This document shows, piece after piece, positions 1 to 64,000 of a stretch of 64,000 bases of DNA (the first letter of the stretch is position 1; each line of letters starts with the position of its first letter). Made by a program: the position numbers and the translations under genes. The stretch is from Mycolicibacterium celeriflavum. GTDB taxonomy: Bacteria; Actinomycetota; Actinomycetes; Mycobacteriales; Mycobacteriaceae. Below the pieces are notes generated by a model. It did not search any database. It had not been told where the DNA came from and saw only the letters and a program-made list of their open reading frames with translations. Where the stretch lies: contig NZ_AP022591.1 of NCBI RefSeq assembly GCF_010731795.1, positions 310,001 through 374,000 of the forward strand. The letters are read 5' to 3'.

Positions 1-1126
1 GATCATGCAGCATCCCGAGAGTCAGGTACTGGGCACGCGGGTGTCCGACGACGTGGTCTTCGGACTACCGCCCGGCAAGACCACCGACGTGGAGCAGTTG
101 CTCGCCGAGGTCGGCCTGAGCGGTCTGGCCGAACGCGACACCGGCGGGTTGTCCGGCGGCGAACTGCAGCGGCTCGCCGTGGCGGCGGCGCTTGCGCGCG
201 AGCCGTCGCTGCTGATCGCCGACGAAGTCACCAGCATGGTCGACCAGCAGGGCCGCGAGGGACTGATGTCGGTGCTGTCGGGGCTCACCCGGCACCATCA
301 GATGTCGTTGGTGCACATCACCCACTACAACGACGAGGCCGACGCCGCCGATCGTGCCGTCAACCTGACCGGAAACGGTGGCGCCGCCGACAACACCGAC
401 ATGGTGGAATCCGCTGACGCGCCGGCCGCGACCGTGGCCCGGGGTGCGGGCAACGCCCCGGTGCTGGAACTGCGAGATGTCAGCCACGAGTACGGCAGCG
501 GCACGCCGTGGGCGGCGACGGCGCTGCGCGACATCACCTTCACCGTGCACGAGGGCGACGGCGTGTTGATCCACGGACTGAACGGGTCGGGAAAGTCGAC
601 ACTGGCCTGGATCATGGCCGGCCTCGTCGAGCCGACCGTGGGTGCATGCCTACTCGACGGCGCACCGGCATCCGAACAGGTTGGCGCCGTTGCGATCTCG
701 TTCCAGGCCGCGCGGTTGCAGCTGATGCGTGCCCGGGTCGACCTCGAAATCGCGTCGGCCGCCGGGTTCTCCCCGCGTGACCGCGCCCGGGTCGCCGAGG
801 CGCTGTCCACCGTCGGCCTGGACCCGACGATGGCAAGTCGGCGCATCGACCAGCTCAGCGGCGGACAGATGCGCCGCGTGGTCCTCGCCGGGCTGCTCGC
901 CCGCTCGCCGCGCGCGCTCATCCTCGACGAGCCGCTGGCCGGTCTGGACGCCACCAGCCAGCGCGGGCTGCTGCGGCTGCTGGAAGACCTACGCCGCCGC
1001 GCCGGGCTGACGGTCGTCGTGATCTCCCACGACTTCGCGGGGTTGGAGGAATTGTGCCCCCGCACATTGCATCTGGCTGGTGGGGTTCTGGTGCCGGCGC
1101 CGACGACGGCGGGAGGTCGGCCATGA
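1..1126 (+). CDS. ECF/cobalt-type ABC transporter, fused double ATPase (5' truncated by window)
   Basis: The reading frame is open from the first bases, so the gene starts before the window. The visible part has the end of a first nucleotide-binding domain (signature LSGGE, Walker B LLIADE near residues 50-75) and a complete second one (Walker [10 protein letters not shown], signature LSGGQMRR, Walker [12 protein letters not shown]). Two ATPase domains in one chain next to a T-component gene is the layout of energy-coupling-factor vitamin or metal importers, and recalls M. tuberculosis Rv2326c. The stop overlaps the start of the next gene as ATGA. The substrate cannot be told because no S component is visible. 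Confidence 0.85.
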
Positions 1127-1971
1127 CGACGGTGTCGACCGGACGGCGTCAGCGCAGGAGCATCGTGCTTCTGCGTCCAGTGCCGGGCAACAGCGTGGTT
1201 CACCAACTCTGGGCGGGAACCAAGCTCCTGCTGGTCGCGGCGATCGGCGTGCTGATGACCTTCTATCCGGGATGGGTGCCGATAGGCGCGGTCGCGCTAC
1301 TGGTGGTGATCGCGGCATGGCTGGCCGACATTCCGCGCGGCGTGCTGCCGTCGGTGCCGCGCTGGCTGTGGATCCTGGTCTTCCTCGGCGGGTTGACGGC
1401 CACGTTCGCCGGTGGCAGCCCGGTGATCTCCATGGGCACGGTCGAAGTGGGACTCGGCGGGCTGTTGAACTTCCTGCGCATCACCGCGCTGTCGGTGGTA
1501 CTGCTCGGTCTCGGCGCGATGGTGTCGTGGACGACCAACGTCGCCGAGATCGCCCCCGCCGTCGCGACATTGGGCCGGCCGCTGCGGGCGCTGCGGATAC
1601 CGGTCGACGAGTGGGCGGTCGCACTGGCGCTGGCGCTACGGGCCTTCCCGATGCTGATCGACGAGTTCCGGGTGCTCTACGCGGCGCGCAGCCTGCGGCC
1701 GAAGCAGGTGCCGGTGCGCCGCCGCGGACGGTGGCGCCGATGGTGGCTGGAGGCGATCGACCTGCTCGCGACGGCTATCACCGCCGCCCTGCGGCGCGCC
1801 GACGAGATGGGTGACGCGATCACCGCGCGAGGCGGTGCCGGGCAGATCTCCGCGGCGCCGTCACGTCCGAAAACCATTGACTGGTGGGCATTTCTCATCG
1901 TCGCGGTGGTGTGCGGGGTGGCGCTTGCGCTGGAGTTGACGGTGGCCGGAACCAGCGCCGTGACGCGTTGA
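1123..1971 (+). CDS. ECF transporter T component (CbiQ/EcfT-like permease)
   Basis: 282 residues. The start is the ATG overlapping the stop of the ATPase gene by 4 bp; an upstream in-frame ATG at 1054 would lie deep inside that gene. Hydrophobic segments cover residues about 35-75, 85-105, 115-140 and a last helix near 250-275. Between them is an Arg-rich cytoplasmic part with the ARS-type motif (YAARSLRPK) and a second ARGG motif, the coupling helices T subunits use to contact the ATPases. It acts in the inner membrane as the energy-coupling subunit. Counterpart of Rv2325c by position. Confidence 0.85.
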
Positions 1972-1975
1972 CTCC

Positions 1976-2146
1976 TACCGTTGCGCGGCGGCGTCGGGCG
2001 GCTTGTCCGCGCCCTCTGCGCAAAGTCATGAAGCGAGGGCATTAACGGGTTGATCCCATGCACCTGGTGAGGGCAATCAACCCGTTAAGGGTCCGCGGGC
2101 GTACGGCCACACGGGGGGACAGTCTTTTACCGTTGCGCGGCGGCGT
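1976..2146. repeat. 19-bp direct repeats bounding a 152-bp duplication at the uspC 3' end
   Basis: The 19-bp sequence TACCGTTGCGCGGCGGCGT occurs at 1976-1994 and again at 2128-2146, where it forms the end of uspC, whose stop codon lies just outside it. The intervening DNA carries the hairpin listed separately. The arrangement looks like an insertion or duplication that copied the gene's last codons. Confidence 0.7.
2042..2088. terminator. Perfect 13-bp inverted repeat between convergent genes
   Basis: TTAACGGGTTGAT at 2042-2054 pairs exactly with ATCAACCCGTTAA at 2076-2088, with a 21-nt loop. It lies between the convergent ends of the T-component gene and uspC, so a two-way transcription end is the simplest role. 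There is no U-tract. The unusually AT-containing palindrome could instead be a protein-binding site. Confidence 0.55.
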
Positions 2147-3467
2147 TCGCGGCCCGTTGAGCATCGGCCAGCGTGGTACGCACGTCGCGACGGCCGAGGA
2201 ACATCTCGTCGAAGTACGGCTTGAGCGCGTCGAAACCCGCGGCGAAGCCCGCGCCGCCGGGAGCGGCGATGCGGGGACCGTCGAGCACGTGGAAGAAGGC
2301 GCTGACATCCACGCCGCGCGATCGCCAGTACTCGTCGTAGACGTGTTGCGCGGCCAGCACCGCGGGAATCGCCGCGCCGCCCGCACCGAGATACGCGTTG
2401 CCGCCGGTACTGCCCATCCAGGCCAGCACCTCACGCACCGCGTCGGGATGCTCAGTGGCCGAGTTACCGGCGGCGGCAATGCCGTTCGTCACGCTGACCC
2501 GGCCTGAGGGGCCCGCGGGCAGCATCGCGACACCCCACCGAAACCGGGCGGCATCGGCGACCGCCGCCAGGTTGTACGTGCCGGACTGGAACAGCGCCAT
2601 CCTGCCCTGCAGGAACTGGTTGCGGGAGAAGTCGCCGTTGTCGTTGGTCGCCGACGCGGGCGGAGCGACGTGGTCGGTGTTGATCAGACCCACCAGGTAC
2701 TCGAACGCTTTCGCGGCCTGCGGGTTGTCGAACGCAAACCGGTCGCCGACCGAAAAGACCCCGCCCGCCGAACCGATGTAGTTGAGGTAGATGTTCTGTA
2801 GATCGTTGGCGGCGTTGTAACCCCACTGCCGGATACGCTGCGGGTCGAAACCCGGTGTGTCCGCCGTGCGGCCCTCGTCGTCCAGTGTGAGGCGCGCCAG
2901 CAGCGGCCGCAGCGTGTCGGCGCCGGGATCTGGTGACCAGCGCAGCGCCCCCAGCTCGTCGGCGTCGACTCCCGCGGCGTCAAGCAGGTCGGCGTTGTAG
3001 TACACCGCGATGCCGGCGTCGGTCAGCTGCGGCACCGCCCACAGCGCGCCGTTGCGGGTGAACTGGTCGACGACCGACGGCTCCCACGCACGAAATGAGT
3101 CCTCGCCCAGGGTGTCTGCGATGTTCATCAAGCGGGCGCTGTCGGCGTATTCGGCGAAATAGGCGTTGCTGAGCCAGAAGATGTCGTCGGCGCCGCCACC
3201 GGCGACGTCGGTGCGCAGCGTGTCGAAGTACGTGGAGTAGGCGACGACGCTCACCCGCACCTCGATGTCGGGGTGCTCGCGGCCGAACTCAGCGAACGAC
3301 GTGCGGTACGCGTCAGCGACCTGCTCGTCCCACAGCCGCACGGTCACCACGGTGCGCCCAGCCGAATCGCCCGACTGTCCGAGCAGCATGGCGGCCACGA
3401 GCAAGACCGCGCCCGCCACAGCCAGTCCTGCTGCGACGAGCGTCGAAAATCGCGGTCGCAGGCTCAT
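2127..3467 (-). CDS. uspC: Amino-sugar ABC transporter solute-binding protein UspC
   Basis: 446 residues, starting at the ATG that overlaps the uspB stop (ATGA). The N-terminus has a charged start and a hydrophobic helix (about residues 9-32), so it is exported or membrane anchored; no lipobox cysteine is visible. The rest reads as a family-1 extracellular sugar-binding protein (VRLWDEQVADAY near the start, GRMALFQSGTYN in the middle). Gene order uspA-uspB-uspC beside a TldD gene equals M. tuberculosis Rv2316-Rv2318, whose UspC is known to bind amino sugars. Specificity is inferred from synteny. Confidence 0.85.
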   Translation of the reverse strand: MSLRPRFSTLVAAGLAVAGAVLLVAAMLLGQSGDSAGRTVVTVRLWDEQVADAYRTSFAEFGREHPDIEVRVSVVAYSTYFDTLRTDVAGGGADDIFWLSNAYFAEYADSARLMNIADTLGEDSFRAWEPSVVDQFTRNGALWAVPQLTDAGIAVYYNADLLDAAGVDADELGALRWSPDPGADTLRPLLARLTLDDEGRTADTPGFDPQRIRQWGYNAANDLQNIYLNYIGSAGGVFSVGDRFAFDNPQAAKAFEYLVGLINTDHVAPPASATNDNGDFSRNQFLQGRMALFQSGTYNLAAVADAARFRWGVAMLPAGPSGRVSVTNGIAAAGNSATEHPDAVREVLAWMGSTGGNAYLGAGGAAIPAVLAAQHVYDEYWRSRGVDVSAFFHVLDGPRIAAPGGAGFAAGFDALKPYFDEMFLGRRDVRTTLADAQRAANAAAQR

Positions 3468-4291
3468 TTCAGCCCTGTCACCACGATCGAGCGCACCATG
3501 TGACGGCCCACCGCGACGAACAGCAGCAGTAGCGGCACGATCGCCACCGTCGTCGCGGCCATCACCAACGTCCATTGGGCGTTGTACCGCGACTGCAGAC
3601 CGGCCGTGGCGACCGTCAGTACCTGCCACTCGCCGCCGCTGGTGATCACCAGCGGCCACATGAAGCTGTTCCACTGCGAGACAACGGTGATCAACGCCAG
3701 CGTCGCCAGGATCGGTCGGCTCGCGGGCAGGACGACATGCACAATGACGTCGAGCGTGTTGGCGCCGTCGATGCGGGCGGCGTTGATGAGGTCGCCCGGA
3801 ATGGTGCGGAAGTACTCGCGCAGCAGGAAGATCGCGTACGGCGAACCGAACATGAACGGAAGCACCAGGGCCCAGAAGGTGTTGCGCAGACCCGCCTCGG
3901 CCATCATCAGATACAGCGGGACGACGGTCACAGTCGCCGGCACCATGAGGGTCGCGACGTATACCCAGAACAATGCGTCGCGGCCGGGGAACCGCAGACG
4001 CGCGAACGCATACGCCGCCAACACGGAGAACGTCAACTGGCCGAGCAGGATGACTGCGGTCATCAGCGCGGTCACCACGAGTGCCCGGCCGAACCCGGCG
4101 TCGGCCAGGTTCGCGTAATTCTGCAGGGTCGGTGGTGACGGCAGCGACAACGGCGACTCGGTATCGAAGCGGCGTGGATCCCGCAGCGAGGTCAGCACGC
4201 CGAGCACGAACGGCGCCAACGTGATCAGCGCGCCGGCCACCAGGACGGGATAGATGACGACGGCGGACGTGACCCGGCTAGATGAGGTCAT
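3464..4291 (-). CDS. uspB: Sugar ABC transporter permease UspB (MalG-like)
   Basis: 275 residues with six predicted membrane helices. The permease EAA-type loop NAARIDGANTLDVIVHVVLP lies near residues 175-195; it is the site that docks on the ATPase. The gene overlaps uspC by 4 bp and the end of uspA by 14 bp, so the three are surely one transcript. No ATPase is encoded here, so the permease pair probably shares a multitask sugar ATPase encoded elsewhere. Confidence 0.87.
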   Translation of the reverse strand: MTSSSRVTSAVVIYPVLVAGALITLAPFVLGVLTSLRDPRRFDTESPLSLPSPPTLQNYANLADAGFGRALVVTALMTAVILLGQLTFSVLAAYAFARLRFPGRDALFWVYVATLMVPATVTVVPLYLMMAEAGLRNTFWALVLPFMFGSPYAIFLLREYFRTIPGDLINAARIDGANTLDVIVHVVLPASRPILATLALITVVSQWNSFMWPLVITSGGEWQVLTVATAGLQSRYNAQWTLVMAATTVAIVPLLLLFVAVGRHMVRSIVVTGLK

Positions 4292-5156
4292 AGCTGATCC
4301 GTCGTCGGAAGTACAGGTGCTGAACGACCGTCACACCGACCAGCAGTACGAACAGCACCACCGCCATGACCGCCGCCCGTCCCACCGCCGCGGCGCCGAA
4401 TGCTTCCGCGTAGATGCGGTGCGCCACCAGGTCGGTCCGATTCTGCGGACCGCCGCCCGTCAACGCGTACACGGTATCGAAAACCTGTGCTGCGCTGATG
4501 ATCCCGGTCACCACGACGAAGAACAACGTCGGCCGCAGCATCGGCAGAGTGATGTGCCGGAACCGCTGCCATGCCGTCGCGCCGTCGGTGCGGGCCGCGT
4601 TGTGGACGTCCTCGGGGATGTTGAGGATGCCCGCGAGAAAGAACAGCGTCACGTAGCCCACGTTCGTCCAGACGATCACCGCCGAGACGACCGGCAACGC
4701 CAGCGTCGGATCGGTGAGCCACCCGATCTGGTGGCCGAGCAACGCGCTGACCGCGCCGTCGGTGGGGGCGAGGATCCAGCGCCACAGCACCGCGATCGCC
4801 AGCGGTGCGCAGATCCACGGCAGCACGTACAGCGTCCGGAAGAACCCGCTGCCGGGCAGCCCGCGCGCCAGTATGGCGGCCGCGGCCAATCCGAGCAGGG
4901 TTTGCACAGGAACAACCAGCGCTATGAACACAAGCGTGACCACTAACGATGTGCCGAAGGTCGGATCGGTCAGCACCGATTGCCAATTACGCAGGCCGAC
5001 ATACTGCATCGGGCTCAGCAGGTCCCAGCGGTGCAACGACAGCCACAGGACCACGAACATCGGCAGCTGCATGAACGCGACGACTCCGAACAGGCTCGGA
5101 GCCAGGAGTGCGTACCCGGTTGCGGTCGTGCGGCGGCGCGGTGCCATCCGAGTCAT
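4278..5156 (-). CDS. uspA: Sugar ABC transporter permease UspA (MalF-like)
   Basis: 292 residues, six membrane helices, and an EAA loop (NAARTDGATAWQRFRHITLP) near residue 205. First gene of the uspABC operon. It starts either at the ATG at 5156 or at the second Met (MAPRRR) 9 bp inside. The divergent tldD gene begins only 37 bp away, so the promoters of the two operons must overlap. Confidence 0.87.
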   Translation of the reverse strand: MTRMAPRRRTTATGYALLAPSLFGVVAFMQLPMFVVLWLSLHRWDLLSPMQYVGLRNWQSVLTDPTFGTSLVVTLVFIALVVPVQTLLGLAAAAILARGLPGSGFFRTLYVLPWICAPLAIAVLWRWILAPTDGAVSALLGHQIGWLTDPTLALPVVSAVIVWTNVGYVTLFFLAGILNIPEDVHNAARTDGATAWQRFRHITLPMLRPTLFFVVVTGIISAAQVFDTVYALTGGGPQNRTDLVAHRIYAEAFGAAAVGRAAVMAVVLFVLLVGVTVVQHLYFRRRISYDLI

Positions 5157-5193
5157 TAAAGCGGGCCGCGAGCGTCACCACTACGGTGGTGGC

Positions 5194-6711
5194 GTGACGG
5201 CCCCCCGACGAGTCGACGGCGACTTCCTCGACCTGCCGCGGCATGCGCTGGCCGACGCGGCGATGTCCGCGGCGTTGTCCGCCGGTGCCAGCTACGCGGA
5301 TCTGCGCATCCATGCGATCACGTCGGAGATCGTGCAGTTGCGTGACAGTGAACTGCAGACGGCGGTCGTCGACCGGGAGATCGGCCTGGCGGTGCGGGTG
5401 ATCGTCGACGGAACCTGGGGTTTCGCCTCGCACGCCGAGCTCAGCGCCGACGTCGCTGCCGAGACCGCGCGCCGCGCCGTGCAGGTGGCCAGGACACTGG
5501 CGCGGCTGAACGCTGAGCGCATCGAGCTGGCGCCTGAACCTGTATACGCCGACACGAGTTGGGTTTCGGACTATCGGATCGACCCGTTCAGTGTCGGCAT
5601 CACCGACAAGCTGGCCGTCCTCGGCGAATACTCGGAGCGGCTGCTGGCCGCTGACGGCGTCGACCACGTCTCAGCGGGTTTGCACACCGCGAAGGAGCAG
5701 ACGTTCTACGCCGACACGTTCGGCTCGACGATCACCCAGCAGCGGGTGCGGGTGCAGCCGTCGCTGGAGGCGGTCGCCGTCGACGCTGCGGCAGGGACGT
5801 TCGAGACGATGCGCACGTTGGCGCCACCCACTGCGCGGGGTTGGGAGTACGTGGTCGGCGACGACGTGTGGAACTGGACCGACGAACTGGCCGCGCTTCC
5901 GACGTCGCTGGCTGAAAAAGTCAAGGCGCCCTCCGTCACCGCGGGCCCGACGGACCTTGTCATCGACCCGTCGAATCTGTGGCTGACGATTCACGAATCC
6001 GTAGGCCACGCCACCGAATACGACAGAGCGATCGGTTACGAGGCGGCATACGCGGGCACGTCGTTCGCCACGCCCGACAAACTCGGCAGCATGCGCTACG
6101 GCTCGCCGGTGATGAACGTGACCGCCGACCGGACCGTCGAATACGGCCTGGCGACTGTCGGTTTCGATGACGAAGGGGTGCAGGCGCAGAAGTGGGATCT
6201 GGTGCGCGACGGCATTTTCGTCGGCTATCAATTGGATCGAGTGTTCGCACCGCGGCTCGGCGTGGGGCGGTCCAACGGCTGCGCGTACGCCGACTCGCCG
6301 CATCACGTGCCGATCCAGCGGATGCCCAACGTCTCGCTGGAGCCGGCCGCCGACGATGTGAGCACAGATGACCTCATCGCCCGCGTGGATGACGGCATCT
6401 ACATCGTCGGCGACAAGAGCTGGTCGATCGACATGCAGCGCTACAACTTTCAGTTCACCGGTCAGCGGTTCTTCCGAATCCGCGACGGTCGGCTCGACGG
6501 CCAGTTGCGCGACGTGGCGTACCAGGCCACGACGACGGACTTCTGGGGATCGCTGGAGGCGGTCGGCGGGCCGTCGACGTGGCGGCTCGGCGGGGCATTC
6601 AACTGCGGCAAGGCGCAGCCGGGTCAGGTGGCCGCGGTGAGCCACGGCTGCCCGTCGGCGTTGTTCCGCGGGGTGAACGTGCTCAACACGCGGACTGAGG
6701 CAGGGCGGTAG
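5194..6711 (+). CDS. TldD-family metalloprotease subunit
   Basis: 505 residues. GTG start at 5194; earlier in-frame codons run into uspA and its promoter. The hallmark zinc motif HESVGH lies at about residue 267. TldD/PmbA pairs form heteromeric zinc proteases that degrade unfolded peptides or mature modified peptides in the cytoplasm. The pmbA partner begins 3 bp after the stop. Counterpart of Rv2315c by position. The usp operon lies on the other side of a shared, very short promoter region. Confidence 0.9.
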   Translation: MTAPRRVDGDFLDLPRHALADAAMSAALSAGASYADLRIHAITSEIVQLRDSELQTAVVDREIGLAVRVIVDGTWGFASHAELSADVAAETARRAVQVARTLARLNAERIELAPEPVYADTSWVSDYRIDPFSVGITDKLAVLGEYSERLLAADGVDHVSAGLHTAKEQTFYADTFGSTITQQRVRVQPSLEAVAVDAAAGTFETMRTLAPPTARGWEYVVGDDVWNWTDELAALPTSLAEKVKAPSVTAGPTDLVIDPSNLWLTIHESVGHATEYDRAIGYEAAYAGTSFATPDKLGSMRYGSPVMNVTADRTVEYGLATVGFDDEGVQAQKWDLVRDGIFVGYQLDRVFAPRLGVGRSNGCAYADSPHHVPIQRMPNVSLEPAADDVSTDDLIARVDDGIYIVGDKSWSIDMQRYNFQFTGQRFFRIRDGRLDGQLRDVAYQATTTDFWGSLEAVGGPSTWRLGGAFNCGKAQPGQVAAVSHGCPSALFRGVNVLNTRTEAGR

Positions 6712-6714
6712 GCG

Positions 6715-8088
6715 ATGATCGGCGCGCAGAAGGTGGTGGAGACCGTGCTGGCCGAGGCCGACCGGCTGGGCGGAGCGGACGAGACGATCGTGTTGGTGAC
6801 CGACCGCGCCGACGCATCGTTGCGGTGGGCGGGCAACTCGATGACCACCAACGGGGAGTCGACGAGTCGCTACACGACGGTGATCTCGGTGGTGCGCAAC
6901 GGTAGCGAGTCGCATGTCGGCTCCGTGCGCTCCAGCGAGGTGGATCCGATGACGATCGCGGCGCTGGTGGCGGCGTCGCAGGAGGCCGCGCGTTCGGCGC
7001 CCGAGGCCCGCGACAGCGCACCGGTGCTGGCGAGCGATGACGCGCCACCCGATTGGGACGCGCCTGTGCCGAGCACCGGCGCGGAGGTGTTCTTGCCGGT
7101 GGCGGACGGACTGGCCCGCGGGTTCCGCGGCCGCGACCGGTTGTACGGGTATGCGCGGCACATGCTCGAGACGACGTTCGTGGCGACCTCGGGTGGGCTG
7201 CGACGGCGCTACACGCAGCCGACGGGTTCGGTGGAGATCAACGCCAAGCGGGACGGCGCCAGCGCCTGGGTGGGCGTCAGCACCGCTGATTTCACCAATG
7301 TGCCAACGGATTCCATGCTCGAAGAACTGTCGATGCGATTGGGGTGGGCGCAGCGGACGGTCGAGTTGCCGGCCGGGCGCTACGAGACGATCCTGCCGCC
7401 GTCGGCGGTGGCCGACCTGATGATCTACCTGACGTGGGCGATGGACGGCCGGGGTGCGCAGGAGGGCCGTACCGCGTTCTCTGCGCCGGGTGGCGGTACG
7501 CGGGTGGGGGAGAGGCTCACCCAATTGCCGCTGACGTTGTACTCCGATCCGTTCGCCGATGGGCTGGCCTGTACGCCGTTCGTCGCGACGCCGGTGTCCT
7601 CGGAACGGGTTTCGGTCTTCGACAACGGAATGGACATCAACCGGGTGGACTGGATCCGCGACGGCGCCATCAATGCGTTGGCGTACGCACGGGCGGCGGC
7701 CGCGGAGTTCGACACGACCCCGGCGGTGCCGGCGGACAACCTGCTGATGACCGGAGGGCAGGCCGAGCTGGCCGACATGATTGCGGGCACCGAGCGGGGA
7801 CTGCTGCTGAGCACGCTGTGGTACATCCGCACGGTCGACCCGTCGGTGCTGCTGCTGACTGGGCTCACTCGCGACGGCGTCTACCTGGTCGAGGACGGCG
7901 AGGTGACGGGTGCGGTCAACAATTTCCGGTTCAACGAGAGCCCGCTCGACCTGTTGCGTCGGACGACGGAGGCGGGCGTCAGCGAGGTCACGTTGCCGCG
8001 GGAGTGGGGCGACTGGGCGACGCGGGCGGCGATGCCGACGCTGCGGATTCCCGACTTTCACATGTCGTCGGTCAGTCAGGCGCAATAA
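6715..8088 (+). CDS. PmbA/TldE-family protease subunit
   Basis: 457 residues, following tldD by 3 bp. It has the PmbA fold pattern (N-terminal VTDRADASLRWAGNS strand region, C-terminal VNNFRFNESPLDLL) and no HExxxH motif, as expected for the non-catalytic partner of TldD. The pair should work as one complex. Counterpart of Rv2314c. The next gene starts 7 bp after the stop, so all three are likely co-transcribed. Confidence 0.88.
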   Translation: MIGAQKVVETVLAEADRLGGADETIVLVTDRADASLRWAGNSMTTNGESTSRYTTVISVVRNGSESHVGSVRSSEVDPMTIAALVAASQEAARSAPEARDSAPVLASDDAPPDWDAPVPSTGAEVFLPVADGLARGFRGRDRLYGYARHMLETTFVATSGGLRRRYTQPTGSVEINAKRDGASAWVGVSTADFTNVPTDSMLEELSMRLGWAQRTVELPAGRYETILPPSAVADLMIYLTWAMDGRGAQEGRTAFSAPGGGTRVGERLTQLPLTLYSDPFADGLACTPFVATPVSSERVSVFDNGMDINRVDWIRDGAINALAYARAAAAEFDTTPAVPADNLLMTGGQAELADMIAGTERGLLLSTLWYIRTVDPSVLLLTGLTRDGVYLVEDGEVTGAVNNFRFNESPLDLLRRTTEAGVSEVTLPREWGDWATRAAMPTLRIPDFHMSSVSQAQ

Positions 8089-8095
8089 TCCCTGG

Positions 8096-8947
8096 GTGGG
8101 CGCTGATGAGTTGACCGACCGGATCGCCGGATTGGTCGCGATGTCGTCGGGCGATTCCCGACGGGACACGCTGATCCGGCTGACGTGCGGGAGGGCCTTG
8201 TCGTTGCCGCCGTTGCCAGTGGAGGTCGACGTTGTCGACGACACCACTGAGGCCGATCGGGTGGTGGCGGCGTTCGCCGAGCAGTTCGCGATCGACGTGT
8301 CGGGACTCGGCGACAATCAGCGCAAGCGGATGCTGGAGACGTTGAGCGACAAGGCCTTCCGGACCGTCGCGGCGATCTTCATCGCCGATTTCGTGCCGCG
8401 GGTGTGGGCGGGATGTGAGGCGCTGGGTCTGGGTCGGCCCGCTGACTACAGCGTCGTCGAGTGGGACCACGAGTCGGATCCCGTCGATGCGCTGCTCAAC
8501 GGATTCGCGCCGGCGGTGGCGCGGCTGGGGGCGCTCGATCCGGTAACGACCGAGATCGTCCGGTTGCGCGGGGCGACGCAGCACAACTGTCGGCTGTGCA
8601 AATCGTTGCGCGAGGGCAACGCGTTGGACTCGGGCGGGTCGGAGGAGTTGTACGAGCAGATCGAGCGGTACGAATCGGCCGAGGGCCTCAGCGACGCGCA
8701 CAAGGCGGCGCTGCGATACGTCGACGCGTTGATCTGGTCGCCGGCACGCATCGAGGCGGAGGTGGCCGCGGGCGTACGTCGGCACTTCTCGGAGCAGCAG
8801 GCGTGGGAGTTGACGCTGGACGTCATGCGCAACGCGACCAACAAGATCGCCGTGTCGCTGGCCGCCGACGCGCCGCGGGTCGCCGATGGCACGGAGCGGT
8901 ACCTGATCGGTGCCGACGGGCAGCCGGTGTACGCCGACATCGCGTGA
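8096..8947 (+). CDS. AhpD-like / carboxymuconolactone decarboxylase-family protein
   Basis: 283 residues with a GTG start 7 bp after the pmbA stop. The C-terminal half holds the redox motif CRLC (in HNCRLCKSLREGN, near residue 165), as in AhpD-type peroxidase-coupled proteins. The N-terminal 120 residues are less typical. Matches Rv2313c in position and length, from memory. A thiol-redox role is inferred; no substrate can be named. Confidence 0.65.
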   Translation: MGADELTDRIAGLVAMSSGDSRRDTLIRLTCGRALSLPPLPVEVDVVDDTTEADRVVAAFAEQFAIDVSGLGDNQRKRMLETLSDKAFRTVAAIFIADFVPRVWAGCEALGLGRPADYSVVEWDHESDPVDALLNGFAPAVARLGALDPVTTEIVRLRGATQHNCRLCKSLREGNALDSGGSEELYEQIERYESAEGLSDAHKAALRYVDALIWSPARIEAEVAAGVRRHFSEQQAWELTLDVMRNATNKIAVSLAADAPRVADGTERYLIGADGQPVYADIA

Positions 8948-9037
8948 GGCCTGCGCAGGAGCAGTGTCGTGAGTGACCAGATATCGCTGTGAGGTGGGCA
9001 CGAGGCGATATGCGACCATGGTGCCGCGCATTGCGCC

Positions 9038-9111
9038 GGGGCGGTAGCTCAGTTGGTTAGAGCCGCGGACTCATAATCCGTAGGTCGCGGGTTCAAGTCC
9101 CGCCCGCCCCA
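9038..9111 (+). tRNA. tRNA-Met (anticodon CAT)
   Basis: A 74-nt cloverleaf. The acceptor arm GGGGCGG (9038-9044) pairs with CCGCCCC (9104-9110), the D arm is GCTC/GAGC, the anticodon arm GCGGA/TCCGT carries loop CTCATAA, and the T arm GCGGG/CCCGC encloses TTCAAGT. CCA is not fully encoded. CAT could also be a lysidine-modified isoleucine tRNA, but the stem pattern fits elongator methionine tRNA. Foreign-looking DNA begins right after it. Confidence 0.9.
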
Positions 9112-9132
9112 CCCTAAATGGTGGTGTATTAC

Positions 9133-9219
9133 GTCGGCTGAGGCTTGACGTTTTTACTTCGGTTGATGGCTGACAGCGTTTCGGCTGATGCTTGTCAGTT
9201 GCTTCGGTTGATCCTTGAC
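9133..9219. repeat. Four degenerate 17-bp repeats (IS21-type element end?)
   Basis: Copies at 9133-9149, 9158-9174, 9180-9196 and 9203-9219 share the consensus TTCGGYTGATGCTTGAC, spaced 22-25 bp. Multiple short repeats with this spacing are typical of IS21-family ends; the IS21 remnant at 51.9 kb in this window has the same architecture with a different sequence. No transposase gene is nearby, so this would be a solitary end or remnant. Confidence 0.6.
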
Positions 9220-9281
9220 ATACCGATTAGTAGGCGATTCAACGGTTACTGCGGCTGCTGCTGAGTAAGTGATGTGACATC

Positions 9282-9294
9282 TATACTCATGGTA
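9282..9294 (+). promoter_or_regulatory. -10 element of a probable leaderless vapBC promoter
   Basis: TATACT at 9282-9287 lies 6 bp before the vapB ATG at 9294, so transcription should start on or next to the A of the start codon. No Shine-Dalgarno sequence precedes the ATG. Leaderless mRNAs with this geometry are common in mycobacteria. Confidence 0.6.
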
Positions 9295-9557
9295 TGAGTA
9301 AGCGGCTGCAAGTCCTGCTGGATGCAGACGAGTGGGATCAGCTCCAGGCGATCGCGCGACGGCATCACACGACCGTCTCGGAGTGGGTCCGTCGCACGCT
9401 GCGTGAGGCGCGGGAGCGAGAGCCGGTGGGCGACCTCCAGACCAAGCTGAGCGTCATTCGCGCCGCGGCACGCCATGAGTTCCCGACCGCTGACATCGAG
9501 CAAATGCTCGACGAAATGGAGCGCGGACACGAGGAGCTTCCGGGAACCGCCCAGTGA
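9294..9557 (+). CDS. vapB: VapB-type antitoxin (ribbon-helix-helix)
   Basis: 87 residues. The N-terminal 45 residues read as a ribbon-helix-helix DNA-binding domain (beta strand KRLQVLLD, helix [12 protein letters not shown], turn, helix [13 protein letters not shown]). The acidic C-terminal tail should wrap the toxin. It overlaps the PIN-domain gene by 4 bp (GTGA), the usual VapBC arrangement, and probably represses its own promoter together with the toxin. It sits in an accessory insertion just downstream of tRNA-Met. Confidence 0.88.
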
Positions 9558-9949
9558 TTCTGGTTGACTCGAACATCCCGATGTATTTGGTCGGTGCTGC
9601 CCATCCCCACAAGCTCGATGCCCAACGCCTTTTGGAATCAGCCCTCTCCGCCGGTCAGCGGCTCGTCGCCGATGTGGAGGTGCTACAGGAGATCTGCCAT
9701 CGCTACGTGGCCGTCAACAGACGCGAGGCGATACAGCCGGCCTTCGACGCAGTGCTTGGCGTGGTCGACGATGTCCTGTCGATCTCGCGGCCCGACGTCG
9801 AGCACGCCAAGGACATCGTGCTGCGCTACCAAAAGCTTTCTGCAAGAGACGCCTTGCATATCGCCGTGATGGCGCGCCACGGCATCACCGACATCATGAG
9901 CTTCGACCGCGGCTTCGACACCTATCCGGGCATCACCCGCCTCGAATAG
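9554..9949 (+). CDS. vapC: VapC-type toxin, PIN-domain ribonuclease
   Basis: 131 residues, GTG start overlapping the antitoxin stop. PIN-domain acidic residues are all visible: Asp5 in ILVDSN, Glu near residue 42 ([10 protein letters not shown]), Asp in SARDALHIA near 99 and Asp in FDRGFD near 117. Such toxins cleave tRNA or rRNA when released from VapB. With all catalytic residues present it should be active. No other gene belongs to the operon. Confidence 0.9.
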
Positions 9950-9982
9950 ACCGCGCCGTCACCGCTCGGCCGCAAAAATCGG

Positions 9983-10540
9983 CTACGGGTACTCCACGCG
10001 GGGAAACTGTATGGTCTCGGCCTCTTCCTCCGCCTCACGCCGTAGCTTGACTTCGCCCGCCCGGGCCTCGGCGGCCAAGGCTCGGGCTTCGGCGGCCTTG
10101 GCTTGCGCCCACAACTCGGTTGCACGGCTACGCGCTTCGACCGCTTCCGCTCGCATGCGCGCTTCTGGCCCCAGCGGCGGCAGACTGGGCTCGGCGAGCA
10201 TGTTCGCGGCGGCGCTACGCGGTTCATGGCTGCGCACGTGCGCCTGGTGCTCGGCCTCTTCCTGCTGGGTCGCGCAGGCTTCAACGACGATCAAAGCCAG
10301 GCTGGCCAGCACCAGCAGCGGCACGAATACGTACGGGTAAATGGCTACCCCGGCCAAGCCGAGGACCGTCATCGGCACCGCGACCACGCCGACCGCCCAC
10401 GGATACCGCTCGACGAATCCGAGAACCTTGGCCCGCATCGCGACCGCCCGCGCGGCCCACAAGCGAAGATCCGGTCTGCTGGTGACCTTCTTCCAAGACC
10501 CCACGATCCCATCCCTTCGCGGAGGCGCTGATGTTTCCAT
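9983..10540 (-). CDS. Hypothetical membrane protein with Ala/Glu-rich coiled coil
   Basis: 185 residues. Two hydrophobic segments lie at about residues 46-66 and 68-90, after a basic N-terminus. From residue 125 the sequence is a heptad-like run rich in Ala, Glu and Arg (AEAVEARSRATELWAQ and on), predicted to be a cytoplasmic coiled coil. No family is recognised. It is convergent with vapC and may belong to the accessory insertion. Confidence 0.6.
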   Translation of the reverse strand: METSAPPRRDGIVGSWKKVTSRPDLRLWAARAVAMRAKVLGFVERYPWAVGVVAVPMTVLGLAGVAIYPYVFVPLLVLASLALIVVEACATQQEEAEHQAHVRSHEPRSAAANMLAEPSLPPLGPEARMRAEAVEARSRATELWAQAKAAEARALAAEARAGEVKLRREAEEEAETIQFPRVEYP

Positions 10541-10597
10541 TGTGACCGACGGCGCGGCGCCGGGATAGGTGCGACGCGCGTTAGTCGACCGAATCGG

Positions 10598-11308
10598 TCA
10601 GTTGCCGTCTGCGGGCCACAGCAGTGAGTGCCTGACTTCACTGCCTTCGAAACGGAATTCGTGGGCAGGACGTCTCAGCGGCTCGATGGTGCCGTCCGCG
10701 TGCGCGACAACCCCGCCACCAGCGGGAATTCCGAGCCCCGAGGCGGCTCCCTCCAGCAGGTGAACGGTGCGCGACAGCCGCGCCCACTCGGCTCGCTCGT
10801 CGTGTGTGTCGATGACCATGGGGACGAGCTTGAACACATCGAGCACCGTGGTCACAGCGTTGCGGGACGTCTCGACAGGTCCGCAATGCCCGAGCTGGAC
10901 CGCGCCGGCTGAAATGCCCACCAGCACGGCCCCTTGGGCGTATCGGTCCAGGATCACGTCCTTCATACCCGTCTGCTCGAACGTGTCCCAGCCACGACGC
11001 ACGTCGCCGCCGGCGAGGACGATCAGCTGGGCGCGGTCCAGGAACGCGCGGTCGTCGGGGCCGAACGACGAATCGATCATGCGGCGGTCGGCGATTCCGA
11101 CCGAATCCACCGCCGCCTCGAAGATTTCGTAGTACTCCGGGCGGTCCCCGTTCGAGGCACCGATGTAGGCCGCGCTGACTGGTGTGTCGCAAACCAAACC
11201 GTCGAGGGCCGCATCAAGGAGCAGTCGGTCCTGTCGCTTCCAGAACAGCAGTTGACTGTCCGCCAGCAGATAAAGCGGTTGGAACTGAGCCGCCGTCTGA
11301 GCCGTCAT
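10598..11308 (-). CDS. Peptidase E / cyanophycinase-like (family S51) protein
   Basis: 236 residues. The nucleophile motif GISAGAVQLG near residue 132 and the preceding LIVLAGGD strand match the S51 class, a serine variant of the glutamine-amidotransferase fold that cleaves aspartyl dipeptides or cyanophycin-like polymers. It has no signal peptide. The ATG overlaps the stop of the upstream cell-wall hydrolase gene by 4 bp (11305-11308), so the two are translationally coupled. A cytoplasmic peptide-recycling role fits; the substrate is unknown. Confidence 0.7.
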   Translation of the reverse strand: MTAQTAAQFQPLYLLADSQLLFWKRQDRLLLDAALDGLVCDTPVSAAYIGASNGDRPEYYEIFEAAVDSVGIADRRMIDSSFGPDDRAFLDRAQLIVLAGGDVRRGWDTFEQTGMKDVILDRYAQGAVLVGISAGAVQLGHCGPVETSRNAVTTVLDVFKLVPMVIDTHDERAEWARLSRTVHLLEGAASGLGIPAGGGVVAHADGTIEPLRRPAHEFRFEGSEVRHSLLWPADGN

Positions 11309-12957
11309 CGAGTCGGCCGCAGTACGACCACCCCGGGCACGTCGCGCAGATAGTCCTGCAACGGGGTGTCGACGACCTTCTCATCGGCGCTCAGGGACGA
11401 GGCGTTCCGCACCACGGGCCCATCCGGCGTGTCGATGAATATGCCCACATGCGTGACGTCGAGGCCGCCGTCTTCGGCATACGCCCCGATGTAGTCGCCG
11501 GTCCGCAGTTGGCTCAGCACGCCGCCGTCGACCTGTGCACTCGGAATGTAGGACACGGTTCGCGGCACGACGGGCAACCCGGGCAGGTACAGCCCGCCGC
11601 TATCCTTTTCGTTCAGGTTCTTCTGTACCGCAACGGCGTTGGGGCTCAGGCTCATCGTGATGTCGGTGGCGATCGCGTGCGTGCCCGCGGCCCAGTCGGT
11701 GAAGAAGTGTTTGCGGTTCGGGAAGCTCACGACGCCGTCGCGGTACCGGACCTCGACCAGTGCGGCGATGAACTCATCGCGGTTTCCCGCCCGCTTCAGC
11801 GCCTCGACGTAATCGGCATACGTGAAACAGTCGACGCTGGACAGTTCGACCACGAGCTTTTCGGGCTCGCTCGCGGAACCGACGAGAGTGTCTGCGCCAT
11901 AAGGCGTGTCGAGGAACAGCCGGGAAATCGTGTCGGACATCTCGGTCGGGGGTGCGCCGGCCGCACCGTTCCTGACGGTCAGCAGCCTCTCGAGTATCTG
12001 CGCGCTCTGTTCGGAGATCTGCACATCAGGCGACGACTTCGCCGACGACGCAAGGTAAGTCGCGACGGGTATCGGGGAGGTCTCGGAATAGCCGACCGGT
12101 AGATGCACATCACCGGCCGTCGACAGGTAGTACACCTCCCACCGGTGATAGCCGGCGAAGGCGGCGGGATCGGCGGCGAGAACCGCGGCGTAGTCGCTGA
12201 CCGCCCGCACGTAGTTGTTCGAGTTGTTGTACCGGTACAGCGCGTAATCGCGGTCGCTGGCGAACCCGTTGGCGGCGAGGTAGCGACCGGCCGCCATGAT
12301 GCTGTCGCGCGGCGAGAGAATGTCCCCGCCGGCGCCGTAGGCGGCGAATGTCGAGGGCATGAACTGCATCGGGCCCTGAGCGCCCGCGGCGCTCACTCCT
12401 GCCACCCGCCCGAATGCGGTCTCGATGAGGTGGATCGCCGCCAAGAAGTTCCAGCCGACGCCGAACTCGGATTCGGCCTGGCGGTAGTAGTCCATCAGTT
12501 CGGCGGCGGGTGTGGGCGGGACGATCCGCCACGCAGGCAACGTGTCCTTCGGTCGGCTCATCACACCGAGTTCTCGACGCGCGTTGACGTTGTGGTCGTA
12601 GATCTGCAGGAGCTCCGGCGGGATTCGCGGGCGCACGATCGGATCCCACTCGGGATGCCGACCCAGCGCACGGTATGCCGCTTGCTGGCGATGCGCCGCC
12701 GCGGTCATCAGCGCCGCGGAGGACGACGGGTCGCGCAGCGCGCGTTCGTCGGCGACCAGATCGTCGGCCATGCGCGCTGGGTCCGACGCGAGTTCGCGAG
12801 ACGGGATCTCGGGCGCGGGCGGCGGTGCGGGAGCAGTGGTCGCCGACGCGCCGGTGGTGGGCGACGGCGCGTCCGATCCCGCGGCGCAGCCGACGAGAGC
12901 GAACACCGTCGCGACGGCGAGCGCCCCGACGCGCCGAAATGCCGAGATCTCCGACAT
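11305..12957 (-). CDS. Lipoprotein cell-wall hydrolase: lytic transglycosylase fused to DUF1460 (NlpC/P60-like)
   Basis: 550 residues from the ATG at 12957; an upstream ATG at 13077 would overlap the divergent acyl-CoA dehydrogenase gene. A lipoprotein signal ends in LVGCAAG (Cys near residue 21), followed by a Pro/Ala/Thr linker. Residues about 145-270 are a lytic transglycosylase domain (catalytic Glu in HLIETAFG, then AQGPMQFMPSTFAAYG). Residues about 335-550 match DUF1460, an amidase-like NlpC/P60 relative (Cys in VDCFTYADYVEAL, His in DVTHVGIF). The product should cut both glycan strands and peptide stems outside the membrane. Confidence 0.82.
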   Translation of the reverse strand: MSEISAFRRVGALAVATVFALVGCAAGSDAPSPTTGASATTAPAPPPAPEIPSRELASDPARMADDLVADERALRDPSSSAALMTAAAHRQQAAYRALGRHPEWDPIVRPRIPPELLQIYDHNVNARRELGVMSRPKDTLPAWRIVPPTPAAELMDYYRQAESEFGVGWNFLAAIHLIETAFGRVAGVSAAGAQGPMQFMPSTFAAYGAGGDILSPRDSIMAAGRYLAANGFASDRDYALYRYNNSNNYVRAVSDYAAVLAADPAAFAGYHRWEVYYLSTAGDVHLPVGYSETSPIPVATYLASSAKSSPDVQISEQSAQILERLLTVRNGAAGAPPTEMSDTISRLFLDTPYGADTLVGSASEPEKLVVELSSVDCFTYADYVEALKRAGNRDEFIAALVEVRYRDGVVSFPNRKHFFTDWAAGTHAIATDITMSLSPNAVAVQKNLNEKDSGGLYLPGLPVVPRTVSYIPSAQVDGGVLSQLRTGDYIGAYAEDGGLDVTHVGIFIDTPDGPVVRNASSLSADEKVVDTPLQDYLRDVPGVVVLRPTR

Positions 12958-13057
12958 GGTCCTCCTACCCCCGTTAGCGTGGCGCCGTGTCCAGATCGGG
13001 CCGATCCGCTGGACCGGACGATACCCGGCCGGGATAGAGAAACGTCGGGAGGCGAAC

Positions 13058-14338
13058 ATGGCGTGGGATTTCAGCACCGACCCCGATTTTCAAGAAAAGC
13101 TGGACTGGGTCAAGCAGTTCTGCGAGGAAAAGGTCGAGCCACTGGACCACGTGTTTCCTTACGCGGTGCGATCACCCGATCCGGCGGTCAAGGCCTACGT
13201 GCGCGAGCTCCAGCAGGAGGTCAGGGATCAGGGCCTGTGGGCGATCTTCCTCGACAAGGACCTTGGCGGGCCGGGCTTCGGCCAGCTCAAGCTCGGCCTG
13301 CTCAACGAAATCATCGGCCGCTACGCCAGCGCCCCGCACATGTTCGGGGCATCGGCGCCGGACACCGGAAACATGGAAATGCTGGCCGCATACGGCACCG
13401 ACGAACAGAAAGAACGGTGGCTCAAGCCGCTGCTGAATCAGGACATGTTCTCGGCGTACTCGATGACCGAGCCGCAGGGTGGCAGCGACCCTAACCTGTT
13501 CAAGACCCACGCCGTCCGAGACGGCGACGAATGGGTGATCAACGGTGAGAAGTGGTTCACCTCGGCAGGCCGCGTCGCCGACATCTTGTTTGTGATGTGT
13601 ACCAACGGCATGTTCGTCGTTCCGCGCAAGACGCCCGGCGTCGAGATCATGCCCGAGCCGCGCAACCACAACCACATCGTCTACCGCGACGTGCGGGTGC
13701 CGCTCGACCATCTCCTCGGCCCGGAGAACGGCGCAAAGGTGTTGGCGCAGCGCCGACTCGGCGGCGGGCGCATCCACCACGCCATGCGCACGATCGCGCA
13801 GTGCAAGCTGGCCTTCGACATGATGTGCGAGCGCGCGCTGAGCCGCGAATCGCACGGCAAGGTCATCGCCGAACACCAGATGGTGCAGGAGAAGATCGCC
13901 GAGTCCTACGCGATGATCAAGATGCTGCGCCTGTTCGTGCTGGAGACGGCGTGGAAGATCGACAACACCTCCACGCAGGAGGCCCGCACCGAGATCGCCG
14001 CCGTCAAGTTCACGATGGCCAAGGTGCTGCGGGAGGTGTCGTTCAACGCGCTGCACATCCTCGGGTCGCTCGGTACCACCGATCTCACTCCGATCCAGGC
14101 GATGTACGCCGGCGCCCCGACGATGGGCATCGCCGACGGCGTCGACGAGGTGCACAAGGCCACGGTCGCGCGGCGCGTGCTGCGCGACTATCAGCCGCAT
14201 GACGGCGATTTCCCGACCGAATTCCTGCCCTACAAGCGGGAGCAGGCGCGCCAAAAGATGAAGCCCGTGCTCGACGCCAGACCGGAATTGGCGGCCGCCG
14301 CCGAGGCGTACCAGAAGTATCTGTCGCAGCGCCGCTGA
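13058..14338 (+). CDS. Acyl-CoA dehydrogenase (FadE family)
   Basis: 426 residues; ATG at 13058 preceded by GGGAGG. The middle domain has YSMTEPQGGSDP and the FAD-binding and substrate strand IVYRDVRVPLDHLLG, and the C-terminal helical domain has QMVQEKIAESYAMI and ILGSLGTTDLTPIQ. It oxidises acyl-CoA thioesters to enoyl-CoA, passing electrons to an electron-transfer flavoprotein. Chain-length preference cannot be read. It is transcribed away from the cell-wall hydrolase gene across a 100-bp gap. Confidence 0.88.
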   Translation: MAWDFSTDPDFQEKLDWVKQFCEEKVEPLDHVFPYAVRSPDPAVKAYVRELQQEVRDQGLWAIFLDKDLGGPGFGQLKLGLLNEIIGRYASAPHMFGASAPDTGNMEMLAAYGTDEQKERWLKPLLNQDMFSAYSMTEPQGGSDPNLFKTHAVRDGDEWVINGEKWFTSAGRVADILFVMCTNGMFVVPRKTPGVEIMPEPRNHNHIVYRDVRVPLDHLLGPENGAKVLAQRRLGGGRIHHAMRTIAQCKLAFDMMCERALSRESHGKVIAEHQMVQEKIAESYAMIKMLRLFVLETAWKIDNTSTQEARTEIAAVKFTMAKVLREVSFNALHILGSLGTTDLTPIQAMYAGAPTMGIADGVDEVHKATVARRVLRDYQPHDGDFPTEFLPYKREQARQKMKPVLDARPELAAAAEAYQKYLSQRR

Positions 14339-14360
14339 GCTTCGCGCCTACTGTGAAGGC

Positions 14361-14549
14361 ATGAGGTTCGCCATCGCCCTAATCGGCGTGATTGTCGCGT
14401 TGTTCGGCCTGCTGTTCACACTCCAAGGATTCGGTGTGGTCGGCGGCAGCCCGATGAGCAACACCACCACCTGGTCGATCCTCGGACCGATCATCGCGCT
14501 GATCGGCGTCGCGCTCGCGGTCGGTGGTCTTCGCCGCCGCAGGCCTTAG
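14361..14549 (+). CDS. Small two-helix membrane protein
   Basis: 62 residues, starting 22 bp after the acyl-CoA dehydrogenase. Two hydrophobic helices (about 3-25 and 39-57) are joined by a short polar loop, and the chain ends in a positive tail (GGLRRRRP), consistent with both ends in the cytoplasm. No family is recognised. The 276 bp after it, up to 14825, hold no gene that I can support. Confidence 0.6.
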   Translation: MRFAIALIGVIVALFGLLFTLQGFGVVGGSPMSNTTTWSILGPIIALIGVALAVGGLRRRRP

Positions 14550-14825
14550 CTCGCAAGCCTGTCAGCCGGGTCCGACACCCGACTCACGCACCGCCTCTCT
14601 GAGGCCCACAGGCACCACAGGCCACACCGCTAGCACCTTTAACTTCTGTTCGCTACGGTCGCCCGAGCGTCGACCGTCGACCTGTAACGCCTGGGTCCTT
14701 TCAGCGATGAATCTTCTGAGACCGGAGCGTCGGGGGCGCCGCAGGCGAACCTCCAGTTGCCCAAAATTCGTAGCGTCGGGGGAGCGGCGGATGAACGCCG
14801 CCCATGAGAAGGGAGTCGATGCACG

Positions 14826-16493
14826 ATGGGTGCACCGCTGGATGATTTCCACAGGCGAGGCATCGCCGCGCTGGCGTCGGGGGTGGTGATCTCCCTGACC
14901 GCGCTGACCGCTGGTGTCGCTCCCGCCATTGCAAAGCCGGACTCCGACGACGTCGTGACGACGGTCGCGCCGGAACCGAAGGTGAGTGCTCCCGAGCCCG
15001 AGGTGACGGCCGAAAAGCCGGCGCGCGAGCCCGTCGTGCCCGAAGCGCCGCAGACGCACGACGCACCGCAGCCGCAGGAGCCGCAGACGCAGGATCCGGT
15101 CGTCGTGGAACCGGAGCCGGCACCCGAACCCAAGCCGGCACCCGAACCCAAGCCGGCACCCGAACCCGAGCCGGAACCGGCGCCCGAGCCGGAGCCGGAG
15201 CCCCAAACGGCGGCCCCGCCGACGACCACCGCGGCGGCGCCGACTGGCGAACCCACCGAGCCGAGCGCCGAGCCGTCGACGACCGTCGAGCGGGCTCCGG
15301 CGACGTCGGCCGCACCGACCACCACCGGCGTTGCTCCGGCGACCGCGCCCGAAGCCAGCGAGTCGGCTGATCCGTCCACGACGTCCACATCGGCCGCGCT
15401 CGTTCCGGCTACGGACAGCGCGGCACCGACGTCGACTGACCGCTCCGAGACGCCGACCAGCGGATCGGAGGCCATCGCCACCGAGCAGGACGGCGAGCAG
15501 TCCGAAACTCCGACGGTGTCCATCGAGCAGGCCGCCAAGGAAATCGAACTGCTGGCCCCGGAGACGCTCGAGGCTCCGGCCGAAAACATCCAGCTCGCCA
15601 AGAAATCCGAACCGATCTTCGAGCCGGAGCCCGCCGCGGCACCCGAGGAGGACGTCAACGCGTTCAAGCAGTCGGTAGACCTGACCCTGGGCCTGAACGG
15701 CCTTGAAGCCAGCACCAGCGCGAAGGTCGAGTTGGAGGCCAAGCGCGACCGCGACTTCGAGTTGGTCAGCAATGTGCGCCAGTGGCGGCCGGACTGGATC
15801 GAGTACGACCAGTACTACCGGCCGGTGCTGATGAACCCGTTCCGGGCACCGGTGCGCATCGTCTACGTCTACGACATGCGGCCCCGCATCGTGTACATCC
15901 CGCCGCTGTCACGGCTCGTGATCGAAGCGGCTCAGTTCGCGGCCTACAGCTTCACGGCGGCGGTGCTCAGCCCGATCAACATGGCGGCCAACTTCGCGCG
16001 GGCGGCGACCAACATCGCGGTCGGCAGCTTCTTCGGCGGTGGCTACTTCCCGGGCGTCGGGCTGCCGTTGCCGCCGCCTCCGCCACCGGTGCTGCGCTAC
16101 GACAACGTGCCGGTTTTGGTGAACTACTCCAACGCTCGGTACGAGCCGTTCCGGGTACGCCAGATCGTCGACGTCGGTGAGGACCCCGTCTACGGTGGCC
16201 GCAAGGTGCTGCTCGACGGGGCGACGCCGGCCTGGGGCGAGTGGACCCAGACGGCAAGCGGGGAACGCCAATTCGAGGTGCACAGGACGCAGCAGTTCCC
16301 CGGTTTGAGTGAACCGGCCGAGGGCCCGCTGCCCGGCGACTACCGGCTTCGACTCGCTTCGGACGAGGCGGCGACCGGCGGCCTCACCGGCCGGGACATC
16401 TTCCTGATGGTGTCGGCCGGCGTGATCGGCACGCTGGGCTTCGGCGCGATCGGTCTGGCGTTCTTCCTCGGACGTCGGCGGCCGGAGCACTGA
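14826..16493 (+). CDS. Secreted Pro/Glu-rich protein with C-terminal membrane anchor
   Basis: 555 residues; ATG at 14826 preceded by GGGAG 10 bp upstream. A signal peptide ends near AIAKP (residue 37). Residues about 45-200 are low-complexity Pro/Glu then Thr/Ala/Pro, including PAPEPK repeats. From about residue 270 comes a conserved-looking folded domain (QWRPDWIEYDQYYRPVLMNP, then PPPPPVLRYDNVPVLVNYS). One hydrophobic helix (about 525-548) and a GRRRPEH tail end the chain, so the protein is exported, spans the wall with its stalk and stays anchored. Function unknown. Confidence 0.7.
   Translation: MGAPLDDFHRRGIAALASGVVISLTALTAGVAPAIAKPDSDDVVTTVAPEPKVSAPEPEVTAEKPAREPVVPEAPQTHDAPQPQEPQTQDPVVVEPEPAPEPKPAPEPKPAPEPEPEPAPEPEPEPQTAAPPTTTAAAPTGEPTEPSAEPSTTVERAPATSAAPTTTGVAPATAPEASESADPSTTSTSAALVPATDSAAPTSTDRSETPTSGSEAIATEQDGEQSETPTVSIEQAAKEIELLAPETLEAPAENIQLAKKSEPIFEPEPAAAPEEDVNAFKQSVDLTLGLNGLEASTSAKVELEAKRDRDFELVSNVRQWRPDWIEYDQYYRPVLMNPFRAPVRIVYVYDMRPRIVYIPPLSRLVIEAAQFAAYSFTAAVLSPINMAANFARAATNIAVGSFFGGGYFPGVGLPLPPPPPPVLRYDNVPVLVNYSNARYEPFRVRQIVDVGEDPVYGGRKVLLDGATPAWGEWTQTASGERQFEVHRTQQFPGLSEPAEGPLPGDYRLRLASDEAATGGLTGRDIFLMVSAGVIGTLGFGAIGLAFFLGRRRPEH
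15117..15170 (+). repeat. Three tandem 18-bp units coding for PAPEPK
   Basis: The unit CCGGCACCCGAACCCAAG occurs at 15117-15134 and 15135-15152, with a third, slightly changed copy to 15170. Exact copies suggest recent slippage inside the Pro/Glu stalk of the surrounding gene. Confidence 0.8.
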
Positions 16494-16539
16494 GCACGAA
16501 GACGGTGCACAGGCGTCAACGAGCGGGCATGATGGAGTG

Positions 16540-18183
16540 ATGCCCGAGGTGCGTGTTGGGCCCCTGCTCCGCCACGTCGGCGAAACGGACGCGACCGTCT
16601 GGGTCGAGACGGATGTGCGTTGTCGTGTCGAGGTTCTCGGTAACTCCGCCAACACCTTTGAGGTCGAGGGCCACCATTTCGCGATCGTCTGCGTGGCGGG
16701 CCTGGACCCGGACCGCGAACACCCCTACGAGGTCCATCTCGACGGCGCAAAGGCGTGGCCGCCCGACGACTACGAGTTCCCGCAGCCGCGCATCCGGCTG
16801 ATGCCGCGCGACGGCTCCCTGCGGCTGTTGTTCGGGTCGTGCCGCTGTTCGGCGCCGCACCGTCCGCCCTACACCTATCAACACTGGTGGCATCCCAAGG
16901 GCAAGGGCATCGACGTGTTGCGCACCTACGGCATGCGGATGCTGCGGCAGCCGTCGGCGCTGTGGCCCGACGCGCTGCTGATGATGGGCGACCAGCTCTA
17001 CGCCGATCAGGTCAACGACACGATCCGGGACCTCGTCGCCGAGCGCGAGGTACACGCCAACGGGCCGGTCGAGGTGCTCGAGGACTTCGAGGAGTACTGC
17101 ATCGGCTACTGGGACGCCTGGAGCGACCCGGTGGTGCGGTGGATGCTGTCCACGCTGCCGACGTCGATGATGTTCGACGACCACGAGATCAACGACAAGT
17201 GGAACACCTCGCAGGCGTGGCTGGAGGAGAAGCGCAAGACCGACTGGTACGAGACCCGGATCATCGGCGGGTTGATGGCCTATTGGATCTACCAGCATCT
17301 GGGCAACATGTCGCCTCAGGAGCTCGCCGACGACGACACGTTCCAGCAGGTCCTGGCCAGCCGTGACGGCACCGAGCCGATCAGGCTGCTCGCCAAACGG
17401 GCCGAAAGCGACGAGGGCGCTTCACGATTCAGCATGTGCCGCGATCTCGGCTCGTCGCGGCTCATCGTCGCCGACTCGCGTACCGGCAGACAACTGCAAC
17501 CGGGCCGGCGCCGCATCATGACCGACGAGGAATGGGAGTGGATCACGGCCAAGGTCGACGGCGACTACGACCACCTGCTGTTCGCGAGCTCGCTGCCGAT
17601 CCTGTTGCCCTACGGCATGCATCACATCGAGGGCTGGACCGAAGCGGTCACCGACGGCGCCTGGGGCCGACGGCTCACCGGGCTCGGCGAGAAGGTGCGC
17701 ATCGCGGCGAACCTCGACCACTGGGCCTGCTTCCAGTACAGCTTCCGGCGGTTCGAGGAGCTGGTGATCGACGTCGCCACCGGCAAACGGGGCGAGGCTC
17801 CGCAGTCGATGGTCATGTTCGGCGGCGACGTCCACCACTGCTGGGTGTCGGAGATCGAGCTACCGCAGGACGCGCCGAACGCGTTGACCAAGGTGTGGCA
17901 GGTGGTGTGCTCGGGGCTGCGCAAGGAGCCGTCGGCGGTGGAGCGAATGGTGTTGCGGCTCGGCCATACTCGGGCGGCGGAGGCGGTCGGCAAGCTGTTG
18001 GTCAAGACCACGGACGTGGGCATGCCGCGGCTGCGGTGGCGGCCGGTCACGATGCCGCACTTCCGTAATCAGGTCGGCACGCTGGAGATCGCCGGCGGCG
18101 AGATGGGCGTGCGGATCGAAAAGATCAGCGGCGGCTGGCGTAAACCGCGCCTCACCACGGTGATCGAGCACAAACTGCTCTGA
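16540..18183 (+). CDS. PhoD-like metallophosphatase
   Basis: 547 residues from the ATG at 16540; a GTG one codon earlier is also possible. Metal-binding motifs of the PhoD family are present: GSCRCSAPH near 98, MMGDQLYADQ near 147, FDDHEINDKWN near 211 and MFGGDVHHCWVSEIE near 425. An N-terminal fibronectin-like domain (residues 1-90) is typical. There is no Tat or Sec signal, unlike secreted Bacillus PhoD, so it probably acts inside the cell as a phosphodiesterase or phosphatase. Convergent with the following SDR gene. Confidence 0.85.
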   Translation: MPEVRVGPLLRHVGETDATVWVETDVRCRVEVLGNSANTFEVEGHHFAIVCVAGLDPDREHPYEVHLDGAKAWPPDDYEFPQPRIRLMPRDGSLRLLFGSCRCSAPHRPPYTYQHWWHPKGKGIDVLRTYGMRMLRQPSALWPDALLMMGDQLYADQVNDTIRDLVAEREVHANGPVEVLEDFEEYCIGYWDAWSDPVVRWMLSTLPTSMMFDDHEINDKWNTSQAWLEEKRKTDWYETRIIGGLMAYWIYQHLGNMSPQELADDDTFQQVLASRDGTEPIRLLAKRAESDEGASRFSMCRDLGSSRLIVADSRTGRQLQPGRRRIMTDEEWEWITAKVDGDYDHLLFASSLPILLPYGMHHIEGWTEAVTDGAWGRRLTGLGEKVRIAANLDHWACFQYSFRRFEELVIDVATGKRGEAPQSMVMFGGDVHHCWVSEIELPQDAPNALTKVWQVVCSGLRKEPSAVERMVLRLGHTRAAEAVGKLLVKTTDVGMPRLRWRPVTMPHFRNQVGTLEIAGGEMGVRIEKISGGWRKPRLTTVIEHKLL

Positions 18184-18189
18184 TCGTGA

Positions 18190-18234
18190 TTTCGGTGCGC
18201 TACCGATCGCTCAGCGACTGTTAAGACACCGAAA
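18190..18234. terminator. Inverted repeat between convergent genes
   Basis: TTTCGGTG at 18190-18197 pairs with CACCGAAA at 18227-18234 across a 29-nt loop. It fills the short space between the convergent phosphatase and SDR genes. Part of it (AGCGACTGTT, then GACACCGAA) recurs after glpD at 40221-40242, so it belongs to a small repeat family. Confidence 0.5.
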
Positions 18235-18239
18235 CCGCT

Positions 18240-18980
18240 TCAGCCCGCGCCCTTGCCGTTGTCCACGCGGTATACCGCCCCGTGGATGGCGGCGGCGTCA
18301 TCGCTGGCCAGAAACGCGATCGCCTTGGCGACGTCGACGGTGTCGGAGAACCCGCGCGGCGACGCGATCCGCATGATCAGGTTCCAGTCGGCGTTGTCGG
18401 GCGCGGTGAACTCTGTGGTCTGCGCTGTCGGCATCCCGCCCGGGCACACCGCGTTCACCCGGATTCTGTCCTTGGTGTACTCGACGGCCAGTGCGCGGGT
18501 CAGCCCCACCAGTCCGTGTTTGGCCGCGCAGTATCCCGCCGAGTAGACCTCGCCCTCGACGCCCGCGATGGAGGCGACGTTGACGATGTTGCCGCCGCTC
18601 TCCAGCAGGTGGGGCAGCGCGGCGCGGCACAGGTAGAACGGCCCGTTGAGGTTCACCGCCAGATCGCGGTCCCACTCGTCGTCGGTCACCGTCGTGGTGT
18701 GCCGCATCTGGTGAAAACCGGCGACGTTGACCAGCACATCGAGTTGGCCGAACGCGTCGACGCACTGCGCGACGGCGTCGCGGCAGGCCTGCGACGACGC
18801 CACGTCCACCGGCGCGAAACGGCCGCCGGGCACCGCCTCGAACACCGATGCCATCCGCTCGGCGTCGCGTGCGATGCCGAACACCGTCGCGCCGCGCTGG
18901 GCGAACAGTTGCGCGACTGCGGCGCCCAGCCCCGCCGACGCGCCCGTCACCAATGCGACCTTGCCGCTGAGTTGAGTCAT
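18240..18980 (-). CDS. Short-chain dehydrogenase/reductase
   Basis: 246 residues. Rossmann motif TGASAGLG near residue 14, NVAG near 90, catalytic Ser in NVASIAGVEG near 139 and Tyr/Lys in YCAAKHG near 153-157. It is a classical NAD(P)-dependent oxidoreductase of the cytoplasm acting on an alcohol or ketone. The substrate is not deducible. It stands alone: the next 229 bp (18981-19209) hold no gene that I can support. Confidence 0.85.
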   Translation of the reverse strand: MTQLSGKVALVTGASAGLGAAVAQLFAQRGATVFGIARDAERMASVFEAVPGGRFAPVDVASSQACRDAVAQCVDAFGQLDVLVNVAGFHQMRHTTTVTDDEWDRDLAVNLNGPFYLCRAALPHLLESGGNIVNVASIAGVEGEVYSAGYCAAKHGLVGLTRALAVEYTKDRIRVNAVCPGGMPTAQTTEFTAPDNADWNLIMRIASPRGFSDTVDVAKAIAFLASDDAAAIHGAVYRVDNGKGAG

Positions 18981-19209
18981 GGCAAGACTTTCTCACAACG
19001 GCATTTGTCGCCTTGAGACAACATTCTGCGCGATGTGCGCGCGGACAACTCGCCGACAACCTGGCCGCCCTATAGCCGCCCTATATTGGCCGACACGTCC
19101 TCCGCCCCAGATTGCACCCACGGTTGTGCGGCACCACCCCGCACACATCACGACCATGAGTGCAATCTCGACCATAGGATCCGGATCGATGTACACCGGT
19201 GCGGACGAG

Positions 19210-20826
19210 CTAGCTGCACGAGACTCGCGGGCGCTCCGGCGGTACCGCCGCCAACAACGTGCGGGTGTAGTCGTCCTGCGGCGACGCGAACAGTTCCGCG
19301 GCGGGACGGTACTCGACCGCGGCACCGTCGCGCATCACCAGCACGTCGTGGCTGACCTGCTGCACGATCGCGAGGTCGTGCGCGATGAACAGGTACGTCA
19401 ACGCGAGGTCGTGCTGCAGGCCGGCCAGTAGGTCCAGTACCCGCGCCTGCACCGAAACATCCAGCGCCGCGGTGGCTTCGTCGAGGATCATCAGCTCCGG
19501 CTCCCCGGCCAGCGCTCGGGCGATGCTCACCCGCTGGCGCTCACCCCCGGATAGCTCGTGCGGGTAACGCGAGGCGAATGACGTTGGTAGACCGACCAGT
19601 TCGAGAAGTTCGGCCACCCTGGCCGCGCGGGCCCGCCTGCCTTTCGCCAGGCGGTGCACACTCAGCGGTTCGCCGATCGCGGCGCCGACGCGGACACGCG
19701 GGTTCACCGACGAGAACGGATCCTGGAACACCAGGCCGATCCGCCGGCGCATCGCCTTCTCGGCCGCACCACGGACGCCGAACACGTCGGCCCCGTCGAG
19801 CGTCGCGATGCCGGCATCGGGCCGCAGCAACCCGGTGAGCGCTGCCGCCACCGTCGACTTGCCCGATCCCGACTCGCCCACCAGACCAAGCGTGGTGCCG
19901 CGCCGGATCTGAAACGACAACTCCTTGACGGCGTGCACGGTCGACGTGCCGACCGGCGTGCGGACCGCGAACCGCACGTCGAGGCCGTTGACCTGCAGCA
20001 GCACCGGCGCATCGGCCACCGCGGGTGGGCCGGGCCGCCCGATCAACGGCCGGGCGGCGAGCAGTTCGCGGGTGTACTCGTGGGCAGGACGGTCGAAGAC
20101 GTCGGCTATCGGCGCCTGCTCGACGGCTTCGCCGCCACGCAGCACCGTGACGTCGTCGGCGACCTGCCCGATCACGCCGAGGTCGTGGCTGATCCACACC
20201 ACCGCCGTGCCGAAGTCGCGTTGCAGGTCGGCCACCAACTCGACGATCTGGGCCTGGGTGGTGACGTCGAGCGCGGTCGTCGGTTCGTCGGCGATCAGCA
20301 GCACCGGATCACACGCCATCGCGATCGCGATCATCACGCGCTGCTTCTGCCCGCCCGAGAGCTGATGCGGATAAGCGCGCAGCCGCGACTGCGGATCCGG
20401 CAGGCCGACCGCCTCCAACAACTCCAGGGCGCGGCCACGCGCCTGCTGCCGGTTCATCCGGCGGTGCGCCTCAAGCGATTCGGTGATCTGCCGCTCGAGT
20501 GTCAACAGCGGGTTCAGCGACGTGCCCGGATCCTGAAACACAAAGCCGATCTGGCCACCGTGCACACTGCGCAGAACCCGGTTCGGTGCGCCCGCGAGCT
20601 CAGTCCGGCCGGAATCCGTCGTGAGCGTGCTGGTTCCGGAGACCGTCGCACCAGGTGCGTCGAGAAGGCCCGTCGCGGCGAGCACGGTCATCGACTTGCC
20701 CGAGCCCGATTCACCGACGATGCCGAGCGTCTGCCCTCGGTGCACGTCGAACGAGACTCCGTGCACGATCGCGCGCCTGCCGACACCGACCCGCAGATCG
20801 CGCACGCTCAACACCGGTTCGCTCAC
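19210..20826 (-). CDS. Peptide ABC transporter ATPase, two fused domains (DppD-DppF/OppD type)
   Basis: 538 residues from a GTG overlapping the permease stop by 4 bp. Two ATPase domains are complete: Walker A GESGSGKS twice (about 37 and 310), signatures LSGGQKQR and LSGGERQR, Walker B LLIADEPTTALD and LMILDEATAALD. Each half carries the oligopeptide-transporter C-terminal extension. The fused form resembles OppD of mycobacteria. It is the last gene of a four-gene importer operon. Confidence 0.88.
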   Translation of the reverse strand: MSEPVLSVRDLRVGVGRRAIVHGVSFDVHRGQTLGIVGESGSGKSMTVLAATGLLDAPGATVSGTSTLTTDSGRTELAGAPNRVLRSVHGGQIGFVFQDPGTSLNPLLTLERQITESLEAHRRMNRQQARGRALELLEAVGLPDPQSRLRAYPHQLSGGQKQRVMIAIAMACDPVLLIADEPTTALDVTTQAQIVELVADLQRDFGTAVVWISHDLGVIGQVADDVTVLRGGEAVEQAPIADVFDRPAHEYTRELLAARPLIGRPGPPAVADAPVLLQVNGLDVRFAVRTPVGTSTVHAVKELSFQIRRGTTLGLVGESGSGKSTVAAALTGLLRPDAGIATLDGADVFGVRGAAEKAMRRRIGLVFQDPFSSVNPRVRVGAAIGEPLSVHRLAKGRRARAARVAELLELVGLPTSFASRYPHELSGGERQRVSIARALAGEPELMILDEATAALDVSVQARVLDLLAGLQHDLALTYLFIAHDLAIVQQVSHDVLVMRDGAAVEYRPAAELFASPQDDYTRTLLAAVPPERPRVSCS

Positions 20827-21704
20827 TGCTTGCTCCGCGCCTCGATCATGGTGCGCTGCTTGGGATCGAGCACATCGCGCAGCCCATCGCCGAGCAGGTT
20901 GAACGCCAGTACGGCGACGAAGATCGCTGCTCCGGGGAAGACCGCCATCCACCACGCCATGGTGACGAAACCCTGCGAGTCGAAGATCATCCGTCCCAGC
21001 GACGGCTGCGGCGGCTGAAGGCCCAACCCGAGGAACGACAGCGCCGCCTCCGAGAGAATCGCGAACGCCAGCGACAGCGAGGTCTGCACCACCAGCGGTC
21101 CGGCGATGTTCGGCAGAATGTGGCGGCCCAGGATGTACAGGTGGCCGGTGCCCATGCTGCGCGACACCGAGACGAACGGTTCGACACGCACACTCATCGT
21201 GCTGGCCCGCGCGACGCGCGCGAAGATCGGCGTGTAAACGATGCCGATCGCCAGAATCGTCGTCGTCACTCCGGGGCCCAGGATCGCCACCACCGCCAAT
21301 GCGAGCAACAGCACCGGGAACGCGAACATCACGTCGACGACACGCATGAAAACGGTGTCCAGCCAACCGCCGCGATAGCCCGAGACCACGCCGACGGCCA
21401 CGCCCACCACCACGGCGAACGCCACGCTCACCACGGCAACGCGCATCGACGACTGCGTCGCCACCAGCACCCGGGAGAACACGTCGCGGCCCAGTTCGTC
21501 GGTGCCGAACCAGTGCGTGCCGCTGGGTGGCTGCAGCGCATTCGGCACGTCGACGTCGTTGATCTCGTATGGCGCAATCCAATTCGCGGTGACCGCGACG
21601 AACGCGATCACGATCAGCAGACCGGCGCTGACCACCGTGACCGGGTTGCCCAACAGCAGGCGCAACGACGACATCCTGCTGCCCTGCTCGGCGGGGCTGG
21701 TCAT
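20823..21704 (-). CDS. Peptide-type ABC transporter permease (DppC/OppC family)
   Basis: 293 residues; the ATG at 21704 overlaps the stop of the preceding permease. N-terminal helix (VSAGLLIVIAFVAVTAN), then a periplasmic loop with GTDELGRDVFSR, the DppC hallmark, and five more helices. The EAA region SMGTGHLYILGRHILPN contacts the ATPase. Forms a heterodimer with the DppB-like permease. Confidence 0.88.
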   Translation of the reverse strand: MTSPAEQGSRMSSLRLLLGNPVTVVSAGLLIVIAFVAVTANWIAPYEINDVDVPNALQPPSGTHWFGTDELGRDVFSRVLVATQSSMRVAVVSVAFAVVVGVAVGVVSGYRGGWLDTVFMRVVDVMFAFPVLLLALAVVAILGPGVTTTILAIGIVYTPIFARVARASTMSVRVEPFVSVSRSMGTGHLYILGRHILPNIAGPLVVQTSLSLAFAILSEAALSFLGLGLQPPQPSLGRMIFDSQGFVTMAWWMAVFPGAAIFVAVLAFNLLGDGLRDVLDPKQRTMIEARSKQ

Positions 21705-22669
21705 GAGAGCCGGATCCTCGGGTCGACGACGGCGTACAGCACATCCACGATGAGGTTGATGAGCAGGAACAGCGCCGCGATGAGCAGCACCGTGCCCTGG
21801 ATGACGGCATAGTCGCGTGCCGCGACCGCGTTGTAGACGAGACGACCCAAACCGGGCCAGGCGAACACCACTTCGACGACGATCACGCCGGAAAGGATGG
21901 TGGCGAGTTGGATACCGGTGATGGTCAGCACCGGTATCAGCGCGTTGCGCACGGTGTGGCGCAATGTGATCACCCGCGGCGAAAGGCCTTTCGACCGTGC
22001 GGTGCGCACGTAGCCCATCGCCGCGACCTCCAGCACCGCTGAGCGGACGTACCGCGTCATGATGGCTCCCGCCACCAGGCCGATGGTGACCGCGGGCAGG
22101 ACCAGGTGGCGCAGCCACCCGATCGGATCCTCGACCAACGGCCGGTATCCGGAGGTGGGCAGCCAGTGCAGGGTCGACGAAAACAAGGCGATCAGCAGAA
22201 TGCCCATCCAGAAGTCCGGAATCGAGACGCCGAACTGGCTGCCGACCCGCACGATCGCGTCGCTGAGCCTGCCCTCGTGCAGGGCCGACCAGATGCCTGC
22301 GGGAATGGCGATCAGCAGCGCGATCACGATGCCGACCCCGGCCAACGACACCGTCGCGGGCAGGCGTTCGAGCAGGATCTCCGTCACCGGATCGCCGTTG
22401 CGGAAGCTGACGCCCAGATCGCCGGTCAGCGCGGAACCGAGGTAGCCGAAGAACTGGCCGACGATCGGTCTGTCCAGGCCGCTCGCCGACCGCAGCGCCT
22501 CATAGGCCTGCGGTGTGTAGCGCGTGCCTAGAGCGATGCGCACCGGGTCGCCGGACACCAGATGCACCAGCGCGAAACTCACGATCAGTACCCCGAGCAG
22601 CACCACCGCCGAGTACGCCAACCGGCGCGCCAGGAACCGTGTGATCGGATGAGCGAGCAAGCCGGTCAT
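21701..22669 (-). CDS. Peptide-type ABC transporter permease (DppB/OppB family)
   Basis: 322 residues, six helices. N-terminal FLARRLAYSAVVLLGVLIV and GDPVRIALG match DppB; the EAA loop is YVRTARSKGLSPRVITLRHT near residue 212. Its start overlaps the stop of the binding-protein gene (22666-22669), so all four genes of this operon overlap by 4 bp. Confidence 0.88.
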   Translation of the reverse strand: MTGLLAHPITRFLARRLAYSAVVLLGVLIVSFALVHLVSGDPVRIALGTRYTPQAYEALRSASGLDRPIVGQFFGYLGSALTGDLGVSFRNGDPVTEILLERLPATVSLAGVGIVIALLIAIPAGIWSALHEGRLSDAIVRVGSQFGVSIPDFWMGILLIALFSSTLHWLPTSGYRPLVEDPIGWLRHLVLPAVTIGLVAGAIMTRYVRSAVLEVAAMGYVRTARSKGLSPRVITLRHTVRNALIPVLTITGIQLATILSGVIVVEVVFAWPGLGRLVYNAVAARDYAVIQGTVLLIAALFLLINLIVDVLYAVVDPRIRLS

Positions 22670-24204
22670 GATGTTTCGTCCTGGGTCAGGCTTGCCGTGC
22701 GGAACCGGACAGCACCGTCGCGACGGGCCTGGTATCCGGACAGGTTGGTCACCCAGGCCTGGATCACCGACGGGTTGTACAGGAAGATGTAGCTCACCTG
22801 ATCGGCGATGATCGTGGCGGCTCGCCGATAAATATCTTCGCGCGCTTCACGATTCGTCTCAACCCGGCCGGCGTCAAGCAGGCGGTCCACCTCGGCGTTG
22901 GAGAACTTCTGAGCGTTGCTGGTGCCGTTGGTGTGGTGCTGCGCGTAGTAGAAGTCGTCCGGGTCGATGTTGCCGAGCCAGCCCATCATCAACATGTCGA
23001 AGTTGCCGGAATTCTGCTCGTCGAGCCAGGTGGCGAAGTCGACCGTGCGTATCTTGACCGTGATACCAAGCGGCGCAAGGTTGTCGGCGATCACCTGGGC
23101 CGCCGTGACGGTCTCGGGGTACTCGCTGGTGACCAGCATGTCGAGGTCGACGTCGCCGACGCCCGCCTCGTCGAGCAGCCGGTTGGCGGTGTCGGGGTCG
23201 TAGCGGTAGCGCTCGTATTCGGTGTACCAGGGATTGCCCTCGGGAATCGCGAGTTGGTTCGCAACCGCGGTCCCGTAGCTGGTCGCGGCGACGATCGCGG
23301 CGCGGTCGATGCCATAGGCGACAGCTCGGCGCGCCCGCACGTCGTCCCATGGCTGGTGGGCCTGGTTGAGCGCGAGATACCAGTAGTCGTTGCTCGCGGT
23401 CACCGCCAGGTGCAGGCTGTCGTCGTCGCGCAGTTGCGCCACCCGCTGCGTCGGGATGGAGTCGGTCCAGTCGATCTCACCGGCCTGCAACGCCGACAGT
23501 GCGGTCGACGGTTCGGAGATGAAGCGGAACGTCACACCCGGCACCTTCGGTGCGCCACCCCAGTACGACGGATTGGCCGTCAGCGTGATGGAGTCACCGC
23601 TCTTCTGGGACTGGAACGCGAACGGGCCCGTGCCGACCGGGTGGGTGGCGATCTGACCGCTTTCGACGTTGCGGCGCGCCACGATCGCCATGCCCTTGAA
23701 GCCGCCGATGTTGGTCAACAGGTTCGGCGTGGGCGCTTTGACGCGGATCACGACGGTCAGCGGATCGACGGCGTGCACGTCGGTGACGGCGCTGAACTTG
23801 TCGACGTTGGCCAGCTGCTCGTCGATGATGCGGCGGTAGGAGAACACGACGTCGTCGGCGGTGAACGGGCTGCCGTCGTGGAAGGTCACCCCGGGCCGGA
23901 GGTGGAACGTCCACGACAGCTGGTCGGGGCTGACGTTCCACGATTCGGCCAGCGCGGGCCGCATCTCGAGGTTGGCGTCCGGTTCGACCAGTGTGTCGAA
24001 GACGTTCTCGAGCACCTCGAAGGAGAAGTACGCGCTGGTCTTGTGCGGGTCCAGTTGGTCGGGCTCACCGGCGATGGCGGCGACGAGGTGGTTCGACGAT
24101 TCGCCGAGGTCGACCCCCTGCCCGGTGGAACACCCGGTAGCGGCGATGACGATGGCCGATACCACTGCTGTGGCCACTGCCACCAGTCGTTTCATCGCCA
24201 CCAT
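22666..24204 (-). CDS. Family-5 peptide/nickel-type solute-binding lipoprotein
   Basis: 512 residues from 24204; the Met at 24195 (MKRLVAVA) is an equally good start. The lipoprotein signal ends in IAATGCSTG. Family-5 motifs follow: AGEPDQLDPHKTSAY, LAESWNVSPD, FHDGSPFTADDVVFSYRR and the C-terminal MLMMGWLGNIDPDDF. It captures oligopeptides or a related ligand outside the membrane and feeds the two permeases. First gene of its operon; the ligand is uncertain. Confidence 0.87.
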   Translation of the reverse strand: MVAMKRLVAVATAVVSAIVIAATGCSTGQGVDLGESSNHLVAAIAGEPDQLDPHKTSAYFSFEVLENVFDTLVEPDANLEMRPALAESWNVSPDQLSWTFHLRPGVTFHDGSPFTADDVVFSYRRIIDEQLANVDKFSAVTDVHAVDPLTVVIRVKAPTPNLLTNIGGFKGMAIVARRNVESGQIATHPVGTGPFAFQSQKSGDSITLTANPSYWGGAPKVPGVTFRFISEPSTALSALQAGEIDWTDSIPTQRVAQLRDDDSLHLAVTASNDYWYLALNQAHQPWDDVRARRAVAYGIDRAAIVAATSYGTAVANQLAIPEGNPWYTEYERYRYDPDTANRLLDEAGVGDVDLDMLVTSEYPETVTAAQVIADNLAPLGITVKIRTVDFATWLDEQNSGNFDMLMMGWLGNIDPDDFYYAQHHTNGTSNAQKFSNAEVDRLLDAGRVETNREAREDIYRRAATIIADQVSYIFLYNPSVIQAWVTNLSGYQARRDGAVRFRTASLTQDETS

Positions 24205-24332
24205 CCCGAGCCTCGTGCCGCGTCTTTACCCGTTGGCGCTGGTGGGCGAAACCCGGGACTGGGCAAAGCCGTGACGAGCCGTTGTGCACACTGAAATACT
24301 CAGTACACCGCTGACGTCGGAAAGGGACCACG

Positions 24333-24878
24333 TTGAGGAACACGATGACACGGACTCTGGGCGTCGCCGCGCTCATCCTCGGCGCGGTGTTCGGCGCCGC
24401 GGGCGTCGCGCATGGCCAGGGTGACGTCAAGCACCCCGGCACGCCGGAGGGTATTTACACCGTGAGGATCGTCGGGCAGGCGGAGACCACGTGGGAGATC
24501 TATCCGATCTGCGTCCCGACCGTCGGCGACCTGCGCGAACCGCTGATCCTTCCCGTCGCGTGCCGGCTGAAGGTGACACCGAAGGGCCGCGGCGGCGCCG
24601 AAGCCGTCCAGATCGGCGGCCAGTGGACATTCCAGGCGAACACCTTCAACTCGGTCCGCAAGTGCCCGGACGGCAGCGAGGAGCTGCAGAAGGAGATCTA
24701 TGCGTTCGACGGGATCACGCTCGTGGGCACCCTCAAGGTCATCCACGGCGAGGTCTGCGGCGAGCAGCCCGGGATGGTCGAGATACCGATGACCCTGACG
24801 TACAAGGAACCGCTGGCCATTCCCGTCACGCCGTATCCGCTGATCTGTGAGCCCGGCGGTCTTCGGCGCTGCTTCTAG
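24333..24878 (+). CDS. Small secreted protein, function unknown
   Basis: 181 residues with a TTG start at 24333, chosen because AAAGGGA lies 6 bp upstream; an ATG at 24345 (MTRTLGV) with GAGGAA close before it is the alternative. The signal peptide ends near VAHGQG. The mature part has five Cys residues, probably disulfide-linked (ICVPTV, VACRLK, RKCPDG, EVCGEQ, LICEPGG), with one more near the end (RRCF). No family is recognised. The DUF4185 gene starts right after its stop codon. Confidence 0.65.
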   Translation: MRNTMTRTLGVAALILGAVFGAAGVAHGQGDVKHPGTPEGIYTVRIVGQAETTWEIYPICVPTVGDLREPLILPVACRLKVTPKGRGGAEAVQIGGQWTFQANTFNSVRKCPDGSEELQKEIYAFDGITLVGTLKVIHGEVCGEQPGMVEIPMTLTYKEPLAIPVTPYPLICEPGGLRRCF

Positions 24879-26018
24879 GTGCCCGACAATCCGTCGATCG
24901 GCCGGGCAGCCGGCCACCGCCTGCGCCCCACCCGACGGGCCCGCCTGCCGCTCCTCAACGGCAAGGCCGTCGACCTGACCGGTCCGGGACTCACCGACCG
25001 ATGGGGCGTCACCTGCACCGACCTCGGCGCATCGGTGATCGCGCCGAACGGCAAGCTGGTGTCGGTGTTCGGGGACACGTTCTCGGGTCGCAAGGTGGGG
25101 CAGGGTGATTGGCGCTCGCCGGTCGTGCTGATCGGCACCGGCGACGCCGACCATGAAATCGTCTACGAGCGCGCGGGCGGCAGCGATCCCGACTACGCGA
25201 GGCAGTTGTGGCACTACGTGCACGACGATGCGGGCACCGGATGGCGCGGCAGCGGTATCAGCACCGTGATCCCCTCGGATCTACTGACCGTCGGCGATTC
25301 GATGTATCTGCACGTCATCGTCAACCGCGGCTTCGGCGCGGTCGTCTGGACCGAGATCTGGCGCTCGCCCGACAGCGGTGTCACCTGGACACACCTGGGC
25401 GAGAAGGCCAAGTTCCCCGCCGACCTGCACAACGGGCACGCACAGTGCTGGGCATGGGATTTCGATCCGGACGACGGCTGGGTCTACGTGGCGGCCACCG
25501 GCTTTCAGCGAGACAAGGGCATCGTCTTGATGCGGGTGCGCCCCGAACACATCGGGGACCGGACCCGCTATCGCAGTTGGGGCTTCGCGGAGGGCCGGTG
25601 GGCGTGGGGGACTTCCGCGACCCCTGTCACGCCGGCCGGTGAGAGGTGGGGCGAGCTGGCGTTTCGTCGTATCGGGCGGGACAAGTGGGTGCTGGGCGGC
25701 TTTCTCGCGTCGAAGTACGCACTCGGCTACCGGGTGGTGGCCTCGCCCGTGGCGAACATGCACACCACGCCGATCCAGATGCCGGTCGTCGGATCGGCGT
25801 GGGACGCCGAGGACCATTTCGACAGCCGCGTCGCTCAGCTGTACGGCGGTTACCTGCTGCCGGGGTCGCGCTTCGACATCGACGGCGGCGTCGGGCTGGT
25901 GGTGTCGCAATGGCACACCGCGTCCGGCTGGCCCTATCGCGCAATGCAATTCAAGGTCGGGCTGCGCGACACCTCCCGTCGAGCGCAAGCAGACGCAAAT
26001 GGTCCCGAAATCCTTTGA
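24879..26018 (+). CDS. DUF4185 domain protein
   Basis: 379 residues; the GTG start follows the stop of the previous gene with no gap. The sequence TDRWGVTCTDLGASVIAPNG and VFGDTFSG near residues 42-75 are typical of DUF4185, a beta-propeller-like domain of unknown activity often found in secreted actinobacterial proteins. No signal peptide is visible here. Coupling to the secreted Cys-rich protein suggests a shared envelope-related role, which is inference. Confidence 0.7.
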   Translation: MPDNPSIGRAAGHRLRPTRRARLPLLNGKAVDLTGPGLTDRWGVTCTDLGASVIAPNGKLVSVFGDTFSGRKVGQGDWRSPVVLIGTGDADHEIVYERAGGSDPDYARQLWHYVHDDAGTGWRGSGISTVIPSDLLTVGDSMYLHVIVNRGFGAVVWTEIWRSPDSGVTWTHLGEKAKFPADLHNGHAQCWAWDFDPDDGWVYVAATGFQRDKGIVLMRVRPEHIGDRTRYRSWGFAEGRWAWGTSATPVTPAGERWGELAFRRIGRDKWVLGGFLASKYALGYRVVASPVANMHTTPIQMPVVGSAWDAEDHFDSRVAQLYGGYLLPGSRFDIDGGVGLVVSQWHTASGWPYRAMQFKVGLRDTSRRAQADANGPEIL

Positions 26019-26039
26019 ATTCGAGGGCTTTTGCGTCTG
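25990..26039. terminator. 10-bp inverted repeat at the end of the DUF4185 gene
   Basis: CAGACGCAAA at 25990-25999 pairs exactly with TTTGCGTCTG at 26030-26039. The left arm lies in the last codons of the DUF4185 gene, the right arm after its stop. It could end transcription before the reductase-like gene at 26112. Confidence 0.45.
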
Positions 26040-26111
26040 TTCGGCGGCTGAAACGCCACGCACCCACTTATGGTGTAGGCCGGGGCCGAGTGGAAGGATG
26101 ACCGTCGAACT

Positions 26112-27200
26112 GTGGTGAAGGAAGCTGGCGCTAAACGCGTAGTGGTCTGGGGCACCGGTTTCGTGGGCAAGATGGTGATCCCCGAAATCGTCGCGCACCC
26201 GTTGTTCGAGTTGGCCGGTGTTGGGGTGAGCGACCCGGAAAAAGTTGGCCGCGACGTCGGTGAGATCTGCGCGTTGAGTGAACCGCTCGGGATCACCGCG
26301 ACCGACGACGTCGACGCGTTGATCGCGGTGAAACCCGATGCGTTGGTGCATTACGGCCCGACGGCCAACCACGCCGAGGACAACATCGCGCTGATCACCC
26401 GATTCCTGCGGGCCGGGATCGATGTCTGCTCGACCGCGATGACACCGTGGATCTGGCCGACCATGCACCTGAACCCGCCGAACTGGATCGAGCCGATCAC
26501 CGCGGCGTGCGAGCTCGGCGAGTCGTCGTGCTTCACCACCGGCATCGACCCCGGGTTCGCCAACGACCTGTTCCCGATGACGCTGATGGGTCTGTGCTCG
26601 CAGGTGCGCAAGGTGCGCGCCTCCGAGTTGCTCGACTACACCAACTACTCCGGTGACTACGACCGTGAGATGGGCATCGGCAAACCGCCCGAGTACCGGC
26701 CGCTTCTGGAGAATCCCGACATCCTTGTGTTCGCCTGGGGCGCAACGGTTCCGATGATCGCACACGCGGCGGGCATCATGCTCGACGAGATCACCACGAC
26801 ATGGGACAAGTGGGTGACACCGACCGAACGCAAGACCGCCAAGGGAACCATCGCGCCCGGCAACGTCGCCGCCGTGCGATTCACGATCAACGGCGTGTAC
26901 CGGGGCGAGACCCGGATCCAACTCGAGCATGTGAACCGGATCGGCAACGACGCGGCGCCCGACTGGCCCTCGGGCAACGAGAACGATGTCTACCGCGTCG
27001 ACATCGAGGGCACGCCCAGCATCTTCCAGGAGACCGCGTTCCGGTTCACCGACGGCTCCGGTCGCGATGCGGCCGCGGCCGGTTGCCTGGCGACGGGCCT
27101 GCGCGCGCTCAACGCGGTGCCCGCGGTCAATGACCTCTCGCCGGGCTGGGTGACCGCGCTCGACCTACCGCTGATTCCGGGCGCAGGCACCATCCGCTGA
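26112..27200 (+). CDS. NAD(P)-binding dihydrodipicolinate-reductase-like protein
   Basis: 362 residues; two adjacent GTG codons (26112, 26115) are possible starts. Residues 8-22 (KRVVVWGTGFVGKMVI) form a Rossmann nucleotide-binding strand and turn. The overall form matches the DapB-like or 2,4-diaminopentanoate-dehydrogenase-like group common in mycobacteria, whose substrates are mostly unknown. It stands in its own transcription unit ahead of the Hsp70-like gene. Confidence 0.65.
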   Translation: MVKEAGAKRVVVWGTGFVGKMVIPEIVAHPLFELAGVGVSDPEKVGRDVGEICALSEPLGITATDDVDALIAVKPDALVHYGPTANHAEDNIALITRFLRAGIDVCSTAMTPWIWPTMHLNPPNWIEPITAACELGESSCFTTGIDPGFANDLFPMTLMGLCSQVRKVRASELLDYTNYSGDYDREMGIGKPPEYRPLLENPDILVFAWGATVPMIAHAAGIMLDEITTTWDKWVTPTERKTAKGTIAPGNVAAVRFTINGVYRGETRIQLEHVNRIGNDAAPDWPSGNENDVYRVDIEGTPSIFQETAFRFTDGSGRDAAAAGCLATGLRALNAVPAVNDLSPGWVTALDLPLIPGAGTIR

Positions 27201-27263
27201 AGTAACGCCAAGCCGATCTGCTGAGATGGAACCCGATGGGGTTTTTCATCGAGACGAGGAGTG

Positions 27264-29054
27264 ATGGCTGACGGGGTCGGGCTGTCGGTTGGTGCCACCA
27301 ACCTGGCGGCCGTCGTGGTGGGCCGGTCCGCGCTGACGCGGTCGCCGGTGTTGACGCGTTTCGCGCACCGGCCGCCGGAGGTCGGCGTGCCCGGCCAAAA
27401 CCCCAACCTCAACGAGCGCGGCCTCATCCTGACCGATTTCGTGGACCGCGTCGGCGATCCGGTCGACATCGTCGCCGCCGACGGGTCGACTCACCGCGCC
27501 GAGGTCGTGCTCGCGGACGCGCTGCGGGCGATGCTGTACGCGGTCGGGGGTGGGCGCCGGCCCGTCGGCCCGGTCGCGGTGACGCATCCGGCGCACTGGC
27601 GGCCCGCGTCGGTCGACGCGCTGCGTGGGGCGTTGACCGCGACCCCCGAATTCCACCGACCGCAGCCGGCGCCCGTCGTCTCCGACAGCGTCGCGGCACT
27701 GACCGCGCTTCAGGACGAGCCTGGCCTGCCCGCGCGCGGCGTCATCGCGCTCTGCGACTTCGGCGGCACCGGCACCAGCATCACCCTGGTCGACGCGGGC
27801 AACGGCTATTCGCCGGTCGCCGAGACCGTGCGTCACACCGACCTGTCCGGCGACCTGGTGGACCAGGCGCTGTTGACCCACGTCCTCGACGACCTGTCCA
27901 CGGCCGGCGCCATCGACCTGTCCGGCACCTCGGCGATCGGATCGCTCGCGCGGTTGCGCGCGCAGTGCCGCGGCGCCAAGGAACGGCTGTCCACCGCCGC
28001 GTTCACCTCGCTGGTGGCCGACCTGCCCGGACACCAAAGCGACGTGCGGCTGACCCGCACCGAACTCGACGAGCTTCTGCGCGCACCGGTCGCCGCCTTC
28101 GCCGACGTGCTTGCGGACATGTTGGAACGCAACGGAGTCCGGGAGCTTTCCGCGGTGGCATCGGTCGGTGGCGGGGCGCGCATCCCCGTCATCACCACGA
28201 CGCTGTCGGAGCGATTCCGGGTGCCCGTCATCACGACGGCCCAGCCGGAGTTGACCGCGGCGGTGGGCGGCGGGCTGGCAGCCGTCCGGGGCACCGTCGA
28301 AGAGGGGATGACCGCGATGGCTGCGGCGCCCGGGGCCGCCGCTGCGGCCGGCGCGGCGACCGCCATGGCGCCCGAGGCCGACGCGGCGCCCGACGAGATG
28401 TCGCCGCAGTCGAGCGCCTTCGGCGCGTTGGCGTGGTCGGACGCCGACGAGGTGCCCGAGGTGGCCGCCACCGACCCTAACGACTATGCGCCGGAGCCCG
28501 TGGGCGCCGCCGGTGTGCGGCCACAGCTGCAGTTCGGCGACGAGTCCTGGGACGACCTGCCTCCTCGGCGGGCGCCGTGGTACCGAAACCCGGCCGTTCC
28601 GCTTGCTGCGGGCGTCGTCGTGGTGCTGGCAGCGCTGGCGGCCGCGGTGTTGTGGGTGATGAGCGGCGACGAGTCCGCTCCCGCGCCCGCGTCGACCACC
28701 GCGCCTCCCGTGACCGCCACGCCGCCACCGCCGGCCAGCTCCGCCGAACCGGCACCCGCGACGCAGGCGCCGCCGCAGACCATCTACCAGCCGCCCCCGC
28801 CGCGGACGCGGACCGTCACCGAAGCGCCGCCAGTATCCGAGCCACCGCCGCCGTCACCCGAGCCGCCGCCCACCACGTCCGCGCCGCCACCGACGACGGC
28901 GCCGCCACCGACGACGGCACCGCCGCCGCCCACCACGACGCAGCCGCCTCCGACGACGCAGCCGCCGGCGTGGACTCCCACCGCGCCGTACCCGACCATC
29001 CCGGGGCTGCCCTGGGTGCCGGCTCCGCAACTGCCGGGACAACCCGCGCCGTAA
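27264..29054 (+). CDS. Hsp70-like ATPase with transmembrane helix and exported proline-rich tail
   Basis: 596 residues from the ATG at 27264, which follows GAGGAG closely; a GTG one codon earlier is the other option. Residues 1-340 read as an actin-fold ATPase: VGLSVGATNLAAVVVG, CDFGGTGTSITLVD near 170 and VGGGARIPVI near 300. No Hsp70 substrate-binding domain follows. Instead come an acidic linker, one membrane helix (about 455-475) and about 120 residues of Pro/Thr/Ala (PPTTAPPPTTAPP). The ATPase should be cytoplasmic and the tail in the wall. Convergent with the methyltransferase gene. Confidence 0.75.
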   Translation: MADGVGLSVGATNLAAVVVGRSALTRSPVLTRFAHRPPEVGVPGQNPNLNERGLILTDFVDRVGDPVDIVAADGSTHRAEVVLADALRAMLYAVGGGRRPVGPVAVTHPAHWRPASVDALRGALTATPEFHRPQPAPVVSDSVAALTALQDEPGLPARGVIALCDFGGTGTSITLVDAGNGYSPVAETVRHTDLSGDLVDQALLTHVLDDLSTAGAIDLSGTSAIGSLARLRAQCRGAKERLSTAAFTSLVADLPGHQSDVRLTRTELDELLRAPVAAFADVLADMLERNGVRELSAVASVGGGARIPVITTTLSERFRVPVITTAQPELTAAVGGGLAAVRGTVEEGMTAMAAAPGAAAAAGAATAMAPEADAAPDEMSPQSSAFGALAWSDADEVPEVAATDPNDYAPEPVGAAGVRPQLQFGDESWDDLPPRRAPWYRNPAVPLAAGVVVVLAALAAAVLWVMSGDESAPAPASTTAPPVTATPPPPASSAEPAPATQAPPQTIYQPPPPRTRTVTEAPPVSEPPPPSPEPPPTTSAPPPTTAPPPTTAPPPPTTTQPPPTTQPPAWTPTAPYPTIPGLPWVPAPQLPGQPAP

Positions 29055-29081
29055 CGGCAACGGGCGTCGAGCTGCAGATGA

Positions 29082-30170
29082 TCAGTGGGCCCTGGGCCGT
29101 TTCGTCAACACCAGGTGCGCCATCGGGATCTGGGTTTTCTCGGGCGCCGCGGCGAGCCGGGCCGCGAGCCCCGCCTCCAGACGGTCGACGACCTCGGCCG
29201 AGCGAGGTTCGGTGGCACCGCCGTCGAGTGCGCTCACCAACGTCGGGAACACCGCGGCCCGGCAGAACGACGCCCACTGCGCTCCGAAAGCGTCTGCGTT
29301 GCCGTCGACTTGGTACTGCTGCCAGAAGCGGTCCCCGGCGTCGAAGATTTCGAGGTGCTCGATCTCGAGCTGTTCGAAGCGGCCTTTCGGCGCGAACGGC
29401 GCCAGGAAATCCGACTCACTGCGGCCGACGATCGGAATGCCCATCCGGTACACCTCATCCGGGGTCAACAGCCGCTCGGCGGCGAGTTCGTCGATCGTGT
29501 CGACCAATGCGCCGAGCAGCGGGCTGTACCCGATCTCGCCGCCGTCGTCGACCGCCGTTGTCATCACCACCAGACGACCGCCGCGACGCAACTCTCGGCC
29601 GCGGAACGCAATGAACTCCTGCCAATCCTGGGCGGCCTGCCTGGCATATGCGGTGCGCACGCTCTCGTCGCGGCTGTAGGCGACGTGGACATGGTCGGGG
29701 ATCGGCGCGGGGACACGGCTGAGCCAATGCACCGCCCACGAACTCCACCCGAGATTGACGCTGCTCGACGGCATGATCTGGGAGTAGAACGACCGACCGA
29801 TCGCCGAAGCGAAGGTCGCCGCGTCCTTGCTCAGATAGGTATCCGGATCCTCGGCGAGCGTCCGGAACAATTCGGTGAAGTCGTTCTCCGGCACGTCGGT
29901 GTGCACGACGAGCGTGGAGTGGTCGGTGCGGGTCCGCTTGCGCAGCACCGCTAATGCCGCACAGATCGGCAGCAGAGAGTTATGGCCGGTGGAGGCGCCG
30001 TAGTCGGCGATGACGAACGGCTGCGGAGGGCGCGGGACCGGCACGGCGGCGGCCGCTTCCTCGAAGAGCTTGATCGCGGCCTGCAGTCCGGCGGCCTGCA
30101 GCCGCGAGCCGGCGGTGTAGGACCCGCTCTCCATCGGCTCCGGCCGCACGACGATGCTGGACTCGGGCAA
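29082..30170 (-). CDS. SAM-dependent carboxyl methyltransferase (SABATH-like)
   Basis: 362 residues. VIADYGASTGHNSLLP near residue 52 is the SAM-binding strand; the DVPENDF segment near 93 and SSVNLGWSSWAVHWLS near 140 match the plant SABATH family that methylates small carboxylic acids. Bacterial members are rare compared with plant ones. The substrate is unknown; fatty or terpenoid acids are possible. It is divergent from the SHOCT membrane protein gene, with a 138-bp gap. Confidence 0.72.
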   Translation of the reverse strand: MPESSIVVRPEPMESGSYTAGSRLQAAGLQAAIKLFEEAAAAVPVPRPPQPFVIADYGASTGHNSLLPICAALAVLRKRTRTDHSTLVVHTDVPENDFTELFRTLAEDPDTYLSKDAATFASAIGRSFYSQIMPSSSVNLGWSSWAVHWLSRVPAPIPDHVHVAYSRDESVRTAYARQAAQDWQEFIAFRGRELRRGGRLVVMTTAVDDGGEIGYSPLLGALVDTIDELAAERLLTPDEVYRMGIPIVGRSESDFLAPFAPKGRFEQLEIEHLEIFDAGDRFWQQYQVDGNADAFGAQWASFCRAAVFPTLVSALDGGATEPRSAEVVDRLEAGLAARLAAAPEKTQIPMAHLVLTKRPRAH

Positions 30171-30308
30171 TGCGACCTCCCGGACGTGGCGGACAACAGA
30201 TTCGGTCGCTTACGACGGTAGTCCCCGTTCGGAATTGACGCCGCCGAAGGTGTGGACCGATCCACGTCAAGGCCACCGCCCGCCGCCCGGCCGTGTCACA
30301 CTCTGGCC

Positions 30309-31052
30309 ATGAGCGGAAGGGTCGCCCCGCGCATCGCCGTTGTCGTCTCCGCGCTGACCCTGCTGGTCTCCCTCGTCGGTTTCATCGTCACGCTGGTACT
30401 CAACGCGTTCGTGTTCGACGAGTTCGACGCCTACGGTGAGGTGCCGATTCCGGGAACCGGCAGCATCGAGTTGCCGGCCGGCGAGGTGACCGTCAGCTTC
30501 CACACCATGATCACCGGCCAGCCGACGAGCAGCTTCCCGATTCCCGAGATCAGCATCGACATCGAGTCGCCCGACGGTGTCGCCGACCCGGTGGTGACCG
30601 AAAACATCGGCGGGACAACAACAGTCAACAGCGACACGCACGTGCGGGTGTGGCTGGTCGAGGTGGCCGAAGCGGGCACCTACCGCGTCGCAACAGACGG
30701 CGACGTGGCCGGGTACATCAACCCGCGACTGGCCTTCGGCCACGGCAGTGCCTACAGCTGGCTGCTCTGGGTGTTCGGCGGCCTGATCGCGCTCGGGGTG
30801 CTCGAACTCATCGTCGCCCTGGTCTGGTCGGCGCGCGCCGGCAAGGCGGCGCGACCGCTGGCGCCGCACGAGATGCTCAGCGCCGACGGACCGCAGGCGC
30901 TGCACGCCGTGTCGACACCGACCTCCGCTTTCCAGCCGAACGACCAGGGGGTGCGGCTCGAGCAGTTGAAGCAGCTGGCCGCACTTCGGGATTCGGGTGC
31001 GCTCACCGAGGCGGAGTTCCAGGCCGAGAAGCGCCGAATCCTCGATGACTAG
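30309..31052 (+). CDS. Membrane protein with C-terminal SHOCT domain
   Basis: 247 residues; ATG at 30309, chosen because the hydrophobic helix follows at once (residues 8-32). An exported beta-rich segment (about 40-145) is followed by a second helix (about 155-180) and a cytoplasmic SHOCT motif at the end (LKQLAALRDSGALTEAEFQA). SHOCT motifs are thought to mediate oligomerisation. Function unknown. Its stop codon is directly followed by the stop of the opposite-strand MBL gene. Confidence 0.72.
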   Translation: MSGRVAPRIAVVVSALTLLVSLVGFIVTLVLNAFVFDEFDAYGEVPIPGTGSIELPAGEVTVSFHTMITGQPTSSFPIPEISIDIESPDGVADPVVTENIGGTTTVNSDTHVRVWLVEVAEAGTYRVATDGDVAGYINPRLAFGHGSAYSWLLWVFGGLIALGVLELIVALVWSARAGKAARPLAPHEMLSADGPQALHAVSTPTSAFQPNDQGVRLEQLKQLAALRDSGALTEAEFQAEKRRILDD

Positions 31053-31682
31053 TTAGTGGCCCCGGGCCACCCACTCGTCGTAGTGCACGATCTCGTCGCC
31101 GATGGTGGTGGAATCGCCGTGGCCGGTGTAGACGACGGTATCGCCTGGCAGCTTGCCCAGCCGGCCCGAGATCGACTCGAGGATCGTCGGGAAGTCCGAG
31201 AAGGACCGCCCCGTCGCACCAGGCCCGCCCTGGAACAGGGTGTCTCCGGAGAACACCGCGTTCAGCTCGGGCGCATGCCAGCACACCGATCCCGGCGAGT
31301 GGCCGGGGGTGTGCAGGGCGCGCAACTCGGTGCCGGCCACCCGCAGCGTGTCACCGTCCGAAGCAGTGCGAAAGTCGCTGTCGGGGTGCGTCATTCGCCA
31401 CAGCATATCGTCGGCCGGATGCAACAGCACCGGGGCGTCCAGCGCTTCGCCCAGCTCGGGCGCGACCGTCACATGGTCGTTGTGGCCGTGCGTGCAGACG
31501 ACCGCCACGACGTGCCTGCCGCCGACGGCGTTGACAATCGGTCCCGCGTCATGCGCCGCGTCGAACACCACCACCTCGGAGTCGTCGCCGACGACCCAGA
31601 TGTTGTTGTCGACTTCCCAACTGCCACCGTCGAGTTCGAAGGTCCCGTGGGTGACCACCCGTGCGATCGGTCCACCGTTCAC
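31053..31682 (-). CDS. Metallo-beta-lactamase-fold hydrolase (glyoxalase II-like)
   Basis: 209 residues from a GTG overlapping the mscR stop by 4 bp. The metal motif THGHNDH is near residue 72, with further ligands in LHTPGHSPG (near 130), FSGDTLF (near 150) and YTGHGD (near 190). Co-translated with mscR, as Rv2260 is with Rv2259, so it probably hydrolyses the thioester made from the mycothiol adduct (S-formyl-mycothiol). That substrate is inference from context. Confidence 0.82.
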
Positions 31683-32764
31683 AGGATCACCACCGACCGC
31701 AGCACCTGACCGCCATGCATTTTTCCGAACGCCTCCTCGACGTCGTCGATGCCGATGCGTTCGGTGACGAAGCGCTCCAGCGGCAGTCGCCCCTGCAGAT
31801 AGAGGCTGATCAAGGTCGGAAAGTCCCGTTCGGGTAGACAGTCGCCGTACCACGAGGACTTCAGCGAGCCGCCTCGAGAGAAGAAGTCGATCAGCGGCAT
31901 CTCCAGCGTCATGTCCGGCGTCGGAACGCCCACCAGCACAACGGTTCCCGCCAGATCGCGGGCGTAGAACGCCTGCTTCCAGGTCTCCGGTCGGCCGACC
32001 GCGTCGATCACCACGTCGGCGCCGAAACCGTCGGTGAGGTCCTGAATGGTCTGCACCGGGTCCAGTTCGCGCGCGTTGACGGTGTGGGTGGCGCCGAAAT
32101 CGCGGGCCCAGTCGAGCTTCTTGTTGTCAGTGTCGACGGCGATGATCCGCTTGGCGCCGACCAGTCGCGCACCCGCGATGGCCGCATCGCCGACCCCGCC
32201 GCAGCCGATGACCGCGACGGTGTCGTCGCGGCCCACCGCGCCGGTGTTGACTGCTGCGCCCAGACCGGCCATCACGCCGCAGCCCAGCAGTCCGGCCACC
32301 GCGGGGTCGGCCTCGGGGTCGACCTTGGTGCACTGGCCCTCGTGCACCAGAGTCTTGTCGGCGAACGCGCCGATTCCGAGCGCAGGCGTCAACTCTGTGC
32401 CGTCGGTGAGCGTCATCTTCTGCGCGGCGTTGTGCGTGTCGAAGCACAGATGCGGACGGCCGCGCTTGCAGGCTCGGCACTGGCCGCACACGGCGCGCCA
32501 GTTCAGGATCACGAAGTCACCGGGTTCGACGTTGGTCACACCGGCGCCGACGGTTTCGACGGTCCCTGCAGCCTCGTGGCCGAGCAGGAACGGGAACTCG
32601 TCGTTGATGCCGCCTTCCCGGTAGGTCAGGTCGGTGTGGCATACCCCGCACGCCGTGACGTCGACGACGACTTCGCCGAGGCCGGGGTCGGGAATCACCA
32701 CATCCACGACCTCGACGGGCTCGCCTTTCTTCCGTGAGATCACTCCGCGAACTGTTTGGCTCAT
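31679..32764 (-). CDS. mscR: Mycothiol-dependent formaldehyde dehydrogenase / S-nitrosomycothiol reductase
   Basis: 361 residues of the zinc alcohol dehydrogenase family. Catalytic zinc ligands Cys in CGVCHTD (near 38) and His/Glu in GHEAAG (near 63); structural zinc cysteines in [15 protein letters not shown] (near 94-108); NAD strand [11 protein letters not shown] near 187. Counterpart of Rv2259 (AdhE2/MscR), which oxidises S-hydroxymethyl-mycothiol and reduces S-nitrosomycothiol. Operon with the MBL hydrolase: a formaldehyde and nitric-oxide detoxification pair. Confidence 0.87.
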
Positions 32765-32912
32765 GCGTCCAACCTAATGGGTCGCGCGCGGATTGGAATA
32801 GTGTCCATACGTGTGTCCGGATAGGCCGAGGGACACTCGCGATCGTGGCACGACGCCGAGTCGACGAATCGGTGCATTGAACCGACGTGGCGCGCATACC
32901 GTTGATCGGATC

Positions 32913-33986
32913 ATGACCACACTCGAGAACACCGCCGCCGACTCCACCGAAGAATTCGCCGGGCGGATGGTCGACGCGATCGACAGCGCCAGCCTGGCCC
33001 TGCTGTTGTCCATCGGACACCAGACCTCGTTGTGGGACACGCTGGCCGAACTACCGCCGGCCACCAGCGCCCAGATCGCCGACGCCGCCGGACTCAACGA
33101 ACGCTATGTACGCGAATGGCTGGGCGGGGCCGTCGCGGCACGGGTCGTCGACTATGACGCCGCGACGGACACCTACGCCCTGCCACGCCACCGCGCCGCG
33201 GTGCTCACCCGCGCCGCCGGCCCGGACAACCTCGCGCGGGTGGCGCAGTTCATCCCGCTGCTGGCCGAGGTCGAACAGAAGATCATCGGCTGTTTCCGAA
33301 CCGGCGGCGGGCTGTCCTACAGCGAATATCCGCGGTTCCACACACTGATGGCCGAGGAGAGCGGTGAGGTGTTCGACGCCGCGCTGGTCGACGTCATCCT
33401 CCCGATGGCCGACGGACTGCCGCAGTTGTTGCATGAGGGTGCCGACGTCGCCGACATCGGCTGTGGCAGCGGCCATGCCATCAACGTGATGGCGCAGGCC
33501 TTCCCGGCCAGCCGGTTCACCGGAATCGACTTCTCCGACGAGGGGCTGGGCGTCGGGCGTGCCGAGGCGGCTCGGCTCGGCCTGACCAACGCCACCTTCG
33601 TCGCCGCCGACGTAGCCGCCCTCGACATGGCCGAAAGGTACGACGTGATCACGGTTTTCGACGCCATCCACGACCAGGCGGCGCCGGCTGCGGTGTTGGC
33701 GAACATCCACCGCGCGCTACGGCCCGGCGGATACCTGCTCATGGTCGACATCAAGGCGTCGAGCCGGCTGGAGGACAACGTCGGCGTGCCGTTGGCCACG
33801 TACCTCTACACGGTTTCGACGATGCACTGCATGAGCGTGTCGCTGGGACTCGACGGCGACGGACTGGGCACCTGTTGGGGTCATCAACTCGCCACGTCGA
33901 TGCTCGCCGACGCGGGGTTCGACGACGTCCAGATGCGCGAGATCGAGTCCGATCCGATCAACAACTACTACATCGCGCGGAAGTAG
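32913..33986 (+). CDS. SAM-dependent methyltransferase with winged-helix N-terminus (Rv2258c-like)
   Basis: 357 residues from the ATG at 32913. Residues 30-120 form a winged-helix dimerisation domain ([22 protein letters not shown]). Residues about 175-330 are a class-I methyltransferase domain with motif [16 protein letters not shown] and [12 protein letters not shown]. By position it equals Rv2258c. The acceptor is unknown. It is divergent from mscR with a 148-bp gap. Confidence 0.8.
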
Positions 33987-33996
33987 GCTCGGCGCG

Positions 33997-34821
33997 ATGA
34001 GCGCGCTGGATGCCCTAGCCGACTGGCCTGTCCCGAATGCCGCCGCCGCCGTGGTGGGACCGTCCGGTGTGCTGGCCGAACGCGGCGAGGTCCGACACCC
34101 GTTCGCGTTGGCGTCGGTGACCAAGCTGCTGGCCGCCCGCGCGGTGCAGGTCGGTGTCGAGGAGGGCGCCCTCGACCTCGACACCGAGGCCGGCCCGCCA
34201 GGCGCCACCGTCCGTCATCTGCTCGCGCACGCGGCCGGCTACTCCATGCACTCGGCGGAGACGATGGCCGAACCGGGGGAGCGCCGCGTCTACTCCAACT
34301 ACGGGTTCGGGGTGCTCGCCGAGACGCTCGAGAAGGCCACCGGCATCGAGTTCGGACGGTATCTGACCGAGGCGGTGTTCGAACCGCTCGCGATGACCGA
34401 CAGCGCACTCGACGGCGGAGCGGCGGCCGCGGGAAACGGCGCGACGTCGACGGTGGCCGATCTGGCGGCGTTCGCCGGCGACCTGCTGCGGCCGGTCACG
34501 GTGTCGGCGCAGTTGCACACCGAGGCGACCTCGGTGCAGTTCCCCGGCCTGGACGGCGTGCTACCCGGCTTCGGCGTGCAGCGACCCAACGACTGGGGAT
34601 TGGGCTTCGAGATCCGCGACGGCAAGTCTCCGCACTGGACGGGCACCGCGAACTCGGACCGCACTTTTGGGCATTTCGGCCAGTCAGGGACGTTTTTGTG
34701 GGCCGATCCGCAGGCCGATCTGGCGCTGGTGGTGCTGACCGACCGGGATTTCGGGGAGTGGGCGTACGAGCCGTGGCGGGAGTTGTCTGACGAAGTCCTG
34801 AGAGAATTCGGCGCAGACTAG
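33997..34821 (+). CDS. Beta-lactamase-family serine hydrolase (Rv2257c-like)
   Basis: 274 residues, starting 10 bp after the methyltransferase. The class-C-type catalytic set is visible: Ser-x-x-Lys in ASVTKLLA (near residue 39), Tyr-x-Asn in YSNYGFG (near 100) and HFGQSGTF near 228. There is no signal peptide, so it is cytoplasmic, and an esterase or peptidase activity is more likely than penicillin resistance. Confidence 0.75.
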   Translation: MSALDALADWPVPNAAAAVVGPSGVLAERGEVRHPFALASVTKLLAARAVQVGVEEGALDLDTEAGPPGATVRHLLAHAAGYSMHSAETMAEPGERRVYSNYGFGVLAETLEKATGIEFGRYLTEAVFEPLAMTDSALDGGAAAAGNGATSTVADLAAFAGDLLRPVTVSAQLHTEATSVQFPGLDGVLPGFGVQRPNDWGLGFEIRDGKSPHWTGTANSDRTFGHFGQSGTFLWADPQADLALVVLTDRDFGEWAYEPWRELSDEVLREFGAD

Positions 34822-34929
34822 CGCAACAGGCGTCTCACAGGGCACAATAGACACGCACGACACAGCTGTAATTCGGAATCCGCGAGGCCGCTTGGGGAAG
34901 ACGTCCCTCGTGGAGCCGAAGGAGCAGCT

Positions 34930-35442
34930 ATGCGTGCGTCGAACCAGTTCGCCGACGCGACGACGGGCGTGGTCTACATCCACGCCTCACCCGCGGCGGT
35001 GTGCCCACATGTCGAGTGGGCGTTGTCGTCGACCCTTCAGGCCAGGGCAAACCTCAAGTGGACCCCGCAGCCAGCCATGCCGGGACAGCTGCGCGCGGTC
35101 ACCAACTGGGTGGGTCCGGTGGGCACCGGCGCGGCGCTGGCGAGCGCGTTGCGCTCATGGTCGGTGCTGCGGTTCGAGGTGACCGAGGATCCCAGCCCCG
35201 GCGTGGACGGCCACCGCTGGTGCCACACCCCTCAACTCGGTTTGTGGAGCGGGTCGATGAGTGCCAACGGCGACGTGGTGGTCGGCGAGATGCGGCTGCG
35301 CGCGCTGATGGCTTCCGGCGCCGACACGCTGGCCGCCGAACTGGACTCGGTGCTGGGCACCGCGTGGGATGAGGCGCTCGAGGCGTACCGCGACGGCGGT
35401 GCAGGCGCAGAGGTGAGCTGGCTCAGCCGCGGAGTCGGTTAG
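34930..35442 (+). CDS. DUF3145 family protein (Rv2256c-like)
   Basis: 170 residues, ATG at 34930 with GGAGCAGCT upstream. The sequence reads as DUF3145, an actinobacteria-specific domain of unknown function (GVVYIHASPAAVCPHVEWAL at the start, PALRAVTNWVGP-like centre, LGLWSGSMSANGDVVVGE near 105). The gene order conserved with M. tuberculosis supports the call. It ends against a long hairpin shared with the convergent dagK gene. Confidence 0.75.
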   Translation: MRASNQFADATTGVVYIHASPAAVCPHVEWALSSTLQARANLKWTPQPAMPGQLRAVTNWVGPVGTGAALASALRSWSVLRFEVTEDPSPGVDGHRWCHTPQLGLWSGSMSANGDVVVGEMRLRALMASGADTLAAELDSVLGTAWDEALEAYRDGGAGAEVSWLSRGVG

Positions 35443-35489
35443 CCGATGACATCCAGCCCGCGGAGTGGGCTGAGCCCTCGGTCGTCTCT

Positions 35490-35541
35490 CGTGTGAATCT
35501 GTGGCGAAAAAAGGGCAGAAATCCCGCCATAGATTCACACG
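35490..35541. terminator. 17-bp near-perfect hairpin between convergent genes
   Basis: CGTGTGAATCTGTGGCG at 35490-35506 pairs with CGCCATAGATTCACACG at 35525-35541, with one G/T mismatch and an 18-nt loop starting with a run of A. The right arm covers the dagK stop codon. A two-way terminator for the DUF3145 gene and dagK is likely. Confidence 0.6.
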
Positions 35542-36461
35542 GAACGATCAACCGGCGGCGCCAGAATCTTCAGCGCACCGGGAACGGCTGTCACCTCAAC
35601 CGGCAGCGGGCACACCAACTCGCCGTCGGCGTAAGCGTTGATACCGGGGGAGTCGACCGCAATGCTCTTCGCCCGCGCTGTACGAACCTCGTCGAGATCT
35701 ACGTGGGTGCCCTTGAAAACGGTGGGGAACAACCGGATCAGCCGGGTGCGCGACGCCGAGGCAACCATCGTCACGTCGAGTTGACCGTCCGTCGGGTCGG
35801 CGTCGGGGCAGATGCGCATGCCGCCGCCGTAGCTGCGGGTGTTGCCAAAGGCGGCCAGCGTCAACTCCGTCGCCACCTCTTCGCCGTCGAACGACAGCCG
35901 AAAAGGCAACAGCCGCAACTTTGACAGCTCGGCCACCATCGCGAAGTTGTAACGCATCCGGCCGTGCGGCCAACGCATCCGGTTGGTCCGGTCGGTGACC
36001 AGCGAATCGAAACCTGCGGCCATCACCGTGCCGAACCACTTGTCGGTGCCGTCCGCGCCGCGGATGCGCCCGAGGTCGATCGTTTCGGCAATCCCGTCGT
36101 CCAAGCCGTCGACCACCACGTCGGCCGCGGCCTCGGGATCGCGTGTGGGGATCCTGAACTCGCGCGCGTGGTCGTTGCCGGTGCCCGCCGGAATGATGCC
36201 GAGCGGTATCTCGGTCTGCGCCAACACCTGTAGCGCGAGCGAGATGATGCCGTCACCACCGACGACGACAAGCGCATCCATACCGCGTTCGAGCGCACCC
36301 CCGACGAGTCGCCGCGCGTGCTCGGCGTCGGTGCCTGCGATCGCGACGACGTCCACGCCGCGCCGATGAAACTGTGCGACAGCGCGTTCGGCCGCGTGCG
36401 GCGCGCTGCCGTGCCCCGAGGCGGGGTTGGTCAGCATCGTGACGAGACCTTGAGTCGTCAT
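35535..36461 (-). CDS. dagK: Diacylglycerol kinase-family lipid kinase (Rv2252-like)
   Basis: 308 residues; ATG at 36461 overlapping the stop of the upstream oxidase gene. The catalytic domain has LTNPASGHG at the start, VVVGGDGIISLALQVL near 75 and IPAGTGNDHARE near 98; the C-terminal beta domain includes NTRSYGGGMRICPDADPTDG. It phosphorylates diacylglycerol or a related lipid; Rv2252 is known to feed phosphatidylinositol-mannoside synthesis. Neighbouring AgpS-like and GlpD enzymes support a glycerolipid role. Confidence 0.83.
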   Translation of the reverse strand: MTTQGLVTMLTNPASGHGSAPHAAERAVAQFHRRGVDVVAIAGTDAEHARRLVGGALERGMDALVVVGGDGIISLALQVLAQTEIPLGIIPAGTGNDHAREFRIPTRDPEAAADVVVDGLDDGIAETIDLGRIRGADGTDKWFGTVMAAGFDSLVTDRTNRMRWPHGRMRYNFAMVAELSKLRLLPFRLSFDGEEVATELTLAAFGNTRSYGGGMRICPDADPTDGQLDVTMVASASRTRLIRLFPTVFKGTHVDLDEVRTARAKSIAVDSPGINAYADGELVCPLPVEVTAVPGALKILAPPVDRSV

Positions 36462-38080
36462 GGAATCAACTTGCCCGGGTTGAGGATTCCTGCCGGGTCG
36501 AGCTTGTCTTTGACGGCTCGCAGAATCGCGACGCCGAGGTCCCCGATTTCGTCGCGCATCCACGGCCGGTGATCGGCGCCGACGGCATGGTGGTGGGTGA
36601 TGGTGGCCCCGGTGCGCACCATCGCTTCCGATGCGGCGGCCTTCGCCTTACGCCACTGCTCGATCGGATTGCCCCGTTGCCCGGCGACGACGGTGAAGTA
36701 CAGCGACGCACCGGTGGGATACACATGCGAAATGTGGCACAGCACCAGCGCGGGCGTGCCCGATTCGGCCAGCGCGTTCGTCAACGCCTCGGTGACGGCC
36801 ACTTTCAGCGCCGGCACGTTGGACCAGTTCGTCGCGGTCTCCAGCGTTTCGCACAGCGCGCCGGCAGATAGCAGCGAGTCGCGCAGGTACGGCGCCCCGA
36901 ACCGGCCGTGCTCCCATGCCCGCGCGGGCTCCTCGCCGAGCGACGTACCGCCGGCGGCTTCCAACACCGCGCGTGTCTCGGAATGCCTGCTGGCGACGTG
37001 CGCTTCGGTGCCCTCGAACACCGTGATCGCCAAACACCCTCCGGTGAGCTGCTTTTCGCCGATGTTCTCGGTGGTCGCAAGGTTCACGCCGGTTTCCGCT
37101 TCGTCGGACAGCCGGATCACCGTCGGACCGGTGCCGGTCTGGACGACGGCACGCAGCGCATCGGCGCCGGTGGCGAAATCGGGAAACGACCACGCCTCGT
37201 AACGTGTCGCAGTCGGGACGGGATGAACCCGCACCCGCACGCGGGTGATGACGCCCAGCACGCCCTCCGAACCGATCAGCAGCTGTCGCAGATCCGGCCC
37301 CGCCGCCGACTCCGGGGCGCGCCCGAGGTCCAGCACGCCGACCGGGGTCACCGCCCGCAGGCCGCGGACCATGTCGTTGAACCGCCCGTAACCCGCGGAG
37401 TCCTGACCCGACGACCTGGTTGCCGCGAAGCCGCCGATGGTCGCGAACTGGAAACTCTGCGGGAAGTGGCCGAGGGAGAAGCCGCGTTCGCCCAGCAGAC
37501 GTTCGGCGTCCGGTCCCGTCATTCCCGCGCCGAGTTCGGCTTCTCCGGACACCTCGTCGAGGAAGTGCAGTTCGTTCAGGCGGCGCAGATCCAGCGAGAC
37601 CACTGCGCTGAAATCGCCGCGGACGGGGTCCAGACCGCCGACGACGCTGGTGCCGCCGCCGAACGGGACGACGGCGATCCGGTGCTCACTGCAGTAGTGC
37701 AGGACTGCGGCCACCTCTTCTTCGCCGCCCGGTAGCAGCACGGCGTCCGGCGCATCCTGCACACCGCTGTCCCTGCGGCGCAACAAGTCCAGCGTGGACT
37801 TGCCGCCCGCCCGCAGCAGCCGGCCCTGGTCGTCGACCCGGCAGTAGTCCGACCCGACGATGCCGGTCAGCGCGTCGCGGTCGACGTCGGACAGCGACGA
37901 CGGCCGCACCCGGACCTCGTCGGCCCGCAGTTCGGGAATCGCGGAATCCTGTACTCCGAGCGCCTGCTCGAGCAGCGCGCGGATGCCGCCGGACAGCGGT
38001 TTTGCCTCCGCTGGGTCGCCCCAGGCGTTCCACTTCATCGGTGGCAGGAGGGCGGTCTGTTGGGCATCCGGACGCGTCAT
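36458..38080 (-). CDS. FAD-linked oxidase, AgpS-like (Rv2251-like)
   Basis: 540 residues. The FAD-binding PP-loop VVPFGGGTSVVGGLD is near residue 138, followed by LGHFPQSFQFATIGGFAATRSSGQDSAG-type FAD contacts (near 205-232). Close to the C-terminus HHHAVGADHRPWM matches the HHxxG motif of alkyl-dihydroxyacetonephosphate synthases. It may make an ether-lipid precursor or oxidise a hydroxy acid; family resemblance does not decide. Operon with dagK, divergent from a TetR gene 17 bp away. Confidence 0.78.
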   Translation of the reverse strand: MTRPDAQQTALLPPMKWNAWGDPAEAKPLSGGIRALLEQALGVQDSAIPELRADEVRVRPSSLSDVDRDALTGIVGSDYCRVDDQGRLLRAGGKSTLDLLRRRDSGVQDAPDAVLLPGGEEEVAAVLHYCSEHRIAVVPFGGGTSVVGGLDPVRGDFSAVVSLDLRRLNELHFLDEVSGEAELGAGMTGPDAERLLGERGFSLGHFPQSFQFATIGGFAATRSSGQDSAGYGRFNDMVRGLRAVTPVGVLDLGRAPESAAGPDLRQLLIGSEGVLGVITRVRVRVHPVPTATRYEAWSFPDFATGADALRAVVQTGTGPTVIRLSDEAETGVNLATTENIGEKQLTGGCLAITVFEGTEAHVASRHSETRAVLEAAGGTSLGEEPARAWEHGRFGAPYLRDSLLSAGALCETLETATNWSNVPALKVAVTEALTNALAESGTPALVLCHISHVYPTGASLYFTVVAGQRGNPIEQWRKAKAAASEAMVRTGATITHHHAVGADHRPWMRDEIGDLGVAILRAVKDKLDPAGILNPGKLIP

Positions 38081-38097
38081 GGGTTACAGTATTACAC
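38081..38097. promoter_or_regulatory. 17-bp divergent intergenic region with possible TetR operator
   Basis: Only 17 bp separate the two start codons. On the minus strand it contains TGTAATACTGTAAC, with TGTAA repeated 8 bp apart. A regulator bound here would cover both promoters. The operator is inference from position. Confidence 0.35.
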
Positions 38098-38676
38098 ATG
38101 TCGTCAATCCGTAACTCTGAAAAGAGTATCGAGGAGCGGATCCTCGACGCCGCGGCGGCGTGCATCCTCGCGTTCGGCGTCGAGCGGACGACCATGACGG
38201 AAATCGCCCGCCGCGCGCGCGTCAGCCGGCCCACCATCTACCGGCGTTGGCCCGACATCCGCTGGGTGATCGCCGAACTCCTGACGGCCCGGATCACCGG
38301 TGTGCTGGAGGCGATCCCGGATCGCGGTGCCGGGCGCGAGGCGATGGTCGATCGTGTCGTGCTCGTCGCGGAGCGTCTGCAGAGTGACGAGATTGTTCAG
38401 TCGGTCATCCGTAACGCACCGAGCCTGGCGATGGTCTACATCGCCGAACGCCTCGGCACCAGCCAGCAGATCCTGGTCGACGCGCTGGCCGACGCGATCA
38501 AGGCGGGCCAAGCCGACGGCAGCGTGCGGCCGGGTGACCCGCACCAGATCGGTGCCATGTGTCTGCTCATCACGCAGTCCACCATCCAGTCGGCGCAGAT
38601 GGTCGAAAAGCTGTTGGACCGCGATTCGCTCAACGTCGAGTTGGCGCGCGCCTTGAACGGATACCTGGCGCCGTGA
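38098..38676 (+). CDS. TetR-family transcriptional regulator (Rv2250c-like)
   Basis: 192 residues, ATG at 38098. The N-terminal helix-turn-helix TMTEIARRARVSRPTIYRRW lies at residues about 30-50. The C-terminal ligand domain has no recognisable signature. The gene overlaps glpD by GTGA downstream and faces the AgpS-like operon, so it may control both sides. It is a candidate sensor of glycerol or lipid intermediates, which is inference. Confidence 0.82.
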   Translation: MSSIRNSEKSIEERILDAAAACILAFGVERTTMTEIARRARVSRPTIYRRWPDIRWVIAELLTARITGVLEAIPDRGAGREAMVDRVVLVAERLQSDEIVQSVIRNAPSLAMVYIAERLGTSQQILVDALADAIKAGQADGSVRPGDPHQIGAMCLLITQSTIQSAQMVEKLLDRDSLNVELARALNGYLAP

Positions 38677-40211
38677 GGGGCTCAACGGCGTTGAACGCCG
38701 CGCGCCGCGCTGCCGAACTGGCGGCGCTCGCCGACGGTGAATGCGTCGACGTCCTGGTGATCGGCGGCGGTATCACCGGCGCCGGCATCGCGCTGGACGC
38801 CGCTACCCGCGGGTGCAGCGTCGCGTTGGTGGAAAAGCACGACCTGGCGTTCGGCACCAGCCGGTGGAGTTCGAAGCTGGTGCACGGCGGGCTGCGCTAC
38901 CTGGCGACGGGCAATGTCGGCATTGCCCGGCGCAGCGCAGTCGAACGCGGAACCCTCATGACCCGCAACGCGCCTCATCTGGTCAAGGCCATGCCGCAGC
39001 TGGTTCCGCTGCTTCCGTCGATGAGTGCGGCATCGCGCGCGCTGGTGCGCGTCGGCTTCACGGCAGGCGACGGCCTGCGCAAACTGGCGGGCACACCGGC
39101 TTCGACGCTGCCGCGATCGCGGCGGGTCGATGCGCGCCGTGCGGTCGAGCTGGCACCCACCGTGCGGCGCGACGGCCTCGACGGTGCGTTGCTCGCATAT
39201 GACGGCCAGTTGATCGACGACGCCCGCCTGGTCACCGCCGTGGCGCGTACGGCCGCGCAGCACGGGGCCCGGGTACTGACGCGCGTCGAGGCGTCGTCGG
39301 CCACTGGTACCTCGGTGACGCTGACCGACCAGCTCACCGGTGACTCGTTCGACGTCACCGCGCGCGCGGTGATCAATGCCTCCGGGGTGTGGGCGGGGCA
39401 GGTCGACCCGTCGCTCAAGCTGCGGCCCAGCCGCGGAACGCATCTGGTGTTCGATGCGGCGACGTTCGGTAACCCCGTTGCGGCGCTGACGGTCCCGATC
39501 CCCGGCGAGATCAACCGCTTCGTGTTCGCGATGCCCGAGCAGTTGGGCCGGGTTTACCTGGGGCTGACCGACGAGGACGCCCCCGGGCCGATACCCGATG
39601 TGCCGCAACCCACGCCGGACGAAACCTCGTTCCTGCTGGACACCGTCAACACCGCCCTGGATGTCGCGTTGCGGCCGTCGGACGTGATCGGCGCCTACGC
39701 GGGCCTGCGACCGCTCATCGACACAGGTGCCGGTCGCACGGCCGACGTGTCGCGCGAACACGCGGTGGTCGAATCGCCATCGGGGGTCATCAGCGTGATC
39801 GGCGGCAAGCTCACCGAATACCGGTACATGGCCGAGGACGTTCTCGACCAGGCCATCGCTTTGCGGGGACTGACGGCGTCGCGCTGCCGCACCCGCAATC
39901 TGCCGCTGGTCGGCGCCCCGTCGAATCCGGTTGCCACACTTCGTCATCCACCGGAGATGCCGGGCTCGCTGGTTTCCCGCTTCGGCGCCGAGGCGCCGAA
40001 CGTCATCGCGGCGGCCAGTTGCGACCGACCTACCGAACCCGTCGCCGAGGGTATCGACGTCATCCGCGCGGAGTTCGAGTACGCGGTGTCGCACGAGGGC
40101 GCGCTGACCGTCGATGACATCGTCGACCGTCGTACCCGCATCGGCCTGGTCGAGTCCGACCGCCGCCGAGTGCTGGCCATCGCGGAGGAGTTCGCGATAC
40201 CGGTGTCCTAA
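38673..40211 (+). CDS. glpD: FAD-dependent glycerol-3-phosphate dehydrogenase
   Basis: 512 residues from a GTG overlapping the TetR stop. The FAD-binding motif DVLVIGGGITGAGIALDAA is near residue 25, followed by SSKLVHGGLRYLATG (near 67), a GlpD hallmark. The central HAVVESPSGVISVIGGKLTEY is the second conserved block. It oxidises glycerol-3-phosphate to dihydroxyacetone phosphate at the inner membrane face, feeding the quinone pool. Counterpart of glpD1 (Rv2249c). Convergent with accD6, 40 bp away. Confidence 0.88.
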   Translation: MRGSTALNAARRAAELAALADGECVDVLVIGGGITGAGIALDAATRGCSVALVEKHDLAFGTSRWSSKLVHGGLRYLATGNVGIARRSAVERGTLMTRNAPHLVKAMPQLVPLLPSMSAASRALVRVGFTAGDGLRKLAGTPASTLPRSRRVDARRAVELAPTVRRDGLDGALLAYDGQLIDDARLVTAVARTAAQHGARVLTRVEASSATGTSVTLTDQLTGDSFDVTARAVINASGVWAGQVDPSLKLRPSRGTHLVFDAATFGNPVAALTVPIPGEINRFVFAMPEQLGRVYLGLTDEDAPGPIPDVPQPTPDETSFLLDTVNTALDVALRPSDVIGAYAGLRPLIDTGAGRTADVSREHAVVESPSGVISVIGGKLTEYRYMAEDVLDQAIALRGLTASRCRTRNLPLVGAPSNPVATLRHPPEMPGSLVSRFGAEAPNVIAAASCDRPTEPVAEGIDVIRAEFEYAVSHEGALTVDDIVDRRTRIGLVESDRRRVLAIAEEFAIPVS

Positions 40212-40247
40212 CAGTCGGTGAGCGACTGTTGCGACACCGAAGTCGCA
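40210..40247. terminator. Hairpins between glpD and accD6
   Basis: AACAGTCG (40210-40217) pairs exactly with CGACTGTT (40223-40230) around a 5-nt loop. A second small stem, GCGAC/GTCGC, follows at 40231-40246. The first arm overlaps the glpD stop. Parts of the sequence recur at 18212-18233 in another convergent gap. Confidence 0.6.
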
Positions 40248-40251
40248 GGTT

Positions 40252-41673
40252 TTACAGCGGGATGTTCTTGTGTCGGCCGCGACGCGCCGGCGCCTCGGCC
40301 AGCGCCTGCGTCAGCTTCGACCGGGTGTGCGCCGGATCGATCTTCTCGTCGACGACGCCGATGTCGATCGCCGAATCCACTCCGCCGGCGAGCTTCTCGT
40401 GCTCGGCGGCCAACTGCTCGTGCAACGCCTCGCGCTCGTCCTCCGGCGCGGCGGCCAACTTCTTCTTGTGCAGGATGCCGACCGCGGCCTTGGCGCCCAT
40501 GACCGCGACCTCGGCGTCGGGCCAGGCGTAGACCTTCGTCGCACCCAGCGAGCGCGAGTTCATCGCGATGTACGCGCCGCCGTAGATCTTCCGCGTCACC
40601 AGCGTGACCCGGGGGACCGAGCACTCGCCGAACGCGTGCAGCAGCTTGGCGCCGCGGCGCACGACTCCGCCCCATTCCTGATCCACACCGGGCAGGTAGC
40701 CGGGCACGTCGACGATGTTGACGATCGGGATGCCGAACGCATCGCACAGCCGCACGAATCGCGCTGCCTTCTCCGCACTTTCGGAGTTCAGGCAGCCGCC
40801 GAGACGTAGCGGGTTGTTGGCGATGACGCCGACGGTGCGACCGGACAGCCGACCCAGGCCGATGACGATCGACGGGGCCCACTTGCCCTGGAACTCCTCG
40901 AACGGCACGCCCTCGTCCAACAGGGCTTCGACGAGTGGGTGCACGTCGTATGCGCGGCGCGCGGACTCCGGCAGCAGCGCGTGCAGGTCGGTGTCGCCCG
41001 CTTCGGCCTTGGCGCGGTCGAAATGGCCCTGCTGGCAGAACAATCCGACCAGCCGACGGCCGCGCTCGTAGGCGTCGAGTTCGTCGTCGGCGACGATGTG
41101 GCACACGCCGGACTTCTTGTGGTGGGTGTCCGGCCCGCCGAGGCTCGCCATGTCGACGTCCTCGCCGGTCACACTGCGGACCACGTCGGGACCGGTGACG
41201 AAAACCCGGCTCTCGGGCGCCATCACGATCACGTCGGTCAGCGCCGGGCCGTAGGCCGCGCCGCCGGCGGCGAAGCCGACGACGACCGAGATCTGGGGAA
41301 CGTACCCGGACGCCCGGATCATCGCCTCGAACACCAAACCGACCGCGTGTAGCGCCTTCACGCCTTCCGCCAGCCGCGCGCCGCCCGAGTGCCAGATCCC
41401 CACGATCGGACTCTGCTCCTCGATCGCCTGGTCGTAGGCGCTGACGATGTGGGCACAACCGTCGACGCCCATGGCCCCACCCATGACGGTGCCGTCCGTG
41501 CAGAACGCGATGGTGCGCACGCCGTTGACGGTTCCGGCCGCGGCGAGTACGCCCGAGCGGTCACGCTCGTGCAGCAGCTCGACACTGCCGTCGTCGAAGA
41601 AGGTGCTCAAGCGCAGCAGCGGATCGCGGGGGTCCAGCGATTCGCCGACTGTCTCGGGGGCCATGGTCGTCAT
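40252..41673 (-). CDS. accD6: Acyl-CoA carboxylase carboxyltransferase subunit AccD6
   Basis: 473 residues. Carboxyltransferase halves with oxyanion-hole glycines: HSGGARLAEG (near 98) with VVGFAAGGAAYGP (near 132), and VDVPGYLPGVDQEWGGVVRRGAK (near 320) with RKIYGGAYIAMNSR (near 358). It transfers CO2 from biotinyl-AccA3 to acetyl-CoA to give malonyl-CoA for FAS-I and FAS-II. Last gene of the FAS-II cluster, as in M. tuberculosis (Rv2247), 37 bp after kasB. Confidence 0.93.
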   Translation of the reverse strand: MTTMAPETVGESLDPRDPLLRLSTFFDDGSVELLHERDRSGVLAAAGTVNGVRTIAFCTDGTVMGGAMGVDGCAHIVSAYDQAIEEQSPIVGIWHSGGARLAEGVKALHAVGLVFEAMIRASGYVPQISVVVGFAAGGAAYGPALTDVIVMAPESRVFVTGPDVVRSVTGEDVDMASLGGPDTHHKKSGVCHIVADDELDAYERGRRLVGLFCQQGHFDRAKAEAGDTDLHALLPESARRAYDVHPLVEALLDEGVPFEEFQGKWAPSIVIGLGRLSGRTVGVIANNPLRLGGCLNSESAEKAARFVRLCDAFGIPIVNIVDVPGYLPGVDQEWGGVVRRGAKLLHAFGECSVPRVTLVTRKIYGGAYIAMNSRSLGATKVYAWPDAEVAVMGAKAAVGILHKKKLAAAPEDEREALHEQLAAEHEKLAGGVDSAIDIGVVDEKIDPAHTRSKLTQALAEAPARRGRHKNIPL

Positions 41674-41710
41674 CTAGAACCTCCTGTAGCGCAGGGATTT
41701 CACGGGAGTG

Positions 41711-42979
41711 TCAGTACTTCCCGAACGCGAGCGCGACGTTGTGCCCACCGAATCCGAACGAGTTGTTGATCGCGTATTGGTAATTGCCCGACCGCGGCTC
41801 CCCGGCGACCACGTCCAGATCGATCTCCGGATCGAGGTTGCGCAGGTTGAGCGTCGGCGGAATGATGCCGTCGCGCAACGCCATCACGGTCAGGATGGAC
41901 TCCACCGCGCCGACCGCGCCGACCGAGTGGCCGAGCGCCGCCTTGGGCGCGTACACCGCCGGCTTGTGGCCGCCCATCGCGTTGTTGATCGCCTTGCCTT
42001 CGGCCACGTCGCCCACGCTGGTGCCGGTGGCATGCGCGTTGACGTGGTCGATGTCGGTCGGCTGCAACCCGGCGAGCTCGATCGCACGCGTCATCGCGTG
42101 ACCGGCCTGCTCGCCGTTCGGATCGGGCGCCACGATGTGGTAGCCGTCCGAGGTGATGCTCGCCCCCATGATCCGGGCGAGGATGTTCGCGCCGCGGGCC
42201 TTGGCGTGCTCTTCGGTCTCGATGACCATCAGTGCGCCCGCTTCGCCGAACACGAACCCGTTACGGTCCTTGTCGAACGGCCGGCAAGCGCCGGCCGGGT
42301 CATCGTTGGTGGTGGACAACACGATTCGCATCTGGGCGAAGCCGGCGATCGGCACCGCCTCGATCTTGGTCTCCACGCCACCGCAGATCGCGACGTCGGC
42401 CTCGCCGAGCACGATGTTGCGCCAAGCGTGCGCAATGCCCTCCGAGCCCGACGCGCAGGCCGACACCGGAGTGACCACCCCGGCGCGCGCCTTGCGCTCC
42501 AGTCCCACCGCCGCGGCTGCGGCGTTGGGCATGTACATCTGCACGGCCAGCGGCGAAACCGCTTTCAGACCCTTGGCGCGCATGCCGTCGTAGCTGAACA
42601 CCAACTCCTCGGTGGAGCCCATGCCGGTGCCGATCGACACCATCAGCCGCTTCGGGTCCACCTCGGGTGTGCCGGCGTTCTCCCACACCCGGCGACTCAG
42701 CACCGTCGACATCTTCTGCAGATACGACAATCGGCGCAGTTCCACCCGCGTCATCTCGTGGTCGAAGTCCTCGAGGAGATGTCCGCCGATGCGAACCGGC
42801 AGGTCATACTCTTCGACGAACGGATCCTCGAGCTTGCGGATGCCGCTCTGACCGTCCAGCAGCTTCTTCCAGGTGTCGTCCGCGCTGGTTGCCAGGGCGG
42901 TCGTCATGGCGATGCCCGTGACGACCACGTTGGGGAAACCGTTTCCTGTCGATAAACGCGTCAACCCTGCCTCCGACAT
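41711..42979 (-). CDS. kasB: 3-oxoacyl-ACP synthase KasB
   Basis: 422 residues. Catalytic Cys in [12 protein letters not shown] (near 175), His in [10 protein letters not shown] (near 315) and Lys/His in [13 protein letters not shown] (near 345). It extends meromycolate chains to full length in FAS-II, after KasA. The N-terminus is about 6 residues longer than KasA. Assignment as B rests on order: it is downstream of kasA and next to accD6. Confidence 0.92.
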
Positions 42980-42988
42980 TCCTTCCGC

Positions 42989-44239
42989 TCAGTAGCGCCC
43001 AAAGGCCAGGGCGACATTGTGTCCACCGAAGCCGAACGAGTTGTTGATGGCGTACTGGTAGTCGCCGTAACGAGGCTCGCCTGCAACCACATCGAGATCG
43101 ATCTCAGGATCGGGGGTCTCGTAGTTCAGCGTCGGGGGGATGACGCCATCACGCAGCGAGAGCACGGTCAGTGCCGACTCCAGCGCGCCGACCGCTCCGA
43201 TGGAGTGGCCGAGCGCCGATTTCGGCGCGTAGACCGGTGCGTGCTCGACGCCGGCCGACCGAATCGCATTGGCCTCGGCGGCGTCGCCGATCGAGGTCGC
43301 GGTGGCGTGGGCGTTGATGTGGTCGATGTCCTTGGGCTCCAGGCCCGCGGTCTCCATCGCACGCTTCATGGCCTGGCCCGCACGCAGGCCATCGGACGCC
43401 GGCGCGACCATGTGGAAGGCATCGGACGTGATGCCCGCGCCCATCAGACGGGCCAACGGCTTGGCGCCGCGGGCCTTGGCGTGCTCCTCGGTCTCGATGA
43501 TCATCAGCGCACCGGCCTCACCGAAGACGAACCCGTCGCGGTTCTTGTCGAACGGCCGGGACGCGCCCGCGGGATCCTCGTTGTTGGTCGACATCGCGCG
43601 CATCATCGAGAACGCCGCGATCGGCAGCGCCTCGATTCCGCCCTCGACACCGCCGACGACCGCGATATCCGCGTCGCCCATCACGATCTGGCGCCAGCCG
43701 TGGGCGATGGCCTCCGAACCCGATGAGCACGCCGAGACCGGGGTGATGACCCCGGCCCTGGCGCCCAACTGCAAACCGATCACCGCGGCCGCACCGTTCG
43801 GCATGATCATCTGCACGGCGAGCGGCGACACCTTGCGGGGGCCGCCCTCGTTCATCGCGTCGTAGGTCTCGACGATCTTCTCGCCGCCACCCAGACCGGT
43901 GCCGACGACCACGGCGAAGCGATCCGGATCGACCTCAGGCGTACCTGCGGTCTCCCAGAGCTGGCCACTGAGGTACTTGGCCATGCGCTGGACATACGAC
44001 ATCCGCCGCATGTCCAGTCGCGTCATATGGTCGTCGATCGCGTCGACGAGGTGCCCACCGATGCGGACCGGCAGGTCCCACTTGGTGACGAACTCGTCCT
44101 CGAGGACGCGGATGCCGCTTTCGCCGGCCAGCAGCCCCTTCCACGTGCTCTCGATGTCCGCCGCGATCGACGTGGTCGCCGTGACGGCGGTCACGACGAC
44201 GTTTGGGAAACCGCCGTTAGCAGTGGAAGGTCTACTCAT
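42989..44239 (-). CDS. kasA: 3-oxoacyl-ACP synthase KasA
   Basis: 416 residues. Catalytic Cys in [12 protein letters not shown] (near 170), His in [10 protein letters not shown] (near 310) and Lys/His in [13 protein letters not shown] (near 340), the known KasA triad plus Lys. It condenses malonyl-AcpM with growing acyl-AcpM in mycolic acid synthesis. Start overlaps the acpM stop by 4 bp, so carrier and synthase are coupled in translation. Confidence 0.94.
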
Positions 44240-44538
44240 GCCCGATCGGCTTCGATCTGCGCGCGGATGGCCGCGGCGGCTTCGGGGTTCTCTTCCTCGA
44301 GCTTCTGGATGTAGGTGACGACGTCACCGACGGTGCGCAGACCGGCAAGGTCCTCGTCGGGGATCTTCACGCCGTACTTGTCCTCGGTCTGAACGGCGAT
44401 CTCGACCATCGACAGCGAGTCGATGTCCAGGTCGTCGACAAACGACTTCTCCGGGGTGACCTCGGAAGGCTCGATACCCGTGACCTCTTCGATGATCTCG
44501 GCGAGACCGGCGATGATTTCATCCTGACTGGCGGCCAC
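44236..44538 (-). CDS. acpM: Meromycolate-extension acyl carrier protein AcpM
   Basis: 100 residues. The phosphopantetheine serine lies in [13 protein letters not shown] (near 41). The extended C-terminal tail ([19 protein letters not shown]) beyond the usual 80-residue ACP is specific to mycobacterial AcpM. Upstream AGAAGGAG (antisense of 44546-44553) is a good ribosome site. It carries acyl chains for FabD, KasA and KasB. Confidence 0.94.
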
Positions 44539-44601
44539 AATGGCTCCTTCTAATTGGGTTGTTACTTGGTGGGAATGACGTTCGATATGTGGTTGTACTG
44601 G

Positions 44602-45534
44602 CTAGAACTCGGAGAGCCCGTCCAGATCAGCGGGGGACTTGACGGCGTGCGTCGGCACCCCCCGAAGTTCTCTTTTCGCGATGCCCGCGAGTGTCCCGGC
44701 GGGCGGGAACTCGACGATGGCGGTCACACCGAGCTCGCGCATCGTGTCGGTGCACAGATCCCAGCGCACCGGCCGGGTCATCTGCGCCACCAGCTTGCTC
44801 ATGGCGTCGGTTGCCGACGCTACCGGCTGACCGTCGGCGTTCGACAACAGCTTCGCGGTGGGCGCAGAGGTTGTTACACCTTCGGCGGCGGCGGCGTACC
44901 CGTCCAGGGCCGAAGCCATGTAGTGGGTGTGGAACGCGCCCGCGGTGGCCAACTTTCGCACCCGCGCCTTCTCCGGCGGATCCTCGACGAGCTTGTCCAG
45001 CGCAGCCACCGCGCCGGCGGCGACGATCTGCCCAGCGGCGTTGCGGTTGGCGGGCACCAGGTCGAGCGCCTCGAGACGGGCCAGCACGTCGGCTTCTTCA
45101 CCGCCGAGCACCGCGGCCATGCCGGTCGGCTCGACCGCGCACGCCTTGGCCATCTCGGCACCACGGGTGGCGGCCAGCTTGACCGCGTCGTCGGCCGATA
45201 GCACGTCGGCGATCGCGTAGGCGGCGATCTCACCGACTGAGTGGCCTGCCACGACGACTTCCTGCTCTCCGCGGCCCGCGATGATGCCGCGCCGGGTGAG
45301 CTCCTCGTGGGCCAGCAGGGTGGCCGCCACGACGAGCGGCTGGGTCACCGCGGTGTCGGTGATCTCCTCGGCGGTCGCGGTGGTGCCCAACCGGGTCAGG
45401 TCCAGCCCGCTTATCTCGGACCAGGCTGCGAGCCGCTCGGCGGCACCGGGCAGCTCCAGCCACGCGGCAAGCATGCCGGGTGTCTGGGAACCCTGTCCGG
45501 GCGCGAGAAGTGCAAGCACACTTTTATGAGGCAC
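44602..45534 (-). CDS. fabD: Malonyl-CoA:ACP transacylase FabD
   Basis: 310 residues from a GTG at 45534; a GTG at 45519 (VLALLAPGQGSQ) is the other candidate and would match the usual family start better. The nucleophile is Ser in AGHSVGEIAAYA (near 99), with His in GAFHTHYMAS (near 205). It loads malonate on AcpM. First gene of the fabD-acpM-kasA-kasB-accD6 operon, downstream of a MabR-type operator. Confidence 0.92.
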   Translation of the reverse strand: MPHKSVLALLAPGQGSQTPGMLAAWLELPGAAERLAAWSEISGLDLTRLGTTATAEEITDTAVTQPLVVAATLLAHEELTRRGIIAGRGEQEVVVAGHSVGEIAAYAIADVLSADDAVKLAATRGAEMAKACAVEPTGMAAVLGGEEADVLARLEALDLVPANRNAAGQIVAAGAVAALDKLVEDPPEKARVRKLATAGAFHTHYMASALDGYAAAAEGVTTSAPTAKLLSNADGQPVASATDAMSKLVAQMTRPVRWDLCTDTMRELGVTAIVEFPPAGTLAGIAKRELRGVPTHAVKSPADLDGLSEF

Positions 45535-45579
45535 GAATTAAGAAAACACTGTGAAGACGGGTTTGCGCGGTGTAAGAGA

Positions 45580-45621
45580 TTATGAACCTCGTCTTATGTT
45601 TTTGTGGAGACCCCACAAAAC
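45580..45621 (-). promoter_or_regulatory. fas-II promoter with MabR-type operator
   Basis: TTTTGTGG at 45601-45608 and CCACAAAA at 45614-45621 form a perfect 8-bp inverted repeat, that is TTTTGT-N9-ACAAAA, the sequence I recall for the M. tuberculosis MabR site. On the minus strand a CATAAT -10 box lies at 45585-45580, so the operator covers the -35 region. It stands between mabR and fabD. Confidence 0.75.
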
Positions 45622-45637
45622 TGCCTGTGATGCGACG

Positions 45638-46948
45638 CTACCGATACCCGCCCGCGATCTCGCCGCTCGGCTGTGGCATGTCCAGCGCTTCCGTGGGCGC
45701 GGCAGGACGCAGTGCAGTGATCATGTTTGCTGTGCTCGTTTGGTATGGCTGGCGGCCGAGTCGACCCACCGTTGCGGCCACCCGCAGCACGTAGGCGTCG
45801 CGCGGAACCGTGGGATCGCGCCCGGTGAAGTCGGCGATTCGCCGGAGTCGATAGCGGACGGTATTTGGATGAACGAACAATTTGCGTGCGCATGCTTCGA
45901 TGGCGCCGCCGGAGTCCAGATAGGCGTCCAGCGTCTCGGTCAGCGCGGGCCCGGCGTCGGCCAGCGGGCGCATCACCTCGGTCTCCAGCGCCGCGATCGC
46001 CGTGACGTCGCCCAGCAGCGCACGTTCCGGGAGAAGTTCGCGCGCAGGCACCGGTCGGGGCGCCCCGCTCCAACCCGCCACGGCGTTCATGCCCGCAATG
46101 GCCTCGGTCGCGCTGCGGTGGGCGTTCGCCAGCGTGGTGGCGGTGGGCCCGACCACCACCGGCCCGTCCGCGAACACCGTCAGGATCTCGGTGAGGAACC
46201 GGTCGGTCGGGGAGAGCACCCCCGACACGATGGCGACCAGCCAGTTGCCGTGCACGTCCGACAGCGCCGCGCGGCCGTTGCGCTTCACGACGTCGTGTAC
46301 GTCGTCGCTGGCCAGATCGACCCGGTCGGGTTGCGGCAGGCCCACTATCACCGTGGCGGGCGCCGTGGCATCCCAGTTCAGCGCCGCGGCCTGTGACTGC
46401 AACTCCGGGCCGGTGTCACCGCGCACCACGGCATCGACGACGTTGGCCTCCATCCTGGTGTCCCACGCGCCGCGTGCCTCAGCTTGATCGGCATAGGCGC
46501 TGGCCGCGGCGAACGCGAGATCGCGGCTGTACCTCAAGATGCCCGCCGTCAGCGCGGTCAACTGTTCCTCCGAGCGGGCCAGTAGGGGCACCACCTCTTC
46601 GAAGAACTCCATGGTGATGCGGACCATCTCGACCGACTGCCGCAGGGCGATGCGCCGCCGCAGGTCTTGAGGCACCACTTCGAAGGCCTGCGCCGTGTAG
46701 CTGACATTGCTCTGCGGGTCGCGCATCCACTCGACGAAGTTGACCACCGCGGTCTGCACGACCAATTGCACGCTGGACCGCTGCGAAGCCTCCAGTTCGG
46801 TGAAGAACGGCAACCGCTCCTCCATCGCCCGCACCGCCTCGGTGGCCAGCCGGCCCGAGTACTGCTGCAAACGGCGCAGCACCGAGTCGGGAACGGTCTC
46901 GAGGACCTCGACCGTCGACTTCGGAGGCACGAACCTGTTGTCAGGCAT
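45638..46948 (-). CDS. mabR: MabR, PucR-type regulator of the FAS-II operon
   Basis: 436 residues. The C-terminal helix-turn-helix of the PucR/CdaR type is clear: KLFVHPNTVRYRLRRIADFTG near residue 365. The central part resembles the GGDEF-like domain of this family. Counterpart of Rv2242, known as MabR, which binds upstream of fabD and controls mycolic acid elongation, with acyl-CoA as a likely effector. It is 103 bp upstream of fabD on the same strand, with the operator between. Confidence 0.88.
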   Translation of the reverse strand: MPDNRFVPPKSTVEVLETVPDSVLRRLQQYSGRLATEAVRAMEERLPFFTELEASQRSSVQLVVQTAVVNFVEWMRDPQSNVSYTAQAFEVVPQDLRRRIALRQSVEMVRITMEFFEEVVPLLARSEEQLTALTAGILRYSRDLAFAAASAYADQAEARGAWDTRMEANVVDAVVRGDTGPELQSQAAALNWDATAPATVIVGLPQPDRVDLASDDVHDVVKRNGRAALSDVHGNWLVAIVSGVLSPTDRFLTEILTVFADGPVVVGPTATTLANAHRSATEAIAGMNAVAGWSGAPRPVPARELLPERALLGDVTAIAALETEVMRPLADAGPALTETLDAYLDSGGAIEACARKLFVHPNTVRYRLRRIADFTGRDPTVPRDAYVLRVAATVGRLGRQPYQTSTANMITALRPAAPTEALDMPQPSGEIAGGYR

Positions 46949-46971
46949 CCATAAAGGTTACGCCACTCAAA

Positions 46972-46986
46972 TGGAGGAACCCTCCA
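46972..46986. promoter_or_regulatory. Short inverted repeat upstream of mabR
   Basis: TGGAGG (46972-46977) and CCTCCA (46981-46986) flank a 3-nt loop, 24 bp before the mabR start codon on its template side. It may be an operator for mabR or part of an end signal for aceE. Confidence 0.35.
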
Positions 46987-46993
46987 ATGCGAC

Positions 46994-47044
46994 GGCCTAA
47001 GCCACTCCGGGATCTAAAGTCGTGGCCTAAGCCACTCCGGGATC
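46994..47044. repeat. 21-bp tandem duplication of the aceE 3' end
   Basis: GGCCTAAGCCACTCCGGGATC occurs at 46994-47014 and again at 47024-47044, a 30-bp period. The second copy is the real end of aceE with its stop codon; the first is a downstream duplicate. Confidence 0.8.
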
Positions 47045-49816
47045 CGACGTCTGCTCGGGCGCGGCCATCACGTCGTCGATCTCGTACTGCTGAGCCGCCT
47101 TCACCGCGACGGACTGATCGATGTTGCCGTCGCGGGCCAGCCCCTCCAACACCGCCACGACGATCGACTCGGCGTCGGTGTTGTAGTAGCGCCGCGCGGC
47201 GGGCCGGGTGTCGGAGAAGCCGAACCCGTCGGTGCCCAGCGTGATGTAGGTGCCCGGCACCCAGCCCCGGATCTGCTCGGGCACCCCGCGCATCCAGTCC
47301 GACACCGCGATCACCGGGCCCTGCGCCTCGGCCAGTGTCTTGGTGATGTAGGGCGTGCCCGCCGGCCGGTCCGGATGACGCAGCCGCTTCTTCTCGATCT
47401 CCACGCCGTCACGGTTGAGTTCGCCCCAACTGGTCACCGACCACACGTCCGCGGCTACGTCCCACTCGTCGGCGAGCATCTCGGCCGCCTTCAGCGCCGA
47501 CGGCATGGCGACCCCCGACACCAGGATCTGTGCGGCGTTGGACCGCTTCTCGGGTGCCGGCCGGTAGCGGTAGATGCCGCGCAACAGGCCCTCGACGTCG
47601 AGGTCCTCGGGTTCCGGCGGCTGAACGTAGGGCTCGTTGTAGATGGTCATGTAGAAGTAGACGTTCTCCGGGTTCTCGCCGTACATGCGGTGCAGGCCGC
47701 TTTCGATGATGTAGGCGATCTCGTAGGCGAACGCCGGGTCGTAGGCGACGACGGCTGGGTTGCTCGCCGCCAGCAGCAGCGAGTGCCCGTCGGCGTGCTG
47801 CAGACCCTCGCCGACCAGTGTGGTGCGTCCCGCGGTGGCGCCGAGGAGAAATCCGCGCGTCATCTGGTCGGAGGCCGCCCACAGATTGTCGCCGGTGCGC
47901 TGGAATCCGAACATCGAATAGAAGATGTAGACCGGAATCATCGGTTCGTTGTGCGTCGCGTACGCCGTGCCGGCCGCGATGAAGCTGCCCGAGGAGCCGG
48001 CCTCGTTGATGCCCTCGTGCAGGATCTGGCCGATTTCGCTTTCCTTGTAGGCCAGCATCAGCTCGGCGTCGACCGAGGTGTAGAGCTGGCCGTTGCGGTT
48101 GTAGATCTTGAGGTTGGGGAACCAGGAGTCCATGCCGAACGTGCGCGCCTCGTCCGGGATGATCGGGACGATACGCCAGCCGATCTCCTTGTCGCGCAAC
48201 AGTTCCTTGAACGTGCGCACCGTGGCCATGGTGGTGGCCACCTCCTGCTTGCCCGAACCCTTCTTCAGCGCCTTGTAGGTGTCGCGGCCGGGCAGGGTGA
48301 GCGCCTTGGACTTCGTGCGACGCTCGGGCAGGAACCCGCCGAGCGCGCGCCTGCGGTCGAGCATGTAGCGAATCTCGGCTGCCTCCGGACCGGGGTGGTA
48401 GTACGGCGGAAGGTAGGGGTTCTCCTCGAGCTGCTCGTCGCTGATCGGGATGCGTTGCGCATCGCGGAAGTACTTGAGGTCTTCCAGGGCAAGCTTTTTC
48501 ATCTGATGGGTGGCGTTGCGGCCCTGGAAGTGCGCGCCCAGCGAATAGCCCTTGATGGTCTTGGCTAGGATCACCGTCGGCTGGCCCTTGTGCTCGGTGG
48601 CGGCACGGTAGGCGGCGTAGACCTTGCGGTAGTCGTGTCCGCCTCGCTTGAGGTTCCAGATCTCGGAGTCCGACATCTTCTCGACCAGAGCCTTGGTGCG
48701 CGGGTCGCGGCCGAAGAAGTGGTCGCGCACGTAGGCGCCGTCGTTGGCCCGGTAGGTCTGGTAATCGCCGTCGGGGGTGGTGTTCATCAGGTTGACCAGT
48801 GCGCCGTCGCGGTCGGCGTGCAACAGCGCGTCCCACTCGCGGCCCCACACCACCTTGATGACGTTCCAGCCCGCGCCGCGGAAGAACGACTCGAGTTCCT
48901 GGATGATCTTCCCGTTGCCGCGCACCGGCCCGTCGAGGCGCTGCAGGTTGCAGTTGACGACGAACGTGAGGTTGTCCAGGGCCTCCAGCGCCGCGACGTG
49001 CGCCAGGCCGCGGCTCTCGGGCTCGTCCATCTCACCGTCGCCCAGGAATGCCCAGACGTGCTGGTCGGAGGTGTCCTTGATGCCGCGGTCGTGCAGATAG
49101 TGGTTGAACCGGGCCTGATAGATGGCGTTGATCGGGCCCAGCCCCATCGAGACGGTGGGGAACTCCCAGAAGTCGGGCATCAACCGCGGGTGCGGGTACG
49201 ACGGCAGCCCGCCGCCGGGGTGACTGTGCTCCTGACGGAAGCCGTCGAGTTGCTCGGCGGACAGCCGGCCTTCCAGGTACGCGCGCGCGTAGATGCCCGG
49301 GGACGCATGGCCCTGGATGAACACCTGGTCGCCGCCGCCCGGGTGCGATTTGCCGCGGAAGAAGTGGTTGAAGCCGACCTCATACAGGGCGGCCGACGAC
49401 GCGTACGTCGAAATGTGGCCGCCCACACCGACTCCCGGCCGCTGAGCGCGGTGCACCATGATCGCGGCGTTCCACCGGATCCAGGTCCGGTAGCGACGCT
49501 CGACGTCCTCGTCGCCGGGGAACCACGGTTCCAGCTCGGTGGGGATCGTGTTCACGTAGTCCGTCGACGTCAGCGCCGGAATGGCCACGCGCTGTTCGCC
49601 GGAGCGCTCCAGCAAGCGCAACATCAAGTAGCGCGCCCGCGCGGGGCCGGACCGTTCGAGCAGCTGGTCGAACGATTGCAGCCATTCGCTGGTCTCTTCG
49701 GGATCGATATCGGGGAGATACGACGCGACGCCCTCCCGGATCACCCGCACCCGGTCGTGTTCAGCTGCGGTGGAGGAGTTTTGGGCCAGATCCTGGCGCG
49801 CGAACTCGGTGGTCAA
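47027..49816 (-). CDS. aceE: Pyruvate dehydrogenase E1 component, homodimeric type
   Basis: 929 residues. The start is a TTG at 49816, chosen because AAGGAG lies 7 bp upstream and the following [14 protein letters not shown] matches the known mycobacterial N-terminus; ATG at 49900 would add a non-conserved leader. The thiamine diphosphate motif [12 protein letters not shown] to [11 protein letters not shown] is near residue 245-285, and the C-terminal transketolase domain ends the chain. It decarboxylates pyruvate and passes acetyl to DlaT, supplying the acetyl-CoA used next door. Confidence 0.93.
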
Positions 49817-50007
49817 CTTCCGCTCCTTGGTAGGCGGTTTCAGGTGCTCACGCCTCGACGCAGATGTTTTCTGCGCTTGCGCGTGGACGACGGATTCCAT
49901 CCTTCTCCCATCCTGCCCCACATGCACAGGTGGGGTGGCGAGTGGAACTAACCGACGATCCCCGGACCGAACCGGTAACGTCTGCAGCCGTGGTGATCGG
50001 TGCGCTG

Positions 50008-50565
50008 ATGCAAAAACCGCTGCAGATCGGCGCACTGATGGTCGGCATCTCGGCCGTCGCCGCCATGGTCGTCGTCGGATGCAGCAGCGTCACCGAGGGC
50101 ACCGCGCAGGTGGACGCGGGCGAGGCGCCGGTGTACCGGGCGTCGATGTCGGCCTCGTTGGAGGAGTCGGCCGCCAGTTCCAGCGCCCGGGAGTCGGAAC
50201 GCCAGTCCTCGATCACCAAGGAGGCGATTCACTCCTCGTGCGAGACGCTCAGTTCCAGCAGCGTCGACGCGATCACCGCGGTCAACGCGTATGTCGACGC
50301 GTTCAACCAGAACGCCGCCGACGCGCCGGCCAAGGCGGGCCCGGCGATCGACGCCCTGAACCACAGCGCCGACATGGTCGCGCGCAGCATCTCCGACCCG
50401 CTCAGTCCCGAGCTCAAGGATGCGCTCAACGGGTGGGTCGACGCCGCCAGGGGCGTGGCCACCGCGATCGCCGGCAACTACGGGCCCGATGAGTTCAACG
50501 CGGCGATCAGCCGGCTCAACGACACCAAGACCGCCGCGCTCAACCTCTGTGACGCCGCATATTGA
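50008..50565 (+). CDS. Probable lipoprotein, Rv2240c-like
   Basis: 185 residues from ATG at 50008; GTG codons at 49990 and 49993 are alternatives. The signal peptide has a hydrophobic core and a lipobox AMVVVGCSS (Cys near 25). The mature protein is helical, rich in Ala and Ser, with two more Cys ([14 protein letters not shown]) likely forming a disulfide. Function unknown. Divergent from aceE. Confidence 0.65.
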
Positions 50566-50682
50566 CCGATATTGACCAACCTTGCCGCCAGGCACGTGCG
50601 GGCAGACCCCGCCGTGCGACGATAGGGCCCAAGACAACGCCGAGCGCACCATGCGCTCGAGCCGGCTGAAGGAGGACCGACG

Positions 50683-51111
50683 GTGGTCGCGGCGGACGAC
50701 GCCCCGAACTACGCCCGCAGACTGGGCATCCAAAAAGATCAGGTTGTACAGGAACTGGGCTGGGACGAAGACGTCGACGACGACATCCGAGCCGACATCG
50801 AGGAGGCGTGCGGCGGCGAGCTGCTCGACGAGGATGCCGACGAGGTCATCGACGTGGTCCTGCTCTGGTGGCGCGACGACGACGGGGACCTGGTGGACGC
50901 GCTGATGGACGCCATCACCCCGCTGGCCGATGACGGTGTGATCTGGGTGGTGACCCCGAAGACGGGCAAGCCCGGCCACGTCCAACCGGCCGATATCGCG
51001 GAGTCGGCTCCCACGGCGGGGCTGATGCAGACCTCCTCGGCGAACCTCGGCGACTGGATCGCCAGCCGGCTGGTGCAGCCGAAGAGCAAGGCGGCGGGGA
51101 GACGCTCGTGA
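50683..51111 (+). CDS. DUF3052 family protein (Rv2239c-like)
   Basis: 142 residues with a GTG start at 50683 and GAAGGAGGA just upstream. The pattern QELGWDEDVDDDIRADIEEA and VWVVTPKTGKPGHVQPADIAE is the DUF3052 signature of actinobacteria. Highly acidic in the first half. Function unknown. The stop overlaps the ahpE start, so the two are co-translated, which suggests a redox or stress link. Confidence 0.8.
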   Translation: MVAADDAPNYARRLGIQKDQVVQELGWDEDVDDDIRADIEEACGGELLDEDADEVIDVVLLWWRDDDGDLVDALMDAITPLADDGVIWVVTPKTGKPGHVQPADIAESAPTAGLMQTSSANLGDWIASRLVQPKSKAAGRRS

Positions 51112-51572
51112 TCGACGTCGGAACCGAAGCGCCCGACTTCACGCTGAAGGACCAGAACGGTCAACCCGTCACGCTCAGCGACTTCCGGGGCGCAAAGAAC
51201 GTGCTCCTGGTGTTCTTCCCGCTGGCGTTCACCGGCATCTGTCAGGGCGAGCTCGACGAGATCCGCGACCGGCTGCCCGACTACGAGAACGACGACACGG
51301 CGACGCTGGCCATCTCGGTGGGGCCGCCGCCCACGCACAAGGTGTGGGCGACGCAGAGTGGCTTCACGTTCCCGGTGTTGTCCGACTTCTGGCCGCACGG
51401 GGCCGTCGCATCGGCCTACGGGGTGTTCAACGAGGACGCGGGCATCGCCAACCGCGGCACGTTCGTCGTCGACCGCACCGGCATCGTCCGGTTCGCCGAG
51501 ATGAAACAGCCCGGCGAGGCCCGGGATCAGGCGCTGTGGACGGACGCGCTGGCGGCGTTGCGCTCCGGCTGA
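51108..51572 (+). CDS. ahpE: One-cysteine peroxiredoxin AhpE
   Basis: 154 residues from a GTG overlapping the DUF3052 stop. The peroxidatic Cys is in FFPLAFTGICQGELDEIRD (near 45), with the Thr of the T-x-x-C motif present. The resolving position is not a Cys, so it is a one-Cys enzyme of the AhpE class, regenerated by mycothiol and mycoredoxin. It reduces peroxides and peroxynitrite in the cytoplasm. Counterpart of Rv2238c. Confidence 0.9.
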   Translation: MIDVGTEAPDFTLKDQNGQPVTLSDFRGAKNVLLVFFPLAFTGICQGELDEIRDRLPDYENDDTATLAISVGPPPTHKVWATQSGFTFPVLSDFWPHGAVASAYGVFNEDAGIANRGTFVVDRTGIVRFAEMKQPGEARDQALWTDALAALRSG

Positions 51573-51617
51573 GCTGATTTCCTGTCGCAGGTCATCGCCG
51601 TGTAGCTTGCCCTGCAA

Positions 51618-51689
51618 GGGCGCGTAGCTCAGTGGTAGAGCTCTGGTTTTACACACCAGCGGTCGGCGGTTCGATACCGTCCGCGCCCA
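51618..51689 (+). tRNA. tRNA-Val (anticodon TAC)
   Basis: 72-nt cloverleaf: acceptor GGGCGCG (51618-51624) with CGCGCCC (51682-51688), anticodon arm CTGGT/ACCAG with loop TTTACAC, T arm GGCGG/CCGTC around TTCGATA. CC follows the discriminator A; CCA is not complete. All mobile DNA of the right-hand 12 kb begins just after this gene, so it is the probable island insertion site. Confidence 0.92.
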
Positions 51690-51920
51690 CCGATGTTCGC
51701 CCAGTTCAAACGGGGTTATCCATCCCGACCGGCGACCCCCGCTGTGCCAAGAATGTGCCAACCGAATCCGGGCGGGCTCGCGGCAACACACCAAGTTCTC
51801 CCCACGGACCGCGAACGGCGCGTTAGCGGGAAGAAAAGTCCTCGCGCGCGGGGGCCTGCTGTCGCCTGCCAGGGTGATGGGACCACCTGATTGCCAGGGG
51901 GATGGAACCACCGTGGCGCG

Positions 51921-52717
51921 TTATTGAGGACGCTCGTCGGGGTGGTCTGGGTCAAGCCGTCCGCCGCGGGTGCGTTGGGGGTAGGACGGTCCTTCGATGA
52001 CCAGGGTGTGGGCGGTGGCGGTCAGCCGGTCGATCGCTGATTGGGCCAGCAGCGTGTCGGCGGTCATGGTCAGCCATTCTGCGGGTTCCCTATTTGAGGT
52101 CACGATGGTGGTTTTGGCGCGGTGGCGTTCGACGATGATTTCGTAGAAGTCGCTGGTCTCGGTGGCATCGAGGGGTCTGAGCGCAAGTCGTCGATGATGA
52201 GGACGTCGGTGGCGGCCAGTCGACGGATTTCGGCGTCGACGGTGTTGTCCAGGCGGGCGGCGCGAAGCCTGGTGAACAGCTTGTTGGCACGGCCGAACAG
52301 GACTGTGTGTCTGCGACGAATGGCCATGTGCCCCAATGCTGTTGCTAGGTGTGTCTTGCCGACGCCGACGGGCCCGAGGACGATCGCGGATTGACCGGCG
52401 TCGAAGAATCGCAGGGAGGTCAGGTCGCCGAGCAGGGTGCGGTCATAGCGCAGCTCCGTTTGCGCGGTCCAGGTGTCGAAGCGCATGCTCGGGTCGAGTC
52501 CGGCTTTGGTCGCTCGTAGTGCGGCTGAACGGGATTCGCGTCGGGAGACCTCGTCGGCGAGTAGCGTTTCGAGGAATCCGATGTGGCTGAGTTTGTGTTG
52601 GCGGGCCAGGGCGGCGCGTTCGGGCAGGGTGTCGGCCAGTGCGCCGAGTTTGAGGGCTTTGAGCAGTCGGGTCAGGTCAGCGCCGACCGGGTCGGCGGGT
52701 GCGCAGTGGGTGCTCAT
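51921..52717 (-). pseudogene. istB: istB, IS21 helper ATPase, frameshifted
   Basis: N-terminal 180 codons (52717 to about 52185) are intact, with Walker A GPVGVGKTHLATALG and Walker B DVLIIDDL. At about 52185-52190 one base is missing (a C in the minus-strand TTGCGC-TCAGACC), after which the frame carrying TSNREPAEWL to the stop at 51921 continues the protein. Together they give the usual 260-residue IstB. The element cannot transpose on its own. Confidence 0.85.
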
Positions 52718-52718
52718 G

Positions 52719-53560
52719 TCAGCAGGTCTCCTCGGAATCGGTAATGGGCACTACGGTCAATGATGTTGGGGTGGTGCTGAATTCGGATGGATCACGAGAG
52801 AAGCGGGTGGCGGTTTGGCCGACTGCCTGTGGTAGTGCCGGGGTGGTGTTCTCGGTGGCGCGTTCCAGCATGGAGACGATCTTGTTGACCGAGACGACGT
52901 CGAGGTCCAGCGATAGTGAACAGGCTTGTTCGACGCGGTCGGCGCCGTAGCGGCGCACCAGCCCTTGGAGCCGGTAGACGGTGCGCATCCGGGTCCAGGG
53001 CAGCGGGTCATCGAGGATGCGTTCGGCGTAGATCCCGATATTGGGCCCGTGTGCAGCACAGGTGGCGATCAACGCCGCCAGGTCCCGCAACGCGTAACCG
53101 GCCTTGTGTTCGGGCAGATCCTCACGGTCGGTGCTGCGGCCACCAGGTGGTTGGCGGGGATGGACTTTCACCAGCGTGCCGCGACGATAGAACTTGACCA
53201 GCTCACTGTCGGCGCGGACGTCCAGCGTGGTGCCGATCCACTGCTCGGGCAGCGAAAACAGGGCTTTGGCGACCTCGGCGTGCCGATCCGGGGCCACCTT
53301 CGGCTGCGTCCAGACCGGAATGTCGAACACCGCCTCAGGCACCGGCTTCAGCGCCGGGAGTTCGTCGGCGACGAACACCCCGGTCGGGACGTCACCGGGT
53401 GGTGCCATGGATCCGCATCCCCGCGGCATCGCGATACCATCGCTCAGCACGACGGCGACAGTCATCGAGATCCCGGAAGTCTTCTCCGGCAAAGAAATCG
53501 ACCGCACATAAGACACCATGCGTTCCACCCGCGGCTTATCTTTCGGTTATCCGGCTAATC
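52719..53560 (-). pseudogene. istA: istA, IS21 transposase, truncated and frameshifted
   Basis: Only the C-terminal part remains. From KDKPRVERMVSYVR (about 53560) the frame breaks for some 40 codons: another frame reads FFAGEDFRDLDDCRRRAERW, typical IstA. The continuing frame VFVADELPALKPVP to EETC is intact. The DDE catalytic domain upstream is missing. It ends 1 bp before istB. Confidence 0.8.
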
Positions 53561-53596
53561 TGGGTTCGGATTTCGGCGTTTGAGTGTTCCCGCGGC

Positions 53597-53896
53597 TCAG
53601 CGTTGGGGCTTGCGGAGGCGGCGTAATTCTTCTTCGTGGCGGCGGACGGTTGCGGCGACGGCCTCCAGTGCGGTACGGAGGTGCGCGGTTTCAGTGGTGA
53701 GGCCCGTGAGGGTGTGTGCTTCACTGCCGCGGGTGCGGTGTTCCTCGATGATGGTGCGCAATTCGGGGTTGCGGTAGAGGGTGGCTCGCCCTAGTCCGGT
53801 GCGCTCGGCGACCTCGTCGAAGGTGACGGGTCGCCCGCTGAGAATGATTGCGGCACAGCGTCTTTCGACGTGTTGGCGGCGTTTTTCGCCCGTCAT
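53597..53896 (-). CDS. DUF6262/TnpC-like helix-turn-helix protein (remnant element)
   Basis: 99 residues. A DNA-binding helix-turn-helix (TFDEVAERTGLGRATLYRNPELR near residues 24-46) is followed by a coiled-coil-like C-terminus (EAVAATVRRHEEELRRLRK). Such small genes follow recombinase genes in Tn554-like elements. It overlaps the end of the truncated recombinase by ATGA, the same arrangement as at 56092-56095. Its target DNA is unknown. Confidence 0.7.
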   Translation of the reverse strand: MTGEKRRQHVERRCAAIILSGRPVTFDEVAERTGLGRATLYRNPELRTIIEEHRTRGSEAHTLTGLTTETAHLRTALEAVAATVRRHEEELRRLRKPQR

Positions 53897-54392
53897 CCGG
53901 TTTGAGCCTGACTGATGTGGGCATCGAGGCGTTCGATGAGTCGGCGGTGACGTTCGGCTTCCCTGTCCAGCCGCGGGCTTCGGCGTCGCGGGCCAGTGTT
54001 TCGGTGTCGGCGCGCTGGGCGGCCAGGACGGGCAGGTAGCCGGTGTCGGTGCGGAAGTTGGGGCAGTGCTCGCAGATGTTGGCGTAGGCGCACGGGCCTT
54101 GGACTTGGGCGCGGATGCAGAAGCCGCCGGCGAGGCGGGCCTTGACCGCGGGCGCGTGTTTCCAGTCGCCGTCGACGATCGGCAGTTGGGCGCGGCCCTG
54201 AGGCGGGTCGGCGGGCAAGGTGCCCAGGTGGGCTTTCGCGGCGGTCAGGGCACGCTCGTATTCGGTGCGCACGGTCGAGTCAAATAGCCGCCCGTAGCGC
54301 AGGCTCATCTCGGCCGAGACGTGGCCGAGCAGAGTCATCAGGCTTTGCAAGGAGACGCCGGCGTTGACCAGAGCGGTGGCATAGGTGTGTCT
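53893..54392 (-). pseudogene. C-terminal fragment of a tyrosine recombinase, frameshifted
   Basis: From codon RHTYATALVNAGVSLQSLMT (starting about 54392) this is the second half of a recombinase catalytic domain: Arg/His box, GHVSAEM His box and catalytic Tyr in LRYGRL. A C-terminal Cys cluster (GGFCIRA, GPCAYANICEHC) looks zinc-binding. Near 53960 the frame shifts and ends EAERHRRLIERLDAHI to the stop at 53893. Nothing recombinase-like precedes the Arg/His box. Confidence 0.75.
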
Positions 54393-54419
54393 TGTCTCCG
54401 CAGTGACCGTGTGCGGTCG

Positions 54420-54540
54420 GGTTCATGTTGCGATTGAACTCGGGCGATTCTGATGCCTGGTTCGCAATGTGATTCGCCGAGTGTGTGGCGATAAAGGACG
54501 GCTCGCCTGTGACGGATGTCACTGTGGTGAGTTCGGGTCA
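54420..54540. repeat. Copy 1 of ~121-bp element-end repeat
   Basis: About 70 percent identical to 55519-55639, in the same orientation, with shared cores CTGATGCC, GGCTCGCCT and GTGGTGAG. Copy 2 lies directly behind the tnpC-like gene, so the pair probably marks element ends. Confidence 0.65.
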
Positions 54541-54572
54541 TAAGGCGACATATGACTCCGGTCGGCACGTCG

Positions 54573-55379
54573 CTATCCCGATTGGTGTGACTTCCTCGCA
54601 GGGTCATGCGTTTCGAGCCACGTGTGGATTCGTTCGGCTGCGGCTGCCCATCCAGGGTCGAGCATCATGTCGTGCCCCATGTCGGGAAACAGTTCTGCCT
54701 CGGTGCGGTATGCGCGCGCCGTTGCGCGCACTTCCCTTTGGAGGATGCAGCGGTCGAGTTCCGCGCCTAAGACAAGCAAGGGCGTAGTCACCCGCTTCGG
54801 TCTGGGCAACATCCACATCGTGTCGAGTGCAACTCTCTGGCTCTCACCGTTGAGTCGCGCGGTGTATCTCACGACGTCCGACTCGGGGGTCTGCGGCGAG
54901 AAGAAGCTTTCGCGGGCAAGCTCAGGGGTACCGACGGGGAGTAATGCGTTGCCCGTAATCAGTCCTTTTGTGGCCAGCCACGGATGCCGTCGTGTCAGGC
55001 GCATGTTGAATGCGAAGCTTCCGCGCTGGGGTGCGGACGCAATCAGAACGGCGGCGGGCGCTTGGTGAGTCTCGAGGTACTTCTGCACAATGAAGCCGCC
55101 CATCGAATGGCCGATCAATATAGGCGTTGTGGGCAAGGTGTCGGCGACTGAGTCAACGTCGTCGAGGTAGTCGGCGAGGGAGCAGGTGCGGAGGGGCTTC
55201 AGTGAGGGGCTGTTTCCGTGGCCGCGGAGGCTGACCGCGAGGGCGCGGTAACCCTTGTCGGCGAAGAAGTCCAAGAAGTGTTCGTCCCAGCACCATGCGG
55301 CGTGCCAGGCCCCGTGGACGAAGAGCAGTGGTACGGGGTGGGATTCACTGCATGCCCCTTTGTCGATCACCTCGAGCAT
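54573..55379 (-). CDS. Alpha/beta-hydrolase, passenger gene
   Basis: 268 residues from the ATG at 55379 (MLEVIDKG), with AGGAAAGG upstream. Oxyanion motif LLFVHGAWHAAWCW near residue 17, nucleophile Ser in GHSMGGF near 90, Asp in VLGAELDR near 212 and His in DMGHDMM near 238: the triad is complete. No signal peptide; esterase or lipase-like activity. It lies between two copies of a 121-bp repeat, as a passenger would. Confidence 0.82.
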   Translation of the reverse strand: MLEVIDKGACSESHPVPLLFVHGAWHAAWCWDEHFLDFFADKGYRALAVSLRGHGNSPSLKPLRTCSLADYLDDVDSVADTLPTTPILIGHSMGGFIVQKYLETHQAPAAVLIASAPQRGSFAFNMRLTRRHPWLATKGLITGNALLPVGTPELARESFFSPQTPESDVVRYTARLNGESQRVALDTMWMLPRPKRVTTPLLVLGAELDRCILQREVRATARAYRTEAELFPDMGHDMMLDPGWAAAAERIHTWLETHDPARKSHQSG

Positions 55380-55518
55380 GACCCTGCCTTTCCTCTGTGG
55401 GACAACAGTCGCCGACGACTGTCGGCCGGAGGTTAGCTGCGACAACGCTGAGAATAGCTTCTGGCCAGGCAATAGACGGCCCGAATTGCTCACCCATCTT
55501 TTCGCGCGGTCGCCTTGA

Positions 55519-55639
55519 GGTTCGTGTCGCGTTTGATCACGGCCGACCCTGATGCCCGGGTTCACAGTGCTGTTTGGCGCGCGTATTGCGACGAGGGCGG
55601 CTCGCCTATGACCGATGCCGGTGTGGTGAGTCCGGGTCA
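55519..55639. repeat. Copy 2 of ~121-bp element-end repeat
   Basis: Same orientation as 54420-54540. Its last three bases are the stop codon of the tnpC-like gene, so it is the region directly downstream of the recombinase operon. The 139 bp from here to the hydrolase start hold no gene. Confidence 0.65.
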
Positions 55640-56095
55640 GCATGGGCCGATGAGCTTCTGCCGTGCTCGTGGTAGGTGGGTGACCTTGACGTTCGCATCG
55701 GTAAGGGTGCGAAGCCGCTCGATCTCTTCGTGTTGCGCGGCGAGTCGCGCAAGCGCCCGGGTTCGGAAGTCGGTGAGCTCACCGATCGTGGTATTCGCTT
55801 GCGCCAGGCGGTGTCTGAGCTTGTCGACCTCGGTGTTCAGTCGCTCGATCTGCGCCGCTTTCGGGTCGGGTGTCTGGCCGCAGTTCTGCAGCTGTTGTAG
55901 CCGGTCTTCGAACTCAGTGCGTAGATGGGCGTAGGGGCGGGTGCCGTAGAAGGCGGTGCGGTCGACGCCGGCCTGCGAAGCGAGGGTCTTAATGTCGCAG
56001 TTCCCGCCGGGTGGGATCTCTCCGCGCAACAGCCGGTCCATGGCGGCCCGGATGCGGTGCTCGGTCTGGATGCGTTGGGCAGCACTGATTCTCAT
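55637..56095 (-). CDS. DUF6262/TnpC-like protein, last gene of recombinase operon
   Basis: 152 residues; its ATG overlaps the stop of the third recombinase. A helix-turn-helix (DIKTLASQAGVDRTAFYG near residue 35) is followed by a long coiled coil (KAAQIERLNTEVDKLRHRLAQA and on). This matches TnpC-type accessory proteins of Tn554-like transposons, which steer orientation and efficiency of transposition. Length and HTH agree with that family. Confidence 0.75.
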   Translation of the reverse strand: MRISAAQRIQTEHRIRAAMDRLLRGEIPPGGNCDIKTLASQAGVDRTAFYGTRPYAHLRTEFEDRLQQLQNCGQTPDPKAAQIERLNTEVDKLRHRLAQANTTIGELTDFRTRALARLAAQHEEIERLRTLTDANVKVTHLPRARQKLIGPC

Positions 56096-58290
56096 GACGG
56101 GTCCTCGCTGGCGGTGGGTGTGGTGGCGGCATCAATGTCGGCGATGACCCGCTGGGCGCGGTTGTAGTCGGTGGTGAGGCGGTCGCGTTCGGTGACGCGG
56201 GTCTTGCCGAGTTGGCCGAGGAAAGTCTTGGTGCGTTCGGCGTGCTCAGCCCAGACGGGTCGGTGGACGGCGTGGTGGGTGGCCTGCGGGCAGCGGGCGG
56301 AGTCACACATGCCGATCATCGGCCGTGTCGCGTTGGGAGTGCCGGCCAGTTTGAGGCAGAGTGCGCGGGATGGATCGGTGAACCAGCAGTAGTTCGCCGG
56401 TCCTAGGTGCAGGACCTTGGCGCGTTTGGACAGCAGATTGAGGATGTCGCGGTCGTTGCGCTGGACTTTGGGCCCCGCGGCCGATTCGGCGTTCAGGTCG
56501 GCGTCGACTGCGGCGAAGAAGTCGGTGAGGTTTCGTGCGCCGGGTCCGGCGGGCAGGATGCCGTCGCGGTAGTTGTGGAACTCGGCCAATATCAGCTTAA
56601 GGTTGCGATCTGCTTCGTGCTTGTTGACCTCGGCCAGCAACTCGGCTTGAGCACCGCCCGGGCGGGCGGCGTAGCCTTCGGTTGTTGCGGTCGCGATATG
56701 TTTGAGCTGCAGTTTTGCCGCGAGAACCCCGGCTGGGCGGTATGCCAATTCCAGCGCGATCGTTCTTCTGAGCATCCGCAATGAGACTGGTCCCTCGGGG
56801 ATCGCGGCCAGGCCGAGGCGTTGTCCTGCCGGGGAGTTGACCCAGTTGCGGAACCAGATGGTGCGGACGCGGAAGCTGAACCGGGACAACAGAAGAACAC
56901 CTTCGCGGGGATCGTCGTGCAGTTGCTCGATGAGTTCGACCGCGCGGAAGGCGGGTTCGATGACGACCCATTCATCGTCGGTGCCGCCGAGCGGCTGGCC
57001 CTTGACGATCTTGCTGGCGATGCGGTAGCGGTTGAGCCCGGGTATGGGTTCCTCGATCGGGCGGCGGCAGCCGACGCGCAGTTCCATCAGTTCGCTGCTG
57101 CGCATCCCTGATGAAGCCGAGAGCACGATGATCGCGGCTGTTCGGACGACCCCGACCACGGCGACGGCCTGCGAGCGGTGCAGCGGCAAGCTCCAGGGCC
57201 TTGTCGCGCCGTCGGCGGTCGGCGCGTCTTCAGCGTTGCGCGCGAAGACCTTCTCGACTCCGACCGCGGCGAGGGCGTCGGTGAGCGGTCCGCGCAGTCG
57301 CGGCATCCAGCGGGACTCGATGTTTCGGCGGCCGGCCTGCCTGGCCAGAATTCCGGTGGCGACCGGCAACAGTGGGTCGTCGGCCGAGCATCCTGCCGCC
57401 AGTCTTTTGGTGATGTCATGGTCTTCGTGTTGGGGCAGCGGCGTGCCGGTCGTGGTGTAGCCGGCCAACACGGCGAGGATGTCGTCGACGGGTTCCGAGG
57501 TGATGGGACGCAACCCTTCGGCCCTTGCCGAGTGGAGCCGGTCGTGTTCGCGGATCTGCTGGTTCAGATTCACTGCGTGTGGGCCGAGGATCTGCACCAG
57601 GTGCAGCGCCGCCGCAAGCATCGGCTGCAGGATCTCGTCGGCGACGGCGGGGGTGGTGTTTCCGTCACGGCCGGAACGCATTTCGGCGACGGCGGAGGCC
57701 GATGCGCCGCCCCAGGGCCGAAGATCGGCGCGGACGCGGTCGGCGGTGAACAGGTCTCGGTAGTTGACCAGGTCGACGACGATCTGAGCGGCAGCGCGTC
57801 GAACCGCGGGGCTTTGTTCACCGACGACGTTGCCGTTCTCGTCGAGGATGTAGCGGCGGAATGCCAGGTAGGCCTCGCAGGTGTGGGTGTCGACCTCGGC
57901 CAGCGTGGCGGCGTGTCGGCCGTCGAGCCAGCGGAAGAATCGGGTCAGCTCGTGGAGCCGCCCGATGCAGCTGCGTAGATGCAGCGGTGTGCGGTATGCC
58001 CTGGGCAGTTCGGCGACGGCGGGATGTCGCGGGCAGAGGGCGGCGATGATCAGCTCCTTGGCGACCAGGCGCCATCGCGGGTCGCCGATCACGGCGAAGT
58101 CGAAACGGCGGTTCACCAAGGGGATTTGGACCGCCAACCCGACGACCTCGGTGAAGTCCCATAAGTCGTCGTCGAACAGCGGGCGGCGAATGCCGTCGGG
58201 TAGTGTCAGACCCGCCTGCAGACAGACATCGGCGCCGGTGAACGGTGATGGCCGCTGTTCGTCGGTGCTGTCGGCGGCGAAGGTGGTCAT
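56092..58290 (-). CDS. Tyrosine recombinase 3 of trio (TnpB-like, with Cys-rich tail)
   Basis: 732 residues from the ATG at 58290 overlapping the previous stop. Catalytic residues are present: Arg in SGMRSSELMEL (near 430), Lys region SKIVKGQP (near 465), Arg in RMLRRTIALE (near 550) and His/Tyr in LKHIATATTEGYAA (near 578). A Cys/His cluster near the end (CWFTDPSRALCLK, CDSARC) probably binds zinc. The longest member of the unit, and the likely TnpB counterpart. Confidence 0.82.
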   Translation of the reverse strand: MTTFAADSTDEQRPSPFTGADVCLQAGLTLPDGIRRPLFDDDLWDFTEVVGLAVQIPLVNRRFDFAVIGDPRWRLVAKELIIAALCPRHPAVAELPRAYRTPLHLRSCIGRLHELTRFFRWLDGRHAATLAEVDTHTCEAYLAFRRYILDENGNVVGEQSPAVRRAAAQIVVDLVNYRDLFTADRVRADLRPWGGASASAVAEMRSGRDGNTTPAVADEILQPMLAAALHLVQILGPHAVNLNQQIREHDRLHSARAEGLRPITSEPVDDILAVLAGYTTTGTPLPQHEDHDITKRLAAGCSADDPLLPVATGILARQAGRRNIESRWMPRLRGPLTDALAAVGVEKVFARNAEDAPTADGATRPWSLPLHRSQAVAVVGVVRTAAIIVLSASSGMRSSELMELRVGCRRPIEEPIPGLNRYRIASKIVKGQPLGGTDDEWVVIEPAFRAVELIEQLHDDPREGVLLLSRFSFRVRTIWFRNWVNSPAGQRLGLAAIPEGPVSLRMLRRTIALELAYRPAGVLAAKLQLKHIATATTEGYAARPGGAQAELLAEVNKHEADRNLKLILAEFHNYRDGILPAGPGARNLTDFFAAVDADLNAESAAGPKVQRNDRDILNLLSKRAKVLHLGPANYCWFTDPSRALCLKLAGTPNATRPMIGMCDSARCPQATHHAVHRPVWAEHAERTKTFLGQLGKTRVTERDRLTTDYNRAQRVIADIDAATTPTASEDPS

Positions 58291-60011
58291 GCGGTGCGTT
58301 CCTCTGGGCGAAGGGGTATCTCGTCGTCGGTGTCGGTGACTCGGGAGGCCGCGGTCGTGAGTTCGGCGGGGTCGAACCGGCCCAGGATCTGGTCGATCCG
58401 GGCGGCGTAGGGCCCGAAGACAGCCATGAAGTGCGCGGCGGGCATCTGCTGCCATTGGCGGGAGAAGAATGCCTTAAGCCGCAACAGGTTCACCGCGTGC
58501 CGTGGCGCGAACACTGCCAGCGGGCAGAGCAGGCAAACCCACGGCCTGGCCGGACACGGTTTGCCGACCGGACCGTGCAGCCCGGCCAGCTGATCGCCGC
58601 ATGCTGCGGTGAACACATCGCGCGCGCCGCCAACCAGTTCGGCGATGGCGTGGTCGTCGAGATTCATTGCCGCCACCAGTTGTGGGTAACCGTCGACCAG
58701 TGCGGCGGCGTCCTCCTCGGTGATCACCGCGGGCGGATGCGCACGGCGCAGCAGATCGTGCTGGGCATCCTCGATGACCGTCTCGACCGCGTGCTGTTGG
58801 CCCGCGGTCGTCACCGACAGGTAGTGGTCGCCCTCAACGGCGGGCGTGTGGTTGGGGTCGATCGTGGCCCGCGCGTTCCCTGTCCAGGTCTTCTTCTCGC
58901 GCATCGCGTGGTGAGTGGTGCGGATGCGTGCTCGATGGATCTTCAACGGTCGGCCGTCGGCGCCGAGTAGGCCGTGGCGCCCGACCCATCGTTGGACGCC
59001 GACGCGGTCGATCTCGCGGATGAGGAAGGGTTTGCCGACGTAACTCAGGCCCAACCACAGCCGGTCGCGGTCGGCGGGTGCGACCAGGCCGCGCAGCAGC
59101 GACGAGTGCGACAGCCACTGCTCGAGCAGCCGGACCGCCGGACGGGGCAGGTTCAGGCTCTCCGCCGCGGTGCGGCGTTTGACGTAGGACAGCAGCACGG
59201 TCGAGTCCCCGGCCCATTCGATGTCATCGACCCCCAAGTCGGCGATGCCGTCGGGGACGATGCCGGAGTAGACGCCGAACAGCAGCCGGTAGGCGATAAC
59301 GACATCCAGGTGCGGGAACACCGCCCGCAGGGCGTCATAGAACGCTGGTGGTCGGCGATTGTGAAACACGCTGTGCGTCACGCCGATCGCGCGGGCGAAT
59401 ACCGGAGTGCTGACCGGGCCGAGTCGTGCCAACAGCCAGCAGAAGTTCTCCCACGTCCAGCCGGACTCTCGCGGATCACCACCCTGCTCGGTCGCGGCCA
59501 GCGCGCGGAGGTGCACCGCATATGACTCATCCACGACCTGGCTGCAGGCAGTAATGAGACGCTGCCATTCGACCTCGAGATAGGGCGGCAGCGGCCGACG
59601 AAAGGGCTGGAGATTGAAATGCCGACCCGCCGCCAGCTCCAGCACTCCGTCGCCGAGCGTGCCGCCGGACCGGGCGAATCCCTCCACCAGTGCGCGGGTA
59701 AGCGCCTCCAACCGTCTGGGTCCCGCCATCCAGAACTGCGCGAGCTGTCCGCGGCGCAACTCTCCCGCGCCACCGATGAAACCCTGCTCGGCTAGTGCGC
59801 GAACCATCGCCCGCAGAGCGCGCGCATAGGCGTCGACCGTGCCGGCCGAGTCGGCGCTGCCGTGCGGATGAATCAGCTCCACCAGTCCGACGGCCAGATC
59901 ACGCGCCAACCGAGGGTTCGGCAACCCCGCCAGATCGAACTCCGCCCGGCTGCCGTCACTGAACACACAGCTCAGGCCCAGCGGTTCGTCGGTCACCCTC
60001 GTCGGCATCAC
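58287..60011 (-). CDS. Tyrosine recombinase 2 of trio, degenerate active site
   Basis: 574 residues; GTG at 60011 overlaps the preceding stop, with an ATG one codon later. The fold resembles a recombinase, but the first catalytic Arg is replaced: the box reads VYSGIVPDGIADL where TGxR is expected. The Arg/His box (IHRARIRTTHHAM near 395) and a Tyr (EGDHYLSV near 428) remain. A Cys cluster CPARPWVCLLCP follows (near 520). Probably a structural or regulatory partner of the other two. Confidence 0.72.
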   Translation of the reverse strand: MMPTRVTDEPLGLSCVFSDGSRAEFDLAGLPNPRLARDLAVGLVELIHPHGSADSAGTVDAYARALRAMVRALAEQGFIGGAGELRRGQLAQFWMAGPRRLEALTRALVEGFARSGGTLGDGVLELAAGRHFNLQPFRRPLPPYLEVEWQRLITACSQVVDESYAVHLRALAATEQGGDPRESGWTWENFCWLLARLGPVSTPVFARAIGVTHSVFHNRRPPAFYDALRAVFPHLDVVIAYRLLFGVYSGIVPDGIADLGVDDIEWAGDSTVLLSYVKRRTAAESLNLPRPAVRLLEQWLSHSSLLRGLVAPADRDRLWLGLSYVGKPFLIREIDRVGVQRWVGRHGLLGADGRPLKIHRARIRTTHHAMREKKTWTGNARATIDPNHTPAVEGDHYLSVTTAGQQHAVETVIEDAQHDLLRRAHPPAVITEEDAAALVDGYPQLVAAMNLDDHAIAELVGGARDVFTAACGDQLAGLHGPVGKPCPARPWVCLLCPLAVFAPRHAVNLLRLKAFFSRQWQQMPAAHFMAVFGPYAARIDQILGRFDPAELTTAASRVTDTDDEIPLRPEERTA

Positions 60012-61477
60012 AGCTCCTCGTCGATGTCGTCATCGAATTCGCCGTCAGCTTCCCGCTGTGCTGCCGTACCGTCGACGAGTCCGGCTGCCGCGCCTTCGGT
60101 TTCGTAGGCTTGCCGGTAAATCCGGGTTGTATCAAGACGTTTCAGGTATTTCTCGGTGGTTAGCACGGTCGAATGCCCGAGCAGATCGCGCAGCACCAGC
60201 AACGGGTCGGCCTTGGTCAGATAGAAGATCAACGCCGCGTCGGCGTCGGTGTCGCGCACCAGCTTCGCCGCCTGCCGGTAATAGCCGGTCACCAGATACT
60301 CCAAGGTCTGCATCGAGAAGCAATGACGAAGCCGGTGCGGGTGAACGTGCGGGAACCGTGGCTCGAACCTCGCGCGGATCCGGTCGGCGGTGCGCTCGAA
60401 CACCGTCGCCCACGCTGTGAACGCGCCACCGCCGGTCTTGACCGCCAGCAGGCACGACCCGCCCTCCGGTGCCACCAGCCGCCGCCGCTCGGCCGGGGTC
60501 AGCGACTCCCACGACCGGCGAACACCGTTGATCCGGCCGCCGCGTGCGTCCGGGTCGCTCACCGTCAGCGGCTCGCCCCATCGCTGCGGCGGCCGCCAGG
60601 CCGATCCTTCGGTCGCCGCGGCGCGGTCCAGCTGCAGGTAGTCGTGCAGCCCGGCCAAGGCGTCGTAGGAGATCCAGGTGGTGCGGAACTTGCGGCCCTT
60701 GGTGATTCCCGCCGGCACCGGAAACGGGATCGGGATGGCCGTTGGCGCAGGCGGCAGCGCCGGGATCTCCCACGGCAGCAGGTGGGTGAACTCGCCCAGC
60801 CGCAGCCCGGTCGCCAACGCTAGATCACCGACCGCGGCGTTGCGGGTCATCTCCCTTCCCGCGAACCCGGTGTCTGGGCTGCCGTCCGGCGCCAAACCCC
60901 GCAGTCCCTTGCGGAACAGGTCGATAAAGTCCGGCTCCAGATACTTCACGGTCACATGCGGTTTCGGAGTGCGGCGCACCGCCAGGTTCACTCGTACGTC
61001 CCGGCCGGTGCCGGCGAAGACCGCACGCGCCGACCGGTAGGTGAACGGTTCGGCCGTTGCATGTCCTTCGTCGAGCGCCCACCGGTAGAACAGCGACAGG
61101 ATGCTCATGTGCTGCGCCCACGTGGTCGCCGCGAACCGGCGAGCCAGCGGCCCAGCCGCTCGGTGCTCAGCGTAGCGGCTTAACCCGGCCTTCAAACGAT
61201 CCCGCGAATCAAACAGTCCCACACCATGTTCCGCCAAGAACTCAGTCCACTCCTTGACCGCCCGCGCATAGCTCTCCCACGAGCTCGGCGCCGGCGCGCC
61301 ACTGGCCGGCAACTCGCGCAGCCACCGGTTCACCACCGACGCCGGCCGCGGTCTGCCCGGACCGTCCTCCAGCAACAAGTCGTCATCAATCAGATACGGC
61401 ATGCTCTCCGGAATCACCGGCCGGTGCTCGACACCCCAGGACCGCCAGCCCTGCGACGAGAAGAAGCTCAAGATCAC
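60008..61477 (-). CDS. Tyrosine recombinase 1 of trio (TnpA-like)
   Basis: 489 residues, first gene of a four-gene overlapping operon. N-terminal SAM-like DNA-binding domain (SWESYARAVKEWTEFLAEHG near 70), catalytic Arg in ATGLRLGEFTHLL (near 232), Arg/His box HPHRLRHCFSM (near 385), and His and Tyr in LLGHSTVLTTEKYLK (near 440). The full set suggests an active enzyme. Start chosen at the first Met after a stop; about 100 bp separate it from the broken recombinase upstream. Confidence 0.83.
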   Translation of the reverse strand: MILSFFSSQGWRSWGVEHRPVIPESMPYLIDDDLLLEDGPGRPRPASVVNRWLRELPASGAPAPSSWESYARAVKEWTEFLAEHGVGLFDSRDRLKAGLSRYAEHRAAGPLARRFAATTWAQHMSILSLFYRWALDEGHATAEPFTYRSARAVFAGTGRDVRVNLAVRRTPKPHVTVKYLEPDFIDLFRKGLRGLAPDGSPDTGFAGREMTRNAAVGDLALATGLRLGEFTHLLPWEIPALPPAPTAIPIPFPVPAGITKGRKFRTTWISYDALAGLHDYLQLDRAAATEGSAWRPPQRWGEPLTVSDPDARGGRINGVRRSWESLTPAERRRLVAPEGGSCLLAVKTGGGAFTAWATVFERTADRIRARFEPRFPHVHPHRLRHCFSMQTLEYLVTGYYRQAAKLVRDTDADAALIFYLTKADPLLVLRDLLGHSTVLTTEKYLKRLDTTRIYRQAYETEGAAAGLVDGTAAQREADGEFDDDIDEEL

Positions 61478-61567
61478 GAGCGGTCACACTAGAAACGCCA
61501 CACGCCGTCATGCAACAACCAAACGCGCATGCCGCCTGACCCTTTCGAGCTAATCGCAACACGGGAA

Positions 61568-62791
61568 CTAAGCGGGGATAAAATGCCTCAGCATGTGGGG
61601 ACGGCACCACAACGGCGTACCCCCCTCTTGCGCAAGCGCTTTCGCAACCCTGGTGTTCGCGCGGTCGAACGTCTTGTACCAGGAGTGTTTAGGGCGAGGT
61701 GTCCCGTCGTGATTCAGCCACAGCCACATCGGTTCCAGGCCATCACGTCCCCGGCGGAACAACTTCATTCGTGTCGACGGCCCGAGTGCATCGAGCCGGA
61801 CCGTACGACGCGATCCCGTCGCATCAACGACCTCCAGTTGCCCATCCCGGCGAACATGTTCAACGACCAATCGATCCGCAATCTGCCCATAGCGACCAGC
61901 ACGTTGCGCGCGTGCTACGGCAGCAGTGCGACTACCTTCCTGCAGATAGAAGTGAACTTGTTGGGCTACGCGGCGCCGCATCCAGAACGCTCGCCCGCTA
62001 CCACCCTTCGCGCAATGAGACGCAACGCGCGAACGCACGAGCCCCTCAGAGCCCGGCTTGGGCACCTCGATGGTTAATATGCTGGCCCACTCGCCGATTC
62101 GTAAACCCGTCCCGAACAACCCCTCCGCGAATGCGATGTCGCGATCCTCAGTCGCTCCCCGCCAATCGTGGCGCGGCACGCCCTCCATCGTGAAACCACG
62201 CAACCCCAGGTTCCGCCACAACCGAAATGCTTGTGGGGTAAGCCACTTCACGTCGGCCCTGCGCATCCCCGACGGAGTGCTCTCCAACACGACTTGGCCA
62301 CCGCCCATCCAAGACGTGGCAATCACGCGGGCTCGGACGGGGTTGTCGATTCCGTGCTGCTCGGCCGCCCACGAGTAGAAATTGCGGATCGCCGCGCGAT
62401 CGACACAGAAACTATTGGCGGTCACGTGCTGAGGATTCTTCTCAGCCGACAACCGCCACTCCTTGAACGCAGCCAGTTCCGATCGCGACGCCTGATCCCA
62501 TCGAACGCCCATCGCGTGCAGAAAATCCAGCCACACCTTCAACGACAAGGCGTAACGACGCAAAGTCCCCGTTGCTCGTCCCCTCACCAGCGGATCTCGC
62601 CAGTAGGCGTTCACCAACGCATCCGCCCGGCCCCACGGATCCAGGAAGAACGGAGTGCTATCACGCGCACCATTTCGCTTCGCCCGGGACTCGACATCAC
62701 CCAACCCTGGAACCACGTCGTCCACCGATACGAACCGCTGACGGAAATCGTAGAAATGAAGAGTCCAACCATCAGCCGAAGCACCAGCCAT
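61568..62791 (-). pseudogene. Tyrosine recombinase truncated after the Arg/His box
   Basis: 407 codons. N-terminal core-binding domain (LRRYALSLKVWLDFLHAMGV near 80) and catalytic Arg in GTGLRIGEW (near 230) are normal. The frame ends at CRPHMLRHFIPA: the HxxR box is there but the His box and the catalytic Tyr that should follow some 40-60 codons later are missing. The break is at about 61583, so the gene is inactive. Confidence 0.8.
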
Positions 62792-62805
62792 CCCCGGCTT
62801 CCCCC

Positions 62806-63228
62806 TTACCTCACGGGCATCGCCCTCATCATCGCCGAAGCGATTCCCCCAACCGTCTTCGACACGCCTGTCGGGCAGAGAACCGGCGACTGGATATTGG
62901 GCGGACAGATCACCGTCGTCGACCTATCAACTGTGTTGTTGAAGGCGGCGCGCAGAGCGTTGAGGTCGCGCGCCAGGATGTAGGTGGCCGACGTCGGCCC
63001 GCCGGGATCGGTGTTGGAGCAGCACGCCATCGCCGCGGTCGCGGTGTCCGGAACCCGCACTGGCTTGCAACTGCCGGGCGGATAGCCGGCGGGCAGCACG
63101 CCGCTGAGACGGGCACGAGGCCCGGTGCTGGAGTCGGTCGGCGAGGTGGCCGTCGTCGTCGCTGGCGGATTGGCCATCACCGGTGCGGGAGGGTCTGGCC
63201 AAAGCAGCCACAACGTCAGACCGGACAT
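62806..63228 (-). CDS. Exported protein of unknown function, probably 3'-truncated
   Basis: 140 residues. N-terminal hydrophobic stretch (LTLWLLW) and Pro/Thr linker, then a Cys-containing domain (GSCKPVR, MACCSNTDPGGPTSATY, TVICPPNIQSP). That pattern recalls a mycobacterial secreted or kinase-sensor domain, where more sequence normally follows CPxNIQSP. Here about 25 unrelated residues end the frame, so a deletion junction near 62900 is likely. It ends 15 bp before the broken recombinase. Low certainty. Confidence 0.45.
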   Translation of the reverse strand: MSGLTLWLLWPDPPAPVMANPPATTTATSPTDSSTGPRARLSGVLPAGYPPGSCKPVRVPDTATAAMACCSNTDPGGPTSATYILARDLNALRAAFNNTVDRSTTVICPPNIQSPVLCPTGVSKTVGGIASAMMRAMPVR

Positions 63229-63249
63229 CGCGGCGGTGCGAGCGCATGC

Positions 63250-63597
63250 TCACACCAATACTCCCTCAGCCATCGCGTCGATGAGGTCGAGGACGTCCGT
63301 GTATCTCCCCGCGCGGATCAGATCAGCAGGTTTGCTATGCCCGAGCAGCCGATTCGGTGAGAACATCCAGACATTGGCGTGGTCGGCTGGAAGAACTTCG
63401 GTGACGGCTTCGGCCACATAGGCCAGCTCTAGTAGGCGCTCCTTGTTCTGTCGCTGCGGCACGACGTCCCCGGCGACCCACCGGGCTACGGACCGCGGCG
63501 AGGCGTCGACAATGTCGCCCACCTCTTCGTTGGTCAAGCCGAGGCGGTTGATTGCTGCCGAAACCTTGCTGGCAAGCGCACCCAAACCCTCGCGCAT
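63250..63597 (-). CDS. MbcA-like Xre/ParS antitoxin without toxin gene
   Basis: 115 residues. The Xre-type HTH (LTNEEVGDIVDASPRSVARWVAG) and the toxin-binding domain (NVWMFSPNRLLGHSKPADLI) closely resemble M. tuberculosis MbcA (Rv1990c) as I recall it. MbcA neutralises the RES-domain NAD-phosphorylase MbcT, normally encoded directly downstream. No RES domain is encoded in the downstream 450 bp. It may be a free antitoxin or a remnant. Confidence 0.8.
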   Translation of the reverse strand: MREGLGALASKVSAAINRLGLTNEEVGDIVDASPRSVARWVAGDVVPQRQNKERLLELAYVAEAVTEVLPADHANVWMFSPNRLLGHSKPADLIRAGRYTDVLDLIDAMAEGVLV

Positions 63598-63692
63598 TGT
63601 GTGTCTTCGTTCTGTCGTATCTCTGTCACGTAGTATGACATGCGCTGGGTGCGCGACCGATGGTTCAAGCCCGGTCGAAATCGGTGTTCTAT

Positions 63693-64000
63693 CTACTCGT
63701 CTATGTCGAGGCTTCCTGCGGTAAGGGTGTGTTCGGGTTCATCGATCGCCGCGTCGGGGGTGCGCCAGGTCAGGGTGAGCTGACGGCGGTGGGCGGCACG
63801 AACAGCTCGGGCGGCGGTGTCACACTGGGTGAGCAGCTGGCGCCACGGCTCGCTGAGCCGGGTGCGGCCGAGGCGGTCGGCCAGGGTGACCGCGGGTGTC
63901 GGCTCGTCGAGGCGGAGGTTCTCCGCGGCCTGATTATTGGCGGTCAGCGTGCTGGCCCAGGGAAGGGCGTTGAGCAGCCGCAGCGCGGGTGTGCTGGGGC
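63693..64000 (-). CDS. 3' end of unrecognised gene (cut by window edge)
   Basis: The frame is open on the minus strand from the window edge to a TAG at 63693-63695, about 101 codons without a stop, with normal mycobacterial codon use. Its visible residues include LNALPWASTLTANNQAAENL and RQLTLTWRTPDAAIDEPEH. No family is recognised. It has no start in the window. Confidence 0.5.
   Translation of the reverse strand, partial: PSTPALRLLNALPWASTLTANNQAAENLRLDEPTPAVTLADRLGRTRLSEPWRQLLTQCDTAARAVRAAHRRQLTLTWRTPDAAIDEPEHTLTAGSLDIDE

Follow-up and report, generated by a model that had tools for sequence, protein, structure and literature searches.

The four-gene recombinase unit in the stretch of Mycolicibacterium celeriflavum DNA analyzed here (64,000 nucleotides, hereafter the window) makes up the operon of an element of 7,190 bp, which carries a hydrolase gene as cargo. 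The element (54393–61582, on the minus strand, as are all features below) has both ends present, recognizable by end motifs common to relatives in unrelated sites. It is a four-gene element of the type represented by GInt (Genomic Island with three Integrases, ginABCD; PMC5385486) and SE (strand-biased circularizing integrative element; PMC10214605), and is neither a RIT nor a Tn554 element. We consider it quite probable that its ends coincide precisely with the Arg-His codons of HxxRH active-site motifs in two other tyrosine-recombinase genes, and that it copies out as a circle and recombines into such codons. The operon, the two ends with their inverted repeats and 6-bp core, the choice of target, and a recent movement in Rhodococcus koreensis are all shown by sequence comparison, and circularization and copy-out would be the presumed mode of movement.

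The Operon and Its Four Genes

All four ORFs are open: gene A (60008–61477, 489 aa), gene B (58287–60011, 574 aa), gene C (56092–58290, 732 aa), and gene D (55637–56095, 152 aa). The start listed for gene C (58455) falls inside gene B, and 58290 was taken instead. An earlier, sequence-only reading had described the genes as joined by 4-bp overlaps, which are real at every junction in the window (GTGA, ATGA, and ATGA, from A/B to C/D). Relatives do not always keep this overlap: among ten loci inspected, several have TGATG without GTGA at the A/B junction.

The same reading had proposed three tyrosine recombinases. The product of gene A has the complete catalytic set R-K-HxxR-H-Y, invariant in 64/64 distinct sequences (that of the window included), and matches the integrase SAM-like domain (Phage_int_SAM_1) above the Pfam cut-off and PF00589 only below it. 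No family matched B or C in the Pfam search, and PDB sequence searches with A, with the B alignment, and with the C alignment were all empty. The assignment of B and C to the tyrosine recombinases is therefore based on motif conservation, plus a structural match for B. Protein B has a Val at the expected place of the first catalytic Arg, which is absent in 72/72 sequences, and keeps both the Lys (72/72) and the Tyr (72/72). Profile comparison gave no significant match of B to recombinases, and its structural match to the recombinase fold is weak (Foldseek best E 0.89). B is likely a recombinase-fold protein which has apparently lost its first catalytic Arg and whose role is putative. Gene C encodes a large recombinase with the set R-K-RxxR-H-Y: R, K, the second R, H, and Y are each found in 60/60 distinct sequences, and the first His of HxxR is replaced by Arg in 59/60.

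The C-terminal Cys residues noted earlier in proteins B and C and in a fragment at 54 kb are present: the cluster of protein B, CPARPWVCLLCP, is invariant in 9/9 aligned sequences, those of protein C are conserved, and the fragment, a piece of a TnpB gene, has a Cys cluster of its own. The fourth gene, which had been called DUF6262/TnpC-like, is indeed present and encodes a small TnpC/GinD-like protein with a weak coiled-coil match and a conserved position in relatives, but its DUF6262 match (14.2 bits) is below the Pfam cut-off of 29 bits.

Ends of the Element and the Genes It Interrupts

It had been suggested that the ends be defined by comparison, and both were fixed in this way, using relatives in unrelated sites and uninterrupted target genes. 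They consist of a 6-bp core flanked by imperfect inverted repeats of 10 bp. The left terminal repeat, TTATCCCCGC (61572–61581), is complementary to the right one, GCGGAGACAA (54392–54401), at 8/10 positions, and the average over 23 elements is 8.3 of 10. The left core, AGGCAT (61583–61588), lies in the interrupted left gene as the Arg-His codons of ...RPHMLRH, and it is here that homology with the uninterrupted gene of M. chimaera stops. The right core, AGACAC (54387–54392), represents the Arg-His codons preceding TYATALVNAG and adjoins the right (3') end of the element (54393–54545), which is shared with relatives.

The flanks are pieces of two different recombinase genes. On the left lies the 5' part (61589–62791) of gene A of another four-gene unit, 82% identical at the nucleotide level to an M. 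chimaera plasmid unit (L038). On the right lies the 3' part of a Tn554-like TnpB gene (53721–54386; 83–86% nucleotide identity to L049–L052), which is frame-shifted downstream, its matches being split between reading frames. This piece is the 54-kb fragment; it belongs to a gene interrupted by the element and not to the unit. A TnpC-like DUF6262 gene (53597–53896; 33.5 bits, above the cut-off) is located beside it, outside the element. At the position of the right core, the uninterrupted relatives L049–L052 have CGCCAC (4/4), and the window has AGACAC. These mixed flanks likely resulted from later recombination between two copies, or from a deletion.

Movement of the Element

Two copies in R. 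koreensis (L063 and L080) are identical at 6,086/6,086 bases and reside in two different recombinase genes, which indicates recent movement. The element likely moves by itself. Right cores often hold codons that are foreign to the target: both L073 and L083 read FRR at the left and SH at the right, and in G030 the target is RH in 3/3 relatives, yet the right core reads SR. According to the rule described for SEs, the six bases of the donor are found at the right end after insertion and those of the target at the left (PMC10214605). L073, L083, G030, the window, and the L063/L080 pair fit this pattern, the native codons being known for a minority of sites.

A possible mechanism would involve A and C as recombinases, probably B as a partner without the first catalytic Arg, and D as a TnpC/GinD-like helper. 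One strand would be exchanged between the two ends of the element, and the resulting circle would have the six left-flank bases at its junction. Recombination of this circle with another HxxRH codon pair would then place the six bases of the target to the left of the element and those of the donor to its right. Each insertion splits the recombinase gene of another element and would disable that recombinase, since the catalytic tyrosine is lost from the interrupted gene.

The same element with the same target might instead move by ordinary excision and re-integration, leaving an empty site behind as some GInts do. Circles and, for some strains, restored empty sites are reported in the GInt paper (PMC5385486), the sequence gives no sign of copying as such, and the several copies in R. 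koreensis, at least four of which in DSM 44498 measure 6.1 kb, could stem from transfer. On the other hand, foreign codons in right cores, together with left cores that fit the target wherever this can be judged, correspond to the one-strand SE rule rather than to random repair, and we regard cut-and-paste movement as a possible but minor alternative to copy-out.

It is also conceivable, if rather doubtful, that the copy in the window is no longer functional and represents a relic put together by recombination among decaying mobile elements. Its left and right flanks come from different genes, the TnpB piece is frame-shifted, IS21-like remnants adjoin the element, and the genome has a single copy. 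However, the four genes are open, both ends are present, and the copy shares 95% nucleotide identity with L060 over 6.1 kb, with proteins 94–98% identical.

Arg-His Codons of Recombinase Genes as the Target

In the clade to which the window copy belongs, the core coincides with the Arg-His codon pair in the HxxRH active-site motif of a tyrosine-recombinase gene, and the left and right junctions run straight into such genes. This holds for 27/29 distinct sites, representing 36 loci with a readable flank which were picked by hand and whose sites were judged by eye from motif and reading frame; loci in or close to the clade with flanks hidden by a contig end or a broken gene (L064, L072, L074, L076, L084, L087, L094, L095, and L101) are outside this count. 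Flank pieces from ten sites were compared with Pfam. On the left, 9/10 match PF00589, all nine ending at profile position 134, and on the right 8/10 match it, with starts at position 133 or 134. Several of these matches score below Pfam's own cut-off. The first place of the motif is Y or R rather than H in 4/21 recombinase sites with a readable left flank (L066, L092, L085, and L089). In L079, a one-base shift is needed for the left motif.

A tree of 88 B proteins (78 different), built by a quick method, contains one clade of 42 rows (SH-aLRT 99) which comprises all 32 recombinase-targeting rows, 8 with unknown target, and 2 others. Three changes of target suffice. L106 and L137 contribute to the site count and, their B being incomplete, are absent from the tree. 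Sister clades end at other codons, for example in an annotated MFS-transporter gene (L036); the label "other" on sister-clade rows was assigned by eye rather than by Pfam.

A GInt or SE proper might have landed in a recombinase gene by chance, within a clade that has no special target, and A, B, and C are indeed related to plasmid-borne GInt-like units from Klebsiella and Paraburkholderia. The use of one codon pair in different recombinase genes at nearly all sites, and of other codons by sister clades, makes this very unlikely. Still less probable is that recombinase genes exchanged sequence by homologous recombination or gene conversion and so created the junctions: both flanks are such genes, but in many different genes the junction is at this one codon pair, beside constant element ends.

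Distribution of the Four-Gene Order

Matches to A, B, C, and D occur in this order at 68/80 actinobacterial genome loci, the other 12 missing at least one match, and the order A-B-C-D was also found in 6/6 regions of actinobacterial plasmids that were retrieved together with a gene table. The sequence-only reading had regarded the unit as a candidate for a little-described system, to be doubted if the four-gene order were not conserved elsewhere; these loci and annotated plasmids bear it out as a self-standing, little-described recombinase system. Distant units of the same gene order are present in Proteobacteria, where A, B, and C each align with counterparts in Klebsiella and Paraburkholderia plasmid units, which are called GInt-like here on the basis of gene order and size rather than of reference Gin sequences. 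Gene A had no match among 50,697 phage records and, with the four-gene order and the ends conserved, a chance cluster of ordinary phage integrases hardly merits consideration.

Possible Biological Meaning

Homing introns and inteins settle in conserved active-site codons. The present clade may be a recombinase-driven element that does likewise, its targets being genes for enzymes of the class to which its own recombinases belong. We give roughly even chances to the proposal that a GInt/SE-type clade adopted tyrosine-recombinase active-site codons as its landing site and became a parasite riding on other mobile elements, sterilizing their integrases and keeping the codons of its previous victim in its right end. 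Because every such gene must keep these codons, nearly all plasmids, phages, transposons, and islands with an integrase, and even relatives of the parasite itself, would offer it a site. If this is true, the element would be a natural brake on other mobile elements and may account for some of the integrase genes that are broken in the genomes of actinobacteria. The right core would be a record of past hosts, and the sites would offer a large set of naturally solved targets for testing the unclear GInt/SE mechanism.

Relationship to Known Systems

The unit resembles GInts, as described in PMC5385486, in its four-gene operon at the 5' end, which encodes three proteins of recombinase type plus a small TnpC-like one, in cargo that, where present, begins at the stop of gene D, in its short 3' end, and in site-specific insertion with imperfect repeats. 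In the same paper, the direct repeat of GInts is 10–17 nt (here a 6-bp core), their cargo is 2.5–70 kb (here the stop of D and the right end are about 0.15–2.6 kb apart, with mostly one gene between them), and the first Arg is missing from the third protein (here from the second). Published GInts insert into ssb, an ABC transporter, and a few further targets, compared with recombinase active-site codons here, and Actinobacteria are not among the phyla named in the available part of the text. SEs share the order of recombinase, degenerate recombinase-fold protein, large recombinase, and small helper; the inverted repeats at the joint, split attB, and 6-bp spacer by which they are defined (PMC10214605) are all found here. 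Their second protein (Tfp) lacks the RHRY set, whereas the second protein here keeps Lys and Tyr and loses the first Arg. SEs are mainly from Gammaproteobacteria (PMC10214605), and the likeness noted here concerns gene order and ends, not SE protein sequences. No paper describing a target at recombinase active-site codons was found in open-licence PMC text. One match to the phrase "inserted within the integrase" proved to be an unrelated integron case.

The suggestion that the unit mixes RIT and Tn554 traits did not stand, as gene number and sizes rule out membership in either group. With Tn554 and the Tn554-like elements of actinobacteria (PMC3414803) it shares a small TnpC-like protein, a 6-bp footprint, and a Cys-rich recombinase tail, but Tn554 has two recombinases plus TnpC, compared with three recombinase-type genes here and a D protein below the DUF6262 cut-off; the Tn554-like gene at this locus is a target of the element. 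With RITs it shares three overlapping recombinase genes. The archetype RIT has three coding regions only, of 315–410 aa and all with the catalytic Tyr, and 34-bp repeats; here the three proteins have 489, 574, and 732 aa, and there is a fourth gene.

Cargo and the Right End

The cargo gene encodes an alpha/beta hydrolase (54573–55379, start chosen at MLEV; Abhydrolase_6, E 1.5e-28), and a similar hydrolase is carried by L060. Between it and the operon lies an inner, decayed copy of the right end, which begins at the stop of D (55519–55640; z = 34 vs. shuffles, with the D3 repeat at 85%). The doubling is clear in the window and in L060 (z 42). The other 20/22 elements tested gave no clear signal, the highest z values (L077, 3.0; L096, 2.7; L081, 2.1) each being below the best shuffle of that element, so the doubling reflects local history, and capture of cargo by right-end doubling was rejected as a general rule. 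The right end of the window copy is only mildly AT-rich (57% GC, vs. 67% in the window and 60–62% in three cargo-free elements). In the elements viewed, the operon is at the 5' end and the 3' end is short, and 8/23 elements measured are smaller than 6.2 kb and have no cargo.

Structure and Distribution of the Four-Gene Unit

The mobile element occupies 54393-61582 of the window (7,190 bp), and its four genes lie on the minus strand in the order A (60008-61477), B (58287-60011), C (56092-58290), and D (55637-56095), with a 4-bp overlap at each of the A/B, B/C, and C/D junctions. The window corresponds to G000:C1:310001-374000, and one full copy of gene A is present in this genome. A distant four-gene-like unit, the second in the genome, was observed near 3.92 Mb (L047, G000:C1:3910001-3930000), its A and C proteins being approximately 26% identical. 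IS21-like remnants, comprising a shortened IstB gene and the C-terminal piece of a Mu-type transposase, are found at 52100-53528.

Relatives were collected by scanning named genomes with an alignment of B, and the best 80 of 148 were retained. Matches to A, B, C, and D were detected in this order at 68 of these 80 loci; at the other 12, several of which lie at contig ends or are broken by insertions, at least one match is missing. The same order is annotated on plasmids of Streptomyces, Nocardia, Microbacterium, and Mycobacterium chimaera. Distant units with this gene order are also carried by plasmids of Sphingobium, Agrobacterium, Paraburkholderia, and Klebsiella, and in the first two a small D gene directly after C is not annotated. 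The M. chimaera plasmid contains a four-gene unit of another lineage (L038:3373-9210), in which all four reading frames are open and the second protein is very divergent.

Alignment upstream of A revealed that left ends in the window's clade have TTGTCTC(C/T)GCTTAG in common, and right ends contain a common 23-base motif whose last bases are CTGCGGA(G/C)ACAAG. Together the ends make up imperfect inverted repeats of 10 bp, with a mean of 8.3 matching positions out of 10 in 23 elements. At one related locus (L093:5429-5900), a right end is directly followed by an apparent left end and, 276 bases further, by a second right end, giving a tandem of ends. In addition, five contigs (L072, L074, L076, L084, and L087) start and stop within about 10 bases of the element ends. 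By its record title, L084 has 53x coverage, versus 16x for a different contig (L075) from that strain; such a difference would be expected if several copies exist.

Insertion into Recombinase Active-Site Codons

For the window's clade, target sites were judged by eye at 36 loci that were chosen by hand and have a readable flank. Among 29 distinct sites, 27 fall within the HxxRH motif of a tyrosine-recombinase gene, at its Arg-His codons (or Arg-Arg, or Arg-Lys). When the interrupted genes of 10 sites were compared with Pfam at E-values up to 0.01, several matches falling under Pfam's own cut-off, nine left pieces matched PF00589, all ending at position 134, and eight right pieces matched, all beginning at 133 or 134; in this search the left piece of L066 and the right pieces of L081 and L034 had no match. 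Some targets are themselves gene A or gene C in a different four-gene unit (the window's left flank and loci L039, L089, and L104).

The two exceptions, L086 and L103, are clade members with another target, and their arms are altered as well, the left arm carrying TTCTCT and the right arm AAAGAA or AGAGAA. Arms and target may thus change together. In a tree of 88 B proteins, recombinase-targeting rows are confined to one clade of 42 rows (SH-aLRT 99), consisting of 32 recombinase-targeting, eight unknown, and two with other targets, and three target changes suffice. Sister clades, also judged by eye, end at other codons. In a Streptomyces sister clade (L036, L123, L125, and L127-L131), the left end comes after codons reading YL, and the flank of L036 is annotated as an MFS-transporter gene.

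Among the published kinds considered, the closest are Genomic Islands with three Integrases (GInts; PMC5385486) and strand-biased circularizing integrative elements (SEs; PMC10214605). PMC3414803 deals with Tn554-like elements of actinobacteria, and in the section considered no recombinase gene is given as a target site. No report of recombinase active-site codons as a target was found in open-licence PMC text. The element is therefore assigned to the GInt/SE type, with a target that appears to be new.

Movement of the Element

Two Rhodococcus koreensis copies, L063 and L080, show no difference over 6,086 bases but reside in two different recombinase genes, which indicates that the element moves. 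In six Mycobacterium species (L066-L071; M. helveticum, M. parascrofulaceum, WUMAC-067, M. nebraskense, M. scrofulaceum, and M. gordonae), 10-21 kb around one copy are at least 99.98% alike, suggesting that this copy was also carried on a larger moving unit and pointing to its recent transfer.

According to PMC10214605, SE insertion leaves the six bases of the target at the left and those of the donor at the right. In our elements, left cores (the six bases at that end) agree with the target wherever this could be judged, and right cores often disagree. The window's right core is AGACAC versus CGCCAC in all four uninterrupted relatives; in genome G030, the target reads RH in three of three relatives versus SR at the right end; and loci L073 and L083 have left cores reading FRR and right cores reading SH. 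In R. koreensis, L063 has GCAC at the left and GCAT at the right, and GCAT is also found at the left of L080. Such left-matching, right-foreign cores are consistent with a circle that forms by exchange of one strand and then serves as the source of the insertion. It is likely that one strand would be exchanged between the ends to form the circle, which would then probably insert at a new target, placing the target's six bases at the left and the donor's at the right.

On the left of the window copy, a recombinase gene is broken off after ...RPHMLRH; the M. chimaera plasmid carries its uninterrupted relative (82% nucleotide identity), which is there gene A of a different four-gene unit. The right flank, which begins RHTYATALVNAG, is the 3' piece of a TnpB gene of the Tn554-like kind. 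It has 83-86% nucleotide identity to uninterrupted loci L049-L052 and is followed by a DUF6262 gene. Considering that the nearest relative, in M. novocastrense (L060; B 98%), has a right-hand gene of the same kind, the window copy was probably once inside TnpB, its original left flank having been lost through later recombination or deletion.

Cargo Genes

Eight of the 23 measured elements are cargo-free (6.09-6.10 kb). Based on the longest ORF between D and the right end, a single gene is apparent in most of the 20 cargo-bearing elements examined. All 10 cargo proteins searched have a Pfam match: alpha/beta hydrolase, mycothiol-S-transferase, AAA_33 P-loop protein (two), NUDIX, 2-phosphosulfolactate phosphatase, phosphoesterase, methyltransferase, AadA_C-like, and HAD. 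In the window and M. novocastrense elements, the cargo is bounded on one side by an inner right end that has decayed and on the other by the outer one.
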